Shown: in pieces, positions 1-64,000 of the stretch
How positions within the stretch are numbered: the first letter of the stretch is position 1
Layout of the letters: every line of letters begins with the position of its first letter
DNA from: Roseivirga sp. 4D4
GTDB lineage: Bacteria; Bacteroidota; Bacteroidia; Cytophagales; Cyclobacteriaceae
Length of the DNA stretch: 64,000 nucleotides
Assembly (NCBI RefSeq): GCF_001747095.1
Contig: NZ_MDGP01000001.1
Location: 355,001-419,000 of the forward strand
Reading direction: 5' to 3'
Notes under the pieces: model-generated
What the model was told of the DNA's origin: nothing
The model's database searches: none
The model's input: only the letters and a program-made list of their open reading frames with translations
Program-made: the position numbers and the translations under genes

Positions 1-3000
1 CGAACCATTAGGCGATGCGGGGTAGGCCTCATGTGAGTACTTGGCGATGACGTTGTATTCTGACTCTGCTTCTGGCAGCCTGAAACGACCTTCACCATGA
101 GCCACCCAAATGCCCAGTCTAGAACCTGCCAGTCCACTGAGCATTACTGAGTTATTTTCAGGAATGGTCACATTGACAAAGCCTGACTCGAATTTGTGGG
201 CAATGTTATGGTCTAGTTTCGGATGCACTTTGTGCTCAGGGTAGAGCAGTCCTAGCTCACCCATCAATTGACATCCGTTACAAATACCGAGAGAAATGGT
301 GTCCTCACGGGCGTAGAAGTTGTCTAGGGCCTGCTTGGCCTTTTCATTGTAGAGGAAGGCGCCTGCCCAGCCTTTGGCAGAACCTAAAACGTCAGAATTA
401 GAGAACCCACCGACAAAGGCGATGAAGTTTACATCGCTTAGGTCTTCAGCGCCTGAGATCAAGTCGGTCATATGTACGTCCTTAACATCAAAACCAGCCA
501 GATGCATGGCATAAGCCATTTCTCTATCGCCATTGACTCCTTTTTCACGGATGATGGCTGCTTTTATGCCTGTCTTTTCCTTGCGGTCTGGATTAAGCCC
601 CAAAGCCTCATACTGTCCTTCAAACCCTTCTGGGAAGTTAAATGACAGGGGTTGTTTCTTGTAATTCTCGAATCGCTGCTTGGCGAGTTCTTCGCCTGAC
701 TGCTTCTGATCCAATAGGTAAGAAGTCTTGTACCAGGTGTCTCTTAAGCTGGCAATATCCATCAGATAGCTCTGTGTATTAGTCTGGATAGAAAGGATAG
801 GTTCACCTATTGGGCTTCCCACTTCCAGATAAGAAGCTTCAATGGTATCGAATAATGTCTTAATATCTTCCAGATCTTCATTGGCCACCTGAATCAAAAG
901 CGCAGGTTGCTCAGAGAAGAATGTCGAAATGTCGTCAATGCCTTTGATCGCTTTCAAGTTGGCTGCAATGCCTAAGTCTACTTGTGAGAAGGTCATTTCA
1001 AGCAGGGTAGTGATCAATCCACCAGCTGAAACATCATGGCCTGCCATGATTTTACCTTCCTTGATCATCGCCTGGACCATGTTAAAGGTATTGGCAAAGC
1101 GATCGGTATCGTCTACGGTAGGCGCTGTAGTCCCTACTTTACCCACAATTTGAGCAAAGGAGCTACCACCTAATTTGAACTCTCCATCGGATAGGTTGAT
1201 ATACAATAGGGTAGACTCAAAATCCGGTTGTAATACTGGCTCTACCACTTTTTTAAGGTCTGTTACTTCAGCCCCGGCAGAGATAATCACTGTACCCGGA
1301 GAGTACACCACGCCATCCTTGTACTTCTGGGTCATGGACATGGAGTCCTTACCAGTCGGAATGTTGATGCCCAGATCGCAGGCGAAGTCTGAAACCGCTT
1401 CTACGGCTTTATAAAGTCTCGCGTTCTCCCCTTCGTTTTTAGCGGGCCACATCCAGTTGGCACTGAGTGATACGCCACCCAATCCTTTTTCAATTGGAGC
1501 CCAAATGATGTTGGTCAAGGCTTCGGCAATGGATAATTGAGATCCCGCAACAGGGTCTACTAAGGCTGAAACTGGAGCATGACCTATAGAAGTGGCAATT
1601 CCTTTCTCACCCCGGTAGTCCAAGGCCATTACACCTACGTTATTCAATGGCAATTGGATAGGTCCTGCGGTTTGTTGCTTAGCTACACGGCCTGTTACGC
1701 ATCGATCAACTTTGTTGGTCAACCAGTCTTTACAGGCTACAGCTTCCAGCTGAAGAACGCCATTAAGGTATTCTTGAAGCTTTTTAATGTCGTAGCTCAC
1801 CTCACTAAAGTTCTGGTCGATCGTTTTGTCTTCCAAAATGGTCTTCGGTGACGATCCAAACATGTGTCCTAAATTCCAGTCGATCGGGTTTTCTTTAGAA
1901 ACCTTGTTTTCGAACTTGAAATGCATGTCGCCAGTCGTTTCACCGACTACATAGAAAGGAGCTCTTTCGCGCTGAGCCACCTTCTCCATATAGGCAATAT
2001 CTTCTTCCTTGATGACAAGCCCCATGCGTTCCTGAGACTCATTGCCAATAATTTCTTTATCGGAGAGGGTCGGGTCTCCAACTGGTAGCTTCTTAACATC
2101 AATGGTGCCGCCCGTCTCTTCCACTAATTCAGAAAGGCAATTCAAATGGCCACCTGCACCATGATCGTGAATTGATACGATTGGGTTTTTGTCTCCTTCG
2201 GTCATGGCACGAACCGCGTTGTATACACGCTTTTGCATTTCCGGGTTAGAACGCTGAATGGCGTTTAATTCAATGCCACTTGAGAACTCACCGGTATCTA
2301 CGGACGACACTGCGCCACCGCCCATACCAATGCGGTAGTTATCACCACCCATCACCACGATTTGATCGCCTTTATCTGGAGTTGCTTTGAGGGCATCAGG
2401 TTTCTTACCGTAACCAATGCCTCCGGCCAGCATGATCACCTTGTCAAAGCCATGTCTTTTGCCACCTTCTTCGTGCTCAAAAGTCAAGACCGACCCTGAG
2501 ATCAGCGGTTGACCGAACTTGTTACCAAAATCACTGGCACCATTAGATGCCTTGATCAGGATGTCCATCGGGGTTTGATAAAGCCACTTGCGTTCGGGCA
2601 TATTGGCCTCCCAGGTTCTGCCATCTTCGAGCCTCGAATAGGAAGTCATATAGACAGCCGTTCCTGCCAAAGGCATAGAACCTTTACCACCCGCCATTCT
2701 ATCTCTTATTTCTCCACCAGCTCCAGTTGCTGCTCCATTGAAGGGCTCTACAGTAGTTGGGAAGTTGTGTGTTTCTGCTTTAAGCGAGATCACTGATTCA
2801 AAGTCGGAGGTTTCAAACCAATCTGCTTTGTCTTGCGTGGCAGGAGCGAATTGCTCTACCACAGGTCCTTGGGTAAAGGCAACATTGTCTTTGTATGCCG
2901 AAACTAATCCCTCTGGCTTTTCATTTGAGGTCTTTCGGATCATTTTAAACAGAGAACTTGGCATTTCTTGCCCATCAATGATAAAGACCCCATTGAATAT

Positions 3001-3513
3001 CTTATGTCGGCAGTGCTCGGAATTGACTTGCGAAAAGCCGAATACTTCGCCATCGGTAAGCTTTCTGCCCAGCTTATCACTGACCTCGTTCAAATAGTCG
3101 ATTTCTTCCTGGCTTAGTGCGAGTCCTTCGGCCTGATTGTAAGCGGCAATATCTTCGATATGCCGAACCGCCTCTGGCTCGATATCGATAGTAAATAATT
3201 CCTGATCAAGCCCCTTGTAGAGAACCTGAAGCATAGGGTCGAAAGCCGTGTTTTCGCTTTCTACCTTCTCAAACTCCTCAATACGTTCTATCCCTGAAAT
3301 GCCCATATTTTGGGTGATTTCCACGGCATTGGTACTCCATGGCGTGATCATTTCTTTTCGTGGACCAACAAAAAAGCCCTCCAGAGTTTCGCCTTGTATC
3401 AGTGAGGCATTTCCGAAGAGCCATTCAAGTTTTGGAAGGTCTTGTGACGCGAGTTGCGAAGAGAGGCCAACAGCATAAATTTTGCCAGCCCCGGCATCGA
3501 AAAATTGAATCAT
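1..3513 (-). CDS. purL: Phosphoribosylformylglycinamidine synthase, large single-chain type, C-terminus cut by the window edge
   Basis: This cytosolic enzyme makes FGAM from FGAR, glutamine and ATP in de novo purine synthesis. I translated the minus strand from ATG at 3513; it stays open for 1171 codons to the edge. The PurS-like and linker parts come first, then the two AIRS-like synthetase halves (for example [20 protein letters not shown] and the GKDSMS segment), then a class I glutamine amidotransferase domain. The glutaminase nucleophile lies in [10 protein letters not shown], with Cys about residue 1078 (codon 280-282). The single-chain family is usually about 1200-1300 residues, so perhaps 50-60 residues, including the amidotransferase His/Glu, lie left of position 1. 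The gene stands alone here. No frameshift was seen. The assignment is secure. Confidence 0.97.
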
Positions 3514-3547
3514 TAGAACGATTGGGTTTGGGTGTTAATACCGCTGG

Positions 3548-3555
3548 CAAAATTA
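3548..3555 (-). promoter_or_regulatory. Candidate -7 element of the purL promoter
   Basis: On the minus strand this reads TAATTTTG, an exact match to the Bacteroidota -7 consensus TAnnTTTG, about 35 bases before the purL start. No convincing -33 TTTG was found at the right distance, so the call rests on the -7 element and position. The rest of the 3514-3791 interval holds a short hairpin (CAGAAA/TTTCTG, 3662-3679) and the presumed promoter of the next gene, which I could not place. Confidence 0.4.
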
Positions 3556-3791
3556 AGAAAATCTTTGAGTTTAGAAGTATCTGAAGAAGGATATCAATAC
3601 CCTTTTAAAAAGCTTAACGTCTAGCCTAATTTTCTGTGACTAGGTATAAATACGTGATTTTCAGAAACCCGAATTTCTGCGCTTAAAATCCGCTTTTTAA
3701 TCGGCCACATTTGGATCATAGATTTTAATAAACACATGGCGGATACCGAAAAGCCTTTGATAGAGTAGGTAAACAATTAAACACAAATACA

Positions 3792-4625
3792 ATGAGCACA
3801 CTTAATGCCCAAACTATTGATTTTTCCGTTGCTGATCCAAAAGCAACGAGCAACCTTTCATTACCCTTGTATCAGGGGGCTGACTACAGAGCTGACTTCA
3901 AGACCTGGTCTTTAATCGAAGGAGGAGGATTTATGAAGTTCAATCTTTCTCTTGCTGATGCAATTCCAGTTGCATTTTCCTTGAACGTTGCTGCGGCCTT
4001 GGTAGATGGTAAAGCAAATTGTCCGATCACGATTACAGTGAATGGTCAGACACTTGTCAAGTCTTACAGTGATCATAACCCTGGCTTTCATGAGGTCACA
4101 TGGACAATTCCAGCAGATAGGTTGACTTCTGGTGACAACGAGGTACTAGTCAGCCTTGATCAATCTGCCACTACACAGCTATTCATAAATGCGACAGGTG
4201 TTGACCAGGCGGTACTGGCAAACCAGTCTATTAACCTGACAATACCTAACCCTTCTCAGTCGGCACAGCTTTCTATGCCACTTTATCAGGGTGCCGGATA
4301 CAGAGCAGACTTTAGAACCTGGTCATTACTGGTTAATGGTGGCTTCATGCGCTTTCAACTGGATCTTCCCGAGGCGATTGATGTAGACTTGACTGTTGAT
4401 GTTGCTTCTGCATTAGTCAATGGCAAAGCAAATTCACCAAGTACCATTACTGTCAATGGCAAGCCCTTCTGGCAGATGGACCCTAAGAACAGCGGCTTTG
4501 AAGCGTCTACAAAGACGATACCTTCAGGTGCCTTGAAAGCTGGTGGCAATACCATCGAATTGAGTTTGGATGCATCTGCTTCCGGGCAATTATTCATCAA
4601 TGAGATTGGTGTTTACGGAGGCTAA
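3792..4625 (+). CDS. Two-repeat, beta-rich protein without signal peptide, unknown function
   Basis: The function is not recognised. The 277-residue protein is an internal duplication. Residues about 7-138 and 145-277 align along their length, sharing SLPLYQGADYRADFKTWSL / SMPLYQGAGYRADFRTWSL, then GGFM(K/R)F, (V/L)A(A/S)ALV(D/N)GKAN, TITVNG and a closing QLFIN. The alternating hydrophobic pattern and Gly/Asn turns suggest two beta-sandwich modules, as in carbohydrate-binding domains; that fold is my inference. There is no signal peptide, lipobox or membrane segment, so it is cytosolic or leaves by a non-Sec route. It heads a same-strand trio with a GH18-like gene and a Cys-tailed gene, which supports a glycan-related role without proving it. 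The ATG at 3792 follows an A-rich leader. Confidence 0.85.
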   Translation: MSTLNAQTIDFSVADPKATSNLSLPLYQGADYRADFKTWSLIEGGGFMKFNLSLADAIPVAFSLNVAAALVDGKANCPITITVNGQTLVKSYSDHNPGFHEVTWTIPADRLTSGDNEVLVSLDQSATTQLFINATGVDQAVLANQSINLTIPNPSQSAQLSMPLYQGAGYRADFRTWSLLVNGGFMRFQLDLPEAIDVDLTVDVASALVNGKANSPSTITVNGKPFWQMDPKNSGFEASTKTIPSGALKAGGNTIELSLDASASGQLFINEIGVYGG

Positions 4626-4650
4626 TCGCCCTCAACTTTTAACCAAATCA

Positions 4651-4679
4651 GAACCCGGGAGCAAATGAGTCTCGGGTTC
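4651..4679 (+). other. Intercistronic RNA hairpin
   Basis: GAACCCGGGA (4651-4660) pairs with TCTCGGGTTC (4670-4679), a 10-position stem with one G-T pair and a 9-base loop. It lies between the two-repeat protein and the GH18-like gene. No T-run follows, so it looks more like an mRNA-stabilising or attenuating structure than a full terminator. It could make the first gene more abundant than the next two. Confidence 0.55.
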
Positions 4680-4710
4680 ATTACCAAAACACAATTCACA
4701 AAACCTTAAT

Positions 4711-5529
4711 ATGATGAAAAAAGATAAAATGTTTAATGGCTATTGGATGGGCTATCAACCTAATGGCAATACGCTTGGAGTCACTCCACCTTATGTAAAT
4801 ACAGTTACACTATTTGTGGCAGGAGCTGCTCCTGATGGTACATCAGTTGGTTTCAATTTTCTGACCAAGGCCTATCCTGCAAAAGATCAGATTGCCTGGG
4901 CGAGGCAATTACAGGCTCAGGGTACGGAAGTGCTTATGAGTATTATGGATTCATCTACTATTCAGTGGAACGAAGTGGATATTCCTGCTTATGTGCAGAA
5001 TTTTAAGGATGTAGTAATCGATGGAGAATGGGGCTTGAATGGTGTGGATATTGATTTAGAGTCAGGAATGCCAGATGATATTTGGGCTAGTACTTTTACT
5101 GAACTCATCCAGGAATTTAGAAAAGTACTGGGGCCAAAGGGTACCACGGACAGTTCCGGAAAAAACATTTCGAGGATGTCTGTTGCTGCCTATAGACCTA
5201 CTAAGGAAAAACCCATTTTATCTTCCGCAGGGACAGATTTAGACTGGCTGAATACCATGGCCTATTGGAATAGCGCAACAGATAATGAAGTCCTCTTCGA
5301 TACATACTCCCAGTATGTGGAGCAAGTGAATTTGGGTATTGGGGTCGATTATCAGAATGGTATGTCCACTGCTTTGAAGCAGGTAGAGCAGGCGGCCAAG
5401 TTTGCTGCACAAACCGATAACTGCGGTATGATGGAGTTTGCTTTGAACAATGATTGTGAAGAATACTCAGGACATCCCCAGTGGACGTGGGCTTCAATAA
5501 TTAATGAAAACATGAACGGTCTGATGTAA
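4711..5529 (+). CDS. Leaderless, divergent GH18-like (chitinase/endo-glycosidase fold) protein
   Basis: At 272 residues this is about the size of a bare GH18 TIM barrel. The beta-4 signature is NGVDIDLE (residues 110-117): of the family pattern DxxDxDxE, the last two Asp (113, 115) and the catalytic Glu117 remain, but the first Asp is Asn. The beta-3 strand reads VLMSIMD in place of the usual SxGG. The beta-6 strand reads NTMAYW, keeping the Tyr of the MxYD motif but losing the Asp. Activity is therefore plausible but may be altered, with EndoH-like enzymes a closer comparison than classic chitinases. There is no signal peptide, unusual for a chitinase. It sits between the two-repeat protein and a Cys-tailed protein. 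Start choice between Met1 and Met2 is arbitrary. Confidence 0.75.
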   Translation: MMKKDKMFNGYWMGYQPNGNTLGVTPPYVNTVTLFVAGAAPDGTSVGFNFLTKAYPAKDQIAWARQLQAQGTEVLMSIMDSSTIQWNEVDIPAYVQNFKDVVIDGEWGLNGVDIDLESGMPDDIWASTFTELIQEFRKVLGPKGTTDSSGKNISRMSVAAYRPTKEKPILSSAGTDLDWLNTMAYWNSATDNEVLFDTYSQYVEQVNLGIGVDYQNGMSTALKQVEQAAKFAAQTDNCGMMEFALNNDCEEYSGHPQWTWASIINENMNGLM

Positions 5530-5598
5530 TAGAAGACTGTGATAATACGGACGATTTCTTAATTTGTAATTGAATAAATACACTTAAATCAGAGACTT

Positions 5599-6540
5599 AT
5601 GGAGAAGATAGGCAATAATGAAGCCCAGGCACAGATAATGGCCTGGGCGGAATGCAAAGGAAACGAGCTATTCAACTGCTTTCAAAAGTTTGAAGCAGCA
5701 GATTGCAAAAATTGCAATGGTGGGCAGTTCCATCGTCAACGCGGGGTGAGCTTCGGACAAATTGATTCAGGTTTGTTGCAGTTTGTAACTCAGGAAATGC
5801 CAAAGATGAAATACCCGCAATTGGCGATGTGTATGGCAATAGCCGACAACGCAATCTCGGTGTTGTTTGAGACCATAGATGACGATGGCAACAAAAGCTA
5901 CTACGGTACCAATGACATTATTCAAAGCGCTTCCCGAACCTTGAGTAAAGCTGCTCGGGATTCATCAGCTAGACCTGCTAAGCGATATGGAATCCTTCCT
6001 GTGGTGAGAGACCACCTTGCTGTCAATTGGCTGGGGCAAACACCTGGTGATATTGAAAAGCTTTTTTTGTCCCAAAAGCTGACGGATGTTTCTGATATTG
6101 AGGAGAAGGGTTTGGAGGATATTATTGAAGGTGTTGCTGGCTGGCTTGAAGGAGGTCGTCAGGGTAACCCACCCATAAATCTTCATAACGTAGTCAACGA
6201 GATTAGTGATCCCTTTAACCGAGTGGCGGTCAGGGTGATGAAGTATCCCATTATTGGATACAACTTGGAAGTACTCAAGCTTATCCTCAAGGAGACCAGT
6301 GAAATCGCCATAACCTTTGCGGTTAACCCGGCAGATTTCTACTATAATGACGACTTATTTACCCTGATCCTAGAAATTGGTACAGGTAATACAGAAGTGA
6401 AAGCAGCGGCTGGAAAGAAAGGGGAAGAGATAGAGAAAGAGGATGACGAAGGAGATGAAACAACCTTTTTAGATTTCGTCAATGCTTGTCCACCATTTTG
6501 TTGTGGTGCTCCTGGACAACCTCCGTGCCCACCAGACTGA
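5599..6540 (+). CDS. Unknown protein with Cys-rich head and Cys/Pro-rich tail
   Basis: I do not recognise this 313-residue protein. The N-terminus has Cys at about 19, 27, 36 and 39, including CKNC. The middle (about 60-270) is mixed alpha-helical with no obvious membrane segment or signal peptide. An acidic/Lys stretch follows (about 275-290), and the last 20 residues carry four Cys among prolines (ACPPFCCGAPGQPPCPPD). The Cys pattern could hold metal or disulfides; this is inference. It is third in the cassette, 69 bases after the GH18-like gene, and is followed 5 bases later by the membrane protein of a two-component module, so read-through into that module is possible. Confidence 0.8.
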   Translation: MEKIGNNEAQAQIMAWAECKGNELFNCFQKFEAADCKNCNGGQFHRQRGVSFGQIDSGLLQFVTQEMPKMKYPQLAMCMAIADNAISVLFETIDDDGNKSYYGTNDIIQSASRTLSKAARDSSARPAKRYGILPVVRDHLAVNWLGQTPGDIEKLFLSQKLTDVSDIEEKGLEDIIEGVAGWLEGGRQGNPPINLHNVVNEISDPFNRVAVRVMKYPIIGYNLEVLKLILKETSEIAITFAVNPADFYYNDDLFTLILEIGTGNTEVKAAAGKKGEEIEKEDDEGDETTFLDFVNACPPFCCGAPGQPPCPPD

Positions 6541-6545
6541 TAACT

Positions 6546-7205
6546 ATGGATGTTTTATTTGAATTCATAAACAATTACATCTCATACTTTTACTTGGTGA
6601 TATGCATCCCATTGTTAATTGGAGTTATTAAGTTTCAAAGGCTTAACTACCTACAGAGGTTGGTCTTCATTATCGTCCTAATTGCTTTGGTTAACGAGGC
6701 GCTAGCCACTTACTTGAGAATGAGAGGGGTTAATAATCTCTGGGTTTATCATCTGTTCGTACCATGTACCTTTCTTGTGGTATTAAGGATTTACAAAAGA
6801 GTATTTGAGGAGGTTATTACAAGGAGGGTCTTTAATGCCATTTCAATAGGTTTCTTGCTTTTTGCGGTGCTTAATAGTCTATTTATTCAACCTCTCGATG
6901 TGTTTAATTCAAACACTATAACTGTTTCAAGTGTCCTATACATACTCTTGTCAATCACATATTTTCATCAGCTCTTGAGAGGTACTGCACTTTTAGCCTT
7001 AGAGAGAACTCCTATGTTTTGGTTAAATACTGGGGTCCTTATTTATTATTCTGGCACTCTTTTACTCTATGTTATGGTCAATTATGTAGCCGGATTGGGG
7101 GAAACTGCGAAGGTGTCTATTAGCCTATGGGCTTTGAATATATTATTCAACATCATTCTTAATGTTTTTTATGCTTTAGCACTATGGGTGAGTCCGCAGA
7201 AATAG
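6546..7205 (+). CDS. Multi-pass membrane protein preceding a sensor kinase
   Basis: This 219-residue protein has about six to seven hydrophobic spans and short loops, with no catalytic motif. I chose ATG 6546 (MDVLFEFINN), just after the previous stop; a longer reading from 6486 would run through the Cys-tailed gene in another frame. Its 3' end overlaps the kinase start by 22 bases (7184-7205), so the two are probably translated together. The context suggests a membrane input or partner of the NarL-type kinase. No named family is recognised. Confidence 0.8.
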   Translation: MDVLFEFINNYISYFYLVICIPLLIGVIKFQRLNYLQRLVFIIVLIALVNEALATYLRMRGVNNLWVYHLFVPCTFLVVLRIYKRVFEEVITRRVFNAISIGFLLFAVLNSLFIQPLDVFNSNTITVSSVLYILLSITYFHQLLRGTALLALERTPMFWLNTGVLIYYSGTLLLYVMVNYVAGLGETAKVSISLWALNILFNIILNVFYALALWVSPQK

Positions 7206-7984
7206 GTGTTTCGGATGTTATATTAATCGGTATGTTAGGAATGTTCTTTCTAGCCCTAGGTGTGGTGCTTTTTTTCTTAGTTTACCAACGCAGATTACTA
7301 AAACAGCAAAAAGAACATCAACAAAAGGAAGCCGAATATCAACAACAATTGTTGCGAGCCAACCTTCTAAGTCAGGAAAAGGAGCGTAACCGAATTGGCA
7401 AAGATCTGCATGATGAAGTAGGGGCCATGCTCACCACCTCCAAACTCTATTTCAGGCACCTTGCGCAGAATGCCCCCAAGGAGAAATTTACCGAGTTAAA
7501 GGACAAAGTCTTTGACTTGCTGGAAGGAACTATCGCGAGCGTAAGAAGGGTCTCACATGACCTCAGACCAGTAGTCCTAGAGACCTTAGGGTTGGAAGAA
7601 GCCGTAGCTAATATCCGAGATCAATTGAACGCCTCTGGAGAGGTTCAAATGGTATTTGAGAGTGACTGGAAAGGGGTAATGACGAAGGAGTATCAATTGA
7701 ACTGGTATCGTATCATTCAGGAATTGGTCAATAATACCCTCAAACATGCGAATGCCAACCGAATAGCAATTCATATGTCAGGAAATGGCGATCAACTGAA
7801 GTTGAGCTATAACGATAATGGCATTGGCATGGCCAGTGGCAAGCATGAGCCAGGATTGGGTTTAAGCAATATTGAAAGTAGGTTGAGCCTAATGAATGGG
7901 GAGCTGATTTTCAATGAGACTGAGAAAGGAATTTCTATTGAACTGACATCTGAGATAACAAAAGACACACAGAAAGATGACTAA
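7184..7984 (+). CDS. NarL-type sensor histidine kinase (HisKA_3), single membrane anchor
   Basis: The N-terminal hydrophobic segment (about 12-33) is followed by a coiled coil rich in Gln/Lys/Glu (36-70). The phosphorylation helix RIGKDLHDEVG puts the acceptor at His76. The HATPase domain follows, with the N-box QELVNNTLKHA, DNGIGM (G1) and GLGLSNIESR (G2). At 266 residues there is no room for a periplasmic sensor domain, so the signal probably comes through the upstream membrane protein. Its stop overlaps the response regulator start by 8 bases. It belongs to the same class as DegS/NarX-type kinases in Bacteroidota; no specific stimulus can be assigned. Confidence 0.93.
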   Translation: MGESAEIGVSDVILIGMLGMFFLALGVVLFFLVYQRRLLKQQKEHQQKEAEYQQQLLRANLLSQEKERNRIGKDLHDEVGAMLTTSKLYFRHLAQNAPKEKFTELKDKVFDLLEGTIASVRRVSHDLRPVVLETLGLEEAVANIRDQLNASGEVQMVFESDWKGVMTKEYQLNWYRIIQELVNNTLKHANANRIAIHMSGNGDQLKLSYNDNGIGMASGKHEPGLGLSNIESRLSLMNGELIFNETEKGISIELTSEITKDTQKDD

Positions 7985-8630
7985 TATTCAGGTAGCGATA
8001 GCAGACGATCATAAACTCTTCAGAGAGGGTATCCATTTTTTGATAGATCAAATGGAAGGGATCTCCATATGCTTTGAAGTGGCTGATGGTAAGGAGCTGA
8101 TAATCCGATTAAAGGAAGAAGTCCCTGATGTCCTATTACTTGATCTTGATATGCCTGAAATGGATGGTATCGAAGTTTTGAAAGAGGTTCGCTCCCTTTA
8201 CTCATCAATGGGTGTTATAATTCTCACCATGCATAGTGATGCTAAGATGATAGCCTATTTAATGGAATTGGGTGCGAACGGTTATTTAATGAAGGACACC
8301 AGTCCCGAAGAACTTGAGCAAGCGATTAGGAGTGTAAAGGAAGAAGGCTTCTATTTCAACAAGGCAGTCTCAGAAGCCATGTTAGGGGGCTTGAAAAATC
8401 ATAGTCCAAAAAAGCCAGTGCTCAAAAATAATGTCACTTTAACCAGCCGAGAGATAGAAGTCCTGGAATTAATCTGTCAAGAATATACGGCCAAGGAGAT
8501 TGCTGAGAAGCTGTTTATCAGTCCACGAACTGCCGAAGGTCACCGAAGAAGCCTTATCGAAAAACTTGGCGTTAAAAATACGGCAGGGTTAATCGTTCGG
8601 GCTGTGAAGGAAGGCCTGATTGATATCTAG
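7977..8630 (+). CDS. NarL/LuxR-type response regulator
   Basis: The receiver domain (about 1-125) has the acidic pocket DD (10-11), phospho-acceptor Asp56 in LLLDLDMPEMDG, switch Thr in ILTMHSD and the conserved Lys in YLMKD. The C-terminal LuxR-type helix-turn-helix (about 150-212) reads LTSREIEVLELICQEYTAKE, then the recognition helix SPRTAEGHRRSLIEKLG. It is the cognate partner of the kinase with which it overlaps. Targets are unknown; the adjacent permease on the opposite strand is a possible but unproven one. Confidence 0.95.
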   Translation: MTNIQVAIADDHKLFREGIHFLIDQMEGISICFEVADGKELIIRLKEEVPDVLLLDLDMPEMDGIEVLKEVRSLYSSMGVIILTMHSDAKMIAYLMELGANGYLMKDTSPEELEQAIRSVKEEGFYFNKAVSEAMLGGLKNHSPKKPVLKNNVTLTSREIEVLELICQEYTAKEIAEKLFISPRTAEGHRRSLIEKLGVKNTAGLIVRAVKEGLIDI

Positions 8631-8654
8631 TTTTTAACAATCGAACCAAATAGC

Positions 8655-11339
8655 TCATTCACTCTTCAATGTCTTAGAAGGATTCGTCAAAGCTGCTTTT
8701 CGGGTTTTATTGCCAATGGTGATGAGTATGATCATTAGCAGTCCGACAACGGGCAGAATAAAGAAGGTTGGATCTAGTTTTACCCGAACTAAAAAGCTGT
8801 CGAGCCAATTATTGATCAGTAAATAGGCTACTGGAACTGCAACAAGAGTAGATATCGCGATCAACCAAATGTATTCTGTCGTCAGGACGCGTATGATCTC
8901 CATGATATTAGCACCCAATACTTTTCGAATGCCCACCTCCTTCATTTTTTGGTTGATCAAAAAAGAAGATAAACCGAATATGCCCAGACATGAGATGAAA
9001 ATTGCTACGAGGGCGAAGAATTGTAGGGCTTGATTGAAGCGTTGGTCAGACTCATATAGGGCGTTGAAGTTCTGGTCAACAAAGGAAGCTTCGAAAGGTG
9101 AACCAGGAAAAAAGGCTTCATAGCTTTTCTCTAGAAACTGCATGGTTTCAGTGATGTTTTCTGTATCCACACGCACATTGATAAAGTTGCCACCTCCATT
9201 AATCAACTCGATCGACAGGGGTTCAATGGCAAAGTTGATCCCCATTTGATTAAAGTTTTCCACTACGCCTACAATGAGGGGAGTAACATTGTTCGAGAAA
9301 TCCAGCCGCTTGCCAATCGCATCTTCGGGGCTTTCGAAATTAAATCGCTCTACTGCCTCACGATTCAGTAGTATGACGTTTTGATCTCCGATTAAGGACT
9401 CGTCAAAATCCCTTCCACTGATGATTTCCAGATCGTGGAATTTTACATAGTCGTGATCAGCAAAACTGCGATAAAGCATTACGGTTTCACCTGAAGGTCT
9501 ATCCTGCCGATTGGTGGTTTGGAAGAAGTTATTTCGGATGCCCGGTAATATGGAAGATAGCGTAGTCGCCTTTACACTTGAATTCCTTTCCACTTCTCCC
9601 TGAAAAGCCTGAGTCTTCTGGGCATAAGTAGAATCCCTTAAATAACCCGGAGGTCCTTCTATGGCTAGGGTCTGGGATATGTTCATGCCCATATCGGCAT
9701 TCATCATAAATTGAATTTGAGACCTAATGGCCATGATACCCGAGAGCATCACTAATACAATGGCAAACTGTAGAAGTATGAGTGACTTCCTTAGAGAAGT
9801 GCCTTGCGTGGAACTGGCAAAATTGCCCCTTAATACTTTTATCGGCTCAAATCGTGTAAGGACCAAAGCAGGGTAGAGACCGGTGATGATAGATCCTAAT
9901 AGGAAGACGATTAGGTAGGTCGACCAGAAGGGAATAAAGCTATCGAAATAGTCAAATGCCTGCGATCCAACGAGCTGATGGAATTTTGGGATGACTAAGA
10001 TGACAATGCCTATGGCGAGTAATAGTGCCATAAGGTTGATCATAATGGCTTCCAACAGAAACTGTTGAACGAGTTGTTTCTTGTATGCCCCAAGTGATTT
10101 TCGAATGCCTATCTCTTTGGCACGTTTTACTGCTTTGGCTGAGGCCAGATTAACAAAGTTTGTCCAGGCGATTAAGACGATCAGCACACCAATGATCTTG
10201 AATAGGTTGATAATGCTTCGGTCTCCAGCAGGCTTAAGTTGATCGTCATAATCTTTAATAAAATGGATGTCTCGAAGAGCGTGTGCTTTTATAGAGTGTT
10301 CTCTACCCTGATTGGCGTTGAAAGGGGCTCGATAAGTCTTGATCCATTCTACGAGTTTGGTTGATAGTTCTGACTCGTCTGTATCAGGTAATACTTTAAT
10401 ATAGGTGTGGTAGCCAGTCAGTCGCCATTTCAACTCATTTTCATCCATTTGAGGAAAAAATGCAGCCATCCTTTCATTGGATTGTTTGACACAGAGTAAA
10501 GCTTGAGGATTTGGGAGGTGTGTGTTTTCCGGCAGGTCTTTATAGACGCCTTTCACTTGTACTTCCAATTCCCAAGGAAAACCTGTAGCATTAAAAGTAA
10601 TTACTCTATTAAGCACATCTTCAGTTCTGAATATGCGTATAGCTTCGGTTTGAGAAAGGAAGATGGTGCCAGGTTGATCCAGGTCGCTAGCTGAACCTTT
10701 TAGGAGTTTGAAATCGAAAACTTCGAAGAAGGAACTGGTAGAAAAGTAGATGTCTTCGGCATTATATCCTTGTGTTTCATGGGTAAGGACACCTGGTAGG
10801 GGAAAGAGCTGGGTGGCATGTTTCACCTCTGGCAAGTCATCTCCAATTGTGGATTGGATCGCCATATAATGACTTGATGCTTTAGAATCTATTTCTCCCG
10901 ACCCCATATCGGTAGAGATTCTAGAAAGGCGATAGATTTCACCATCGCTTTGATCATGCATCAAATCGTAACTCGATTCAAAATTGACATATTGAAAAAT
11001 CAAGATGCTGGCGACTATCCCTGTGGCCAGACCGAAAATACTAATGAAGGAATGCTCCTTGTCTCTCCAGATATTCCTTATTGAGATCTTGAAATAGTTT
11101 TTTAGCATGTCGAATGGGCTTAATGTCGGTAATAGTTTAAATCTTCGAATGACTGAAGGCCTTAGCATTTTGAGCACCTCTCTTCTATAAATTGACTTGG
11201 CCTTTTTTGCGCCTAGCTGCTGATAGTTTTCTGCAAAGGTCTCTTCCAGATCACCTGCGAGCTCGTGATAGAGCTCTTCTTTGCAAAGCACTGAAAAGAG
11301 CCAATGATGAAATTTTGGTATGTGTTCTTCAGGCAGCAC
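8655..11339 (-). CDS. FtsX/MacB-type permease with N-terminal permease-prefix domain
   Basis: This 894-residue inner-membrane protein is an FtsX-type ABC permease of the large Bacteroidota class. A cytosolic prefix (about 1-90; LCKEELYHELAGDLEETFAE) precedes the first span. Then comes a MacB-like periplasmic domain, a central block of three spans with EIGIRKSLGA, a second periplasmic domain, and a terminal block of three spans with EVGIRKVLGA. Both GIRK-LGA cytoplasmic motifs are typical of ATPase-coupling loops. No ATPase gene is adjacent, so the partner must be encoded elsewhere. The start overlaps the PadR gene by 11 bases, so the two are translationally coupled. Substrate unknown. Confidence 0.92.
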   Translation of the reverse strand: MLPEEHIPKFHHWLFSVLCKEELYHELAGDLEETFAENYQQLGAKKAKSIYRREVLKMLRPSVIRRFKLLPTLSPFDMLKNYFKISIRNIWRDKEHSFISIFGLATGIVASILIFQYVNFESSYDLMHDQSDGEIYRLSRISTDMGSGEIDSKASSHYMAIQSTIGDDLPEVKHATQLFPLPGVLTHETQGYNAEDIYFSTSSFFEVFDFKLLKGSASDLDQPGTIFLSQTEAIRIFRTEDVLNRVITFNATGFPWELEVQVKGVYKDLPENTHLPNPQALLCVKQSNERMAAFFPQMDENELKWRLTGYHTYIKVLPDTDESELSTKLVEWIKTYRAPFNANQGREHSIKAHALRDIHFIKDYDDQLKPAGDRSIINLFKIIGVLIVLIAWTNFVNLASAKAVKRAKEIGIRKSLGAYKKQLVQQFLLEAIMINLMALLLAIGIVILVIPKFHQLVGSQAFDYFDSFIPFWSTYLIVFLLGSIITGLYPALVLTRFEPIKVLRGNFASSTQGTSLRKSLILLQFAIVLVMLSGIMAIRSQIQFMMNADMGMNISQTLAIEGPPGYLRDSTYAQKTQAFQGEVERNSSVKATTLSSILPGIRNNFFQTTNRQDRPSGETVMLYRSFADHDYVKFHDLEIISGRDFDESLIGDQNVILLNREAVERFNFESPEDAIGKRLDFSNNVTPLIVGVVENFNQMGINFAIEPLSIELINGGGNFINVRVDTENITETMQFLEKSYEAFFPGSPFEASFVDQNFNALYESDQRFNQALQFFALVAIFISCLGIFGLSSFLINQKMKEVGIRKVLGANIMEIIRVLTTEYIWLIAISTLVAVPVAYLLINNWLDSFLVRVKLDPTFFILPVVGLLMIILITIGNKTRKAALTNPSKTLKSE

Positions 11340-11670
11340 CGAATTTCATCCAGTTGAGGTCAAGAATTGATTTTCGGAATTCTTTTCGGACGGCTTCTGC
11401 TTCCATAAGCGCATTTCTGCCAAGGTTAGTGACAGAGTAGATTTTCTTGCTTTTTCCACCGCGCACCTTTGTTGCTTCGCCAAGTTTAGACTCCAAAAAG
11501 CCCTTTTCTTCCAATCGAGACAAAGTGCTATGCAATCCACCACGGCTAATGCTGCGTCCTGATTTTTCTGCAATTTCTTTCTGGATTTTGACTCCGTAGG
11601 CCTCATTGGTTAAAGCCAGTACGGATAGGAGTACGATTTCCTGAAACTCCCCAAGGTATGATCCCTTCAT
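11329..11670 (-). CDS. PadR-family transcriptional regulator
   Basis: This 113-residue protein has the PadR winged helix: MKGSYLGEFQEIVLLSVLAL, AYGVKIQKEI, the recognition region GGLHSTLSRLEEKGFLES, then the basic wing RGGKSKKIYSVT. It lacks a long C-terminal helical domain, as is typical of the short PadR-s2 subfamily. It overlaps the permease gene, a standard arrangement in which the repressor controls its own operon. Twin repeats just upstream (11686-11724) are the likely operator. Confidence 0.94.
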   Translation of the reverse strand: MKGSYLGEFQEIVLLSVLALTNEAYGVKIQKEIAEKSGRSISRGGLHSTLSRLEEKGFLESKLGEATKVRGGKSKKIYSVTNLGRNALMEAEAVRKEFRKSILDLNWMKFGAA

Positions 11671-11685
11671 TGATATTTATTTTGC

Positions 11686-11724
11686 ATTCATTTACGAACT
11701 AAATATAATGTATTCATTTACGAA
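11686..11724 (-). promoter_or_regulatory. Twin direct repeats flanking a -7-like element: candidate PadR operator
   Basis: ATTCATTTACGAA occurs at 11686-11698 and again, identical, at 11712-11724 (start-to-start 26 bases). On the coding strand each copy is TTCGTAAATGAAT, a partial dyad with TTC and GAA ends. Between them the minus strand reads TATATTTA, one base from TAnnTTTG. Repeats flanking the -7 element of an autoregulated repressor are what an operator would look like. A related ATTTACGAA is found before the second PadR operon (20069-20077). Confidence 0.6.
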
Positions 11725-11833
11725 TTTTATAATGATGTGTTACTTTTTCTCGTAAAACAGGAGGGTGTTATGGAATCACTGCTACAAGGAATAGACAAGC
11801 AGGTACAAGAGGGATGGGGTCTTTCCTAAATGA

Positions 11834-12433
11834 TCAATAGGTGTAAGTGATAAACACAAATGTTGATCCATTAGGATCATCCGAGTCTGAGAATGGAACA
11901 AATTGGGCTAGCCCAATTCTAACGTTTTGTGAGCTCATATCTCGGTTGAAATATGAGTTTTTGATTAATCTTCCCCACATATAAGGGAAGTCAAGTTCTG
12001 TTTCTGAGATAGGTCGCCCAATGATTTCTACTTGATCAAATTCAGGTCTTGACGCCTTTCTGTAATAATCATCATAGTATTCATAATATTCTGAAAATGA
12101 TCGAATGTCATGAAGTTGTCCCGGTGAGTCACTTTCAGGCAGAGCATAGCCACTTGCCAGAACTTTTGCACTTGGTATATGCTTTAACTCCTGGATGAGC
12201 GAATCACCGGATGAAAAAGTAGTCAGTTCAAATGGGAAATTAGGATTTTGAGTATCTCTTTCGAGCGTGACTGATTGGAAACCTTCATAAGTTATGAACC
12301 CGTCTTCCAAAGTAAAGACATATATGCGCGCAATCGGGATATAGGGTTCAAAGGGATCCTCTGCATAGTCAGTGCAACCGGATAAGGTTAAGACCACAAC
12401 AGATACTAGGGCTAAAAGTGACTTTAACTTCAT
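11834..12433 (-). CDS. Small lipoprotein, unknown function
   Basis: The 199-residue protein begins with a lipoprotein signal (MKLKSLLALVSVVVLTLSGC), with the modified Cys at residue 20. The mature part is beta-rich with many Tyr/Asp and no family motif that I recognise. Its stop is followed by 163 bases holding the PadR promoter. It is 26 bases downstream of the M20 amidohydrolase stop, so it may be co-transcribed with it. Confidence 0.8.
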   Translation of the reverse strand: MKLKSLLALVSVVVLTLSGCTDYAEDPFEPYIPIARIYVFTLEDGFITYEGFQSVTLERDTQNPNFPFELTTFSSGDSLIQELKHIPSAKVLASGYALPESDSPGQLHDIRSFSEYYEYYDDYYRKASRPEFDQVEIIGRPISETELDFPYMWGRLIKNSYFNRDMSSQNVRIGLAQFVPFSDSDDPNGSTFVFITYTY

Positions 12434-12459
12434 GTGTTTTTATTGCTGAGCTAATCTAG

Positions 12460-14061
12460 TTATTCTTTTTTGACGGTCGGGTAAGTAATACCCAATTGCT
12501 CTAAGTAAGTAGCATACTTGTTTTCGTCATAGTAGAACTTCTCCAATTGCGGTCTGAACTGATCCATGATTCCTTTATTGAGGTAAATAGGTGGCATATC
12601 ACTTGCCGAAATCATTGGCTTATACTTAGTTTCCTTGCTTTGAACATTATTGAAATAGTCTTTGGCCTGATCTACAAGTTCGGGTTTCAGGAGAAAGTCC
12701 AAAATGGTCATTGCTTCTGCCTGCGCCCCGTTAGTCGCGCCTTTGTGAGCAATAGGAGTGGCCATAGCAATCGCATTACTCCAATGATGGCCTTGAAGTC
12801 CTGGTATGTTTGAAGGAAATCGCATAGTCACGGTGGGGATTTTCCAACTGACATCTCCAATGTCGTCCGATCCACCGCTTCTAGGAGTTGTTACTGGCAA
12901 GCCAAGAGAAGAAAGTTTTGTATTAAGTCCTCTTGGATTGGTAGATCCCACTTCTTTTTGAACCGCTTTGGCCAACTGCTGATCCGCTTCAGACCATTCT
13001 GGAAGACCCACTTGTTTTATATTTTCATACATGGTTTCTGCAATGACTTTGTTAAAGTGACGAGGCCATGCTGTCCCTAAAATTCTAGAGGTCATTTCAG
13101 TATCGGTCATTAAGGCAGCTCCTTTGGCGATGTTATTGGCGTCAGCGTACATGTCCATGATACCCTCATAGGTAACATCTCTAAAGTAGTACCAGATGGA
13201 TGCCTTTGAGGGTACCACATTTGGTTGATCACCACCATCCGTGATAATGGAATGTGACCTCTTTAATGGGTGTAAATGCTCACGCTTATAATTCCAACCT
13301 ACGTTCATCAACTCAACTGCATCAAGTGCACTGCGGCCTCGCCAGGGGGCGCCTGCTCCATGGGCGGCTTCTCCTTCGAAAGTATATTCTACGGAGATCA
13401 GCCCCGTACCTGAAGCTTGGCCATAAGAAACTGAAAGGTTGCTACTTACGTGCGTGAAAATGCACATGTCAATGTCGTCAAACATGCCATCTCGGGCATA
13501 CCATGCCTTGGCTGCCACCAATTCTTCTGCAATACCAGGCCAAAGGATTAAGGTACCACCGATGTTTTCTCGCTCCATGATCTCCTTTACTGCTAAAGCA
13601 GCAGTGATATTTAATGGGATACCTGAGTTGTGCCCCTCACCATGGCCAGGTGCTCCTTCAACCATCGGCTTGTGATAAGCTACTCCAGGATATTGAGAAG
13701 CCTTCGGGATGCAATCCACATCACTGCCCAAGGCTATGGTTGGCCCTTCACCATTACTCCACTTGGCAAACCAAGCGGTTGGGATGCCAGATACGGACTC
13801 CGTGATCTCAAAGCCATTTTCGGTCAGGATATTGGTAAGGTATTTTGATGATTCAAACTCTTGAAACCCCAGTTCGGCAAAGCTGAAGATTTTGTCAATC
13901 ATCACCTGAGTCTGCTTAGCATTTGAAGCAACAATCTCGGAAGCCTCATTTTTGAGTCTTTCAATCTGCTTTTTAGAATATTTCTTTTGCGCTAATGCTG
14001 AGCTGCCGATAAGTGCAAGGCAGCATAGGGTGAAGAGGGTTTGCTTGAATCTATCCATCAT
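12460..14061 (-). CDS. Secreted M20-family amidohydrolase (AbgB-like)
   Basis: This 533-residue protein starts with a Sec signal (MMDRFKQTLFTLCCLALIGSSALAQ). I chose ATG 14061 because it gives that signal; the longer reading from 14217 adds an odd leader that overlaps the previous gene. M20 metal-site motifs are visible: GSDVDCIP, GHGEGHNSG, GIAEELVAAK and a late His in LQGHHWSN. The closest named relatives are AbgB/aminobenzoyl-glutamate hydrolases and peptide aminoacylases. Unlike cytosolic AbgB it should act in the periplasm or be exported. Its substrate is unknown; the family cleaves amide bonds of N-acyl amino acids. Confidence 0.92.
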   Translation of the reverse strand: MMDRFKQTLFTLCCLALIGSSALAQKKYSKKQIERLKNEASEIVASNAKQTQVMIDKIFSFAELGFQEFESSKYLTNILTENGFEITESVSGIPTAWFAKWSNGEGPTIALGSDVDCIPKASQYPGVAYHKPMVEGAPGHGEGHNSGIPLNITAALAVKEIMERENIGGTLILWPGIAEELVAAKAWYARDGMFDDIDMCIFTHVSSNLSVSYGQASGTGLISVEYTFEGEAAHGAGAPWRGRSALDAVELMNVGWNYKREHLHPLKRSHSIITDGGDQPNVVPSKASIWYYFRDVTYEGIMDMYADANNIAKGAALMTDTEMTSRILGTAWPRHFNKVIAETMYENIKQVGLPEWSEADQQLAKAVQKEVGSTNPRGLNTKLSSLGLPVTTPRSGGSDDIGDVSWKIPTVTMRFPSNIPGLQGHHWSNAIAMATPIAHKGATNGAQAEAMTILDFLLKPELVDQAKDYFNNVQSKETKYKPMISASDMPPIYLNKGIMDQFRPQLEKFYYDENKYATYLEQLGITYPTVKKE

Positions 14062-14137
14062 TTTCTTTAAGGTTGATTCAACCAAAATAAGAAAATTATG
14101 TATGAGGTTCTCCGAGGAATACACCAATGGAAAATTT

Positions 14138-14170
14138 AACCACCGAAGCCTCAAAGTGACTTCGGTGGTT
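14138..14170 (-). terminator. Hairpin terminator downstream of the MuiA-like gene
   Basis: AACCACCGAAG (14138-14148) and CTTCGGTGGTT (14160-14170) form a perfect 11-base-pair stem with an 11-base loop. Read on the minus strand it lies 7 bases after the MuiA-like stop and is followed by TAAATTTTCC, a moderate U-tract. It separates that gene from the M20 gene. Confidence 0.7.
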
Positions 14171-14176
14171 CTTCGT

Positions 14177-16153
14177 TTAGTCAATATCCAAATCCATGTA
14201 CTTAGGGTATTCAACACTATAGCTGAATTGAATCACCTTTTTCTCTCCAGGATTTAGCTTGATGTGCCAGGTTAATAAACCCGTTTCCTTGTCAATCTTG
14301 GCTTCTGCCAAGTCATCAGCGATAACTTTATAGTCCTTGTTAGGCACTACGGGTATTTGGTCGTAAACATTAATGTTGATGTCAGTTGACTTAGTGTTTA
14401 CGATTGTTATTTCGAATTTTCGTTCATCTCGCTTCTTATTGCTGAAGAACTTCTGTTTTTCGAATTCTTTCAAGCGCTTTCGACTAACCACAATCCCTTC
14501 ATCCTTTCCTAAAGAGATATCAAGCGTGTCTTTACCAATGTTGGTGTCAATGATCGATTTACCTACAAAGCTCTCTTCAAAGTAGAGATTCGATTCGCCA
14601 TCTAACAGTTTCAATTTCTCCCATTCTGGAATTTCGGCTACCAAATAAGCATTCTCCCTAGCCTTAGGACTGGTAGAGTAAATGTAGTTGGCATTTACCT
14701 CTAAAGTTTGAATGTCGACCACCTCTGGTTGGCCGGTGCTTGGGATGTCATATGGATGCTCAATTTCATAGACAAAAGTGGTCTGATAATTTATTTGATT
14801 CACCGGCAATGGATTGTTTTCACGCCTAGGAGCTCTCAGCTGACTTGCGCCTCGAATTTGGAATGTGGGATTCATGCTTTCACTTGCTTGACGAACCTTA
14901 ACTCCCGCTACTCGGCCATTCAGGGTGTTACCCGAATTTCCAGAGTAGACATACTCATCATCCATATTAATTTTGCCCACGCTAAAAGTGAGTTTCTTCT
15001 CTGGGGTGGCCGCTGCAACTCCAGTTACGACTACTTCTCCCAAGGATGTGGCATCCGGAACTAGACTTAGGTTGATAATTGGCCTGCCTTGGATGGCAAT
15101 TTCTTCAGTCACATATCCGAGATACCTATATACCAGCGAATTATATCCGTTCGGTACCTGGAGGTTATAGTAACCATTAGCGTCTGTCGCAGTGCCTAAA
15201 GTAGTGCCCTTGACGAACACACTCACTTGTGGTAGGGGCAAACCATCATCCGAGCCAGAGATCCTACCTGAGACATTACCTCGTCCAGAATAGACGTATT
15301 CTCTTCTATTATTTCTCCCTAAGAAGTGTGGTATCAGTGCGGGTGCTGTACCACTAACTTCCAAGTTTCCCGAGCTGAGGGTCAGCTTAACTTCTTTCCA
15401 GTCAATACCCGTGTTCTGGAATACTCTTGCTTTGTAAGTGAGAGACAAAGGATGGTTGACAGTAGTAGCTCTGATGTCGTAGGCTGGAAACCAACCAGCT
15501 TCTGAAACTGCGTAACTGATCTTGATATCGCGCTTCATGTCCTTTTCTGAATTAATCACCAGAAAAATGTTTGAAGTAGGTTCGTCCTCTTCCACATTAT
15601 ATGAGTTGATCTGTTTGTCAATCTCGTTGACTTCTTTTTTAAGATTTCGAATTTCAAGTTTCAAGTCAAAGCCCTTATTAGTATTGACTTCGAACTTCTT
15701 TGAAAAGTATTCTAAAGCCTTTTGGTAGTCTTCTCCATTAGTGCCCTCAGTGCCGATCACTTTCATGTTCTTAGAGAGTAATTCGGCTTCTTTTTTTAAG
15801 ACGAATACCTTCATGTCCAGCACTTCAATCTTATCCATCAAAGACTGTTTCTGAGCTAAAAGCTTTTCAACTTTTTCAGGGGTATTGGTTTCTATAAAAT
15901 CCTTTTCATGCCGAACGGAAAGTATTGTGATGTCTTCTCCGCTTACCTGAATTGTCTTTGGGTCCAGGTTCGCTGATAGTTTGGACAGCTTAAATTCATT
16001 CTTCCCTTTTTTAAGGTTTAATGTAGCGGACCGTTTTAGTTCGGCCCCTTGTGTATAAACTTTGGCTGAGATTAATTTGGATTCGATGTCTGATTGTCCA
16101 TGGGCAAAATAGACGCCCATGAACATTACCATTAGTAATGCTGAAGTTCTCAT
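14177..16153 (-). CDS. MuiA/DUF4139-family protein with carboxypeptidase-regulatory and TonB-plug-like insert
   Basis: The 658-residue exported protein has a signal peptide (cut near residue 19-20). Residues about 24-125 match DUF4140, 95-185 form a coiled coil, and DUF4139 starts near 195. At 294-366 a CarboxypepD_reg-like domain is inserted (VSGRISGSDDGLPLPQVSVF, DANGYYNLQVP). It is followed at 370-436 by a stretch resembling the start of SusC-type plugs (SLGEVVVTGVA, NTLNGRVAGVKVRQA, FQIRGASQLR). DUF4139 then resumes to the end. No beta-barrel is present. MuiA-type proteins were named for suppression of mucoidy; the mechanism is unclear. The plug-like segment may bind TonB-system or envelope partners (inference). 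Confidence 0.9.
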   Translation of the reverse strand: MRTSALLMVMFMGVYFAHGQSDIESKLISAKVYTQGAELKRSATLNLKKGKNEFKLSKLSANLDPKTIQVSGEDITILSVRHEKDFIETNTPEKVEKLLAQKQSLMDKIEVLDMKVFVLKKEAELLSKNMKVIGTEGTNGEDYQKALEYFSKKFEVNTNKGFDLKLEIRNLKKEVNEIDKQINSYNVEEDEPTSNIFLVINSEKDMKRDIKISYAVSEAGWFPAYDIRATTVNHPLSLTYKARVFQNTGIDWKEVKLTLSSGNLEVSGTAPALIPHFLGRNNRREYVYSGRGNVSGRISGSDDGLPLPQVSVFVKGTTLGTATDANGYYNLQVPNGYNSLVYRYLGYVTEEIAIQGRPIINLSLVPDATSLGEVVVTGVAAATPEKKLTFSVGKINMDDEYVYSGNSGNTLNGRVAGVKVRQASESMNPTFQIRGASQLRAPRRENNPLPVNQINYQTTFVYEIEHPYDIPSTGQPEVVDIQTLEVNANYIYSTSPKARENAYLVAEIPEWEKLKLLDGESNLYFEESFVGKSIIDTNIGKDTLDISLGKDEGIVVSRKRLKEFEKQKFFSNKKRDERKFEITIVNTKSTDININVYDQIPVVPNKDYKVIADDLAEAKIDKETGLLTWHIKLNPGEKKVIQFSYSVEYPKYMDLDID

Positions 16154-16348
16154 AAGTCGATAGTTTAAGGGTTACAATTTTGCATCATCGTACATATGAT
16201 GCGCGTTCAACACTTATTCCATAATAAGAGTTGTTAAATCGAATTAGGCGGCCACCTTACCAATCAAACAATATAAAAACCAATTAACCCCTATAATGAC
16301 CGAAATAAATTTTGAGTTTCTCCAGATTGAGAGTCGATAATTCTTCAG

Positions 16349-18910
16349 TTATTCATGTCTAAGTGCCTTTACAGGGTTTTGGAGAGCGGCTCCTGCAGAC
16401 TGAGCACTGACTGTCAAAAAGGTAACGATAAAGATTAGGGCTCCTATTGCCGGGAATACCAGTATATCTATGGACGTTCGATAGGCAAAGGTATCTAACC
16501 AAGCTCCCAGCATATAATAACATAAAGCTCCACCAATGATGGTTGACAGAACCACCAACATTGTGAACTCTCTATTTAGAAGGAGCATGATCTGCCTTGT
16601 GGATGCCCCGAGAACCTTTCGAATACCAACTTCCCTTATTCTGAGTTGCGCCATATAGGCGGCAAGGCCTACTAGACCCATGATGGCTAGGAGCACGGCT
16701 AAGGTGCTTAAGATTACACTGAGCCTTCCTACCCTTTGCTCTTGAACATATGCAGCCTGAATATCTTCTTCCATGAATTCGTACTCAATGGGGACATCAG
16801 GCAACACCGAGTACCAGGCTTTCTCAATAGCTTCTAAGGAGGATCGAATGTTCTTCATGTTAATTTTGACCATTATGTTTTCAGAAGGGCTTGCCAATCC
16901 GTTTCTGACAAAAATGAATTGAGGGACTACTTCATTGTGTAGCGAAAGGGTATGGTAATCTTTGAAGACGCCCGCTACTATTCTATCTCTTTGATTGTTT
17001 CGACCTGGGCTGAGCGTGATGGTCTTTCCAATTGGGTCTTTCCAATCCATTGTTTCTACAAATTTTTCATTAACTAGAAGAGAAAGCCTTGGTAAGTCCA
17101 TAGGTCCTTTTTCGAAAAATTCTCCTGATACTCCTTCTACTTCCATTACTTCAAAAAAGTCCGGATCGGTGCCGAAGGATAGCGCATCGTTTCTTATTTC
17201 ATGCCCTTCTGCCTGATAAGGCAGTCCATAATTCTCTGTCCCAGGAGGCATACCTGTTGTGAAGCCGAGAACATGCGGACTTGATAAGCTTTGGGTCTTA
17301 ATCGCATTGTATTGCTCCCCTGATCTAATGTTGTAAGCATTTGAAACTTTGATGATGCCTTCTTTGGCAAAGCCGAGGTCTTTGTGACGTATGAAACGAA
17401 GCTGTTGATTTATAAAATAGGCTCCAGCACTTAAGAAGATGAGTAAAGTGAATTGAATGGTAAGCAATATTTTCCTCAATGACATTTTATGCGATCCAAC
17501 AAAGTTTTTACCTCGAAAAAGCTTCAGGGGTGAGAATCGGTTCATAGCAACAACTGGATAAATACCGGCTATGAGACCAACTGAGAGTGTGATCACCAGC
17601 AGCATGGCTATGTGTTGGGGAGAGGTTAAAAATTCGTTGTTCAGTTGTACATCTACAAAATTCCTGAATGTTGGAAGTAATAGCTCTACCGTCAGTATCA
17701 CAAGCGGCAAAGTGAGAAATGCTAGCAATAACGATTCTGACATAAATTGGAAATTGAGATTCCTTTTTGAGCTGCCCAAAACCTTTCTGATGGCTACTTC
17801 CTTTGTGCGCCCTGCATAGATTGCTGTGGATAAATTGATATAGTTGGTGCAAGAAATGATGAGTATGAAGAGGGCCACACTGGAAAATAAATAGAGGTAG
17901 CCTTTGTCACCTGGTGGTTTTAGTTCAAAAGTAAGTGGATCAGCCAGGTGAATTGCCTCAATGGGTTGAAGTGCGATTTCTTTAATTGGGAACTGATTGT
18001 CAGGGATATCTAATGAGACAATTTTCTCCTCCAGCGCATTGAGGTCCGTATCATCTTCCAATATCATATAAGTGAAGACTCCGTAAAACTGTATGTCAGC
18101 TGCAATGAGGGCATTGAAAGTCAAATGGCTATTGTCGGGTATGTCTTCCAGAATGCCGCTCACTTTAAGTGTTAGCGAATCCCATTTAATGATCTTGCCG
18201 AGATGTGGAGAATCTCCCAACAATGCATTCGCTGAACTTTCTGTCATTACAATGGAATTAGGTTCAGCTAGCATTTCTTTTGGATTGCCTTCTGAGGATT
18301 CTAAATTCAAGATGTCGAATAATTCAGACCCAGGATTGGTGACTAAAGTGCGAGTAGGTAGGCGTTGATCTCCATAAATGGCAAATTGCTGGGGTGTTCT
18401 CCTAAACTTTGCGACTTTCTTGATCTCAGGAAAAGTACCATTCATGAGCCTTTCGGCATATATATCCTGAATAGAAGGGAACCATGCTCGGTTGTTAATT
18501 TCGCCCGTAACACGATACGTGTTTTTGGGTTCATGATGAAAATCGTCATAACTGAGTTCGTACCGAACATATAATATGGCCAAAGCACAACAAGTCAACC
18601 CCAAAGTGAGCCCGATGTAATTGAAGCAATAATATGCAGACTGTTTTCGAATATTTCTGAAGGTGGTTTTGAGATAACTAAGAAGCATGGATGTTGCGTT
18701 TGGTTTTCGATATTGATGTCTCCTTTTGAGCATGCCCAACCTGATAAATTGAAGTCCATTGAAAATGAATAGCCAGTTGGCGATGAACTTATTTGAGCGA
18801 CTCCTATTGATATCATACTGTTCAATGAGGTCTCCTATGATACCCTCTTGTAATTCTTCAGGGCATATCCTATGAATTAATTTAAGAACCCATTTGTGAG
18901 GTGTTTTCAT
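16349..18910 (-). CDS. FtsX/MacB-type permease with N-terminal permease-prefix domain
   Basis: At 853 residues this is the second member of the permease class. The cytosolic prefix (1-85) includes LIHRICPEELQEGIIGDLIE. The first span is near 97-117 and the two conserved coupling loops read EVAIRKVLGSSKRN and EVGIRKVLGASTRQ. Two periplasmic MacB-like domains and about eight spans are arranged as in the other copies. It lies 6 bases after its PadR gene. No ATPase lies nearby. Members of this class are numerous in Cytophagales; the exported substrate is not known. Confidence 0.92.
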   Translation of the reverse strand: MKTPHKWVLKLIHRICPEELQEGIIGDLIEQYDINRSRSNKFIANWLFIFNGLQFIRLGMLKRRHQYRKPNATSMLLSYLKTTFRNIRKQSAYYCFNYIGLTLGLTCCALAILYVRYELSYDDFHHEPKNTYRVTGEINNRAWFPSIQDIYAERLMNGTFPEIKKVAKFRRTPQQFAIYGDQRLPTRTLVTNPGSELFDILNLESSEGNPKEMLAEPNSIVMTESSANALLGDSPHLGKIIKWDSLTLKVSGILEDIPDNSHLTFNALIAADIQFYGVFTYMILEDDTDLNALEEKIVSLDIPDNQFPIKEIALQPIEAIHLADPLTFELKPPGDKGYLYLFSSVALFILIISCTNYINLSTAIYAGRTKEVAIRKVLGSSKRNLNFQFMSESLLLAFLTLPLVILTVELLLPTFRNFVDVQLNNEFLTSPQHIAMLLVITLSVGLIAGIYPVVAMNRFSPLKLFRGKNFVGSHKMSLRKILLTIQFTLLIFLSAGAYFINQQLRFIRHKDLGFAKEGIIKVSNAYNIRSGEQYNAIKTQSLSSPHVLGFTTGMPPGTENYGLPYQAEGHEIRNDALSFGTDPDFFEVMEVEGVSGEFFEKGPMDLPRLSLLVNEKFVETMDWKDPIGKTITLSPGRNNQRDRIVAGVFKDYHTLSLHNEVVPQFIFVRNGLASPSENIMVKINMKNIRSSLEAIEKAWYSVLPDVPIEYEFMEEDIQAAYVQEQRVGRLSVILSTLAVLLAIMGLVGLAAYMAQLRIREVGIRKVLGASTRQIMLLLNREFTMLVVLSTIIGGALCYYMLGAWLDTFAYRTSIDILVFPAIGALIFIVTFLTVSAQSAGAALQNPVKALRHE

Positions 18911-18916
18911 CTTGGA

Positions 18917-19243
18917 TCAATTGAGTTTAAGTTCAGGTACTTGATTCCATAGACTGATGCGCCCTCTCTGTGTGGTTTTTAGCATTTCCATGCCAGCACT
19001 GGTAATCCTAAAAATTCGCTTTCTTCTACCACCTCTTTGAGTAGTAGATCCGCCCATATGTGATTCTACTAACTTCTTGTCTTCTAGTCTATAAAGAGTC
19101 ATATGAACCGCGCTAAGCCTTACGGATCGATCCAGTTTTGATTTTATTTCTTCGACAATGTTGATGCCATAAGCTTCATCTTTCAGGTAGGCACAGGTGA
19201 GCATAACTAATTCTTCAAATTCACCGAGATAATTACCTTTCAT
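18917..19243 (-). CDS. PadR-family transcriptional regulator
   Basis: This 108-residue PadR protein has MKGNYLGEFEELVMLTCAYL, AYGINIVEEI, the recognition region AVHMTLYRLEDKKLVES and the basic wing RGGRRKRIFRIT. It is paralogous to the PadR at 11329-11670. It sits 3 bases after a secreted-protein gene and 6 bases before its permease, so here the regulator is the middle gene of a three-gene operon and its own promoter must lie before 20041. Confidence 0.93.
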   Translation of the reverse strand: MKGNYLGEFEELVMLTCAYLKDEAYGINIVEEIKSKLDRSVRLSAVHMTLYRLEDKKLVESHMGGSTTQRGGRRKRIFRITSAGMEMLKTTQRGRISLWNQVPELKLN

Positions 19244-19246
19244 GTA

Positions 19247-20041
19247 TCAGTTGATTAGAAATTTTTGATCTAGATAAGTGAAAGTGTGAAGCTGATTTTC
19301 GACCCATTGACCATCTTTTGATACTTCTAATTTTGCAAACGTCTTGAGTCCATTTTTGTAAGAGAATGAAGTCCTCCTCCAATTGGATTCTTCTCCATTA
19401 ATTACTCTGATCATTAACTCTTCAGTTCTCAGACCATCCAAATTGTACGAATACTTGATGATCATCCCCTTGGCCCAGGTTCCATTTTTCCAGCTATATC
19501 CAACTTTCTTTACAAGTTTCCCTTCGTTATACGTATAAATGTCCTTCCAACTGAATTCCCAATCATCTCCATTAAGATTCAGGTATACTTGTTCTTGCTT
19601 CAGCCCTCCAACTTCTGAAAATGAGCTTGTGTTTTTTCTTGCTAGCAACCAATTTGATTCATCCTTCTTGTCCACTTTTTCTTCAATGAGTCGATCATTA
19701 GGATCTCTTACTGGTCTAAATCGAAGGTTTGATGACCATTCTCCTTCTTTCCACAATTGCCAGTAACGGAGCGTTTCTAAATGGCTAATGGAGTCGTATT
19801 CGAATTGTAATCTGCTACTATTAATCCATTGATCATCCTTCAAAAGAGACATGGTGTGAGACTTTAATTGTCCAAAGGAAGTATACTGAAACTGTTCTGA
19901 TTGTTTGAGAACCCATGTGTCTCCCACTTTTTGCGAGATGAGAGTCATTTTTAGAAGCTTATCAGTGCCTGATTGAGCGCTGCAGGGTATTATCGGTATG
20001 AGAAAAATGATTATCCATATGGTTTTAAGTAAGCGATTCAT
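19247..20041 (-). CDS. Secreted protein with degenerate Trp/Tyr-rich repeats, first gene of PadR-permease operon
   Basis: The 264-residue protein has a Sec signal (ends near CSAQ, residue 23). The mature part is a series of about 45-residue units with a pattern such as dgxWxxxxxxxYxYxxxg (for example YTYNEGKLVKKVGYSWKNGT), reminiscent of the repeats of Bacteroidota surface proteins with YD-like strands. No catalytic motif is seen. The 3-base gap to the PadR gene makes co-transcription near certain, which hints that it may be a substrate or envelope partner of the permease, by context only. Confidence 0.8.
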   Translation of the reverse strand: MNRLLKTIWIIIFLIPIIPCSAQSGTDKLLKMTLISQKVGDTWVLKQSEQFQYTSFGQLKSHTMSLLKDDQWINSSRLQFEYDSISHLETLRYWQLWKEGEWSSNLRFRPVRDPNDRLIEEKVDKKDESNWLLARKNTSSFSEVGGLKQEQVYLNLNGDDWEFSWKDIYTYNEGKLVKKVGYSWKNGTWAKGMIIKYSYNLDGLRTEELMIRVINGEESNWRRTSFSYKNGLKTFAKLEVSKDGQWVENQLHTFTYLDQKFLIN

Positions 20042-20053
20042 CTTGTAAGTTTT

Positions 20054-20077
20054 TTGACTTTACAGTCAATTTACGAA
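20054..20077 (-). promoter_or_regulatory. Candidate operator of the second PadR operon
   Basis: TTGAC (20054-20058) and GTCAA (20065-20069) form a dyad 13 bases before the first gene. It runs directly into TTTACGAA, giving ATTTACGAA in all (20069-20077), the nine-base core shared with the twin operator repeats before the other PadR gene. TTTAC also repeats at 20059 and 20070, an 11-base spacing. Confidence 0.45.
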
Positions 20078-20133
20078 TTACTTACTATTTTGTTGTACAA
20101 ATGATTTTGCAAATGGATGGTACTGATTTTTCC

Positions 20134-20352
20134 TTAGAGTTTGGACTTGAGTTTATCCAGGCTTTCACCAAATGTTAGTAGGAAATGTATACAGTCATCA
20201 TCGGAGGGAGTAAATGACTTATCAGGCTGTTGTTCTCTATTAGTAATGATTTTTTGATGAAACTGATAGTTATCAAAAGCTCTGAAACCCAAGGCAATTG
20301 CGAAGGGAATGGCAATCATCCCTAAAAAGATCCATTTGTGCTTTTTACTCAT
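20134..20352 (-). CDS. Small single-span membrane protein coupled to the third permease
   Basis: This 72-residue protein has one N-terminal span (KWIFLGMIAIPFAIALGFRA) and a polar tail. Its ATG lies inside the permease stop region (8-base overlap, AATGAGTAA), so it is probably translated by coupling to the permease. Such a small membrane partner may modulate the permease; no family is recognised. The overlap and sensible topology argue that it is real. Confidence 0.65.
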   Translation of the reverse strand: MSKKHKWIFLGMIAIPFAIALGFRAFDNYQFHQKIITNREQQPDKSFTPSDDDCIHFLLTFGESLDKLKSKL

Positions 20353-22717
20353 TTTTCAAGGCTAAAGTGGGGTTTAACAAGGCTGACTTGAAAGATTGTA
20401 TGCAAGTGATAAGAAAGACAATGCCATATACTGCCATAGCAGCGATGACAAAAGTCACAGGACTTAGTTTAATGGCGTATGCGTAATCTCTTAACCAACT
20501 TTGTAAGAGCCAAAAACTCAGGGCACTGCCTATGACAGCAGCAAGTAGGATAATTAAGAAAAGCTGTCGATTGAGAAAAGTAACAATTTGTGCTAGAGAA
20601 GCTCCCAAAACCTTTCTGATGGCTATTTCTTTTGACTTGAGACCAATGATGTAAACCATAAATCCAATCAAGCCCATGACGGAAAGGAGTACGGCAAGCA
20701 GGGAAAAGATAACACTGATGTTACCCGTTCTTTTTTCTTCTATATAGAGCCTTTTCACCGCATCATCCATGAAATCATATTGCATCGGTAGGTTGGGTTT
20801 GATGGAATTCCATTCTTTCTGCATAATGTCTACGATGGCCTGACTGTCATTCGTGGTTCCCTTAACAAGGATGTTGGTGTTAACAAATTGGGGTTGAGGT
20901 GTTAAGGATATGATCTGAGGCGTGATTTTTTCTTTTAGGCTGAAGAAATGGAAGTCTCTAAATACTGCCGAGACTTTACGATTCAACTCATTTTCAGTAC
21001 CGGGTCTTAAGATAATTTTCTTCCCAATAGGTTCATCTTCCCAACCGTATTTCTTGATGAAGCTTTCATTAACCAGGGAGATCACCTGACCAGCCTCAGA
21101 TGAAAGAAGTACAGTTTTGAAATCACCATCCAAAATATCCATGCCCATAACCTCAAAGTAGTCGATGTCAACACCATAGGAGAGGAGGTTCTCAAATATC
21201 TCGTCCTCACCTTCAGGCTTGTAGGCTAGAGGATTCATACCATCACCCATCATTGGGCCAAATGAAACTCCAGAAATCTGTGGGTAGGAAAGGAGTTTGG
21301 TTTTATAAAGCTGGAAGGCGTTCATGTCGCCTATATCAAAGGCATTTGTAATCTTGACAATATTCCGTGCATCAAAGCCCATGTCCTTATTATCCAAATA
21401 ACTGATCTGACGATTCATAAACCATGCAGATATTCCGAGAACGAAGAGCATGATGAATTGAGAGAAAATCAGAATGTTCCTGAGCTTAATTCCCCCTGAA
21501 GTATGCACAGCATTTCTGCTTTTAAGAAGGTCAGCAGTTTTTATGCGTGTAAGTGTTAGCGTTGGGTAAACTACTGTAAGTCCACTAAGGAATGCCAGAA
21601 ATAACACGCCTACAAACCAATAAGTGGGATTAATCGCTAGTTGATTTTGGATCTCCAACCCCATGAAGCTATTGAAAAGGGGTAGGGTGATCTGGAGAAT
21701 TAAAACCACAAGGGGGATTACCAAAAGAGAAGTAGAGAGGGCTTCTAAGAAAAAGTTTTGAATGATTTTGACACGAGATTCTCCCAGTACTTTTCTCATG
21801 CCCACTTCCATTGATTTATTCGAATATATCGCCAACGATAAATTGACGTAGTTGGAAACTGATATCAACAGAATGAGCGATCCTATTACAATGAATACGA
21901 TTAACTGAAGCTGATCCCCTTTTCCACCAGCTCCAAAACTCGCTTGTGAATGGAAATAAATATCCTCAAGGGGTTGAAGCTTGACATTGGACAGTTCATG
22001 GAATTCGTTAAAGGCGACACCCGTCATAGCAAGAATCTTAGCCTCTAGTTGTTCGGCTTTGGCGCCATCTACCAGTTGTATATAGCTGTTGGTGTGAAAG
22101 TGGTTATTGGAAAAAGAAACAGGATCAGTATAGAGTATATCAAAGCTGAGATGAGAGTTGGACGGAATTTCGGCTATTACACCGGTGACCAGCATCGAAA
22201 TAGAATCTTGTTTTATTACTTGACCGATGGCGGGTGTATCTCCAAAATATCTTTCAGCAGTCGACTGGGTCAATATGACCGAATACGGGGTTTCCAATAC
22301 GTTGTCTTTCACCCTCTCCAATATTTCAAAGTCGAACAGTTGAAAGAACTGACTTCCGGGCGCCACTTTTTTGATGCTCTTTTCAGCCCACCGTTTTCCA
22401 TTTGCCGAGATGTATGTCTCACCCTGATTGTTGACCTGAACGATATTTCGAATTTCAGGGTATGTGCCGGCTCCAAGTTCGCGGGTATGCTCAAAACCAA
22501 GGTTAGAAGACCAGTCAGGTGTGTTGGTTGTAGCTTCTAGTCTGTAAATGTTCTCGGCATCCTTATGGAAGCTGTCATAGCTCAGCTGGTGATCAGCATA
22601 GAAAATTATCAAGATGGCAGCTGTGAGGCCTAAAGAGAGACCTAAAATATTGAAGCTGTTAAGGAGTTTGTGTTTGAGGAAGTTTCGTAGGAGAAGATTG
22701 AAAAATATTTTGACCAT
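20345..22717 (-). CDS. FtsX/MacB-type permease without prefix domain
   Basis: The third permease, 790 residues, begins directly at the membrane part (MVKIFFNLLLRNFLKHKLLN) and lacks the cytosolic prefix found in the two PadR-linked copies. The coupling loops are EVGMRKVLGESRVK and EIAIRKVLGASLAQ, with two periplasmic domains between. No PadR gene accompanies it. Instead it is divergent from an OmpR-type two-component system (22869 onward), which is the likely regulator. The presence of a prefix thus tracks with PadR pairing within this window. Confidence 0.92.
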   Translation of the reverse strand: MVKIFFNLLLRNFLKHKLLNSFNILGLSLGLTAAILIIFYADHQLSYDSFHKDAENIYRLEATTNTPDWSSNLGFEHTRELGAGTYPEIRNIVQVNNQGETYISANGKRWAEKSIKKVAPGSQFFQLFDFEILERVKDNVLETPYSVILTQSTAERYFGDTPAIGQVIKQDSISMLVTGVIAEIPSNSHLSFDILYTDPVSFSNNHFHTNSYIQLVDGAKAEQLEAKILAMTGVAFNEFHELSNVKLQPLEDIYFHSQASFGAGGKGDQLQLIVFIVIGSLILLISVSNYVNLSLAIYSNKSMEVGMRKVLGESRVKIIQNFFLEALSTSLLVIPLVVLILQITLPLFNSFMGLEIQNQLAINPTYWFVGVLFLAFLSGLTVVYPTLTLTRIKTADLLKSRNAVHTSGGIKLRNILIFSQFIMLFVLGISAWFMNRQISYLDNKDMGFDARNIVKITNAFDIGDMNAFQLYKTKLLSYPQISGVSFGPMMGDGMNPLAYKPEGEDEIFENLLSYGVDIDYFEVMGMDILDGDFKTVLLSSEAGQVISLVNESFIKKYGWEDEPIGKKIILRPGTENELNRKVSAVFRDFHFFSLKEKITPQIISLTPQPQFVNTNILVKGTTNDSQAIVDIMQKEWNSIKPNLPMQYDFMDDAVKRLYIEEKRTGNISVIFSLLAVLLSVMGLIGFMVYIIGLKSKEIAIRKVLGASLAQIVTFLNRQLFLIILLAAVIGSALSFWLLQSWLRDYAYAIKLSPVTFVIAAMAVYGIVFLITCIQSFKSALLNPTLALKNE

Positions 22718-22774
22718 TGGGCTGCTGTTTCTTCAAACATACGCGTGGTCGAATCATGAGTGGATTAAAAGGGA

Positions 22775-22820
22775 GTTAAGCTTGTTTATCGAAAAATTAA
22801 AATGGTTAAGCAAAAGTTAA
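22775..22820. promoter_or_regulatory. GTTAA boxes in the permease/two-component intergenic region
   Basis: GTTAA occurs at 22775, 22805 and 22816; the last pair is a direct repeat with 11-base spacing (GTTAA-N6-GTTAA), the geometry used by OmpR-family dimers. The same 11-base-spaced pair is found before the paralogous system (27421/27432). These are candidate binding sites for the response regulators and could control both the permease and the kinase-regulator operon. Confidence 0.5.
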
Positions 22821-22868
22821 ATTCTAACATAAGGCACTTAAATCACGTATTTTCGATCTACTGATATC

Positions 22869-24194
22869 ATGAACTTATCAAAGAAATCCATCGGCTTGGT
22901 TATCGGCTTGGCCACTATTGCGCTTCTGGGCTTATCTATGATTCAAGTCAAGAACTTGAATTCATCCATGGAGACGCATAAGCAGATTTTTTTGCAGAAA
23001 GTTGACCTCTGTTCTGGGATGATTGGTGAACGCTTCTCCAAGACTCCAGCCTATGCTGAACTTTTGCACAAGGCTGCACAGCGCGTGAAGAAAAATGGGG
23101 GGCTAAACGATCCGGAAGTGGATCAACAACTCAGAACTCTGATTGATGGGGTTTTTGAGACATACTCGTTGAATCTTTCCTATGAGTACGCTGTCTACGA
23201 GCACTCTAAAACACGAAGAGAAGATGGCCTTTATAGCTTTGTGCTGGGAGACGAGGGGAGCAGTTTGGATTTTGAACTGGCCAGCTGTGAAAATCCTCAA
23301 GAGAGAGGACATTCATGGACTGTACTAACATGCTCAAATGGTAATGACCAGGACGGTGAGTATCATTTGGCTGTATTCTTTCCGAGCCAGGACTCCTATG
23401 TTTTTGCACAATCCAGCGGGGCTTTGATCCTCTCTATTGTCTTCATTGTGCTTTTGCTTTGCTGTTTTGCCTACACACTAGTCATTATCCAACGCCAGAA
23501 AAAGCTTTCTGTCATAAAGAATGATTTCATCAATAACCTTACGCATGAGTTTAAGACACCTATTGCATCTATCTCATTGGCAACCAGTATGCTAAAGCGC
23601 GATTCGGTCGATGAGAATGAAAGGAAAAAGGCGAATTACCTAGGCCTAATCGAACATGAAAGTAAACGCCTGGAAGGTCAGGTCGATAAAGTGCTTCAAA
23701 TCGCTATGATTGACTCTGGTAATTTCTCTCTGAACAAAAAGGAATTGGATGTTCATGAGGCGATCACCAAAGTTGTCGAGAGTATGCAACTCGTAGTGAG
23801 CAAGCGTAAGGGTAGTATAGAACTCAACCTTAATGCCAGCCATTCCATCGTAATGGCAGACGAAACTCATTTAGTCAATGTGATCTACAACCTGGTAGAT
23901 AATGCCTCGAAATATACAGTCGATGTACCGACAATTTCTATTAAGACTTTCGACAGTGAAAGCGGTATTGAAATAATCATTAAGGACAATGGTATTGGGA
24001 TCGGGGAGGAGATTCAAAAATACATTTTTGACAAATTCTATAGAGCAGAATCAGGGAATCTCCATAATGTGAAGGGCTTCGGTTTGGGATTGAGCTATGT
24101 AAAAAAGATAATTGAGGCACATAGTGGGAATATTGGGTTGACTAGTAAGGTAAACCAAGGCAGCGAATTTAGAATGTACTTTCCTTCAGTATGA
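22869..24194 (+). CDS. RprX-like sensor histidine kinase
   Basis: This 441-residue inner-membrane kinase has spans at about 7-25 and 184-206 bracketing a periplasmic sensor of roughly 155 residues with Cys at 48, 140 and 155. There is no HAMP domain. The HisKA motif NLTHEFKTPIASIS has His226. The HATPase domain has NLVDNASKY, DNGIGIG and GLGLSYV. The stop overlaps the response regulator start as ATGA. It resembles the RprX kinases of Bacteroidota and is a clear paralogue of the kinase at 27487-28824, the sensor parts being the divergent regions. The signal is unknown; the divergent permease suggests envelope stress or a toxic compound. Confidence 0.94.
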   Translation: MNLSKKSIGLVIGLATIALLGLSMIQVKNLNSSMETHKQIFLQKVDLCSGMIGERFSKTPAYAELLHKAAQRVKKNGGLNDPEVDQQLRTLIDGVFETYSLNLSYEYAVYEHSKTRREDGLYSFVLGDEGSSLDFELASCENPQERGHSWTVLTCSNGNDQDGEYHLAVFFPSQDSYVFAQSSGALILSIVFIVLLLCCFAYTLVIIQRQKKLSVIKNDFINNLTHEFKTPIASISLATSMLKRDSVDENERKKANYLGLIEHESKRLEGQVDKVLQIAMIDSGNFSLNKKELDVHEAITKVVESMQLVVSKRKGSIELNLNASHSIVMADETHLVNVIYNLVDNASKYTVDVPTISIKTFDSESGIEIIIKDNGIGIGEEIQKYIFDKFYRAESGNLHNVKGFGLGLSYVKKIIEAHSGNIGLTSKVNQGSEFRMYFPSV

Positions 24195-24880
24195 TGATAG
24201 GCAAAATTCTACTAGTTGAAGATGATGAAAGCTTCGGTTACATTCTAAAAGAATACCTGGAGATCAATGACTTTTCAGTGACCTGGGAGCGGGATGGTGT
24301 AGCAGGCTTGACCACTTTTAAGAGCGATGACTTTGACCTATGTATCTTGGACATTATGATGCCATTGAAAGATGGTTTTACACTCGCCAGAGAGATTCAA
24401 GACCACGATCGGTCAGTACCTTTTATTTTCCTAACAGCGAAGAGTCTTAAGATCGATAAACTTAAGGGTTTTAGGATAGGCTGTGACGACTTTGTAGTAA
24501 AGCCTATTGACGAGGAGATATTTATTGCCAGAGTGAGAGCTTTGATCAAAAGAACGAATCGAGAACATTCGAATGGATATCATGATGATGTGTATGCCAT
24601 TGGTGAATACCTTTTCGATTCAAGCAATCAAGCCTTGATTCACAATGAGCAAATACAACGGTTGACTGGTAAAGAGGCTAAGCTATTACAGTTGCTCTGT
24701 GAGAAAAAGAATCAGGTACTTGATAGAAATAAAGCTTTGAAGGTGGTTTGGGGGGAGAGTGATTTTTTTAATCGAAAAAGTATGGATGTATTTATTCATA
24801 AACTGCGAAAGTACCTAGAGCACGATCCAACGGTAAAAATCACCAATGTGCATGGCAAAGGGTTTGTGCTAGAGGCTTGA
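24191..24880 (+). CDS. OmpR-type response regulator (RprY-like)
   Basis: Receiver domain with acidic residues EDDE, phospho-acceptor Asp54 in LCILDIMMPLKDG, switch Thr in FLTAK and Lys in VVKPIDE. The C-terminal winged helix (about 130-229) contains LTGKEAKLLQLLCEKKNQVLD, RKSMDVFIHKLRKYLEHDP and TNVHGKGFVLE. ATG 24191 or 24194 are equally possible; both overlap the kinase stop. It is paralogous to the regulator at 28824-29516, sharing most recognition-helix residues, so the two may bind similar sites. Confidence 0.95.
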   Translation: MMIGKILLVEDDESFGYILKEYLEINDFSVTWERDGVAGLTTFKSDDFDLCILDIMMPLKDGFTLAREIQDHDRSVPFIFLTAKSLKIDKLKGFRIGCDDFVVKPIDEEIFIARVRALIKRTNREHSNGYHDDVYAIGEYLFDSSNQALIHNEQIQRLTGKEAKLLQLLCEKKNQVLDRNKALKVVWGESDFFNRKSMDVFIHKLRKYLEHDPTVKITNVHGKGFVLEA

Positions 24881-24967
24881 GCACTTTTACTTTTTGTTGT
24901 GCTTTGAGTCGAATTCACTATTTTTAATCATAAATCAATTCACATATATTTTAAACGCACAAAAACT

Positions 24968-25270
24968 ATGGCACTTAAAGAAAGCTTAGAAGAGAACAAA
25001 CAATTTATTCTCGACAGCCTACCCACACAAGAATTAAAAGATGAATTTCTAGCAAGCCTGGATAAGGTTGAAGAACCTACTGCACCCTCAGTTGATGAGC
25101 AAATTGCAGAAGCACAGGCCCCCGACCATGTGAGCGAAGAGCTCTACGAAGCTGTAAAAAAGGAATTAGCCGCAGTCAAGCCTATTCCTAAAATGACGGA
25201 AGAGGAAGAGAAAGCTGCTATCGAAGAGTCGCTGAAACATGTTCCTACTGAGCCTAATGAGGGAGAGTAG
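24968..25270 (+). CDS. Small acidic protein, unknown function
   Basis: This 100-residue protein is soluble, strongly acidic, and predicted mostly helical with Pro-containing linkers; no signal or known motif. An 87-base gap separates it from the response regulator and a strong terminator follows, so it may have its own promoter in the AT-rich stretch 24881-24967. Codon use and composition look genuine. Confidence 0.65.
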   Translation: MALKESLEENKQFILDSLPTQELKDEFLASLDKVEEPTAPSVDEQIAEAQAPDHVSEELYEAVKKELAAVKPIPKMTEEEEKAAIEESLKHVPTEPNEGE

Positions 25271-25290
25271 AAGTCCCATTAGCTTATTGA

Positions 25291-25321
25291 AAGGTCGCTT
25301 TATTCTTTATAAAGCGACCTT
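25291..25321. terminator. Bidirectional terminator between convergent genes
   Basis: A perfect 13-base-pair stem, AAGGTCGCTTTAT (25291-25303) with ATAAAGCGACCTT (25309-25321), and a 5-base loop. T-runs follow on both strands. It ends the small acidic gene (+) and the PLP-enzyme gene (-). Unusually, the PLP-enzyme stop codon (25307-25309) spans the loop/stem border, so the last codons of that gene form one arm's neighbourhood. Confidence 0.9.
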
Positions 25322-26743
25322 TTTATTTAGAAAGGTTTTACAAAAGAGTAAAAATGTTTCAAGGTCATTGAAATTCGTGACATAGCCAATGGACACTCGG
25401 ACAGCTCCTCTCTTTTGACCAATAAACTCTATCAGATCGAAGTAGTCTTTTTGGCCTTCTTTATTGAAATAAGCCTTGAGTTTATCAGCTTTGAGTTGGT
25501 GATTAGTTTCATCTATACCTGGATTGCAAAAGCATCCTGTTCGGATAGAGATGTTGCGTTCAAAGGCCTGTTGCTCGAGAGACAGAAAGTCATGCATTAC
25601 ACCATCGGGGTCAAAGAAATTCAAGGCAATGGTTCCACCACGACCTTTCATATTTCTAGGTCCATAGATTTCGATCAGCGGTTTTCCGTTAGCATGCCTG
25701 AGCCTTGTTAATTTATCTACCAAGTACCCGGTTAAAGAGTTGACCCGGTTTTTAATATTCGAAATGCCTATCGCTTCGATATATTCCAGGCCGAATTTGA
25801 TCGCTGGAATGTCTAAATAATTCACCGTGCCTTCTTCAAAGCGTGCTGCTTGTTTTTCTAAGTAGTGACCATCGCCTTGAACACTCACAATGGTAATAGT
25901 GCCTCCGGCAAAAGAAGGTTTTTGCAATTTGTCATAAGCTGTTTTCTTAATTAGTAGAGCACCTAGCCCCGTGGGATAGCCAAAGATTTTATAAAATGAG
26001 AGGGAGACGAATTCAGGTTGATACACTTGAAGGTCCAGCTCGTCACTAGGTACAAATGCCGCAGCATCCAAGAGTACGTCCCAACCTTGTTCTTGCGCCT
26101 TACTAATCCAACTGAGGTCATGTTTAACACCCGATACATTGGATTGGGCAGGAAAGGCAAATAACTTGTTCAATCCCCTTCTGGATAGTTCTAAGTTGAG
26201 CTGCTCCTCGTTTATTCTGAGTTCGTTGGTCAAAGGACTGTATGAAAAAGGACAGTTCTTCTTCCTCGCAAACTCTCGAATGCCGTTGACAGAATTGTGA
26301 TTATCGAAAGTCATTAAGAGCCTGCTTTGTTGGTCAAAGGGATAACATTCTCCGATGATTTTTAGGGCTGCTGAGGCATTTGAAGTAAACACACATATGT
26401 AGTCATCATGTGCATTGAAGTAGTCCAGTACTTTTCTTCGGGTGGCTTGTATGTGTTCCTCGGCAAGAGCTGAACTGGGGTTGATGGAATGCGGATTACC
26501 AAGAATGGTGTTGCAGAGAAAGTCGTGATGCTTCCGCACTTGACTTTCTCCAAAAAGTTGCCCACCAGTGAAGTCCAAATAAGTGTGTTCTTGTTCATCT
26601 AAGCGTTTAAAGTCATTTGATCTTAATTCATCAATATGATGCGTCTGTTGGAATGCTGGATATTTACTGATAAAGGACTTGTATGGATTTTTTGGTAGTA
26701 ATTGATCACCAATGCGGGAGATACTTTTGAGCAGTTCTAACAT
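25307..26743 (-). CDS. Class V PLP-dependent enzyme, molybdenum-cofactor-sulfurase/cysteine-desulfurase-like
   Basis: At 478 residues it has the fold-type I class V pattern. The PLP Lys is at 252 in SLSFYKIFGYPTG, and the Asp of LLDAAAFVP (226) is the pyridine-N partner. A C-terminal RTGCFCNPG (Cys404/406) is typical of the NifS-like domain of Moco sulfurases and their relatives. The N-terminus (NPSSALAEEHIQATRRKVLDYF) fits that subgroup. It lacks a MOSC domain. It is 3 bases after a rhodanese gene, so a desulfurase-sulfur-carrier pair is a reasonable inference. Exact substrate unproven. Confidence 0.88.
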   Translation of the reverse strand: MLELLKSISRIGDQLLPKNPYKSFISKYPAFQQTHHIDELRSNDFKRLDEQEHTYLDFTGGQLFGESQVRKHHDFLCNTILGNPHSINPSSALAEEHIQATRRKVLDYFNAHDDYICVFTSNASAALKIIGECYPFDQQSRLLMTFDNHNSVNGIREFARKKNCPFSYSPLTNELRINEEQLNLELSRRGLNKLFAFPAQSNVSGVKHDLSWISKAQEQGWDVLLDAAAFVPSDELDLQVYQPEFVSLSFYKIFGYPTGLGALLIKKTAYDKLQKPSFAGGTITIVSVQGDGHYLEKQAARFEEGTVNYLDIPAIKFGLEYIEAIGISNIKNRVNSLTGYLVDKLTRLRHANGKPLIEIYGPRNMKGRGGTIALNFFDPDGVMHDFLSLEQQAFERNISIRTGCFCNPGIDETNHQLKADKLKAYFNKEGQKDYFDLIEFIGQKRGAVRVSIGYVTNFNDLETFLLFCKTFLNKKVAL

Positions 26744-26746
26744 GAC

Positions 26747-27328
26747 CTATTGTTTTGTCGTGTATGTGTCTCGGCAAGGTAGTTTCTCAAGCGATTGCTC
26801 ATTCCAAGCATTGAGTCCTCCCATTAAGTTTTTGATTTTCTTAAATCCGTTTTCAGCTAAAACAGCACTGGCTCTTGGACTTCTGGCACTTATTGAACAG
26901 TATACGAGAATAGTTTTTTCCTTGTACTGTTTTAGTTCATCAATGCGATCGGCAACTTCGCTAACAGGTATGTTGAGGGCATTTTTGAACCTTCCAATCT
27001 TGGTAGTTCTTTGTGTGAATTCACCTTCAGAACGCACGTCTAGTAATATTACATCTGGATCTTTTTCAAGCAACTCACAAACTTGTGCGCTGTTGAGATT
27101 ATTGTAAGCCAAACCTTCATCGGGATTGTGAATGTTGATCAACTTCATACCGCAGCTTGAGCAGTTTCCAGGACCAGCGACAAGAACATCATCTTGACTA
27201 CAGCCACAGGGTGTGCACTTATAATGTGGTTTGCTATCCTGAGCTTTGACCGGCTCGGTTGTAAGAATGACAATTGCCAGTAACACGCCTATTGCAACGA
27301 GCGTATTTTTGAGTTTTTGACCTTTCAT
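26747..27328 (-). CDS. Exported rhodanese with N-terminal Cys-rich metal-binding-like segment
   Basis: From ATG 27328 the 193-residue protein has a signal or anchor (1-30, ending VKAQ). Next is a Cys cluster, YKCTPCGCSQDDV...GNCSSCGMKLIN (Cys 38, 41, 43, 56, 59), resembling the heavy-metal-binding domain found in CopA/CusB-type proteins. A rhodanese domain (about 75-183) follows with active-site Cys144 in VYCSISARS. The longer reading from 27376 has no better signal. Rhodaneses transfer sulfane sulfur; the Cys cluster may hold zinc or copper (inference). It forms an operon with the class V PLP enzyme. Confidence 0.87.
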   Translation of the reverse strand: MKGQKLKNTLVAIGVLLAIVILTTEPVKAQDSKPHYKCTPCGCSQDDVLVAGPGNCSSCGMKLINIHNPDEGLAYNNLNSAQVCELLEKDPDVILLDVRSEGEFTQRTTKIGRFKNALNIPVSEVADRIDELKQYKEKTILVYCSISARSPRASAVLAENGFKKIKNLMGGLNAWNEQSLEKLPCRDTYTTKQ

Positions 27329-27390
27329 TTCTGTTGTTTTAAGTTTCCCCAAAACTATGACCAGAATGAAAGCCAAAGGGCGAACGCGAT

Positions 27391-27436
27391 GTTAAGCTTA
27401 GCCAATGATCTGTTAAAAGTGTTAACGAAAGGTTAA
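27391..27436. promoter_or_regulatory. GTTAA box array in the rhodanese/two-component intergenic region
   Basis: GTTAA occurs at 27391, 27412, 27421 and 27432. The last pair has the 11-base direct-repeat spacing seen before the paralogous system, and the first two are 21 bases apart, about two helical turns. A -7-like TATCTTTA follows at 27458-27465 before the GTG start. The boxes could serve the kinase-regulator operon (+) and the rhodanese operon (-). Confidence 0.5.
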
Positions 27437-27486
27437 GCCATTCAGAATCTGTCGGGTTATCTTTAATTTCGAAGAAATACTATACA

Positions 27487-28824
27487 GTGAGGCTTTCTAA
27501 ATTGACCATATACATAGTAATAGGTGCAGTAGCACTTTCTGTGATAGGATTGCTAAACGTACAATTGAAGCTGATCAGGGCTGATGTAGAGGTTTATCAG
27601 CAGCAATTCAAACTTCTGGTACCCGAATATATCAGCGATTTACAAGATGCTATTCGCAAGGATAAGGTTTTGAGGGACCTGGTCAATTCATATGAAGGAG
27701 AAGAAAAGTATTTTGTGTTAGAGTCTTTCGAAGATGCGCCAAAAGACCCCATTCTAGTCAATTTAAAGCGAAATATTGATGATGTTTTTGACCTCAATAA
27801 ACTCAATATTGACTACGAACTTAAAGTATTGATGGGAGCGAGCAGGCGTTGCTACCATTATTCTGGAGAAGAGGAAAGGGCGCGTAATCCACGAATCGAG
27901 GAGATTGTAGGTCATGACTATTTTATGTGTCTCTGTGGGCCAAATGTGGGGATGGGGCATGGTCAGCATGGTGATGGGGAGTATACGGCCCTTGATGTAA
28001 GCATCGACTACCCCAACGAGTTGGGTGGTTTCGTGGGTGAGAATGGACCTTTGTTACGAACTTCCTTATTACTTCTACTTATCCTAATTGCGGCTTTTTC
28101 TTATACAGTCATTACCATTAATAAGCAGAAGAAGTTATCAGACCTGAAGAATGACTTCATCAATAATCTAACGCATGAGTTCAAAACTCCAATCTTTTCA
28201 ATATCTCTTGCATCGGGATTGCTAAGAAAATCAGATGAAGTAAAACAGTCTGATCGCTTATTGAAGTATACTGAACTTATCGACAATGAAGGTAAGCGTC
28301 TGAAGAGTCAGGTTGATAAAATTCTGCAGATGGCACTTATCGATTCAGGTAATTTCAAACTTGAAAAGAAGCAGTTAAATCTTCATGATTTAATCGAAAG
28401 GGTATCTAAGAATTTTGAGCTGATCATCAATGAAAAACAGGGGCAATTGATACTAGATTTGAATGCCGAGAACCCCTCGATTTTTGCTGACGAAACCCAT
28501 TTGAATAATATTATCTACAACCTTTTAGACAATGCCGTGAAGTATACTGAGAGTCAACCTGAAATTCTGGTAAGTACTTTGGGAACGGATAAAGGAATTA
28601 CGCTCATTATCAAAGACAACGGTATAGGAATGAGTGAGCATACGCAGAAGTTTATTTTTGACAAATTCTACCGTGCAGGATCGGGTGATTTACACAATGT
28701 GAAGGGTTTTGGATTGGGTTTAAGCTATGTAAAAAGTGTAATTGAGGCACATAGAGGCCGGATTAATCTTAATAGTAGAAAGAATGAGGGAAGCGAATTT
28801 AACATATACTTACCTGTGAGATAA
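27487..28824 (+). CDS. RprX-like sensor histidine kinase with Cys/His-rich sensor
   Basis: This 445-residue kinase starts at GTG 27487. Spans lie at about 7-25 and 190-211. The periplasmic sensor carries Cys122, and Cys148-Leu-Cys150 followed by GMGHGQHGDGEY, a His/Met/Cys cluster suited to a metal (copper or zinc) or redox sensing site; the equivalent region of the paralogue lacks this cluster. The HisKA motif NLTHEFKTPIFSIS has His230, and the HATPase domain has NLLDNAVKY, DNGIGM and GLGLSYV. Stop and next start overlap by one base (TAATG). The neighbour with a heavy-metal-like segment supports a metal or thiol signal, as inference. Confidence 0.94.
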   Translation: MRLSKLTIYIVIGAVALSVIGLLNVQLKLIRADVEVYQQQFKLLVPEYISDLQDAIRKDKVLRDLVNSYEGEEKYFVLESFEDAPKDPILVNLKRNIDDVFDLNKLNIDYELKVLMGASRRCYHYSGEEERARNPRIEEIVGHDYFMCLCGPNVGMGHGQHGDGEYTALDVSIDYPNELGGFVGENGPLLRTSLLLLLILIAAFSYTVITINKQKKLSDLKNDFINNLTHEFKTPIFSISLASGLLRKSDEVKQSDRLLKYTELIDNEGKRLKSQVDKILQMALIDSGNFKLEKKQLNLHDLIERVSKNFELIINEKQGQLILDLNAENPSIFADETHLNNIIYNLLDNAVKYTESQPEILVSTLGTDKGITLIIKDNGIGMSEHTQKFIFDKFYRAGSGDLHNVKGFGLGLSYVKSVIEAHRGRINLNSRKNEGSEFNIYLPVR

Positions 28825-29516
28825 TGAGCCTTAAAGTCCGTATTTTATTGGTAGAGGATGATGATAATCTGGGGTATATCCTTAAAGAATATCTTAAGGT
28901 GCATGAGTTCGAAGTAAATTGGGTTAAGGATGGGGTGCAAGGACTAGATACCTTCGAAGAAAGCTCATTTGATTTGTGCATATTAGACGTAATGATGCCC
29001 AAAATGGATGGGTTTACACTGGCTGAAAAGATCAAACGTAGATCACCTGAAGTGCCATTGATTTTTCTTACGGCTAAGGCCTTGAAAATTGATAAACTGA
29101 AAGGCTTCAAGGCAGGTGCCGATGACTACATCGTTAAGCCAGTAGATGAGGAAGAATTGATTGCCAGGATCAATGCTATCGTGAAAAGGAGTGGTTTGCA
29201 CAGACAAGCGAATCAATCCATAATCTACCAGATCGGCCAATACAGCTTTGACTATCCTAATCAAACACTTGTCTTCAAAGGGGAAAAACAAACGATTACC
29301 ACCAAAGAAGCTGAAATATTGAAGCAGCTTTGCTTAAGGAAAGGGCAGATTCTAGATCGGCAAACTACACTGAAAGAAATATGGGGGGAGAGCGATTACT
29401 TCAATCGGAGGAGTATGGATGTCTTCATTTCTAAGCTCCGCAAATACCTAAGCCAAGATCCTGAGGTGAAAATTACCAATGTCCACGGCAAGGGTTTTGT
29501 TTTGGAAGACCAATAG
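28824..29516 (+). CDS. OmpR-type response regulator (RprY-like)
   Basis: Receiver with EDDD, phospho-acceptor Asp55 in LCILDVMMPKMDG, switch Thr in FLTAK, Lys in YIVKPVDE. The winged helix includes RRSMDVFISKLRKYLSQDP and TNVHGKGFVLE. It overlaps its kinase by one base. The recognition region is nearly the same as in the paralogue at 24191-24880, suggesting overlapping target sites and possible cross-regulation between the two systems. Confidence 0.95.
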   Translation: MSLKVRILLVEDDDNLGYILKEYLKVHEFEVNWVKDGVQGLDTFEESSFDLCILDVMMPKMDGFTLAEKIKRRSPEVPLIFLTAKALKIDKLKGFKAGADDYIVKPVDEEELIARINAIVKRSGLHRQANQSIIYQIGQYSFDYPNQTLVFKGEKQTITTKEAEILKQLCLRKGQILDRQTTLKEIWGESDYFNRRSMDVFISKLRKYLSQDPEVKITNVHGKGFVLEDQ

Positions 29517-29674
29517 ATTACTAGTCTTGAACAGACAGCTTATTGAAAGGAATCTCTTGCAACTGAAAAGCATTTAGTTGTGTCTTGTATTATGTCTATG
29601 TTAATTCTCTCTAGAGTTAATTAGTCTACGCTTATATTTCAGATATTGCAACTATGTTGCATTGATTAAGATCT

Positions 29675-30307
29675 ATGAAAAAGTCAATACTACTTTGTGG
29701 TTTCATATTCTCATTACTGGTTACTGGATGTTGCAAAAAGTGTGATCTACCATTTGAGGAATCCGAACTTAGTAACTTGAAGTATCAGACTGCTTCAAAT
29801 AGAACATTTCAGAATGCTTCAGGGAATGAAGTAACACTCCGTTTTCGGGGTACAGATGTCGAGGATAGTGGCAAAACTTGTGGAGGTTTTGGTTCCCCCG
29901 ATCTTGACGCATGTTCCACCAATGCTTCACAACGGTTTGATGTTTCTGGAGGTATTCCTGATCTAACGGTCGAATTGAATAAGTTCAGGGATGATACTTC
30001 TTCTTCAGATCTTCAAATGGTGATCAGTATGGGTGATGCCAATATTTATATCTTCTTTGATGGCACCACAATGGATCCTTCCACTTTTGAACGAACCACA
30101 AGCATGACTATCAATGGTACCACCTATGATGATGTCATGACGTATTTCTTTGATCCCAATGTGGATTGCAAACAACCTAATGGTCGCTACTGTGTTGACG
30201 ATAATGACATAGTAGGTGTAGATTTCAGCTTGACGGAGGGACTGTTACGATTCCAAATTCACAAGGGTTTACAGACTCCTAATGAAGTTTACACTTTGGT
30301 AAATTAG
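29675..30307 (+). CDS. Lipoprotein, unknown function
   Basis: The 210-residue protein has a lipoprotein signal with lipobox LVTGC (Cys19), followed by CKKC. The mature part is beta-rich with Asp/Thr/Ser-rich loops and further Cys pairs (CGGF, DACS, DCKQ, RYCV) that may form disulfides. No known family. A 6-base inverted repeat TGCAAC-tat-GTTGCA sits at 29647-29661, just 13 bases before the start, a possible operator. It is convergent with the T9SS protein, 4 bases apart. Confidence 0.8.
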   Translation: MKKSILLCGFIFSLLVTGCCKKCDLPFEESELSNLKYQTASNRTFQNASGNEVTLRFRGTDVEDSGKTCGGFGSPDLDACSTNASQRFDVSGGIPDLTVELNKFRDDTSSSDLQMVISMGDANIYIFFDGTTMDPSTFERTTSMTINGTTYDDVMTYFFDPNVDCKQPNGRYCVDDNDIVGVDFSLTEGLLRFQIHKGLQTPNEVYTLVN

Positions 30308-30311
30308 ATCA

Positions 30312-33300
30312 TTACCTAACTAACCTTACTGTTCCCCTGACAGTTTCGTTGAAAGGTTGTCCATTGACCTCGGCCGAATAACTAATAATGAAAGAGTATT
30401 TACCTGACGGAGCTTCGGTATTTTTGAACGAGCCATCCCAGCCTGCATCAATGTTTTCAGAGAAGAATACCATTTCTCCCCATTGATTAAATACTTTCAT
30501 TTGAAAACTAGCGGTACATTCATACACCGCTTGGAACTGATCATTGACACCATCACCATTAGGACTGAAAGCATTAGGCATTTGAATTCTCGGGTACTTT
30601 TCTCTGATCTGTTCATCGTCAAATGTAAAAGTGCATCCATTCGCATCGGTTACCGTGACAGAGTAATTTCCAGCCGACAGTCCTTTAATCAATTGAGCAT
30701 CTTGTGGTGGGCTTGTATTCCAACGATATGTGTATGGTCTGGTTCCTCCACTCGCTTCCACGAAAATAGTTCCTGTTTTATTCTCTGGACATGAAGGGGA
30801 ATCGGTCGTGACCGCAAAGAGTGGGTCAGGTTGAGTAATATCGAAGGACATAGACAACTCACAACCCTGTACATCAAGGATTCGCACGGAATGAGAGCCA
30901 GCACCAAGATTGTTATTGACTAGACCACCGGGTATATTGGCTCCATTCCAAAAGGCCTGATAAGGTGCGGTTCCACCATTAATAATGAGAGTAGCCGTTC
31001 CGTTATTCTCTTGAAAGCACAGCGTTGACTGGGTTTCTATCTCCGCAATTAGTTCTTCAGGTTCTGCTACATTAACAGATACATTTTGTAAACAGCCTAT
31101 TGCATCATAGATTGTTGCGCTATAGCTACCGGCAGTCAGACCATTCCTCCAAAGCCCTTGACTACCATCTGTCCATATGGCTTCGTATGGTCCTTTTCCT
31201 CCGCTTACCTCAAGTAAAACCTCTCCATCTGAATTTTGGAAGCAACTGAGATTCGTAATGATCGGTGTCGAAACAATATCTTCCAAAACTGTGACTTGAA
31301 GCGTATCCGAAACTCCCTCACAAGCATCGATTGTCGGGTTGTTTTCCCTGAACCAAATTTTTCCGCTTCCAACTCCATTCCATGAGACTGTAACTTGGTT
31401 GCCCGTGTTTCCACCCGTAAAACTTCCTCCTTCTATTTCCCAGAAATATTCCGACCCGGCAGTTTGTGGTGTGAAATAGCTCACGCTTCGAAAATCCTGA
31501 AAGCAGACTTCTTTGAATGCACTATTGAGTGGTTTTGGAGCTGGTGGTTCTAAGGCTTTATTAATTCTAATGTCTAGTTTCAAAGTGTCTCCAATACACC
31601 CAAGGGCGTTTGATTCTACTATCTCGACTGATGCGTTGGCATTGGTGATGTCCCAATCTACCCAAATCCTCTGCTGATCATTTGACGTTTGGACAATTGT
31701 TCCACCATTGACCCTCCAGTTGTATGTATTGCCTGGATGTCCATCAATGTAATACCCGACTCCTTCTACGTCTGGGCAGACAGATTGTGGTCCAATTATC
31801 TCTTCTATTCCGAAGGGAAGAATAGTGATGTCTCGGTAGAATGTTTCTTCCGTTCTGCAATCTCCATCTCCTTTTGAGGCCACTAGGGTGATGGTGTAAT
31901 CACCAGCTTCTTGATAGATGTGATTGGTCGACTGCCCTGTTCCTGATTGCCCATCACCGAAGTCCCACTGAAAGTCGGTAAACCTAGGTTCCAGAGCATC
32001 AAAATCATTGAAAGTTGCCTCAAAGTTGATGCCTTGGTTGGCACATGCCTCATCGGTAATTATACCTAGGTTATCATTGGAAAGAATGATATCCGCCAGA
32101 AGGTTACGTGTTCCTGCGCTTACGAGATAACCATAACCAACATTGAGTGCAAACGCACTTAAATAACCGATAAACCCCTTTGAGTTTACTATGTAGTTTT
32201 GGTTTTCCTCAAGTGGGATTATGGCAAAAGAGTATTCGGGATTTCCGCCTATAACATGAAAGTCTATATCACTGTTGGCAATTTGTGAGATTTCGAAACT
32301 ATCAATCTCATCCGTTCTTACCACAACGCTCAGGTTGTAAAAAAAGAACCTTTCCTCCCAAGTGTCGATATGTGCTCTGGTAGCAAGTTGTTCATTTGGA
32401 TTAAGCATTAGCATTAACGGATCGGCAGGGTTGGTAGGATTGTTTACACCAGGTGGGTGATCACAGCTTTGAGACTGAGCGAGCTGGGCTACCTGAATTG
32501 GCCTGTCTGCTTTTATTGTTACTGCTTCATTGTGCAAAGTCCTCAAAAATTCACCTGTATTGAGTTGATATTCATCATTGCCAATCGTTATTATGGTGTT
32601 ATCCGAAGCGGTACTTACCTGTAACACAAAGCCTTTTCGAAGCCCAAAGGGAAGGGCTATATATTCTGTGCCCCAGGATTTGATAGGTGACAGCTGATTG
32701 AAAAGGTGATCATCACTATAGCCATCTCTATATTCTGTAAACCCACTATTTAGACTGGGCACTTGCCTCGTGGCGAAGCAATTTTGTCCACCGGTGACTT
32801 CCGTATAAGAGTTTCCGCTAAACACTGCTATTGGTTTACACTCATCGGTTGATTCAATTAAAGTGCCTGTAAGGTCAAAGGCTGAACGGAATCTATAGAC
32901 TTCACCTTTGTTCAGTTCAATTGTAGCAGTGACACCTTTATCATGCGCATTCCAAATAGTGCCCTCCGTTGGAGTGAATTGGACTTTTGTGCTGTCTTTG
33001 GTTGCGACAATGACAACCTGCGACCTTACACTACCTTTGATATTGTCAAGGTCGTCTATATATCCCGAAACCACATATCTTTTTCCTAATGCATGTGTGG
33101 GTAAAACAATGGATGCCGCACTACTACTTAAGTTTCCGTTGATTATTCTAACACTTACATCAACATCAGAGCTCAGGTGAATTGAATTTTCTAGTGCACC
33201 TATGGGTACACTGGGGTCAAAATTTATCGAGTTTATTCTTTCGATCTTTTGTCTGTAGATAGTTCCAGGCTGAACAACTATATCAAATTCTGTTCCTGTA

Positions 33301-33527
33301 CCAAATACGTTTATTTTGACTTTGGCTTCCTCTCTGCTGGAGATTAGTACAATAAGGTCAATGAAGGAGTCATGAGGTGGGCCGAAGGGATTAGAACCTT
33401 GTGGAATTGCATTCGGGTTAAAACTGAACCAAAAATCGCGACCCTCGTCAGTCTGAGACCTGAGGCTCACTGTCGATAACATAAACATCAGGAGGCTTAA
33501 AACACCAATGCTTTGTCGCAATATCAT
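30312..33527 (-). CDS. Large surface protein: IgGFc-binding-like N-terminus, PKD domain, SprB repeats, gliding/T9SS type C-terminal domain
   Basis: The 1071-residue protein has a Sec signal ending near residue 25. Residues about 28-480 match the IgGFc-binding-like N-terminal domain found in Bacteroidota surface proteins (GRDFWFSFNPNA; ASIVLPTHALGKRYVVSGY). A PKD domain follows (FQWDFGDGQSGTG), then Ig-like segments and three SprB repeats (such as CFQNSDGEVLLEVSGGKGPY). The C-terminal domain (about 985-1071) begins NAFSPNGDGVNDQF and contains FNQWGEMVFFS and GWDGSF, the gliding-motility-associated (type B) sorting domain. It should be exported by T9SS to the cell surface; a role in adhesion or gliding is likely but unproven. 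Confidence 0.93.
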   Translation of the reverse strand: MILRQSIGVLSLLMFMLSTVSLRSQTDEGRDFWFSFNPNAIPQGSNPFGPPHDSFIDLIVLISSREEAKVKINVFGTGTEFDIVVQPGTIYRQKIERINSINFDPSVPIGALENSIHLSSDVDVSVRIINGNLSSSAASIVLPTHALGKRYVVSGYIDDLDNIKGSVRSQVVIVATKDSTKVQFTPTEGTIWNAHDKGVTATIELNKGEVYRFRSAFDLTGTLIESTDECKPIAVFSGNSYTEVTGGQNCFATRQVPSLNSGFTEYRDGYSDDHLFNQLSPIKSWGTEYIALPFGLRKGFVLQVSTASDNTIITIGNDEYQLNTGEFLRTLHNEAVTIKADRPIQVAQLAQSQSCDHPPGVNNPTNPADPLMLMLNPNEQLATRAHIDTWEERFFFYNLSVVVRTDEIDSFEISQIANSDIDFHVIGGNPEYSFAIIPLEENQNYIVNSKGFIGYLSAFALNVGYGYLVSAGTRNLLADIILSNDNLGIITDEACANQGINFEATFNDFDALEPRFTDFQWDFGDGQSGTGQSTNHIYQEAGDYTITLVASKGDGDCRTEETFYRDITILPFGIEEIIGPQSVCPDVEGVGYYIDGHPGNTYNWRVNGGTIVQTSNDQQRIWVDWDITNANASVEIVESNALGCIGDTLKLDIRINKALEPPAPKPLNSAFKEVCFQDFRSVSYFTPQTAGSEYFWEIEGGSFTGGNTGNQVTVSWNGVGSGKIWFRENNPTIDACEGVSDTLQVTVLEDIVSTPIITNLSCFQNSDGEVLLEVSGGKGPYEAIWTDGSQGLWRNGLTAGSYSATIYDAIGCLQNVSVNVAEPEELIAEIETQSTLCFQENNGTATLIINGGTAPYQAFWNGANIPGGLVNNNLGAGSHSVRILDVQGCELSMSFDITQPDPLFAVTTDSPSCPENKTGTIFVEASGGTRPYTYRWNTSPPQDAQLIKGLSAGNYSVTVTDANGCTFTFDDEQIREKYPRIQMPNAFSPNGDGVNDQFQAVYECTASFQMKVFNQWGEMVFFSENIDAGWDGSFKNTEAPSGKYSFIISYSAEVNGQPFNETVRGTVRLVR

Positions 33528-33616
33528 AGATTAAGGTTAGTATTCGTTTAACCCTATTCTATCAAAAAGAAACACCAAAATGTTTAGTGAAAATGCAATT
33601 CTTTGGTCATGGCTAA

Positions 33617-34843
33617 TCAGAATTTTTCACCTCTGATATACACCGAATCGATCCAGTCGACACCGAAATTATAGGCAATGGAATTCAAGGTTCTATTGGG
33701 TTTGGAGACAATGAAATTGGCACGTTTCCCTTTGCTGATACTTCCAACTTCCGATTCCAGTTCTAAAGCATGTGCTGCGTTGTAGGTTGTGGCATTGAAA
33801 GCTTCTTCCGGCAATAGTTTCATTTTCATCGTGGCCAGACTGTTTATCAAACTCATGTTGAATGATGGTGCGGAACCAGGGTTAAAATCCGAAGCCAACA
33901 CTAATGGCAATCCATTTTCGATGATCTTTCTTGCTGGAGCGAAAGGGATATTAATGAAGAATGAGCAGCCAGGAAGTGCGACAGGGATTGTATCTGAGTC
34001 TTTCAGTAGGACCATTTCAGATTCTGGTAATACTTCCAAATGATCTACAGAAACAGCGCCAAACTCAATGGCCTTTTCAACACCTCCGATGGCATTGAAC
34101 TGATTGACGTGGACTTTTGGCTTTAGCTCATATTTCTCACCAGCCTCCAGAATGTGGCACATTTGATCCACTGAGAAATAGCCTTCCTCACAAAAGCAAT
34201 CAATGTAGTTGGCTAATTGCTGTGAGTATACTTCGGGTAGCATCTCTTGTAAAAGCGTTTTCATGTATTTGTCATGATCCGCATGGGGAAAAGCATGTGC
34301 ACCCAGGAAAGTAGACTTAATGGGGATTGCGAATTCTTGTTTTAATTGCGCAATAACCTGAAGCATTTTGATTTCTGCTTCCATGGTAAGACCATACCCA
34401 CTTTTGATCTCTATAGCCCCAGTGCCACTGGCAATGGCTTCTGATAACCGCTGTCTAGCTCCATCGAGTAATTCCTCCAGTGACGTCCCCTCTAACTTTT
34501 TGGCAGAGTTTATAATTCCTCCACCTGCTGCAGCAATGGACTGGTAATCCATGCCTTTGATCTTCATGACAAACTCTTCATCACGATCCGCAGCAAACAC
34601 CAAGTGGGTATGGGAATCTACAAAGGTAGGGGAGACCATGCGGCCTTTCAGGTCAACCACTTCATATGCATTGTCCTCTACAAAATCATTCATAAAACCG
34701 TAATCCTCAATAAGGCCATCATTGGTCTTTAGCCACGCATTCTTCAATGAGGGAACATCAGCCATCAATGCACCACGTAGAATTTTAGTGCCCGGCTCTC
34801 TGGTTTGAAGGAGTGTACCGATATTAATGAAGACTTTTTGCAT
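33617..34843 (-). CDS. hutI: Imidazolonepropionase
   Basis: This 408-residue cytosolic amidohydrolase converts 4-imidazolone-5-propionate to N-formimino-glutamate, the third step of histidine degradation. Motifs include the metal HxH in FVDSHTHLVFAADRDEEF, the GGGI loop, the His in LGAHAFPHAD, then HVNQFNAIGG and ASDFNPGSAPSFNM near the C-terminus. It is last in the minus-strand cluster hutH-hutU-hutI. No formiminoglutamase (hutG), hutF or ftcD gene is next to it, so the final step must be encoded elsewhere. Length fits the family. Confidence 0.96.
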   Translation of the reverse strand: MQKVFINIGTLLQTREPGTKILRGALMADVPSLKNAWLKTNDGLIEDYGFMNDFVEDNAYEVVDLKGRMVSPTFVDSHTHLVFAADRDEEFVMKIKGMDYQSIAAAGGGIINSAKKLEGTSLEELLDGARQRLSEAIASGTGAIEIKSGYGLTMEAEIKMLQVIAQLKQEFAIPIKSTFLGAHAFPHADHDKYMKTLLQEMLPEVYSQQLANYIDCFCEEGYFSVDQMCHILEAGEKYELKPKVHVNQFNAIGGVEKAIEFGAVSVDHLEVLPESEMVLLKDSDTIPVALPGCSFFINIPFAPARKIIENGLPLVLASDFNPGSAPSFNMSLINSLATMKMKLLPEEAFNATTYNAAHALELESEVGSISKGKRANFIVSKPNRTLNSIAYNFGVDWIDSVYIRGEKF

Positions 34844-34872
34844 GATTGAAGTTACTGTTTTTGATTATGAAT

Positions 34873-34941
34873 CGTCATACTGCCTCGAAGCTTCTGAGTG
34901 TTTCAGCATCTCTTAGACCCTGAAATAAATTCAGAGTGACG
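34873..34941. repeat. Extragenic palindromic repeat fused to the hutU 3' end
   Basis: CGTCATACT at the left and AGAGTGACG at the right are inverted, enclosing a roughly 69-base element with inner TTTCAG- and CTGAAAT-type arms. The form resembles the GTCA...TGAC extragenic repeats common in Bacteroidota. Its right end runs into hutU: the bases TCAGAGTGACG supply the last codons (Thr-Ser-Leu) and stop of HutU. It fills most of the gap to hutI and may act as a hairpin between the two cistrons. Confidence 0.6.
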
Positions 34942-36937
34942 TAAATAGGTTGTTAATTAATTCGTCTTCAACCAATTGAGGTTTCGTTACTTTTAGCTTG
35001 GGTTCTGATGCCATGGCTCGGTCAATGGCACTCATGGCATGTGGGTTACGTGCCCAGTTTCTTCGGGCAATTCCATTGTTAACATCCCAAAACAGCATGC
35101 TTTTGAGTCTTTCTTCAGCTTCGATTGAACCGTCAAGTAACATGCCGAAACCGCCATTGATGACTTCTCCCCAGCCGACACCGCCACCGTTGTGGAGTGA
35201 AACCCAAGTAGCACCTCTGAAGGCATCACCTACAAAGTTTTGTACCGCCATATCGGCTGTGAATTGAGAGCCATCATAGATGTTAGAAGTTTCTCGGTAG
35301 GGGGAGTCAGTGCCAGAAACATCGTGATGATCTCGACCTAATACTACTGGTCCAATTTCGCCTTTGTCAATGGCTTGATTAAAAGCCTGAGCAATTCGCA
35401 TTCTGCCTTCAGCATCGGCATATAGGATTCGTGCTTGAGACCCTACAACTAATTGATTCTTCTGGGCTTCCTTGACCCAGTGTAGGTTGTCCTGAAGTTG
35501 TGGCTTGATCTCATCTGGTGCTTCTTCCAGCATTTGCTCGATAACAGCCGCTGCAATAGCATCGGTTGATTCTAAATCTTCAGCCTTACCAGAAGCACAA
35601 ACCCATCGGAAAGGACCAAAGCCATAATCAAAGCAAAGTGGCCCCATAATGTCTTGTACATAAGATGGGTATTTGAATTCTTCAGAATTTGCTTTGAACA
35701 CATCAGCACCTGCTCGTCCGGCTTCTAACAAGAAAGCGTTACCATAGTCGAAGAAATAGGTGCCACTTTCCGTTTGTTTGTTAATAGCAGCTGCATGTCT
35801 CCGAAGCGTTTTGTAAACCTCTTCTTTGAATTGATCGGGTTGCTCAGCCATCATAACATTGGCTTCATCATAGCTCATGTCTGCAGGATAATAACCACCG
35901 GCAAATGGGTTGTGTAACGAGGTCTGATCAGAACCGATATCTATGGTCAGCCCGGCTTGCTCAAAACCTTCCCAAACCTCTACTATGTTCCCCAAGTAGG
36001 CGAATGATGTGTTGCTGCCAGTATTTCGAGCAGTTTCTACTTGACTGATTAGCTCGCCAATATCCTCAATTACCAAATCTACCCAGCCTTGTTCTTGTCG
36101 TTTGTAAGCTGCCTTTGGGTTAACCTCCGCGGTCACTGATACGAGGCCGGCAATTTTGGCCGCCTTGGGTTGGGCACCACTCATGCCTCCCAGGCCAGAT
36201 GTCACGAAGAGTAGACCACTGAAGTCTCCATTGGGTCTTTTCATTCGGGCAGCATTCAATACCGTAATCGTGGTGCCATGAACAATGCCTTGTGGACCTA
36301 TATACATATAAGAACCTGCTGTCATTTGGCCATACTGCGTAACACCCAAAGCATTGAATTTTTCCCAGTCATCAGGCTTAGAATAGTTAGGAATCATCAT
36401 ACCATTGGTGACTACCACGCGAGGGGCATTCTTGCTAGAAGGGAAGAGGCCCATTGGGTGACCGGAGTACATGACCAATGTTTGTTCATCCGTCATTTCG
36501 GCTAAGTATTTCATGACGAGCCTGTACTGCGCCCAGTTTTGAAAGACAGCTCCATTTCCACCATAAGTGATTAACTCATAAGGGTGCTGCGCTACTTTTG
36601 GGTCTAGGTTGTTCTGAATCATCAACATGATCGCTTTTGCCTGTTGTGATTTACCCGGGTAGCTGTCAATTCCTTGAGCTGAAACAAAATCCTTTGGCAT
36701 GAATCGATACATATAGATTCGGCCATAGGTATTTAGTTCATCCAAAAACTCAGAGGCTAGTTCATTATGCCATTCGCTTGGAAAATACCTTAGTGCATTT
36801 CTGATGGCCAATTTTTTGTCGGAATCAGAAAGGATGTCCTTACGTTTTGGCGCTCTGTTGATTTCCGGATCAAATACGGGTGCTTCTGGTAAAACGGAAG
36901 GGATTCCTTCTTGGAGGTTTTGATGGAATGTATTCAT
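34931..36937 (-). CDS. hutU: Urocanate hydratase, long form
   Basis: Urocanase hydrates urocanate to imidazolone propionate, using tightly bound NAD+ as an electrophile. The NAD-binding glycine motif is visible as SGLGGMSGAQPKAAKIAG, and further signature segments include YGGNGAVFQNW and DIMGPLCFDYGFGPFRWVC. At 668 residues it is longer than the roughly 550-residue proteobacterial enzyme, with extra sequence at the N-terminus and within; the long form is usual in Bacteroidota. It starts 2 bases after hutH, so the two are co-translated. Its last codons come from a palindromic repeat. Confidence 0.96.
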   Translation of the reverse strand: MNTFHQNLQEGIPSVLPEAPVFDPEINRAPKRKDILSDSDKKLAIRNALRYFPSEWHNELASEFLDELNTYGRIYMYRFMPKDFVSAQGIDSYPGKSQQAKAIMLMIQNNLDPKVAQHPYELITYGGNGAVFQNWAQYRLVMKYLAEMTDEQTLVMYSGHPMGLFPSSKNAPRVVVTNGMMIPNYSKPDDWEKFNALGVTQYGQMTAGSYMYIGPQGIVHGTTITVLNAARMKRPNGDFSGLLFVTSGLGGMSGAQPKAAKIAGLVSVTAEVNPKAAYKRQEQGWVDLVIEDIGELISQVETARNTGSNTSFAYLGNIVEVWEGFEQAGLTIDIGSDQTSLHNPFAGGYYPADMSYDEANVMMAEQPDQFKEEVYKTLRRHAAAINKQTESGTYFFDYGNAFLLEAGRAGADVFKANSEEFKYPSYVQDIMGPLCFDYGFGPFRWVCASGKAEDLESTDAIAAAVIEQMLEEAPDEIKPQLQDNLHWVKEAQKNQLVVGSQARILYADAEGRMRIAQAFNQAIDKGEIGPVVLGRDHHDVSGTDSPYRETSNIYDGSQFTADMAVQNFVGDAFRGATWVSLHNGGGVGWGEVINGGFGMLLDGSIEAEERLKSMLFWDVNNGIARRNWARNPHAMSAIDRAMASEPKLKVTKPQLVEDELINNLFTSL

Positions 36938-36939
36938 GA

Positions 36940-38499
36940 CTAGTATACTTCAAATAGTGAGTGGTGATCGCTTGTTAGTTGATCTGTAGCTGCGGTTTTG
37001 CAGATATCCATGAAGGCGCGGCTTTCAATGATTTGATGTGCTTTTTCAATGTCTTTGGAGAAGATACGATCCGCTTCCGCATGATCGATTTTTTCTCGGG
37101 TATGGGCGTGGCAGGCTTCGAGAATTGCACCTGATTTTAAAGGTCTTCTAAAGTCGAATGCCTGAGCGGCACACAGTAATTCAATGGCCAGGATCTGCTC
37201 CAGGTTCCCAATGATTTCCAACGCCTTTCTACCGCTGATCGACCCCATACTCACATGGTCTTCTTGTCCCAAAGAAGTCGGGACACTATCGGCACTGGCA
37301 GGGAAGCAAAGACTTTTGTTCTCGCTGACCAAGGCGGCAGAAGTGTACTGTGGCAACATGAACCCTGAGTTGATACCCGTATCATTCATTAGAAGTTGGG
37401 GCAAGCCTTCAATTTTGCCTTCTAGTGAAAGGTAAATTCTCCGATCAGAGATATTACCTAGTTCTGCTGCCGCCAGTGCGGCATAATCTAAGGGCAATGC
37501 CAGAGGTTGCCCATGAAAATTACCACCACTGATCGTTTCTTCTGCACTTAGGATAATCGGGTTATCGGTGACTGAGTTCAACTCGACTTCCAGCAATTCT
37601 TTTAGGTGAAGCCATGTGTTTCTGGAAGTACCATGAACCTGAGGAATACACCTGAGGGAGTAGGGGTCTTGTACCCGATCGCAATCAGCATGCGCAGAAA
37701 GAATTTCAGAGTTTTCCAGCAGTGTCTTTACACGATGGGCAACATGTTGATTGCCCTTGAATGGTCTTAAGGCATGTAATTCGGGAGAAAACGGTTTGAT
37801 AGAACCTTGCAGCGCCTCAATCATCATTGCACCAATGATATCGGCATGATTGAGACAGTTATGAAGTCTATCGAGGACTTCGACCGCATGAGCTGCGATA
37901 AATTGTGTTCCATTGATTAATGCAAGCCCTTCCTTTGGACCAAGTGCTATTGAATTGAGGTTAGTTTTTTCAAAGAGTGACTTAGTACTGATTTTCTCGC
38001 CTTGATAGAAAACCTCTCCAAGGCCAATAAGTGGTAGGAACAAGTGAGCTAAAGGAGCCAAATCTCCTGATGCACCTACGGAGCCTTTTTCGGGAACAAC
38101 AGGGATTGCATCGTTGTCAATATGCCAAATGATTCTTTCTAAAGTACTCAGTTGAATACCTGAGAAGCCCTGAGCCAGAGAGTGCACTTTCAGAATCATC
38201 ATCAGTTTGCTCAATTTTGGGGCTATTGGCTCGCCTACACCCACACTATGACTTTTTAGGATATTGTATTGAAGGGTCTCGGTGTCCTCAGCAGATATTT
38301 TGGTAGTACACAAGGGTCCAAAACCGGTGTTTATGCCGTAGACCTTTGTTTCGTTTTCAGTGATCTCTTTGACATACTGAGTGCTTTGATTAATTCGATC
38401 TATGCTTTCGCGATTTAAGGCTCCTTGGATATTGCCATTTGCAATTCCTAGCGCTTTACCCGCAGTTAAATGTTGCGATCCGTAGTTGAATACTTCCAT
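36940..38499 (-). CDS. hutH: Histidine ammonia-lyase
   Basis: HutH deaminates histidine to urocanate, the first step of the pathway, in the cytosol. The MIO cofactor arises from Ala143-Ser144-Gly145 in GSVGASGDLAPLAH. I chose ATG 38499, which places this triad at almost the canonical 142-144; the upstream GTG at 38520 would shift it by seven. Other signature parts: YGINTGFGPL, NGTQF and QEDHVSMG. The 519-residue length is normal. It is the first gene of the cluster, and its promoter lies in the short region shared with the divergent LysR gene. Confidence 0.97.
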   Translation of the reverse strand: MEVFNYGSQHLTAGKALGIANGNIQGALNRESIDRINQSTQYVKEITENETKVYGINTGFGPLCTTKISAEDTETLQYNILKSHSVGVGEPIAPKLSKLMMILKVHSLAQGFSGIQLSTLERIIWHIDNDAIPVVPEKGSVGASGDLAPLAHLFLPLIGLGEVFYQGEKISTKSLFEKTNLNSIALGPKEGLALINGTQFIAAHAVEVLDRLHNCLNHADIIGAMMIEALQGSIKPFSPELHALRPFKGNQHVAHRVKTLLENSEILSAHADCDRVQDPYSLRCIPQVHGTSRNTWLHLKELLEVELNSVTDNPIILSAEETISGGNFHGQPLALPLDYAALAAAELGNISDRRIYLSLEGKIEGLPQLLMNDTGINSGFMLPQYTSAALVSENKSLCFPASADSVPTSLGQEDHVSMGSISGRKALEIIGNLEQILAIELLCAAQAFDFRRPLKSGAILEACHAHTREKIDHAEADRIFSKDIEKAHQIIESRAFMDICKTAATDQLTSDHHSLFEVY

Positions 38500-38560
38500 A
38501 CAATTGAGATTTATCAGCACATAAATCTACTTTGAAATAGTAATTCCTATAAATGATTTA

Positions 38561-38577
38561 TTATTATTGAATAATAA
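38561..38577. promoter_or_regulatory. Perfect dyad in the hutH-lysR divergent promoter: candidate LysR site
   Basis: TTATTATT-G-AATAATAA is a perfect 17-base inverted repeat. It contains the T-N11-A pattern of LysR-type regulators and lies 13 bases before the LysR start and 62 bases before hutH. AT-rich dyads arise by chance fairly often, so the assignment leans on its position. Confidence 0.5.
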
Positions 38578-38590
38578 CTAATAGTAATTA

Positions 38591-39460
38591 ATGGAATTAC
38601 GTCATTTAAGGTATTTGCTGGTGCTGGGCCGAGAGCTTCATTTTGCCAAGGCAGCAGAGAAGTTGTTCATCACCCAACCTGCCTTATCTAAGCAAATTCA
38701 ACAACTCGAGGAGGAGCTAGGTACAAGACTCTTAAATCGTACCAAGCGAAGTGTTAGCCTCACGCAAGCAGGCAAATACTTGATGGATGAGGCAGACTAT
38801 ATTATCAACCATATCGATCGAGTAGTAGAAGCTACCAAGCGCAAAGGAGAAGGCGAGGAAGGAGAAATTCGAATTGGATTTGTGGGCTCTGCTATGCAGA
38901 ATATCATACCCGAGTTGTTGGAACAAATGAGTAAGGATCATCCAAATGTTCATGCCTCTCTGGATGAGTTGAATAATAAGGACCAGCTAGATGCCATTGC
39001 TCATGATCGGCTGGATATTGGTTTTGTAAGGTTGGAGAGTGTGCATAAGGGATTTGAGCAAAAGGTAGTGTTTGAAGACTCTTTCTCATTGGTGGTTTCT
39101 GAACGACATCCGATTCAACCTGATGCTTTTGAAAGTCTCTATCAGTTTAAAGAGGAGCAGTTTATACTCTTCTCGAATGATTATAGTGAGGAGTATTACG
39201 ACAATATCATGAGTATATTTTCAGATCATGGTTTTGAGCCAAAGGTTTCCCACCGATCTGTACAGGCGAATAGTATATTTCGGTTAGTAGAGCGACAGTT
39301 AGGCGTTGCTATAGTGCCATCCGCTTTGGCAGGTGGTGTGGACTTAGGTGTACTTTTTATTCCTTTGAACCATTTGCCTCAACGTACCAAGCTGATGGCC
39401 GTCTGGGATGCCAAGAATAGAAATGAAGCACTCGGCAAGTTCTTAGATTTGATGAGATAG
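38591..39460 (+). CDS. LysR-family regulator, divergent from hut cluster
   Basis: The 289-residue protein has the LysR winged helix at 1-60 (LRHLRYLLVLGRELHFAKAA, LFITQPALSKQIQQLEEELG, LLNRTKRSVSLTQAG) and a two-lobe effector-binding domain from about 90 (IRIGFVGSAM). It is divergently arranged with hutH, the classic layout for a LysR regulator and its target. Histidine genes are more often run by HutC (GntR) or HutP, so this arrangement is worth noting. Urocanate is the likely effector, by analogy only. Confidence 0.94.
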   Translation: MELRHLRYLLVLGRELHFAKAAEKLFITQPALSKQIQQLEEELGTRLLNRTKRSVSLTQAGKYLMDEADYIINHIDRVVEATKRKGEGEEGEIRIGFVGSAMQNIIPELLEQMSKDHPNVHASLDELNNKDQLDAIAHDRLDIGFVRLESVHKGFEQKVVFEDSFSLVVSERHPIQPDAFESLYQFKEEQFILFSNDYSEEYYDNIMSIFSDHGFEPKVSHRSVQANSIFRLVERQLGVAIVPSALAGGVDLGVLFIPLNHLPQRTKLMAVWDAKNRNEALGKFLDLMR

Positions 39461-39463
39461 TTG

Positions 39464-39738
39464 TCACCCTCCGCTCTTGGAGCACCCTGCCTTTGCCGCA
39501 GGCAGGCTCCCTTAAGGGAGGACAGGGATGATTGTTTCGCTTTCCCTCGCTGGCGGGGGCAGGGGGTGGAGTAAATTCTGTTTAAGATGAGGTTGCATTA
39601 TTGATTGAGTAATGCATAACTCTCAATGTATGCCCTAAGATTATGGGAATTGATTTCTCAGTCTCCCTCCGCCTGTCGGCACCTCCCTCAAGGGAGGACA
39701 AGGTTGATCATTTCATTGTCTGGCTGGGCTAGGGGTTG
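39464..39738. repeat. Structured repeat, copy A, left of the DUF559 gene
   Basis: This noncoding stretch repeats on the other side of the DUF559 gene. It begins TCACCCTCCG, holds the hairpin CCTGCCT/AGGCAGG, the palindrome CTCCCTTAAGGGAG, and a GC-rich GGCGGGGGCAGGGGGTGGAG block. It ends with a 45-base segment (39632-39676) that is identical in copy B (40399-40443). A further CTCCCTCAAGGGAGGACAAG block and GGGCTAGGGGTTGGG run up to 39738. It covers the whole gap between the LysR and nuclease genes. Confidence 0.85.
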
Positions 39739-39777
39739 GGCCAACTAATTTTCTTTCGTTATCTTGATTCTACGCAG

Positions 39778-40161
39778 ATGCCGTCAAATAACTACTACAA
39801 CAAGCACCTTAAGGAAAATGCAAATGCCCTTCGAAAGAGAATGACAAAGGCTGAGGCTTGCTTATGGAAATATGTGCTTAGGGCGAAGATGCTCGAAGGG
39901 CATCAATTTAGAAGGCAGCGTCCTATTGATAAGTACATTGTTGATTTTATCTGCCTTGAACTTAAGCTGATTATTGAGGTTGATGGGGTCACGCATGAGC
40001 ATGGAGAAATTGCTTTAGAAGATAATGTCAGGCAAGAGAGGTTAGAGGAACTTGGGTTTAAAGTAATCCGATTTACCGATGATGAGGTACTTACCCAGAT
40101 CAATAGGGTTAGGGAATCGATACTAGGTTCGATTGAAGAACTGGAAAATTCAGGCAAATAG
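39778..40161 (+). CDS. DUF559-family endonuclease-like protein
   Basis: From ATG 39778 the protein has 127 residues. The DUF559/Vsr-like fold is shown by MTKAEACLWKYVLRAKMLEGHQFRRQRPI, then YIVDFICLELKLIIEVDGVTHE (the Asp and Glu-x-Asp of a PD-(D/E)xK site), then RQERLEELGFKVIRFTDDEVL. I prefer this start because the TTG at 39736 would add residues from the repeat. It is bracketed by two copies of a structured repeat, the usual setting of this family. Whether it moves or maintains those repeats is unknown. Confidence 0.88.
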   Translation: MPSNNYYNKHLKENANALRKRMTKAEACLWKYVLRAKMLEGHQFRRQRPIDKYIVDFICLELKLIIEVDGVTHEHGEIALEDNVRQERLEELGFKVIRFTDDEVLTQINRVRESILGSIEELENSGK

Positions 40162-40164
40162 GAA

Positions 40165-40466
40165 TCACCCTCCGTCCTGTGGACACCCTGCCTTTGCCGG
40201 TAGGCAGGCTCCCTCAAGGGAGGACAAGCAACTCCGTTTTGTAGGCTCTTTTTTATCATTAGGTCTCTTTAAAATGGTTCGAGTATCTTTTGGGCTTAGT
40301 TGTCCCCCGCTGGCGGGGGCTAGGGGGTGGAGAGAGTTCTCTTTAAGAAAAGTTTGATTTATTGATTCTTTGAGTAATGCGGTATCTCTGAATGTATGGC
40401 CCTAAGATTATGGGAATTGATTTCTCAGTCTCCCTCCGCCTGTTGGCACCTCTCTAGGGGGTGGAG
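40165..40466. repeat. Structured repeat, copy B, right of the DUF559 gene
   Basis: This copy parallels copy A in order: TCACCCTCCG, CCTGCCT/AGGCAGG hairpin, CTCCCTCAAGGGAG palindrome, GGCGGGGGCTAGGGGGTGGAG, then the identical 45-base segment (40399-40443). It differs by indels and in its end, where the later palindrome and GGGTTGGG block are collapsed to CTCTCTAGGGGGTGGAG. Short open frames here are not genes. Confidence 0.85.
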
Positions 40467-40509
40467 AAAACGCTCCATTGGGTGAGCGTAATGCTGTAAT
40501 GAGCCCGGG

Positions 40510-41376
40510 TCAGTTAACAATCAATTGCTTATAGGCCTTTTTATAGTGAGAGGGTTTGTGTCCAGTGATTTCCTTGAATTGCCGATTGAAATAGGAGAGG
40601 CTTTTAAAACCTGAATCGAAGGCCACTGACGAAATGGAACAATCTTCGGTGTTTAATAATTGCAGGGCCTTTGTTACTCGGTATTCGTTCAAGAATTTCG
40701 TAAAGGTCTTAGATGTTAAACGTTTGAATAGCCGACAGAAGGAGGGAATTGTCAGGTTGGTCAAATCCGCCACTTCCTGCAAGTTGATATCGTCCATGTA
40801 ATGCTCTGCCACCAATTCGTAAACATGCTTCATACGATTGAAGTCGCCAGTACCTATTGCTAAAGCTGCGGCATTGGTGTTTATGATTTGATACTGTGAA
40901 GACTCTGTGAGGTCATTGAGAAAGTCCAGTAGTAGGACGAGCCTTTTGAATGGTGGGGCTTCCAATATTTTTAATAGCTTCTTAACAGATTTCTCTTTAG
41001 TCTTCTTGCCGAAGATGATACCCTGCTTAGCTCTTTCAAACAGCTGTTTGATTTGACCCATCTCTGGTTTCTCGAAAAATCCTTCTCCCATAAAATCCTC
41101 TTTTAATTGAAGTACTACTTCGAAGTTGTCATCATGAGCTGAAGTTAAAAATGGATGGTGTGGAATATTGGGTCCAATAAACAGCAAAACACCATCTTGA
41201 AAATGGGATAAGTAATTACCAATGCAGAGGTCTCCTCTGCCTTTGTGAACATAGACAAGCTCGTATTCCGGATGATGGTGCCAATAGTTCATGATGCACT
41301 CATGTTTGGTCACATATTTCTGAATGTGAAACGAGCTGCCGACATCTGGAGAGATTTTTTCTATCAGTGGACGCAT
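40510..41376 (-). CDS. AraC-family regulator with cupin N-terminus
   Basis: The 288-residue regulator has a cupin-like sensor half (HHHPEYELVYVHKGRGDLCI; HHPFL) and a C-terminal pair of helix-turn-helices: DINLQEVADLTNLTIPSFCR and SISSVAFDSGFKSLSYFNRQ, ending with GHKPSHYKK. Cupin-AraC proteins usually sense sugars or small organic ligands. It diverges from the MFS transporter across a 170-base gap that presumably holds both promoters; I could not pick out an operator. Control of the transporter is a fair inference. Confidence 0.93.
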   Translation of the reverse strand: MRPLIEKISPDVGSSFHIQKYVTKHECIMNYWHHHPEYELVYVHKGRGDLCIGNYLSHFQDGVLLFIGPNIPHHPFLTSAHDDNFEVVLQLKEDFMGEGFFEKPEMGQIKQLFERAKQGIIFGKKTKEKSVKKLLKILEAPPFKRLVLLLDFLNDLTESSQYQIINTNAAALAIGTGDFNRMKHVYELVAEHYMDDINLQEVADLTNLTIPSFCRLFKRLTSKTFTKFLNEYRVTKALQLLNTEDCSISSVAFDSGFKSLSYFNRQFKEITGHKPSHYKKAYKQLIVN

Positions 41377-41546
41377 GTATCAATTTGAATGATATTGCCT
41401 TTAAAATCAAGTTTGGAGTTCTCTAAGGTTAATATTGTTCAAAAAGTGGTGAATATGCGAAGAAATAATTCCAGAAGGGCTCGGTTAATTTGAAGAAAAG
41501 AATCCAACTCAGGTTATAGGGATGTGGCATTTAGGATATGTAAACG

Positions 41547-42692
41547 ATGATAAAAAACATTAAGCTTGTATTGCAACACCCAGAGAGCCGGGCTGTCGCC
41601 ATGGTATTTATGGCACTGTCCATGGTCTTTGGTGCCTTTGTAACGAGGCTAGTGGAGATCAAGGTTAAGCTCGGACTTAGTGAGGCAGAGCTGGGTACTG
41701 CACTATTCTTCATTCCACTGGGGGCTGCAACGCTATTACCATTCTATAGTAAGATCATTAGCAGATTTGGCGAACGAAGAACTACGGCTTGGTCGATTTG
41801 TGTCTTGCTGCTGAGCATGATTCTTCCATGGTATGCTTCTGATCAGTACACGTTGATGGGCGTCTTCTATTTACTTGGACTGGGAATGGGTTTAACAGAT
41901 GTTTCAATGAATGCAGAGGTAGCAGAAATTGAAAAGCAGAAGTCCAGGATCATCATGTCTACATGCCATGGCTTTTTTAGTATAGGGGGGATGCTTGGTG
42001 CCGTTATAAGTTCAATTTTCATATCACTATCTATTGATCTATCGATTCAAATGGCAATGATAGGCGTGGTCCTGATTGTCACTCTGGCGCCACTCTTCAA
42101 ACATATGATTGATGCCCCAGAACACGAAGCAGAGGCCAATAAGGGTTTTGAATTACCCACATTCAAGGTGTTGGTATTTGCCTTCATTGGGTTTTGTGTC
42201 ATGATGAGCGAAGGGGGAATCACCGATTGGGCATCTATCTATATGAAGGAAAACCTTGAGGTTATTGGTCAGTATGCAGGTGCCGGTTTTGCTGGGTTTT
42301 CATTAATGATGGCGATGGCTAGGTTTCAAGGGGATAGTTTGCATGTTCGGTTTGGAGCTAAGTCGCTGGTTTTAGCCGGTAGTCTGGTGGCAATTGCTGG
42401 TTTAGCACTAGTATTATTACAGACCCCTTTATGGGCCATTATTGGCTTCAGTCTGGCGGGTTTGGGTTATTCAGTAATCGTCCCGATTCTTTTTAGCACA
42501 GCTGCCAAGCAGGAGGGCGTCAAGCCGTCTAAGGGCATCGCTACGGTGGCCTCCTCAGGATACATTGGTATGCTTGCTGGTCCTGTTCTGATTGGGTTCA
42601 TAGCCGATAGTTATGGCCTAGTAAACGGATTTACTTTCCTATTAATCCTGACAGGTTTAGCCTTTTTGATGGCGCTGAGAGCTTTCCGTTGA
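41547..42692 (+). CDS. MFS transporter (YbjJ/FucP-like)
   Basis: This 381-residue inner-membrane protein has 12 predicted spans. The loop 2-3 motif is ISRFGERRTT, followed by GLGMGLTDVSMNAEVAEIEK, a segment typical of the YbjJ/FucP-like group, and STCHGFFSIGGMLGA. Substrate is not evident: sugars or organic acids are typical for relatives. It diverges from an AraC/cupin regulator and its stop abuts that of the convergent esterase gene with no spacer. Confidence 0.9.
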   Translation: MIKNIKLVLQHPESRAVAMVFMALSMVFGAFVTRLVEIKVKLGLSEAELGTALFFIPLGAATLLPFYSKIISRFGERRTTAWSICVLLLSMILPWYASDQYTLMGVFYLLGLGMGLTDVSMNAEVAEIEKQKSRIIMSTCHGFFSIGGMLGAVISSIFISLSIDLSIQMAMIGVVLIVTLAPLFKHMIDAPEHEAEANKGFELPTFKVLVFAFIGFCVMMSEGGITDWASIYMKENLEVIGQYAGAGFAGFSLMMAMARFQGDSLHVRFGAKSLVLAGSLVAIAGLALVLLQTPLWAIIGFSLAGLGYSVIVPILFSTAAKQEGVKPSKGIATVASSGYIGMLAGPVLIGFIADSYGLVNGFTFLLILTGLAFLMALRAFR

Positions 42693-43562
42693 TTATCGGG
42701 TGAAACTTTGACTGATAAATTTCAATCCGATGGGAAGAGAAGTTCTCCAAAAGTTCCAGGTATGGGCACCATCTCTTACGCGATATTGATGATTAATGCC
42801 TCGCTTTCGCATTTCGATGTGAAGACTGGCATTGCCTATGGCAAGAAAATCATCATCTCCACAATCAAAGTAGATTCTTACAGTGTTTAGGCGTTTTACG
42901 TCCGCTGTTTTGGCAATATCGAGTATAGAGTTCTTCCGGTAGTGATCCGACAATCGTGCTTCTCCTTGTAGTCCTTTCCCCAAGACGCGCCCCCAATAAC
43001 CATCGAAACCTTGCTGGCGGCCAGCTAACATTTCTTCATCTGTTCCTACGGCTGAACTAAAGGCGGCAGCTGCACCAAAGAGATCTGGATAAAGCATGGC
43101 AAAGCGCAAGGTTCCAGCTCCCCCCATGGATAGCCCACTAATACCTCTGAATTGTTTTTCTGCTCTGATGCGATATTGATCCTCGACATGTGGCATGAGC
43201 TCTTCGATGAACATGTCACCATATCGGTAAGAATTGTCGTGGTTATTCATATAGAGCCTGTCATCACCATCAGGCATAATAATGATCATGGGAGGAATTT
43301 CTCCTGTTTCAATGCCTTCGTCAACAATGCGTTGCATATCGCCAAACTGAATCCAGTCGGTTTCATTTCCAGTAAAGCCATTCAGCAGATAAACTACCGG
43401 ATAATTTCTTTCAGAGTGTTCATATCCGTCTGGCAGATAAACAGAGTAGTTGATGTCTTTGGCGAGGGTTTTACTCTCAAACGAGAGACTCTCTTTAACA
43501 GTGCTTTGGGCAGAAAGCGAGGTTGTCGCCAAGGCAAAGAACAGTGTAAACAAGCTTTTCAT
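42693..43562 (-). CDS. Secreted esterase (esterase-D-like alpha/beta hydrolase)
   Basis: 289 residues with a Sec signal (about 1-18, ending LSAQ). The catalytic Ser is in GISGLSMGGAGT, the probable acid in YFDCGDDDFLAIGN, and the His in GAHTWNFW. The oxyanion region is VVYLLNGFTGNETDW. It fits the PF00756 family, which contains feruloyl/acetylxylan esterases, and enzymes that deacylate thioesters. Likely periplasmic or surface-exposed. It is 9 bases from the following minus-strand HExxH protein, so co-transcription is likely. Confidence 0.92.
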   Translation of the reverse strand: MKSLFTLFFALATTSLSAQSTVKESLSFESKTLAKDINYSVYLPDGYEHSERNYPVVYLLNGFTGNETDWIQFGDMQRIVDEGIETGEIPPMIIIMPDGDDRLYMNNHDNSYRYGDMFIEELMPHVEDQYRIRAEKQFRGISGLSMGGAGTLRFAMLYPDLFGAAAAFSSAVGTDEEMLAGRQQGFDGYWGRVLGKGLQGEARLSDHYRKNSILDIAKTADVKRLNTVRIYFDCGDDDFLAIGNASLHIEMRKRGINHQYRVRDGAHTWNFWRTSLPIGLKFISQSFTR

Positions 43563-43571
43563 GATTGATCT

Positions 43572-44612
43572 TTAATTCAAAACAAATGCTGCATGCTGAT
43601 CGGTGAAGCGCTTTTTCGATAATTCCTCTTTCAGAAGCCCGATAGCTTCCAAATTCATACCGACTCCCCGCGTTCGCACCCAGAAGTAATTGTCCTTAAT
43701 ATAAGATTCTATTCCCTTATTATTTAAATCAGCTATGATATTGGCCAATCTTTGATCGATCTTTTGATTAAGCTCTTGAAAGTTATAGTGGATCAAAGTG
43801 TAGGCTTGCCTCAAGTCTGTGTTTGCCAAAAAACCTTCATAGAGCTGAGGGTATTTGGTTTGAGCCTTGCTTAAATAGGAAAGCATGAAGTATTTGAATT
43901 CATAATAAGCCATGCGAATGCTGCTCATGTTTTGAATGTAATCCAGATAGGCTCCTGGCCTTTTTTCTGCCATTTCTTTGTACACAGGAAAGAGATTGTA
44001 GGAGATCCGTGTACCTCGATAATAGGCATTGAATTCATCCAGAAGGCCGTAAACCCCTTGTTTTTGACTTCCTACATTGCTTTTGGGAGTGATGTAAGGA
44101 TCGTAGCGAAAAGTCCTTAGCGCTTTAGGAATATCTCGCTTTAGTTCGTTGCTATTATAGACTTCAGAGTGCTTAACTAGTAGAATATTATCGCCATCGA
44201 TCATAAAGGCTGAAAAGGAGTCTGAAAAGTCAAAATCTTCCGGTGGATTTTCGCTTAGTATTTGATACCCATAATAGCTGGTGAAGTTGTGAAGCGATTC
44301 ATGTACAACTGTGTTCAAAGAGCCTCGAACCTCTTCTGCAGTTCTCCCACTTAGCCAGGTCTCTGGTTTGGTAGGTTTGCCGGTCGTTATGGTCATGCGA
44401 TTGATCTTGTACTTCGTAGGGAGTTTGCTTAAAGATTCCAGCATTTTGAAAGCATCTGGATCATGCTCCTCAATCAAAGAATACATTAATCGAACTTGTT
44501 GATTCTTAGAAAGTGATTGTCCAAACCCGATACTTAGGGCCGAATACATTAACGAAGCGATAAGAATTAGTCTACGCACTAAGGAATAATTGTTTCCTAA
44601 CAATACGATCAT
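43572..44612 (-). CDS. Exported HExxH protein, putative zinc peptidase, no recognised family
   Basis: The 346-residue protein has a signal peptide (cut near residue 31, GFGQ). Residues 104-108 read HESLH, a perfect HExxH zinc motif set in a helix (TVVHESLHNFTSYYGY). Glu193 in LLDEFNAYY could be the third ligand, which would make it a gluzincin-like enzyme. The remainder is helical, with Tyr/Arg-rich segments. No prodomain or second known domain is seen. I do not recognise a named family. It may be co-transcribed with the downstream esterase. Peptidase activity is inference from the motif. Confidence 0.8.
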   Translation of the reverse strand: MIVLLGNNYSLVRRLILIASLMYSALSIGFGQSLSKNQQVRLMYSLIEEHDPDAFKMLESLSKLPTKYKINRMTITTGKPTKPETWLSGRTAEEVRGSLNTVVHESLHNFTSYYGYQILSENPPEDFDFSDSFSAFMIDGDNILLVKHSEVYNSNELKRDIPKALRTFRYDPYITPKSNVGSQKQGVYGLLDEFNAYYRGTRISYNLFPVYKEMAEKRPGAYLDYIQNMSSIRMAYYEFKYFMLSYLSKAQTKYPQLYEGFLANTDLRQAYTLIHYNFQELNQKIDQRLANIIADLNNKGIESYIKDNYFWVRTRGVGMNLEAIGLLKEELSKKRFTDQHAAFVLN

Positions 44613-44719
44613 ATGGCGGTTTAAGTATGGTGAGTTAATAATTCAAGAGTTTTTGATCTTATCGGTGCCTGAAACCAGAAATGTTCTAAATTAGAAATCC
44701 AACTTATTCGTATCCTTCT

Positions 44720-46204
44720 ATGTCGAAATACATTATTACTGTTGATGCTGGAACCACCAGCGAGCGCGCCATCATATTTAATAAGCAAGGTGAGATTGTC
44801 AATGTCTCCCAGCGAGAATTTGAACAGTTCTACCCCAAACCAGGATGGGTCGAGCACAATCCATTGGAGATTTGGGAGACACAAAAGTTTACGATTAGCG
44901 ATGTATTGGAAAAGCAAGGAGCATCGGCTTCAGATATTGCCGCTATTGGCATAACCAACCAGCGGGAAACGACCCTGGTTTGGGATAAGAAAACTGGAAA
45001 ATCTATCCATAAGGCGATCGTTTGGCAAGACAGAAGGACGGCTGATTATTGTGAGTCACTTAAAGCTGCTGGGCATGCTGATATGATTCAGGACAAGACG
45101 GGCTTATTGATTGACGCTTACTTCTCAGCATCTAAGATTCGTTGGATACTCGATCAGGTTAACGGTGCTCAGGCTAGAGCGGAAGCGGGAGAGCTGGCTT
45201 TCGGAACTGTAGATAGTTGGTTGCTATGGAAATTGACAGGAGGTAAAGTGCATGCCACAGATGTCAGCAACGCCAGCCGAACAATGATCTTTAATATTCA
45301 TGATCTTCAATGGGATGATGAATTGCTTGCCTTGTTTAATATCCCTAAAGTGATGTTGCCTGATGTAAAAAGCAGTAGCGAGGTATATGGTCATACAGAT
45401 GCAGAACTGTTTGGAGGAGAAATTCCAATTGCCGGTATAGCCGGTGATCAACAGTCAGCCTTATTTGGTCAAATGTGTACAGAGCCCGGAATGGTGAAAA
45501 ATACCTACGGAACAGGCTGCTTTATGGTCATGAATACGGGTAATAAAGTCATCAAATCAAAGCACAAATTGTTATCGACCATAGGATGGAAGATTGGTGA
45601 TGAGGTAAACTATGCGCTAGAAGGAAGTATTTTCATCGGTGGAGCGATTGTTCAATTTTTAAGAGATAACCTTCATTTTGTTGACAATGCTCCTGAGATA
45701 GAAGCTTTGGCAAAATCTGTCGAAGACAATGGCGGAGTTTATTTCGTGCCTGGCTTTGTAGGGCTTGGTGCTCCACATTGGGATCAATACAGTACTGGCC
45801 TTATGATTGGCCTGACTCGAGGAACCGAAAAGGGACATATTGCCAGGGCAGCATTAGAGGCCTTAGCACTTCAAAGTATGGAGGTCATTGATACCATGGC
45901 GCTGGACTCAGGAATAGAACAAAAAGAACTCAGAGTAGATGGTGGGGCTTCTGCCAATAACCTTTTAATGCAAATCCAATCGGATATTACAGGGCTCAAG
46001 ATTGTCAGACCGCAAATTGTAGAAACTACAGCGCAGGGAGCCGCTTTCTTGGCTGGCTTGGCAGTGGGCTATTGGGAGAGTAAAGAAGAGATTCAATCAC
46101 TTTGGGCCATTGACAAAACTTTTGAGCCATCTGGCAAGGATGTTTCTGATGTCAAAAAGAATTGGTCACGGGCAGTGGAACGGGCTAAGGCTTGGGTTGA
46201 ATAA
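44720..46204 (+). CDS. glpK: Glycerol kinase
   Basis: The 494-residue FGGY kinase phosphorylates glycerol to sn-glycerol 3-phosphate. Signature parts: WVEHNPLEIWETQ, GITNQRETTLVWD, WQDRRTA, GIAGDQQSALFGQ and DGGASANNLLMQIQSD. The N-terminal phosphate loop reads TVDAGTTSERAI where most family members have DQGTTSSRA: Gln to Ala and Ser to Glu. The catalytic Asp region (GIAGDQQ) is intact. It is followed by glpD 21 bases later. No GlpF facilitator is found in the window, so glycerol may enter by another protein or diffusion. Confidence 0.96.
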   Translation: MSKYIITVDAGTTSERAIIFNKQGEIVNVSQREFEQFYPKPGWVEHNPLEIWETQKFTISDVLEKQGASASDIAAIGITNQRETTLVWDKKTGKSIHKAIVWQDRRTADYCESLKAAGHADMIQDKTGLLIDAYFSASKIRWILDQVNGAQARAEAGELAFGTVDSWLLWKLTGGKVHATDVSNASRTMIFNIHDLQWDDELLALFNIPKVMLPDVKSSSEVYGHTDAELFGGEIPIAGIAGDQQSALFGQMCTEPGMVKNTYGTGCFMVMNTGNKVIKSKHKLLSTIGWKIGDEVNYALEGSIFIGGAIVQFLRDNLHFVDNAPEIEALAKSVEDNGGVYFVPGFVGLGAPHWDQYSTGLMIGLTRGTEKGHIARAALEALALQSMEVIDTMALDSGIEQKELRVDGGASANNLLMQIQSDITGLKIVRPQIVETTAQGAAFLAGLAVGYWESKEEIQSLWAIDKTFEPSGKDVSDVKKNWSRAVERAKAWVE

Positions 46205-46225
46205 TCCACCAAAAAGAGCAAAATC

Positions 46226-47791
46226 ATGAAGAGAGAAAAGATGTTGAAAAGGCTCAAGAAGCAAAAAGAGCCTTGGGATATTGTTGTGATTGGCGGAGGA
46301 GCCACTGGCCTTGGTGTAGCTGTTGATGCTGCTTCGAGAGGCTATAAGACACTGCTGTTAGAACAGCACGATTTTGCTAAAGGAACCTCAAGCCGGAGTA
46401 CAAAATTGGTGCATGGTGGTGTCCGTTACCTACAACAAGGCGACATCTCTCTGGTGTTGGAAGCCTTAAAAGAAAGAGGACTGATGATCCAGAATGCGCC
46501 TCACCTTGTTAAGAATCAAGCCTTTATTATCCCTAATTATGAATGGTGGGATGGTCCGTTCTATCAGGTAGGACTGAAGGTATATGATTTGATGTCAGGT
46601 AAGCTTGGTATTGGATCATCTAAAAGACTCTCTAAAGAAGAGACTGTTGAACATATTCCAACGATCGACCAAAATGGTTTGAAGGGGGGTGTGGTCTACT
46701 ATGATGGCCAATTTGATGATGCGCGCATGGCATTGACTTTGGCTAAGACAGCGCATCAATATAATGGTGTAATGCTCAATTACTTTGAAGTCACTGGTCT
46801 TGAAAAGAATGCGGAGGGCATTATCGAAGGGCTGAAGGCACGTGATCGTGAATCGGGAAAAAACTATAGCATTAAGGCCAAAGCAGTCATCAACGCCACA
46901 GGAGTTTTTGCCGATAGCGTTAAGAAGATGGATGAGCCTGAGGTGAAAACTATGATTCAGCCGAGTCAGGGGATTCACCTTGTGGTTGGCAAGGAGTTTT
47001 TGCCAGATAAATATGCCATTATGGTGCCACAGACCAAGGATGGTCGTGTGATGTTTGCTGTGCCCTGGCATGACAAGGTGGTTTTGGGAACAACCGATAC
47101 CATGAAGGAGAAGCCAGAGTTGGAGCCTGAAGCTCAAGAACAGGAAATAGATTTTATTTTAGAAACGGCAGGCCAATACCTGACAAAACAACCAACCAAA
47201 TCTGACATTTTAAGTGTGTTTTCAGGCTTGAGACCATTGGCCAAACCAGAAGGAGATGGCAAGTCCACCAAGGAAATATCCAGACACCATAAAGTTATGA
47301 TTTCTCAATCGGGGCTGATCACAATTATTGGCGGCAAGTGGACCACCTATCGAAAAATGGCCGAAGATACTGTTGACAATGCCATGTTGATTGGTGCTTT
47401 GCCCGAACGAAAATGTATCACTAAAAACCTGCCCGTTTCGGGCTATGACAAAAACCTCGATTTGACCACAGACCCACTGGCGGTTTATGGTACTGAGAAG
47501 TATCAATTGCTTGAGCTGGAGGAGGAGGACCCAGGTTTGGCCGAGGTGATCAGTGAGACCATACCCCTTAGGAAATCTCAAGTCATTTGGGCGGTGAAAC
47601 ATGAAATGGCAAGGACAGTTGAAGATATGTTGGCAAGAAGAGTTCGAGGCTTATTTCTTGATGCAACTGAGTCTTTGAGAGTCTCTGGCAGAGTGGCAGA
47701 AATAATGGCAGAAGAGCTAGGGGAAGGCTCTGAATGGATAGACGAGCAATTGGAGTCCTTCAATGAAGTAGCAGGGAAGTATATTATTTAA
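46226..47791 (+). CDS. glpD: FAD-dependent glycerol-3-phosphate dehydrogenase
   Basis: This 521-residue flavoprotein oxidises glycerol 3-phosphate to dihydroxyacetone phosphate, feeding electrons to quinone at the inner membrane. The FAD dinucleotide fold is near the N-terminus (DIVVIGGGATGLGVAVDAAS), followed by FAKGTSSRSTKLVHGGVRYL, a GlpD hallmark. Further on come MFAVPWHDKVVLGTTDT, then TIIGGKWTTYRKMAEDTVD. It is co-transcribed with glpK. Its last four bases overlap the end of the convergent TPR gene. Confidence 0.96.
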   Translation: MKREKMLKRLKKQKEPWDIVVIGGGATGLGVAVDAASRGYKTLLLEQHDFAKGTSSRSTKLVHGGVRYLQQGDISLVLEALKERGLMIQNAPHLVKNQAFIIPNYEWWDGPFYQVGLKVYDLMSGKLGIGSSKRLSKEETVEHIPTIDQNGLKGGVVYYDGQFDDARMALTLAKTAHQYNGVMLNYFEVTGLEKNAEGIIEGLKARDRESGKNYSIKAKAVINATGVFADSVKKMDEPEVKTMIQPSQGIHLVVGKEFLPDKYAIMVPQTKDGRVMFAVPWHDKVVLGTTDTMKEKPELEPEAQEQEIDFILETAGQYLTKQPTKSDILSVFSGLRPLAKPEGDGKSTKEISRHHKVMISQSGLITIIGGKWTTYRKMAEDTVDNAMLIGALPERKCITKNLPVSGYDKNLDLTTDPLAVYGTEKYQLLELEEEDPGLAEVISETIPLRKSQVIWAVKHEMARTVEDMLARRVRGLFLDATESLRVSGRVAEIMAEELGEGSEWIDEQLESFNEVAGKYII

Positions 47792-48978
47792 GGCCTATTG
47801 CCTTCTTTTTCCTTCAGCTTTTTTTGTATGGCACGCTTCTCGTCTCCCATACTGAGTCTGTCATAATAGGTTTCGAGTGTCCTTAGAATATTCAGGTCAG
47901 TTGTATCTTTTCTCGATGCGGCTTCCATCCTTGGTAATGCCTTTCTAATAAAGTCTAGTGCGATTTCTTCGTAGGACTCAGCATTGGCCTTATACTCATC
48001 ATTGGTCATGTTATTGATTGCCAGGTAGTAGCTATTCGCCTGATCATTGTAAAGCATGGACAAGTTAAAATTAGCTACAAGGTTATCTGGAGAGATATCC
48101 AGGACCTTCAAGTAGGCTTCTTCAGATTGAGTTATCGCAGTCTGTAGAGCGAGGCTGTCAATTACTGTTTCGGCCTTTAATGCTTTGATTCGATCATCAT
48201 AGAGTACTGCTCTCCTAAGTGCCAATTGATCGTTATCTATATCCGTTTTCAGAATTTCAGTAATCAGGTCGATCGCTTTTTCATTCTCTTCCGATAACAA
48301 GTAGATATCGAGCTTGTAACGATCGAATACTGGTGAATTTGGGAAATCTTTTTTTGCTTGATCTATAGTCAATAAGGCAGCCGGAAAGTCTTTTTGAAGG
48401 TCTCGCTGAATACTGATCATGCTTTGATAAATACTCTCCTTTGGCCTCATGTCCAGAAGCTTCCTGAAGTTTGCCAAGGCCTTATCATAAAGCTTACCCT
48501 GAACCGCAGCATTTGCAGCATAAGTGATGATAGTAGAATCATTGGGTGCAATGATTACAGCATTTTCAAAAGCCTCCAAAGCAGACTGATAATCCTGTTG
48601 CTGATACCATTGGGCTCCGTTCTGTATTAATTCCTGAAAGATCTGTTCAATACTCTGATCTGCTGATAGATTAATCCTGACATTATTTGAGGGGTATTTC
48701 TGGGTCATTTGATACCCAAGGATGGCATCAGATAAGTAAGTAGACTTTATTGTCCCGGCAGGCTCATTTTTGAACAGTGCTTTGTTAATTTCAGCATAGG
48801 TGTACCAGGCACCACCATCTTCCTTAAACTCATTGGTCTTAACAGCTTCTTTAATCACAGCTAATGCCTCCGATAATTTGCCTTCGGCCTGGAGCGTACG
48901 GGCTTCTATCAGTCCTGTGCCTTGACCAGCGGCAGAGAAGGACATGAAAAGAAATATGAAAACCCAGATTTTCGGCAT
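47788..48978 (-). CDS. Exported TPR-repeat protein
   Basis: The 396-residue protein has a Sec signal (about 1-18, ending AAGQ). It is built of TPR-like helix pairs, for example AQWYQQQDYQSALEAFENAV, AAVQGKLYDKALANFRKLLD and EEAYLKVLDISPDNLVANFN. TPR proteins mostly scaffold protein assemblies; no specific partner can be named. It stands alone, convergent with glpD. Confidence 0.87.
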   Translation of the reverse strand: MPKIWVFIFLFMSFSAAGQGTGLIEARTLQAEGKLSEALAVIKEAVKTNEFKEDGGAWYTYAEINKALFKNEPAGTIKSTYLSDAILGYQMTQKYPSNNVRINLSADQSIEQIFQELIQNGAQWYQQQDYQSALEAFENAVIIAPNDSTIITYAANAAVQGKLYDKALANFRKLLDMRPKESIYQSMISIQRDLQKDFPAALLTIDQAKKDFPNSPVFDRYKLDIYLLSEENEKAIDLITEILKTDIDNDQLALRRAVLYDDRIKALKAETVIDSLALQTAITQSEEAYLKVLDISPDNLVANFNLSMLYNDQANSYYLAINNMTNDEYKANAESYEEIALDFIRKALPRMEAASRKDTTDLNILRTLETYYDRLSMGDEKRAIQKKLKEKEGNRP

Positions 48979-49246
48979 AAGGTGATTTTGTGTGAAGTTG
49001 CTAAAGTATAATCACTAATTCAAACGAATATTGGCCTGAGGAAGATATCGGTGATTGTGATCTAGTCAATTACCTCCGGTTTGGATTTTTTTCAAAAACC
49101 AATAATTCTTAAGTCATCTGCATGACAATTAATTATTCCATTTACTAAAAACGCGACCTGCATTATTTTTGATTGTTTTGTCTTTTATCTGCCAAATTAT
49201 CTGTTGTTAGTGCAACCGTTTTCAGAAGGTGATTTATAGATTTTTT

Positions 49247-49271
49247 CAATTCTTTTGGAACAAAAGTATTG
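49247..49271. promoter_or_regulatory. 25-base near-perfect palindrome, candidate TetR operator
   Basis: The half-sites are CAATTCTTTTG (49247-49257) and CAAAAGTATTG (49261-49271), matching at 10 of 11 positions around a 3-base centre. It lies 67 bases before the TetR start. Size and symmetry are typical of TetR-family operators. A second, looser dyad, GGAAACT/AGTTTCC (49295-49301, 49316-49322), overlaps the promoter and is an alternative site. Confidence 0.6.
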
Positions 49272-49300
49272 ATATTCACGTCATTAGGACATCAGGAAAC

Positions 49301-49331
49301 TTTGAATACGATAATAGTTTCCTTAGTTTTG
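49301..49331 (+). promoter_or_regulatory. Bacteroidota-type promoter of the efflux operon
   Basis: TTTG (49301-49304) and TAGTTTTG (49324-49331) match the -33 and -7 consensus exactly with a 19-base spacer. Transcription would begin at about 49337-49340, at or next to the annotated ATG 49339. The message may therefore be leaderless, or translation may start at the second ATG, 49345. The GGAAACT/AGTTTCC dyad overlaps this promoter. Confidence 0.65.
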
Positions 49332-49338
49332 CTCAAGA

Positions 49339-49968
49339 ATGGAAATGAAAGAGAAAATAGCGGAAAGAGCGAGTGAACTCATGCAACAGTTCGGTATAAG
49401 AACTGTGACCATGGATGATATTTCTCGCGACCTGGGGATTTCCAAAAAAACAATCTATCAATACTTTAAGGATAAGAAGGAGCTTGTTAATACCATAACA
49501 AGCATGAACTTGAATTTGGAGAAGGAGAGATTTGAGGGGACTGCCATTACTAGCGAAAACAGTGTTCATGAGTTGATCATGGTTTCTCAATGTTTGAGAG
49601 AGTCTATGAAAGACATGAAGATGAGCCTGATGAACGAGTTACAGAAGTTTTATCCTGAGGCCTGGCAAATGTACGAGGATTTCAAAACAGAGGTACTGTT
49701 AGAATCTATAACCGCAGTTATAAAAAGAGGACAAAAAGAAGGCCTATTTCGTGCCGAAGTAGATCCTTACTTGATAGCCATAATGCGGATTGAACAGGTT
49801 CAAACCTTCATTATGAGAAACTTATTCCCTAGGGAAAAGTATTCGCTATACGATGCACAAATGCAATTATTCGATCACTTTATACACGGTCTTTTTACCA
49901 TAGAAGGCCATCAACTTTTTAATGATTATACCACGTCAAAAATTAAAACCAATGAGACGCTCAATTAG
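49339..49968 (+). CDS. TetR-family repressor heading an RND efflux operon
   Basis: The 209-residue regulator has a TetR helix-turn-helix (IAERASELMQQFGIRTVTMD, DISRDLGISKKTIYQYFKDK) followed by a helical ligand domain. It is first in an operon with TolC, adaptor and RND genes, and overlaps the TolC gene by 17 bases. The usual model is repression of its own operon, lifted by pump substrates. Start 49339 or 49345 (MKEKIAERAS) are both possible. Confidence 0.93.
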   Translation: MEMKEKIAERASELMQQFGIRTVTMDDISRDLGISKKTIYQYFKDKKELVNTITSMNLNLEKERFEGTAITSENSVHELIMVSQCLRESMKDMKMSLMNELQKFYPEAWQMYEDFKTEVLLESITAVIKRGQKEGLFRAEVDPYLIAIMRIEQVQTFIMRNLFPREKYSLYDAQMQLFDHFIHGLFTIEGHQLFNDYTTSKIKTNETLN

Positions 49969-51301
49969 GAGATTAAACTATTTAGCGGTGCTGATGCTAT
50001 TGGCTCTAGGAGCCAATGCACAAAGCGGGATTTCTCTTCAAGAGGCAATCAGTTATGCCTTATTAAATAATGAAGATATAAAGAATGCTAAAGTGGCGAC
50101 AAAGGATGCCGATGCACAAGTCTTTGAGACCCGTGCCGATGGGTTACCTCAGGTCGATGCAAGTTTTGGTTATACCAACAACCTAGAAATTCAGAGGATA
50201 TTTTTACCCGGAACTTTTGATGCGACTGGTCAAACACCCCCGGATGGGACATTTCCAGCAGCTTTTGGTGTTCAGCATTTGGGTACTTTTAGTGTGAGTG
50301 GTAGTCAGATGATTTGGGATGGATCTTTCTTCATTGGTTTAAAGGCCGCTAAGATGTTGAGAGAAAAAGTAATTGTTGATGAAAAGAAGACTGAGATCGA
50401 TGTAATCGAACAAGTCACCAAGGCGTATTATCTGGTTTTAGTCAATCAAGTAAGGACTGAACTCATCGATACCAATATTAGTACGATTGAGTCGACATTG
50501 AAAGATACAAGAGCACTTTATGAAAATGGTTTTGCTGAAAAAATAGATGTAACCAGGCTTCAAGTGCAATTGAATAACCTAAAGACTGAACGCCAAGGTG
50601 TCGATCAGGTGATAGAGTCTAGCAAGAATTTACTCAAATTGACAATGGGTATGCCAGTGACAAAGGATGTTGAATTGAGTGGCAACCTTGCCAATTTCGA
50701 TTTTGAATATTCGACTGCAGATGTTGATGCATTTAATGTGCAAGAACGCATTGAAGCTCAGCAATTAGACTACTTAAAGAGCCTTGCCGAACTGGATATC
50801 AAGAATATTTATTCGCAGTACATCCCTAAGGTTACCCTAAATGCTGGATGGGCAAGGAATACCGGAAATGACGGATTTGGTAACCTTTGGAATTCTAACC
50901 GCGCCTGGTTTACCAACTCTAGTATTGGCGTGAATATCAGCATACCGGTTTTTGACGGGCTTCGGAAGAAATACACCGTGGCCCGAAAAAAATATCAATT
51001 AGAGACACTTGATAATCAGTACTCACTTTTGACCAATAGCTTAAAACAACAACTCTTGGATGCCAAAGATGCACTGGATGTAAATCTTCAGCGTCTTGAA
51101 GTACAAAGAGAAAATATGGCTTTGGCTAAGGAAGTAACAGACATCACCCGTGAGAAGTACACGGAAGGCGTTGGTTCAAACTTGGAGCTTATCAATTCTG
51201 AAAAAGACTACAAAGAAGCCGAAATCAACTATTTGAGTGCCCTTTATGAGGCGATCATTGCTAAAGTAGATTTAGACAGATCACTGGGTAAACTTAACTA
51301 A
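49952..51301 (+). CDS. TolC-family outer-membrane efflux protein
   Basis: From ATG 49952 (MRRSIRRLNYLAVLMLLALG) the protein has 449 residues and a signal ending near NAQ. The body has the duplicated outer-membrane-efflux pattern: ISLQEAISYALLNNEDIKNA near the start, long coiled helices, and GVGSNLELINSEKDYKEAEI near the end. It forms the exit duct of the tripartite pump. The upstream ATG at 49922 would place residues before the signal and lies within TetR. Confidence 0.93.
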   Translation: MRRSIRRLNYLAVLMLLALGANAQSGISLQEAISYALLNNEDIKNAKVATKDADAQVFETRADGLPQVDASFGYTNNLEIQRIFLPGTFDATGQTPPDGTFPAAFGVQHLGTFSVSGSQMIWDGSFFIGLKAAKMLREKVIVDEKKTEIDVIEQVTKAYYLVLVNQVRTELIDTNISTIESTLKDTRALYENGFAEKIDVTRLQVQLNNLKTERQGVDQVIESSKNLLKLTMGMPVTKDVELSGNLANFDFEYSTADVDAFNVQERIEAQQLDYLKSLAELDIKNIYSQYIPKVTLNAGWARNTGNDGFGNLWNSNRAWFTNSSIGVNISIPVFDGLRKKYTVARKKYQLETLDNQYSLLTNSLKQQLLDAKDALDVNLQRLEVQRENMALAKEVTDITREKYTEGVGSNLELINSEKDYKEAEINYLSALYEAIIAKVDLDRSLGKLN

Positions 51302-51341
51302 CAACACAATGACTTACAGAACTTCAAAAATATATAGAGAC

Positions 51342-52475
51342 ATGAAACCTCAGAACATCATCACATTTTTACTCATTGCTTTAATCGCAGTTGGTTGCGG
51401 TCAGAGCGAAGAGGGCGTTGAAGGAAAGAAAACAAGGCTAACAGAAGCCAAAGCAGAGATCAAAGCCCTACAGGCAGAGATTAAGACCTTAGAGGCAGAA
51501 ATCATTGCAGAAGATCCTGATTTTAATAAACCGACTGAGACAGCGACTTTAATTACTACTGTCCCTGCTGCCAAGACTAATTTCGAACATAAAATCGAAG
51601 TTAGAGGAAACGTGGATTCAAGAACCAATGTTGACGTAAGCGCTGAGATGGCTGGAATTTTGACCGCTGTAAATGTCAAAGAAGGTCAGTACGTAGAAGA
51701 AGGTGAAGTGATGGCGGTTATTGATTCTGAAAACCTTGAAAAGACAATCGCGGAAGTTGAGAGTCAGTTGGATTATGCGACTACAATTTTCGAAAAGCGT
51801 GATAGACTTTGGAAGAAGAATATAGGCACTGAAATCGATTATTTGCAGGCCAAGAATAACAAGACCTCTTTAGAGAACCAGTTGGCGACATTAAACACAC
51901 AACTGGATAAGGCAGAAATTAGAGCGCCTTTTAGTGGTACGGTAGAGCAGGTGCCTGTTAAGAGAGGCCAGCTTGTTCAACCAGGCTTTCCGGTAGCCCT
52001 AATCGTGAGTAATGCAGACATGTATATTTCTGCAGAAGTTTCTGAGGCCTACGTTGGAAAGTTCAAAAGAGGAGATGATGTATCTGTTAGTATCCCTTCA
52101 TTGGATAAGAGCTTTGATTCAAAGATTATCTCTGTTGGAAGAGTGATTAATCCTGCAAGCAGAACTTTCACTATTGAAGTAAGATTGCCTCGCGTTGATC
52201 AATACCTCAAAACTAATCTCGTTACGCGCATAGCATTGACTGACTATGAGGCCAATGACGCGGTTGTTATCCCTTCCAGAATTATTCAGGAAGACCTCGA
52301 AGGCAACTTTGTCTACTTGGTAAAGGGAAAAAAGGCCAGTAAAGTACATGTGAAGCTGGGTTATTCATATGATAACCATACTGAAGTTGTTGATGGCTTA
52401 GCCGGTGGCGAAGTTGTGGTGGATAAGGGCAACAGAACTGTTGCTGATGGAACCACTGTAAGTATTCAAAATTAA
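51342..52475 (+). CDS. RND membrane-fusion (adaptor) lipoprotein
   Basis: From ATG 51342 it has 377 residues with lipobox LIAVGC (Cys about 19). A coiled coil (about 28-55) precedes the lipoyl/HlyD-like core (VDVSAEMAGILTAVNVKEGQYVEEG), then the hairpin and second lipoyl half (AEIRAPFSGTVEQVPVKRGQ), and the membrane-proximal domain. It joins the RND pump to TolC in the periplasm. The start at 51309 would place 11 residues before the signal. Confidence 0.93.
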   Translation: MKPQNIITFLLIALIAVGCGQSEEGVEGKKTRLTEAKAEIKALQAEIKTLEAEIIAEDPDFNKPTETATLITTVPAAKTNFEHKIEVRGNVDSRTNVDVSAEMAGILTAVNVKEGQYVEEGEVMAVIDSENLEKTIAEVESQLDYATTIFEKRDRLWKKNIGTEIDYLQAKNNKTSLENQLATLNTQLDKAEIRAPFSGTVEQVPVKRGQLVQPGFPVALIVSNADMYISAEVSEAYVGKFKRGDDVSVSIPSLDKSFDSKIISVGRVINPASRTFTIEVRLPRVDQYLKTNLVTRIALTDYEANDAVVIPSRIIQEDLEGNFVYLVKGKKASKVHVKLGYSYDNHTEVVDGLAGGEVVVDKGNRTVADGTTVSIQN

Positions 52476-52496
52476 TCAAACTCAAAGCGATAGATT

Positions 52497-55400
52497 ATGG
52501 CTAACGAGAACGAACAGAATGTAGTGGATAAGGAATTTGGTGTAACCTCCTTTTCCCTCCGCAATAGAATCACGGTATATGTGCTGACACTGATCATTGT
52601 GGCAGCAGGTATTTATTCATATATCACTTTGCCGAAAGAAAATTTCCCCGAAGTTGAGCAACCGACTGTCTATGTGAGTACGGCTCACCCTGGAAACTCG
52701 CCAGAGGATATCGAAAGCTTGATTACAAGAGAGCTTGAGAAAGAGATCAATACTATAGAAGGCGTGGATAATATCCAGTCTACTTCGGTACAGGATTTCT
52801 CAGCTATTGTGATCGAATTTCAAGTAGGCATAGACGTAGACGATGCAGTTATCGATGTGAAAGATGCCGTAGATAGAGCTAAATCGGAACTGCCTACTGA
52901 CTTGAAGACTGATCCTAACGTGATCAAATTTAGCTTTTCAGAGAACTTCCCAATTCTTAATATCAACTTGACTGACCCATCAAAATCATTGGATGAGCTA
53001 AATGATATTGCGGAATACCTTGAAGACGAGATTGAAAAATTTCCACAGGTTTCTAAGGCGAATATTGTCGGTGTTGATGAGAAAGAAGTTGAGGTAAGAG
53101 TAGATCCTTTCAAGCTAGAGGCTAGAAAGGTGACTTTTAATGATATTGAAAATGCTATTTCCTCAGAGAACATGACCCTTTCAGGAGGTAATGTGATTGC
53201 CGATGGATTGAGAAGAAACGTGCGCGTTATTGGTGAGTTTGATGATCCAGCACAGATGGAGAACATTATCATCAGCAACGAGAATGGCAATATCGTTTAC
53301 CTCAAGGATGTAGCGGTTGTTGAGTTTGGTTACAAAGACAAGCAGAACTACGCCCGACTGGATTTAGACCCGGTGGTCAAAGTAGACGTCATGAAAAGAA
53401 GTGGTGAGAACTTGTTGATCGCCACAGATAATATTATGGCGCTAATTGAGGAGAGTAGGCAGAGTGGTCAAATTCCAGAGTCGACCAAAGTGACTATTAC
53501 AAATGACCAATCCAAGGACACCAGAGAGCAGGTAAGTAGTTTGGGTAACAATATCATCTTTGGGGTGATCCTGGTAGTGACGGTTCTACTGTTTTTCTTG
53601 GGAACCAGAAACTCACTTTTCGTGGGTATGGCAATTCCGTTGTCCATGTTCATGGCATTGATGATTCTTGGACTTGCAGGCATCACGATTAATACAATGA
53701 CACTCTTCGGTCTTATTATGGCTCTGGGTATGTTGGTGGATAATGGTATTGTGGTTGTTGAGAATGTCTATCGTCTGATGGAAGAAGGCCTTAGCCCAAT
53801 GGCAGCAACCCGTAGAGGAGTTGGTGAGGTTGCACTTCCTATTATCTCTTCTACTGCAACTACATTAGCGGCTTTTATTCCATTGGCTTTCTGGCCTGGT
53901 ATCATTGGAGAGTTCATGCTCTATTTGCCATTGACCTTGATCATTACACTGGGTTCTTCACTCTTTGTAGCACTTGTCATTAACCCTGTTTTCATTTCAA
54001 CTTTCATGAAAGTTGATGGTCAAAAAGAGTATGATCACAAAAAGATTTTAATACGATCTACGCTCTCCATTATAGCTGGGGTTGTATTTGCCTTCGGCCT
54101 TGGTGTTATCGGTTTTGGTAACCTTTTGATGCTGATTGGTGTGATTACACTGCTTAATGTTTATGTGTTAGGACCTTTGTCACAGAGGTTCCAGGCAGGT
54201 TTTTTACCAAGATTGGAAGGGATTTATGTTAGGGTGCTTAGGAGTGCTGTAAAGCATCCTGTTATGTACCTGGGAGGAGCTTTCTTAACATTGATTATCT
54301 CTCTGGGAATCTTTGGTGCATTTCAGCCCAATGTCCTTTTCTTCCCTGAGAATGAACCTAAGTATGTGAATGTTTTTGTTGAGTATCCGGTAGGGACAGA
54401 TATTGAGAAAACAAATGCTTTCTCAAAGGATATTGAGGCCCAAGTGCTTGAAATCATCAAACCATATGAGGCCATTGTGGAGTCCGTATCTACGAATGTG
54501 AGTCAGGGAGCGGCTGATCCGAATGACCCTACAGCAGTTGGGCAGTCCGAAGAACCTCATAAGGCCAGAATTACTGTGAACTTCATCGAGAGTAAACTGA
54601 GAGGTGATTTGAACACAAAGGATGTAATGAACGATATCCGTGCTCAAGTGAAACTGCAACCGGGAGTTACATTGACAGTAGATAAGGATGCCGCAGGACC
54701 TCCAACGGGTAAGCCAGTTAATTTGGAGATCATTGGAGAAGACCTTCCTACACTGATTAACCTTGGGGAGGACATCAAGCAGAAAATCGCTGAATCAGGC
54801 ATTCAGGGAATTGAAAAGCTCAAGAGTTCTTTAGAATTGGGTAAGCCTGAATTGGTAATAGATATCGATCGTGATAATGCCAGACGTTTTGGTTTGTCGA
54901 CTTTCTCCATTGCTAATGAAATTAGGACCGCACTATTCGGAAAAGAAGTTTCTAAGTATAAGGAAGGTGAGGACGACTATGAGATCAATGTTCGACTGAA
55001 TGAGGACTACAGATATGACGTAGATGCCTTAATGAATAAGAACATCACTTTCAGAGACCAAAGCTCTGGTAAGTTGGTTCAGGTGCCGATTTCTTCTGTT
55101 GCGGATGTACGATATAGCTCTACTTATGGATCGATCAAGAGAAAGGATCTGGATAGGGTAGTGACATTAAGCTCGAACGTTTTGGCAGGAGCTAATGCCA
55201 CCGTAATTAATGACCAGCTAAAAGCGTTGATGGCGGATTACGATATGCCTGCTGGATACAGTTACGCTTTTACTGGTGAAGCAGAAGAGCAGGCTGAGAA
55301 CATGGCCTTCCTGGCGAAAGCCTTATTGATTGCGGTTTTCTCAATCTTCTTGATTATCGTTTCGCAGTTCAATAAGATCACAGCGCCATTTATCATTATG

Positions 55401-55973
55401 GTATCTGTACTATTGAGTACAATTGGTGTGTTCTTGGGCTTAGTAATATTCAACATGGATTTCGTGGTAATCATGACCATGGTGGGTATCATTGCCTTGG
55501 CCGGTATTGTTGTCAACAATGCTATTGTACTGATCGACTTCATTGAGCTTACTAGAAAGAGAAGAAGACAAGAACTGGGCATGGGTGATGATGAAACATT
55601 GCCAATGGATGAAGTGGTAGAGTCGATAATTTCAGCCGGTAGAACTAGGTTGAGACCCGTGCTTTTGACAGCAATTACCACCATCTTAGGTCTAGTGCCT
55701 TTGGCCGTTGGTTTGAACATAGACTTTATAGGAACATTCATTAGTTATAACGCTGACTTCTATGTTGGTGGGGATAATGTGATTTTCTGGGGGCCAATGT
55801 CTTGGACAATCATATTCGGACTAACATTCGCAACTTTCTTTACACTGATTATGGTACCTACCATGTATCTACTGGCTGATAAGCTATTGTATAGAATCGC
55901 TAAGTGGCGAGGTAAAGTGAGTGTAATTGACATGTCAGAATCTTCAGGCGGGCCAAGAAAGGTTTTGGCCTGA
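52497..55973 (+). CDS. RND-family inner-membrane efflux pump
   Basis: This 1158-residue proton-driven transporter has 12 predicted spans and two large periplasmic loops. Residues about 25-60 hold the first span and LPKENFPEVEQPTVYVSTAH. TM4 reads GMLVDNGIVVVENVYRL: one Asp, then Asn-Gly, where classical AcrB has Asp-Asp. TM10-11 carries GIVVNNAIVLIDFIE. It resembles the Bacteroidota HAE-like pumps; substrate class (drug, detergent or metal) cannot be told. About 100 residues longer than AcrB, from insertions around 490-560. A hairpin and a terminator follow. Confidence 0.95.
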   Translation: MANENEQNVVDKEFGVTSFSLRNRITVYVLTLIIVAAGIYSYITLPKENFPEVEQPTVYVSTAHPGNSPEDIESLITRELEKEINTIEGVDNIQSTSVQDFSAIVIEFQVGIDVDDAVIDVKDAVDRAKSELPTDLKTDPNVIKFSFSENFPILNINLTDPSKSLDELNDIAEYLEDEIEKFPQVSKANIVGVDEKEVEVRVDPFKLEARKVTFNDIENAISSENMTLSGGNVIADGLRRNVRVIGEFDDPAQMENIIISNENGNIVYLKDVAVVEFGYKDKQNYARLDLDPVVKVDVMKRSGENLLIATDNIMALIEESRQSGQIPESTKVTITNDQSKDTREQVSSLGNNIIFGVILVVTVLLFFLGTRNSLFVGMAIPLSMFMALMILGLAGITINTMTLFGLIMALGMLVDNGIVVVENVYRLMEEGLSPMAATRRGVGEVALPIISSTATTLAAFIPLAFWPGIIGEFMLYLPLTLIITLGSSLFVALVINPVFISTFMKVDGQKEYDHKKILIRSTLSIIAGVVFAFGLGVIGFGNLLMLIGVITLLNVYVLGPLSQRFQAGFLPRLEGIYVRVLRSAVKHPVMYLGGAFLTLIISLGIFGAFQPNVLFFPENEPKYVNVFVEYPVGTDIEKTNAFSKDIEAQVLEIIKPYEAIVESVSTNVSQGAADPNDPTAVGQSEEPHKARITVNFIESKLRGDLNTKDVMNDIRAQVKLQPGVTLTVDKDAAGPPTGKPVNLEIIGEDLPTLINLGEDIKQKIAESGIQGIEKLKSSLELGKPELVIDIDRDNARRFGLSTFSIANEIRTALFGKEVSKYKEGEDDYEINVRLNEDYRYDVDALMNKNITFRDQSSGKLVQVPISSVADVRYSSTYGSIKRKDLDRVVTLSSNVLAGANATVINDQLKALMADYDMPAGYSYAFTGEAEEQAENMAFLAKALLIAVFSIFLIIVSQFNKITAPFIIMVSVLLSTIGVFLGLVIFNMDFVVIMTMVGIIALAGIVVNNAIVLIDFIELTRKRRRQELGMGDDETLPMDEVVESIISAGRTRLRPVLLTAITTILGLVPLAVGLNIDFIGTFISYNADFYVGGDNVIFWGPMSWTIIFGLTFATFFTLIMVPTMYLLADKLLYRIAKWRGKVSVIDMSESSGGPRKVLA

Positions 55974-56002
55974 TGTTTGATAATAGTATTAACGTGGTGA
56001 TT

Positions 56003-56026
56003 ATGATCCTCTTCAATGAGGATCAT
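56003..56026 (+). other. Hairpin in the 3' untranslated region of the efflux operon
   Basis: ATGATCCTC and GAGGATCAT pair perfectly (9 base pairs, 6-base loop) about 30 bases after the pump stop. No T-run follows. It may protect the message from decay; the real terminator lies 23 bases on. Confidence 0.6.
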
Positions 56027-56048
56027 TCATAGTTAAGGTTGATTTGGT

Positions 56049-56082
56049 GGCTCCCGAGGTGGTACTCGGGAGTCTTTTTTTT
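56049..56082 (+). terminator. Rho-independent terminator of the efflux operon
   Basis: GGCTCCCGAG (56049-56058) and CTCGGGAGTC (56065-56074) form a 10-pair stem, one of them G-T, with a 6-base loop and then eight Ts (56075-56082). It ends the TetR-TolC-adaptor-RND operon before the metallophosphoesterase gene. Confidence 0.88.
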
Positions 56083-56118
56083 GAACCCATCGTGTCAGTA
56101 TTAGGTTAGAATAATTAG

Positions 56119-57369
56119 ATGAGCATTTCGCCACTTTTCTTTATAGTGATCATAGCCTTTCTTGGCTGGCTCGACTACTATGCTTATCAGGCAACAAAAG
56201 CCCTCTTAATTGGGAAGAGCAATGCCCTCAGAACTACGCTGAGATATTTATATCTGGTTCAGGCCATCGTTATGCTTTCTCTTGCGGTTTATTTAAGGTT
56301 CGTTCAGTCAGGAACGGTACCATTCTCCTTCTTAATGTCGATCGTTTTCATGTCATATACCGCTAAGTTGGTTGCGGTCGTATTCGTGTTCTTTGACGAC
56401 ATAAGAAGAGTATTGAGCCTGTTCTTTGCAGGCAGACGAAGAAGGTATGAAAAGAGAGTGGCTGCCGGACAGAAGATGCCACGTTCTAAGTTTTTAGCAC
56501 GAAGTGCTGTAGTTATGGCAACCCTGCCCATCGTCACTATGAGCTTTGGTATAGTCAGAGGGGCCTATGACTATAGGCTCAGGAGGCGTAGAGTTTACTT
56601 ACCTAACCTTCCTAAACAGTTTGAGGGAATTAAGGTAGCCCAATTATCAGATATCCATAGCGGAAGCTTTTATGATAAAGTAGCTGTTAAGGGAGGAATT
56701 GAAATGTTGATGGCTGAAAAGCCTGATATGGTCTTTTTTACTGGAGATCTTGTGAATAACCAAACCAAAGAAGTTTCGGAGTACTTCGATCTTTTCTCAA
56801 AGGTAAAAGCCGATCTGGGAGTCTTTTCAACGCTCGGTAATCACGACTATGGTGATTACATGGCTTGGTCTTCTATGGCTGAAAAGAATAATAACCTGAG
56901 AGACATGGTCAAGGTGCATGAGCGAATGGGGTGGGATCTCCTAATGAATGAGAACCGGTCTATCCGAATTGGTACCGACCAGATTTCAGTTTTGGGTGTT
57001 GAAAACTGGGGTGCTGGTCGCTTTGCCAAGTATGGTCGCCTCGATCAGACTGCTTTGAATGCCGAAGGTGATGTGAAGCTTTTACTCTCTCATGACCCTA
57101 GTCACTGGGATGCCCAGGTGAGAGGACAACAGCCGGATATTGATATCACATTTTCAGGTCACACCCATGGTATGCAGTTAGGGGTAGAAATCGGTGATTT
57201 CCGTTGGAGCCCTTCCAAGTATATTTACAAACAGTGGGCGGATCTCTATCAAGAACAGCATCAATATCTCTATGTGAATCGAGGCTTCGGTTTTCTTGGT
57301 TTCCCAGGAAGGATAGGCATACTACCAGAGATCACCATTATGGAGTTGACTTCACGTCCTTTGGCTTAA
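56119..57369 (+). CDS. Membrane-anchored metallophosphoesterase
   Basis: The 416-residue protein has about four spans in the first 150 residues, then a calcineurin-like domain with all five metal motifs: QLSDIHSG, TGDLVNN, LGNHDY, LLSHDP and FSGHTHG. The family includes YkuE/YaeI-type enzymes acting on lipid or nucleotide phosphates. Substrate unknown. A terminator before it and 71 bases after it suggest its own transcript. Confidence 0.93.
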   Translation: MSISPLFFIVIIAFLGWLDYYAYQATKALLIGKSNALRTTLRYLYLVQAIVMLSLAVYLRFVQSGTVPFSFLMSIVFMSYTAKLVAVVFVFFDDIRRVLSLFFAGRRRRYEKRVAAGQKMPRSKFLARSAVVMATLPIVTMSFGIVRGAYDYRLRRRRVYLPNLPKQFEGIKVAQLSDIHSGSFYDKVAVKGGIEMLMAEKPDMVFFTGDLVNNQTKEVSEYFDLFSKVKADLGVFSTLGNHDYGDYMAWSSMAEKNNNLRDMVKVHERMGWDLLMNENRSIRIGTDQISVLGVENWGAGRFAKYGRLDQTALNAEGDVKLLLSHDPSHWDAQVRGQQPDIDITFSGHTHGMQLGVEIGDFRWSPSKYIYKQWADLYQEQHQYLYVNRGFGFLGFPGRIGILPEITIMELTSRPLA

Positions 57370-57440
57370 GCCAACTTTTTATCTTCTGACCTCCGTCTTC
57401 CACCTTCTTTTCCTAAATTCAGGGCCAAATCAATCAAAAC

Positions 57441-60400
57441 ATGAAAAAACTGGTCATTATTCTGCTGTGCCTTATTGGCACAAACCTTCAAGCTCAAACA
57501 ACACCCAACTGGATTCGATACCAAAGTATCTCTCCCGATGGTCAACACATTGTCTTTACTTACAAGGGCGATCTGTATCGAGTAGCCGCCTCAGGTGGAG
57601 ATGCAACTCAGTTGACTTTCCATCAGGCACATGATTATATGCCTGTTTGGAGTAAGGATAGCAAGCACATAGCATTCGCATCAGACCGCTACGGGAATTT
57701 TGATGTGTATGTCATGGATGCGATGGGCGGACAGGCAACCCGCCTCACTTTCCATTCAAATGATGAAAGTCCCTATACATTTACGCATGACAATAAGAAC
57801 GTAGTTTTTGGTGCTTTAAGGCAAGACAGAGCGGAGCATCGCCAGTATCCACATGGATCGCAATCCGAACTGTATAAGGTGCCAGTAGGCGGAGGTCGGG
57901 TTGACCAAGTCTTCACTATTCCTGCCGAGTATGTTCAAGTCAGTAAGGACGGCCGATATATGGTCTACCATGATAAAAAGGGTGGAGAGAACGAATTTAG
58001 AAAGCATCACAAATCATCTATTACAAGAGATATCTGGATGTATGATGTCAGAAGAGATGAGCATAAAATGCTTACTAACAGAGAAGTGGAAGATCGTCAA
58101 CCAGTTTTTAGTGCTGATGAGAAGAGTCTTTATTATTTAAATGAATCAAGTGGCACCTTCAACGTACATAAATTGTCCATTGAAGACCCCAGTCAGAGCC
58201 AACAACTCACAAATTTCAATTTACATCCTGTACGTTTCTTAAGCTTCGGCAATGGTACACTTTGTTTCGGTTATGACGGAGAACTATATACAATGCAGGA
58301 GGGAAGTCAGCCTCAAAAAATCGCTGTCAATATTCGCACACAAGACAAGGCAAATGCAGATAAGTTTATATCGATAAACGGAGGTGTTCGCGAGATGGCA
58401 ATTGCTCCTAATGGTAAGGAAATAGCTTTTATCGCAAGAGGAGAGGTGTTCGTGACTTCTGTAGATGGATCGCTTACCAAAAGAATTACAAATACTCCGG
58501 AACAAGAACGCTTCGTAACCTGGGGCCCCGAGGGGAAATCAGTTGTCTATGCGAGTGAACGAGAAGGGAAATGGAATATCTACAAGTCAAGTAAAGAGAG
58601 AGCTTCTGAAGAACCATTCTTTTTCGCTTCGACACTATTAAAAGAAGAGGCCGTATTGAGTAATGATGAGGATAATTATATGCCTCAGTACTCTCCTGAT
58701 GGCAAGAAAATGGCCTTCATCGCTGGTCGAAGAACGCTTAGGGTGCTAGATATAGCGTCTGGAAATTCTGTTGATTTATTGACACCTAATGACCTTTTCC
58801 ATATGCGTGATGGTGACAAGTATTTTACCTGGAGTCCTGACAGTAAATGGCTCTTAGTAGACTGGAGTATGAGCTTAAATAATAGCGAAGTGCTTTTAAT
58901 GGCCGCTGATGGAAGTAACCGAGTGAATCTCACAGAAAGTGGATACTATGACTCCAGACCAAAGTGGGTGAATGGCGGCAAGCAAATGATCTGGTTCAGT
59001 AATAGAAACGGATTGAAGAGTTACGCGACAAGCGGTCAATCACAAAGGGATGTTTACTCCATGTTTTTCACTCAGGATGGTTGGGATAAGTACCAACTAA
59101 ATAAAGAAGAGTACGCCCTGATGAAGGAAATAGAGAAAGAAAAGAAAAAGGGAGAGAAGAAAGAAGATAGCAAAGACAAGAAGGAGGACGAAAAGAAAGA
59201 TGAAGCTAAAAAAGATCTGACCTTCGACTTTGAAGATATGAGAGATCGCAAGGTCAGGTTCACTATCCATTCTTCAAGTCTTGGTGACGCTACGCTTTCT
59301 AAGGATGGTGAGAAACTTTACTATTTAGCAAGCTTCGAAGGTGGACAGAACCTTTGGGTAACCAATCTTAGAACTCGAGATACTAAGATGGCGATTAAAC
59401 TCAATGGAGGTTTTGGCTCTTTTCAATGGGATAAGGACATGAAGAACCTTTACCTACTAAGTGGTGGAAGGATCTCTAAGGTTAATCCTGATGCTGGTAA
59501 ACGAGAGTCGATCAGCATAAGAGGGGAAATGGAGTATGATGCTGTGGCAGAGAGAAGCTATATGTTTGATCACGTATGGATCCGCACCAAAAACATATTC
59601 TATGAACCAACTTTCCACGGGATCGATTGGGCCTTGATGCGTACGGAGTATGCTAAATATTTGCCTTCTATTGGCAATAGCTACGAGTTCTCGGAAATGC
59701 TTTCAGAAATGTTGGGAGAGCTAAATGTTTCGCATGCCGGAGCCCGATATGGTACCAGTATTCCTAATGCAGATGCAACAGCGTCCCTAGGAATCTTCAT
59801 GGACTATGATCATAAGGGCAATGGTATAAGGATAGTCGAAGTGTTGAAGGGTGGCCCCTTAGACAAAGCCAAATTCAATATTGAGCCAGGAATGATCATC
59901 GAGAAAATTGATGGTGAGCTGGTTACCCCAGACCGTGATGTAGCGACTTATCTCAATCGAAAATCTGGCAAGTTCACATTACTGGAAATCACAGGTCCTA
60001 AAAAATCCGATAGACAACAAATCACGGTGAAGCCGATCACTTTGCGCGCTGAACGTGGGTTACTCTACAATAGATTCGTGAAAATCAATGAGAAAGAAGT
60101 AGAGGAAAAGTCAGGTGGCAAGTTGGGTTACGTGCACATCCCTGGTATGAGCGATGGGCCTTATAGGAGCATCTATGAGGATATCATGGGTAAGTACTTT
60201 GACCGCAAAGGGATTATTGTGGATACGCGTTTTAATGGGGGTGGAGACCTAGTGGCGGATTTGGCCATGTTCTTTACTGGCGAACCATTCATTACTTACG
60301 CCACAGCCGCGAAGGTTGTAGGAGGTGAGCCTACTTCTAGATGGACTAAGCCAACACTAGCACTCTTCAACGAAAGCATGTATTCAGATGGACACTGCTT

Positions 60401-60671
60401 CGCACAAGGCTATACGGACCTGAAAATAGGTAAGACCATTGGAATGCCGGTTCCGGGTACCTGTAGTTTTGCCGGATGGGAGGGACTTCCTGATGGAGGG
60501 CGTTGGGGGGTTGTGCCTGTCAGTGCCAAAGATAAAAGTGGTCGTTGGATGGAAAACCTACAGACGGAACCTACTATTAAATTGAAGAATATGCCTGGAG
60601 TTATTGATAAGAATAGAGATCAACAACTGGAACGCGCCATTCAAGAAATGCTGAATGATGTGGGTAACTAG
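57441..60671 (+). CDS. Exported tricorn-type protease (beta-propeller, PDZ, S41 domain)
   Basis: 1076 residues with a Sec signal ending near LQAQ. A beta-propeller of PD40/WD-like repeats (for example YMPVWSKDSKHIAFASDRYG and AIAPNGKEIAFIARG) covers about 20-530. A charged Lys/Glu-rich linker (550-600), a second propeller-like part, the C1 helix, a PDZ domain (GIRIVEVLKGGPLDKA) and an S41 domain follow. The tricorn catalytic Ser-His pair is seen in NVSHAGARY and the nucleophile Ser-Asp in NESMYSDGHCF; the oxyanion/Glu part lies near PGTCSFAGWEG. It should degrade short peptides in the periplasm. The length is typical of bacterial homologues. Confidence 0.95.
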   Translation: MKKLVIILLCLIGTNLQAQTTPNWIRYQSISPDGQHIVFTYKGDLYRVAASGGDATQLTFHQAHDYMPVWSKDSKHIAFASDRYGNFDVYVMDAMGGQATRLTFHSNDESPYTFTHDNKNVVFGALRQDRAEHRQYPHGSQSELYKVPVGGGRVDQVFTIPAEYVQVSKDGRYMVYHDKKGGENEFRKHHKSSITRDIWMYDVRRDEHKMLTNREVEDRQPVFSADEKSLYYLNESSGTFNVHKLSIEDPSQSQQLTNFNLHPVRFLSFGNGTLCFGYDGELYTMQEGSQPQKIAVNIRTQDKANADKFISINGGVREMAIAPNGKEIAFIARGEVFVTSVDGSLTKRITNTPEQERFVTWGPEGKSVVYASEREGKWNIYKSSKERASEEPFFFASTLLKEEAVLSNDEDNYMPQYSPDGKKMAFIAGRRTLRVLDIASGNSVDLLTPNDLFHMRDGDKYFTWSPDSKWLLVDWSMSLNNSEVLLMAADGSNRVNLTESGYYDSRPKWVNGGKQMIWFSNRNGLKSYATSGQSQRDVYSMFFTQDGWDKYQLNKEEYALMKEIEKEKKKGEKKEDSKDKKEDEKKDEAKKDLTFDFEDMRDRKVRFTIHSSSLGDATLSKDGEKLYYLASFEGGQNLWVTNLRTRDTKMAIKLNGGFGSFQWDKDMKNLYLLSGGRISKVNPDAGKRESISIRGEMEYDAVAERSYMFDHVWIRTKNIFYEPTFHGIDWALMRTEYAKYLPSIGNSYEFSEMLSEMLGELNVSHAGARYGTSIPNADATASLGIFMDYDHKGNGIRIVEVLKGGPLDKAKFNIEPGMIIEKIDGELVTPDRDVATYLNRKSGKFTLLEITGPKKSDRQQITVKPITLRAERGLLYNRFVKINEKEVEEKSGGKLGYVHIPGMSDGPYRSIYEDIMGKYFDRKGIIVDTRFNGGGDLVADLAMFFTGEPFITYATAAKVVGGEPTSRWTKPTLALFNESMYSDGHCFAQGYTDLKIGKTIGMPVPGTCSFAGWEGLPDGGRWGVVPVSAKDKSGRWMENLQTEPTIKLKNMPGVIDKNRDQQLERAIQEMLNDVGN

Positions 60672-61215
60672 TAAGCCCTATTTGGTGAAGAGTGTTCCAG
60701 GGAAGAAGTTACCGTTCGTAAATAATCTTGGTGATTTTTAGGGCTAAATTTTATTTTTTTTAGGATTAATACTTAAAATTAGAAACACACAACACACACT
60801 ATACACAAGTCAACCTGACGAATACAGTAAAAGTGCTAATGATGATTCTCCATTGAATCGTTATTAGCACTTTTTAGTTTCTGACTTTCTGGACTCTTAG
60901 AGGCGTTTGTCATTCTGCCAAATACATCTTTAGCTGTTTTCAGCTAGATGTGAGACCTTGTGTTTCTCTAGATTTATCTCCTTAACTATCCGTTTGATAT
61001 ATGACAATTATGTATTCTACTGTCTTACGAATGCTTCAATTGGTTTCCATATGTTCAGAATTTCTTTTTCTATTCTTAGAAAAATCTATAGATTTAGAAT
61101 GTGAGGGAGTTAGGTCTCACTCACTCCAACCAAAACACATGTTGAAGAACACATTACAAGAGCATATCTCTGCTCTTGAACATCTAGTTGTAGCGCCAAA
61201 CAAAACACTTTTGAA
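60672..61215. other. 544-base intergenic region with terminator and leader hairpins
   Basis: After the tricorn gene it holds a long terminator (60829-60875), preceded by a CA-repeat-like run (60784-60806). Nearer the next gene, GTGAG/CTCAC (61101-61105, 61116-61120) and the perfect 8-base stem CAAGAGCA/TGCTCTTG (61157-61178) could form leader hairpins 37 bases before the start at 61216. I see no tRNA. A 72-codon frame (61001-61219) touches the next start but looks accidental. Confidence 0.7.
60829..60875 (+). terminator. Long hairpin terminator
   Basis: AAAAGTGCTAAT (60829-60840) pairs with ATTAGCACTTTT (60863-60874), continuing inward to a 20-pair stem with two G-T pairs and a 6-base loop, followed by TTTTTAG. 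Because the outer arms are A- and T-rich it should work in both directions. It ends the tricorn transcript, 157 bases after the stop. Confidence 0.85.
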
Positions 61216-62301
61216 ATGAAAGAAGTGTCTGTCGGTGTACTCCTCCCATCATCTTCGATATATCCCATCGGGAAACAATTTGAAAAAGGCATCAAATCAG
61301 AACTCGCTGATCTTGAGGGAATTGAAGTTGAATTCATTCCCGAGTTCATTGGGCAAGGTGAGGTCAAACAGCTGGAAAATGCCATAGAGAAACTCAAAAG
61401 TTACCATTCAGTCGACATCATTACCGGGTGGGTATCTAACAAAGGCTTAATGGAAGTGTCGGAAAAGGTAAAGGGAAATACACCCTACTATATTAACAAC
61501 CTTGGAGAGCATACACCGGACCCAGCAAAGATACCCAACAACGTAAGATTAAACTCCATTCATCTATGGCAGCAGCTCTGGTCTCTTGGTTATTGGGCTG
61601 TAAAAGACCTGGGCAAGAAAGGAATGATTGTAGGGGCGCTTTACGACATGGGTTACTCCTTCAATATGATGCTGGACCAAGGTATGTTGGCAGCTGACAA
61701 AGAGAGTCAGTGGTCATTTGCGGTCTGCCCAATGCCCGAGCAGGGACAGTTATCAGACCCTGGTAAAGTATTGGATCACGTTGAACGTGAGCAGCCTGAG
61801 TTTTTATTTGCTGCATTCTGTGGCGAGGAGTCAACCCTGTTCTTGGATGAATTTATAAAGCGAGGTCTTCATAAGACGATACCATTATTAGGAACTCCTT
61901 ATTTATTAGAATCATTTTCTCAAAAGGTAGATGAGCCTTTGAAAATCTACACTACACATTTAAGCTCTCTGGAATTATCGGAGTCTGATATGGACCAAGA
62001 ATGGATAAAACCTTATGACGTCTTTCATCAATTGGGAAGAGAGACAGGTTTGTGTATAAAAAGTCAGTTGAACGGTTCAAAATCAGTTAGTGATAAACGT
62101 GGGCTTTTGAATATGTCAGTGGAGAGCCTGGGAGAAGGCAACCGAGTCTACATTATCGAAAATTCTTACTCGGGGGATAAAGAGTCGATAGAAAGAAAAC
62201 TCTTGAAAGAAGTGAAGACTACTACTATCCAAGACAAGGATTTACAACAGGCACTTACGCTGAAGTCAGCTGCTTGGCTCAATCCATATTTAGGCATTTA
62301 A
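61216..62301 (+). CDS. Periplasmic-binding-protein-like protein without signal peptide
   Basis: The 361 residues match the type I periplasmic-binding fold (Peripla_BP_6, LivJ-like): VSVGVLLPSSSIYPIGKQFE at the start, IITGWVSN, then KKGMIVGALYDMGYSFN, and FLFAAFCGEES. No signal peptide or lipobox is present, and no permease or ATPase gene is near. So it may be a cytosolic ligand sensor or a protein exported by another route. It sits 55 bases before two tail-collar genes in the same direction, which argues for a joint role. Ligand unknown; branched amino acids or peptides are typical of the fold. Confidence 0.82.
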   Translation: MKEVSVGVLLPSSSIYPIGKQFEKGIKSELADLEGIEVEFIPEFIGQGEVKQLENAIEKLKSYHSVDIITGWVSNKGLMEVSEKVKGNTPYYINNLGEHTPDPAKIPNNVRLNSIHLWQQLWSLGYWAVKDLGKKGMIVGALYDMGYSFNMMLDQGMLAADKESQWSFAVCPMPEQGQLSDPGKVLDHVEREQPEFLFAAFCGEESTLFLDEFIKRGLHKTIPLLGTPYLLESFSQKVDEPLKIYTTHLSSLELSESDMDQEWIKPYDVFHQLGRETGLCIKSQLNGSKSVSDKRGLLNMSVESLGEGNRVYIIENSYSGDKESIERKLLKEVKTTTIQDKDLQQALTLKSAAWLNPYLGI

Positions 62302-62356
62302 ATAGAATATATATACACACTTAAATCAATTTTAAACCATTTAACACACTTACATC

Positions 62357-62926
62357 ATGGATCCATTTTTAGCAGAGATTATCATGTTTGGCGGCAATTT
62401 CGCGCCAAGGGCCTGGGCATTTTGCGATGGCCAATTGCTACCTATTAATCAAAACAGTGCCTTATTTTCACTACTAGGTACTATTTACGGAGGAGACGGA
62501 CGAACTACATTTGCCTTACCTGATTTGAGAGGTAGAGTTCCAGTTCATCCTGGCACTGGACCAGGGCTTACTACGGTCAAGTTGGGAGAAAGAGGTGGTA
62601 CAGAAACAAACACCTTAACCTTGAATAACTTACCTAATCACACACACAATGCCACTTTAACGAATGGACAAGCCTTGATCCCAGTGCAGAGCGCTGCAGG
62701 AGAGGAAGATGAAGCTAATCCAGCTGCTGGTGTTTTAACGAATACTGGTACGGATAACTATACAAGTTCTGGAGGTAATGCAACCTATGGTGGATCTGCG
62801 GTACCAGTTACTGGAACGGTAACGGTTCTTCCTGCAGGTAATCAGCAGCCGGTGAATAATATGCAACCATTTTTGGGTTTGAACTACATTATTGCTTTAC
62901 AAGGCGTTTTCCCATCACGAAACTAA
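62357..62926 (+). CDS. Phage-tail-collar (Mdp-type) protein
   Basis: The 189-residue protein is of the microcystin-dependent-protein family with an N-terminal collar domain: FGGNFAPRAWAFCDGQLLPI, LFSLLGTIYGGDGRTTFALP, DLRGRVPVHPGTGPG. The C-terminus ends with MQPFLGLNYIIALQGVFPS. No signal peptide. It is a close paralogue of the next gene, 6 bases away, clearly a tandem duplication. Such pairs or triplets are frequent in Bacteroidota without any prophage nearby; function unknown. No tail or capsid genes are in the window. Confidence 0.92.
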   Translation: MDPFLAEIIMFGGNFAPRAWAFCDGQLLPINQNSALFSLLGTIYGGDGRTTFALPDLRGRVPVHPGTGPGLTTVKLGERGGTETNTLTLNNLPNHTHNATLTNGQALIPVQSAAGEEDEANPAAGVLTNTGTDNYTSSGGNATYGGSAVPVTGTVTVLPAGNQQPVNNMQPFLGLNYIIALQGVFPSRN

Positions 62927-62932
62927 GAACTC

Positions 62933-63508
62933 ATGCAAAATCCATTTATAGCAACTACAATAATGTTTGCAGGAAATTTCGCTCCGAGATCATGGGCTTT
63001 TTGTGACGGTCAGTTAATGCCAATTGCACAGAATACTGCTTTGTTCTCGATTCTGGGAACTACTTTCGGTGGTGACGGACGTACTACCTATGGGCTCCCT
63101 GACATGCGAGGTAGAGTGGCTGTACATCCCGGTCACGGTCCTGGTTTATCGTTTCGGAAGTTGGGACAAAGATCCGGTTTAGAAGAGACCACAGTTAATG
63201 TTCTGACAATGCCTTACCACACGCATGAAGCAAATTTGACAGGCGCAGAAATGAATGTTCCTGTTCAATCAGCGCCAGGTGAAGAAGATGAGGCCAATCC
63301 GGCTGCAGGTGTTCTGACCAATACTGGTACAGATAATTTCACCTCTTCCGGAGGGAATGCCGCATATAATGGAGGAGCCGGTACTCAAGTTGCTGGAACC
63401 GTAAGTGTTCAGGCGACTGGTAACGGCCAGGCCTACAATAATATGCAACCCTATTTAGGAGTGAATTTTATTATAGCACTTTTCGGAATATATCCTTCTC
63501 GTAACTGA
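62933..63508 (+). CDS. Phage-tail-collar (Mdp-type) protein, second copy
   Basis: 191 residues, paralogue of the previous gene along its whole length. It has FAGNFAPRSWAFCDGQLMPI, GTTFGGDGRTTYGLPDMRGR, and the shared middle segment GEEDEANPAAGVLTNTGTDN. The closing part is MQPYLGVNFIIALFGIYPSRN, with a final difference from copy one. The variable middle could determine partner or ligand choice. A strong terminator follows, so the block PBP-like, Mdp, Mdp is likely one transcription unit. Confidence 0.92.
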   Translation: MQNPFIATTIMFAGNFAPRSWAFCDGQLMPIAQNTALFSILGTTFGGDGRTTYGLPDMRGRVAVHPGHGPGLSFRKLGQRSGLEETTVNVLTMPYHTHEANLTGAEMNVPVQSAPGEEDEANPAAGVLTNTGTDNFTSSGGNAAYNGGAGTQVAGTVSVQATGNGQAYNNMQPYLGVNFIIALFGIYPSRN

Positions 63509-63517
63509 TTTAACCAT

Positions 63518-63550
63518 GTGGCCAGGGAAGCTTATTCCTGGCCACTTTTT
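63518..63550 (+). terminator. Rho-independent terminator of the tail-collar operon
   Basis: GTGGCCAGG (63518-63526) and CCTGGCCAC (63537-63545) pair perfectly with a 10-base loop, then five Ts. It lies 10 bases after the second collar gene. Confidence 0.92.
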
Positions 63551-63617
63551 GATTTTATAACTACCTATTGAAAAGCTTTTATTACAAGAGATCTATCAAC
63601 TAAATCATCCAGAAAAC

Positions 63618-64000
63618 ATGAAACTTACACGTCTCCTTGTCCTAGTCATTTTTTGCCTATTTGGCCTAATTCCTCTGAAAGCACAAAATAATAATGGCTC
63701 TATTGATGCCGTTGGCGATATCGCTTTTGTGGCATTTCATGATAATGATGATGGATTCGCCTTCGTGTTGCTCGATGATTGTACCGCTGGTCAGGTCATC
63801 AGGTTTATAGATGAAGGGTGGACTGGGTCTGCTTTCGCTTCAGTCTCAAGTGAAGGGGAAGTGACGTGGACCAATTCGACAGGGTCAACCATATCAAAAG
63901 GAACCGTAATAACCATCACCGATGCCGATGATAATGGCGCGGGGATTTCAGCAAATCAAGGAACTGCCGTAGAGGCCGAAAGTGGATTTAGCACTGGCGT
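63618..64000 (+). CDS. Secreted protein, N-terminal part only (cut by window edge)
   Basis: From ATG 63618 the frame stays open to the edge (127 codons and two bases). A Sec signal (MKLTRLLVLVIFCLFGLIPL, ending KAQ) is followed by IDAVGDIAFVAFHDNDDGFA and FVLLDDCTAGQVIRFIDEGW, which resemble the N-terminal domain of secreted Bacteroidota proteins often found near tail-collar genes. It is likely a T9SS client, but its C-terminus is not visible. A terminator separates it from the collar genes. Confidence 0.75.
   Translation, partial: MKLTRLLVLVIFCLFGLIPLKAQNNNGSIDAVGDIAFVAFHDNDDGFAFVLLDDCTAGQVIRFIDEGWTGSAFASVSSEGEVTWTNSTGSTISKGTVITITDADDNGAGISANQGTAVEAESGFSTG

What the first reader, a model, noticed from the sequence alone, without database searches (positions are those of the whole stretch)
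3792..6540. Leaderless three-gene cassette: duplicated beta-rich protein, divergent GH18 and Cys-tailed protein
Three consecutive genes on one strand encode proteins with no signal peptide. One is a tandem-repeat domain with carbohydrate-binding-like features, one a GH18-like protein with altered motifs, one an unknown with Cys-rich ends. Chitinase-like enzymes are normally exported. A glycan-active enzyme with a possible lectin, both without Sec signals, suggests an intracellular glycan process, release on lysis, or export by a contractile or other non-Sec machine. I know of no described system with this set.
Basis: partly seen in the sequence, partly recalled or inferred. Interest (0 to 1): 0.7.

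Follow-up and report, generated by a model that had tools for sequence, protein, structure and literature searches.

The report
RNA-led leaderless glycan payload beside signal operon
Two bacterial proteins without export signals, one that probably binds sugars and one that probably cuts them, sit behind a conserved RNA element of unknown function and next to a signalling operon; in related bacteria the same slot carries other genes, some lectin-like, which hints at what this orphan RNA controls.

Summary
The three ORFs are real and leaderless, but are not one cassette. Genes 1 and 2 (two CBM35/36/6-like domains in tandem; a GH18 enzyme keeping its catalytic D, D and E) form a payload unit headed by Rfam DUF805b RNA, an orphan cis-element (3736-3771), the only copy my search found in this genome. 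Gene 3 starts another unit: CPxxC-tailed protein, membrane protein, histidine kinase, LuxR regulator. In 38 of 45 membrane-protein ORFs examined, the gene just upstream ends in a CPPxC-like tail. In sister species the payload slot holds unrelated leaderless genes (one LecB-like lectin, several unknowns), with DUF805b in 5 of 7 loci, two of these below threshold. The tandem CBM-like gene has DUF805b upstream in 4 of 4 loci (3 below Rfam's threshold) and lies beside the signal operon in the 3 with enough context. DUF805b lies within 3 kb of 12 of 52 membrane-protein loci (0.35 expected). No contractile sheath gene was found, nor the exact trio elsewhere. Most likely: a signal-regulated, swappable, released glycan-acting payload. 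Release route, target, and control of the RNA-led genes by the operon are inferred.

The parts
3736..3771 (+). DUF805b RNA (Rfam RF02914), cis-regulatory leader; 20 nt between its end and the ATG of gene 1
   Evidence: cmscan 44.5 bits, gathering 35.6; only site at E<=0.001 in the own genome, where 129 of 2805 first-look candidates were scored; stem and pseudoknot covary in relatives
3792..4625 (+). Gene 1: leaderless tandem of two CBM35/CBM36/CBM6-like beta-sandwich domains (about residues 5-140 and 143-277)
4651..4679 (+). Inverted repeat GAACCCG...CGGGTTC between genes 1 and 2; no T run
   Evidence: read from the sequence
4711..5529 (+). Gene 2: leaderless GH18, EndoS/chitinase-like, catalytic D112, D114, E116 present
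   Evidence: PF23916 38.6 bits (cut-off 27), PF00704 26.1 bits (cut-off 29.6); alignment; profile matches to solved chitinases and Endo H
5599..6540 (+). Gene 3: CPxxC-tailed protein, first gene of the signalling operon; tail TFLDFVNACPPFCC
6546..7205 (+). Multi-pass membrane protein, conserved partner of CPxxC-tailed genes; no Pfam match above cut-off and no PDB match
   Evidence: start read
7184..7984 (+). Histidine kinase (HisKA_3 + HATPase_c) with a short N-terminal membrane segment
   Evidence: membrane segment read from the sequence
7977..8630 (+). LuxR-type response regulator (Response_reg + GerE)

Best explanation
Genes 1 and 2 are a payload unit: a leaderless glycan-binding protein and a leaderless GlcNAc-linkage hydrolase, translated from an mRNA that carries the DUF805b pseudoknot RNA just before gene 1. 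The unit sits in a slot beside a conserved signalling operon (CPxxC-tailed protein, membrane protein, small histidine kinase, LuxR regulator). In related bacteria that slot is filled by other, unrelated genes, among them a LecB-like lectin, mostly behind the same RNA. Most likely the kinase and regulator sense an envelope or external cue through the membrane protein and the CPxxC-tailed protein and switch the neighbouring payload on. The payload then acts on foreign glycans after release by lysis or by a non-Sec route. Shown: anatomy, co-location, RNA identity and covariation, conserved catalytic residues, predicted fold. Inferred: control of the RNA-led genes by the operon, glycan target, release route and antagonistic or anti-predator purpose.
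For: DUF805b lies 20 nt before gene 1 and is the only copy found in the genome. Of 15 other loci with the operon scanned, 7 have DUF805b at gathering score before a gene beside the operon (L010, L013, L014, L016, L055, L056, L058). Two more have it below (L054 27.8 bits, L124 23.6 bits), and L015 by eye. Co-location: 12 of 52 membrane-protein loci outside the own genome have a DUF805b site within 3 kb, 0.35 expected (Poisson p 5e-15); without the four genomes found through gene 3, 10 of 48 against 0.32; without the genomes in which I first saw the motif, 4 of 36 against 0.085 (p 2e-6). The tandem beta gene has DUF805b upstream in 4 of 4 loci: window 44.5 bits, L010 33.9 and L124 23.6 bits, both below the cut-off of 35.6, and L011 by eye. 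It lies beside the operon in the 3 with enough context. Among 87 proteins encoded just downstream of DUF805b, matches at E<=0.01 include H-type lectin (2), ricin-B lectin (2), tyrosinase, lipase, PixA (E 0.0028) and T9SS tails (5), and MakCD.
Against: Co-location is not control. In the genomes searched for both, DUF805b also occurs without the membrane protein (G014: 3 sites, 0 matches) and the membrane protein without DUF805b (G107, G313, G262, G048, G085). Forty of the 52 membrane-protein loci have no DUF805b within 3 kb. Two of seven congeneric loci, L017 and L053, have the operon but no DUF805b. DUF805b also precedes Sec-type, outer-membrane and lipoprotein genes: 42 of 87 downstream proteins have a hydrophobic N-terminus, so it does not mark leaderless payload alone. 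The 40 genomes were my choice and include some where searches had already shown the pair. The window stretch 3700-3800 does not fold better than shuffles (z 0.40), although that program ignores pseudoknots. By whole-protein profile gene 3 has relatives only in its own genus among 291 order genomes (4 genomes), so its kinship with tail proteins elsewhere rests mainly on position and tail. No glycan specificity is predicted. GH18 and beta genes together were seen only in the window and, by equal contig length only, on one other contig.
Confidence: 0.55

Rival explanations
1. DUF805b and the signal operon are independent. DUF805b is a general leader for highly expressed or exported-protein genes, and the operon merely sits in a variable region where such genes insert.
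For: 40 of 52 membrane-protein loci have no DUF805b within 3 kb; each element occurs without the other in some genomes; 42 of 87 downstream proteins have a hydrophobic N-terminus.
Against: About 34-fold excess of close pairs, in several families, still present without the genomes in which the motif was first seen (4 of 36 against 0.085); the own genome gave one match of each and they share a locus.
Confidence: 0.25
2. Genes 1 and 2 serve an internal glycan process, such as turnover of imported GlcNAc oligosaccharides or glycoprotein fragments in the cytoplasm, and are not released.
For: No hydrophobic N-terminus in any of 42 GH18 proteins or in 49 of 51 beta proteins.
Against: Two beta homologues have signal-peptide-like N-termini; beta domains are fused to tyrosinase, PI-PLC-X and an AvrRpt2-like protease; no recognisable transporter or sugar-catabolic gene in 3514-8630, though the membrane protein is of unknown function; the slot exchanges with unrelated genes.
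Confidence: 0.15
3. The unit is cargo of a contractile injection machine.
For: Leaderless enzymes and lectin-like proteins are typical cargo of such machines (recalled, no call).
Against: No PF04984 sheath match in the own genome, 99.84% complete, while the control rang in 3 of 14 named genomes.
Confidence: 0.02

Closest known systems
Rfam RF02914 DUF805b RNA
   Same: The leader is a member by score; stem covaries
   Different: Rfam's table gives it only as cis-regulatory. The association with leaderless payload genes and with the CPxxC-TM-HK-RR operon, the NCC/GGN pseudoknot, and a second abutting element were seen here; I could not read the original description, so some of this may be known
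GH18 EndoS / chitinase family
   Same: TIM-barrel profile match and catalytic D, D, E
   Different: No export signal, about 270 residues with no accessory domain, first motif residue N in 22 of 26 rows
CBM35/CBM36/CBM6 carbohydrate-binding modules
   Different: Stand-alone, leaderless, tandem; not attached to a secreted enzyme; binding residues not tested
Cytoplasmic fungal fruiting-body defence lectins (PMC3355094, start of abstract seen in the listing)
   Same: Leaderless lectin-like proteins as candidate deterrents
   Different: Analogy of logic only; no homology tested
Agr-type peptide signalling operons (recalled)
   Same: Precursor-like protein with conserved Cys tail, multi-pass membrane protein, kinase, regulator
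   Different: Large variable protein rather than a short peptide; no protease motif identified; LuxR rather than LytTR regulator
Pseudomonas LecB / PA-IIL lectin (recalled as leaderless)
   Same: A LecB-like 132-residue protein fills the same slot in G007 (L015), PF07472 E 9e-4
   Different: 1 bit below the Pfam cut-off; unrelated to gene 1

Membership tests
DUF805b RNA (RF02914) | Score at or above the curated gathering threshold | tested here: met
   44.5 against 35.6 bits
DUF805b RNA (RF02914) | Covarying 4-bp stem in the set | tested here: met
   95.2% of cells paired in the 78 of 90 distinct motifs that carry the anchor used; best of 500 shuffles 74.0%
DUF805b RNA (RF02914) | Ligand or protein partner | not testable with these tools
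   none known to me
Glycoside hydrolase 18 | Pfam GH18-type profile above cut-off | tested here: inconclusive
   PF23916 38.6 bits above 27, PF00704 26.1 bits below 29.6
Glycoside hydrolase 18 | Catalytic Asp-Asp-Glu of DxxDxDxE | tested here: met
   D112, D114, E116 invariant in 26 of 26 aligned rows; first D is N in 22 of 26
Glycoside hydrolase 18 | Enzymatic activity | not testable with these tools
   -
CBM35/36/6 superfamily | Beta-sandwich fold | tested here: met
CBM35/36/6 superfamily | Sequence profile of a carbohydrate-binding family above cut-off | tested here: not met
   PF14683 24.2 below 27 in the window protein; no PDB sequence match at E<=1
CBM35/36/6 superfamily | Sugar and calcium binding | not testable with these tools
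   -
Two-component system | HisKA/HATPase kinase and receiver-HTH regulator, adjacent | tested here: met
   PF07730, PF02518; PF00072, PF00196
Contractile injection system cargo | Sheath gene in the genome | tested here: not met
   PF04984 0 of 1 genome
Anti-phage defence system | PADLOC model match in the payload or operon | tested here: not met
   six proteins scanned; only weak matches of the regulator, best E 4.1e-5 to a CARF-HTH model

The most novel reading that the evidence does not exclude
DUF805b RNA marks a Bacteroidota regulon of released antagonistic proteins (leaderless lectins, hydrolases, pore-former-like and bacteriocin-precursor-like genes). The CPxxC-tailed protein with its membrane partner is the signal part of an Agr-like system: the conserved Cys tail is cut, modified or displayed by the membrane protein and read by the small kinase, so that payloads can be exchanged in front of a fixed signalling module.
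Probability: 0.13. Interest if true: 0.9.

Novelty: new variant of a known kind. Interest (0 to 1): 0.7.

Why it matters
It gives an orphan RNA class a testable context: which genes it leads, a covarying pseudoknot, and a neighbouring signal system. It also points to a widespread operon with a variable, CPxxC-tailed protein that matched no Pfam or NCBIfam family in the members tested, and to a slot where payload genes are exchanged. If right, DUF805b can be used to find antagonistic proteins that lack any signal peptide and escape standard secretome searches.

Tried and rejected
Rejected: contractile injection; anti-phage defence; phage origin of genes 1 and 2, no relatives in viral contigs and no PHROG match for genes 1-3 below E 0.05; a hidden signal peptide from a mis-called start; the trio as a conserved unit.

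Led nowhere: the AlphaFold model of gene 3 was poor (pLDDT 48) and was not searched. A Bacteroidota promoter pattern, recalled, gave no match near 3792 (1 match in the window, 2.4 expected). Pfam and PDB profiles gave nothing usable for the membrane protein. Paper searches found nothing on DUF805b (0 papers each), and the paper that I recall as its source is not held. Positional conservation upstream of DUF805b was weak when 39 congeneric sites were aligned on the RNA start.

Cautions on counts. The 40 loci fetched were my choice from the list, spread over genera. 45 membrane-protein ORFs survived ORF selection in 46 loci; four loci gave none and three gave two. The tail pattern was C[PS]x0-3C or CP[PS]G in the last 60 residues, gene end within 450 nt. 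The seven without a tail include one where a transposase-like ORF separates the tail gene (L084), one with the tail shape but no cysteines (L063) and one ending CPRPPSC (L085). In one search only 129 first-look candidates were scored per genome, so 148 sites is a lower bound, and sites down to E 0.001 include many below the Rfam cut-off. One search did not list all membrane-protein matches, so the 52 loci are those whose places I had. In one search twelve minus-strand loci were first read on the wrong strand and were redone. The 87 proteins and the 87 rows share 86 sequences.
Full report

GENE 3 BELONGS TO A SIGNALLING OPERON. Gene 3 is followed after 5 bp by a membrane-protein gene (6546-7205), which overlaps a histidine kinase gene, which overlaps a LuxR-type regulator gene. 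In five congeneric genomes found with gene 3 (G007, G009, G010, G011, G013) and in an Owenweeksia MAG (L010), the same order stands. A profile of gene 3 and its near relatives finds only the own genus among 291 order genomes (4 genomes), but a profile of the membrane protein matched 116 of 291. I fetched 40 loci from that list and took the six above as well. For 38 of 45 membrane-protein ORFs the gene directly upstream on the same strand ends in a CPPxC-like tail, while its length ranges from 108 to 433 residues. The gene 3 profile itself matched ten of the tailed proteins in these 40 loci at E<=0.01. As a control, only 2 of 656 other ORFs of 100 residues or more in these loci and L124 have CPxxC in the last 30 residues; both are tail genes of such operons that my first filter had missed. 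Some tailed proteins have a lipoprotein-like or membrane-anchor N-terminus (for example L124, L081, L086), others none. The ten tailed proteins tested have no Pfam match above cut-off, eight of them tested with NCBIfam also none, and seven membrane proteins have no Pfam match better than E 0.01.

THE PAYLOAD SLOT AND ITS RNA. In congeneric genomes the place of genes 1 and 2 is taken by unrelated genes: 160 aa (L013), 105 aa (L014), a LecB-like 132 aa protein (L015; PF07472 E 9e-4, 1 bit under cut-off), 237 aa (L016), about 100 aa (L054), and a group of larger genes in L017; L053 shows no obvious payload gene. Several upstream regions are alike although the genes are not. The common part is Rfam RF02914, DUF805b RNA: window 3736-3771, 44.5 bits against a cut-off of 35.6. 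In the seven congeneric loci it is found at gathering score in L013, L014 and L016, below it in L054 (27.8 bits), by eye with an insertion in L015 (not found by the model), and not in L017 and L053. Outside the genus it stands in L010, L055, L056, L058 and L125 at gathering score, and not at that score in L057, L059, L060, L124 and L011.

Over 40 genomes chosen by me there are 148 sites at E<=0.001 in 32 genomes, none in 14 named controls, and one in the own genome; 129 first-look candidates were scored in each genome, so these are lower bounds. I read the downstream gene for 93 entries, 92 distinct sites. Of 87 distinct downstream proteins, 76 start 16-28 nt after the RNA and 45 lack a hydrophobic N-terminus (the 76 counted again). 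In a nearly identical set of 87, matches at E<=0.01 include H-type lectin (2), ricin-B lectin (2), CBM-like (3) and DUF7383 (3), with gene 1 among the members of both, tyrosinase (1, a beta fusion), lipase (1), PixA (1, E 0.0028), T9SS tails (5) and outer-membrane barrels, and MakCD (1, E 4e-22). Short proteins resembling double-glycine bacteriocin precursors are my reading of sequences.

IS THE RNA REAL. In the 78 of 90 distinct motifs that carry the anchor used, 95.2% of stem cells pair, against at most 74.0% in 500 shuffles. The matches were found with a model of that stem, which favours it. A second helix, which the structure line of the Rfam model does not show, pairs the three loop bases before GAAA with the three bases after GAGTA. 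Its outer pair forms in 88.9% of 90 motifs, against at most 66.7% in 1000 shuffles; the other two pairs are nearly invariant, with compensatory changes in 2 and 5 motifs. Relatedness of the sequences is not corrected for. The window leader alone does not fold better than its shuffles without pseudoknots (z 0.40).

CO-LOCATION. Outside the own genome, 12 of 52 membrane-protein loci in 29 genomes have a DUF805b site within 3 kb; random placement gives 0.35 (Poisson p 5e-15). Leaving out the four genomes entered through gene 3 gives 10 of 48 against 0.32. Leaving out every genome in which I had first looked for the motif by eye gives 4 of 36 in 21 genomes against 0.085, p 2e-6. Genome sizes are rounded, contig ends ignored, and some of the remaining genomes had been scanned at the locus before I chose them. 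Against the link, 40 of 52 have none within 3 kb, and several genomes have one element without the other.

THE BETA GENE FOLLOWS THE SAME RULE. It is rare: 5 of 395 class genomes match the profile, only two with the full tandem; 1 of 64 genomes in the family of G674; 2 of 390 in the order, one of them a single domain. In L010 and L124 it stands divergent from a CPxxC-TM-HK-RR operon, in L010 with one small gene between. Matches of the membrane protein number 1 in the own genome, 2 in G674 and 7 in the Owenweeksia genome. The four tandem copies seen with their DNA context have a DUF805b just upstream: window 44.5 bits, L010 33.9 and L124 23.6 bits (both below the cut-off), and the Hymenobacter MAG L011 by eye. 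L011 is only 4.7 kb and cannot show the operon. Single beta domains are fused to tyrosinase (L125, with DUF805b; I saw no such operon in the genes listed around it), PI-PLC-X (L012, under the Pfam cut-off) and an AvrRpt2-type protease (P0051); two fusions with oxidase-like parts (P0050, L018) are my reading of the sequences. Neighbours in L124 include an L-lysine oxidase LodA and an alpha-helical protein without a named family.

HOW IT PROBABLY WORKS. I commit to a signal-regulated, exchangeable payload locus. The kinase pair, cued through the membrane protein and the CPxxC-tailed protein, raises expression of DUF805b-led genes nearby. In this strain these make a divalent glycan binder and a GlcNAc-linkage hydrolase that act on foreign glycans after lysis or non-Sec release. 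Anatomy, co-location and RNA identity are shown; regulation, target and release are inferred. The absence of a sheath match speaks against a contractile machine.

NOVELTY. Components are of known kinds; the combination was not found in the searches, which cover open-licence papers only and of which I saw the listings. I recall that DUF805b was described in a 2017 survey of candidate structured RNAs (I saw only its citation); what that paper says of the genes downstream, or of a pseudoknot, I could not read, so those two points may be known.

Noticed in passing
L011:686-786, L022:1018-1107, L173:680-773 and 1371-1467, L183:2375-2469(-), L184 three sites, L185 two sites: A second conserved RNA-like element (GTGGAGCAGNNCCCAC, A-rich run, then a pseudoknot-like part) abuts the 5' end of DUF805b at 10 distinct sites; own arms pair over 5 bp or more in 7 of 10 against 13 of 90 cross pairings; no Rfam match at the sites scanned in L173, L184 and L185. 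The window lacks the GTGGAGCAG core upstream of gene 1.
   Followed up: partly
L196, L175, L164, L185, L178: DUF805b in tandem, two copies about 80-110 nt apart before one gene
   Followed up: no
L124:12773-15752(-): LodA-type L-lysine oxidase and a flavoprotein next to the beta gene and the signal operon
   Followed up: partly
L124:7106-8542(-); L017:13880-19000(-): Leaderless-looking proteins of about 400-480 aa, several similar ones in L017, that look to me like alpha-pore-formers; the two scanned have no named family above cut-off
   Followed up: no
L010:362-4238(-): Radical SAM protein beside an 898-aa protein with a His/Asp-rich C-terminus, possibly a modified product, in the same locus as the beta gene
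   Followed up: no
P0083, P0095: Two metagenomic GH18 homologues end in ...CCTCF and ...SCLLL, resembling eukaryotic prenylation signals; a transfer to or from eukaryotes is possible
   Followed up: no
L080, L087: Duplicated membrane-protein genes with tail genes in one operon, which suggests that a tail protein has its own membrane partner
   Followed up: no
L063:8780-9232; L084:7803-9245: One tail protein has the tail shape without cysteines (SIYDFSRPVPPYPEG); one operon has a transposase-like ORF between tail gene and membrane-protein gene
   Followed up: no
window 4651-4679: A 7-bp inverted repeat between genes 1 and 2 could be a processing or partial termination site that sets their ratio
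   Followed up: no
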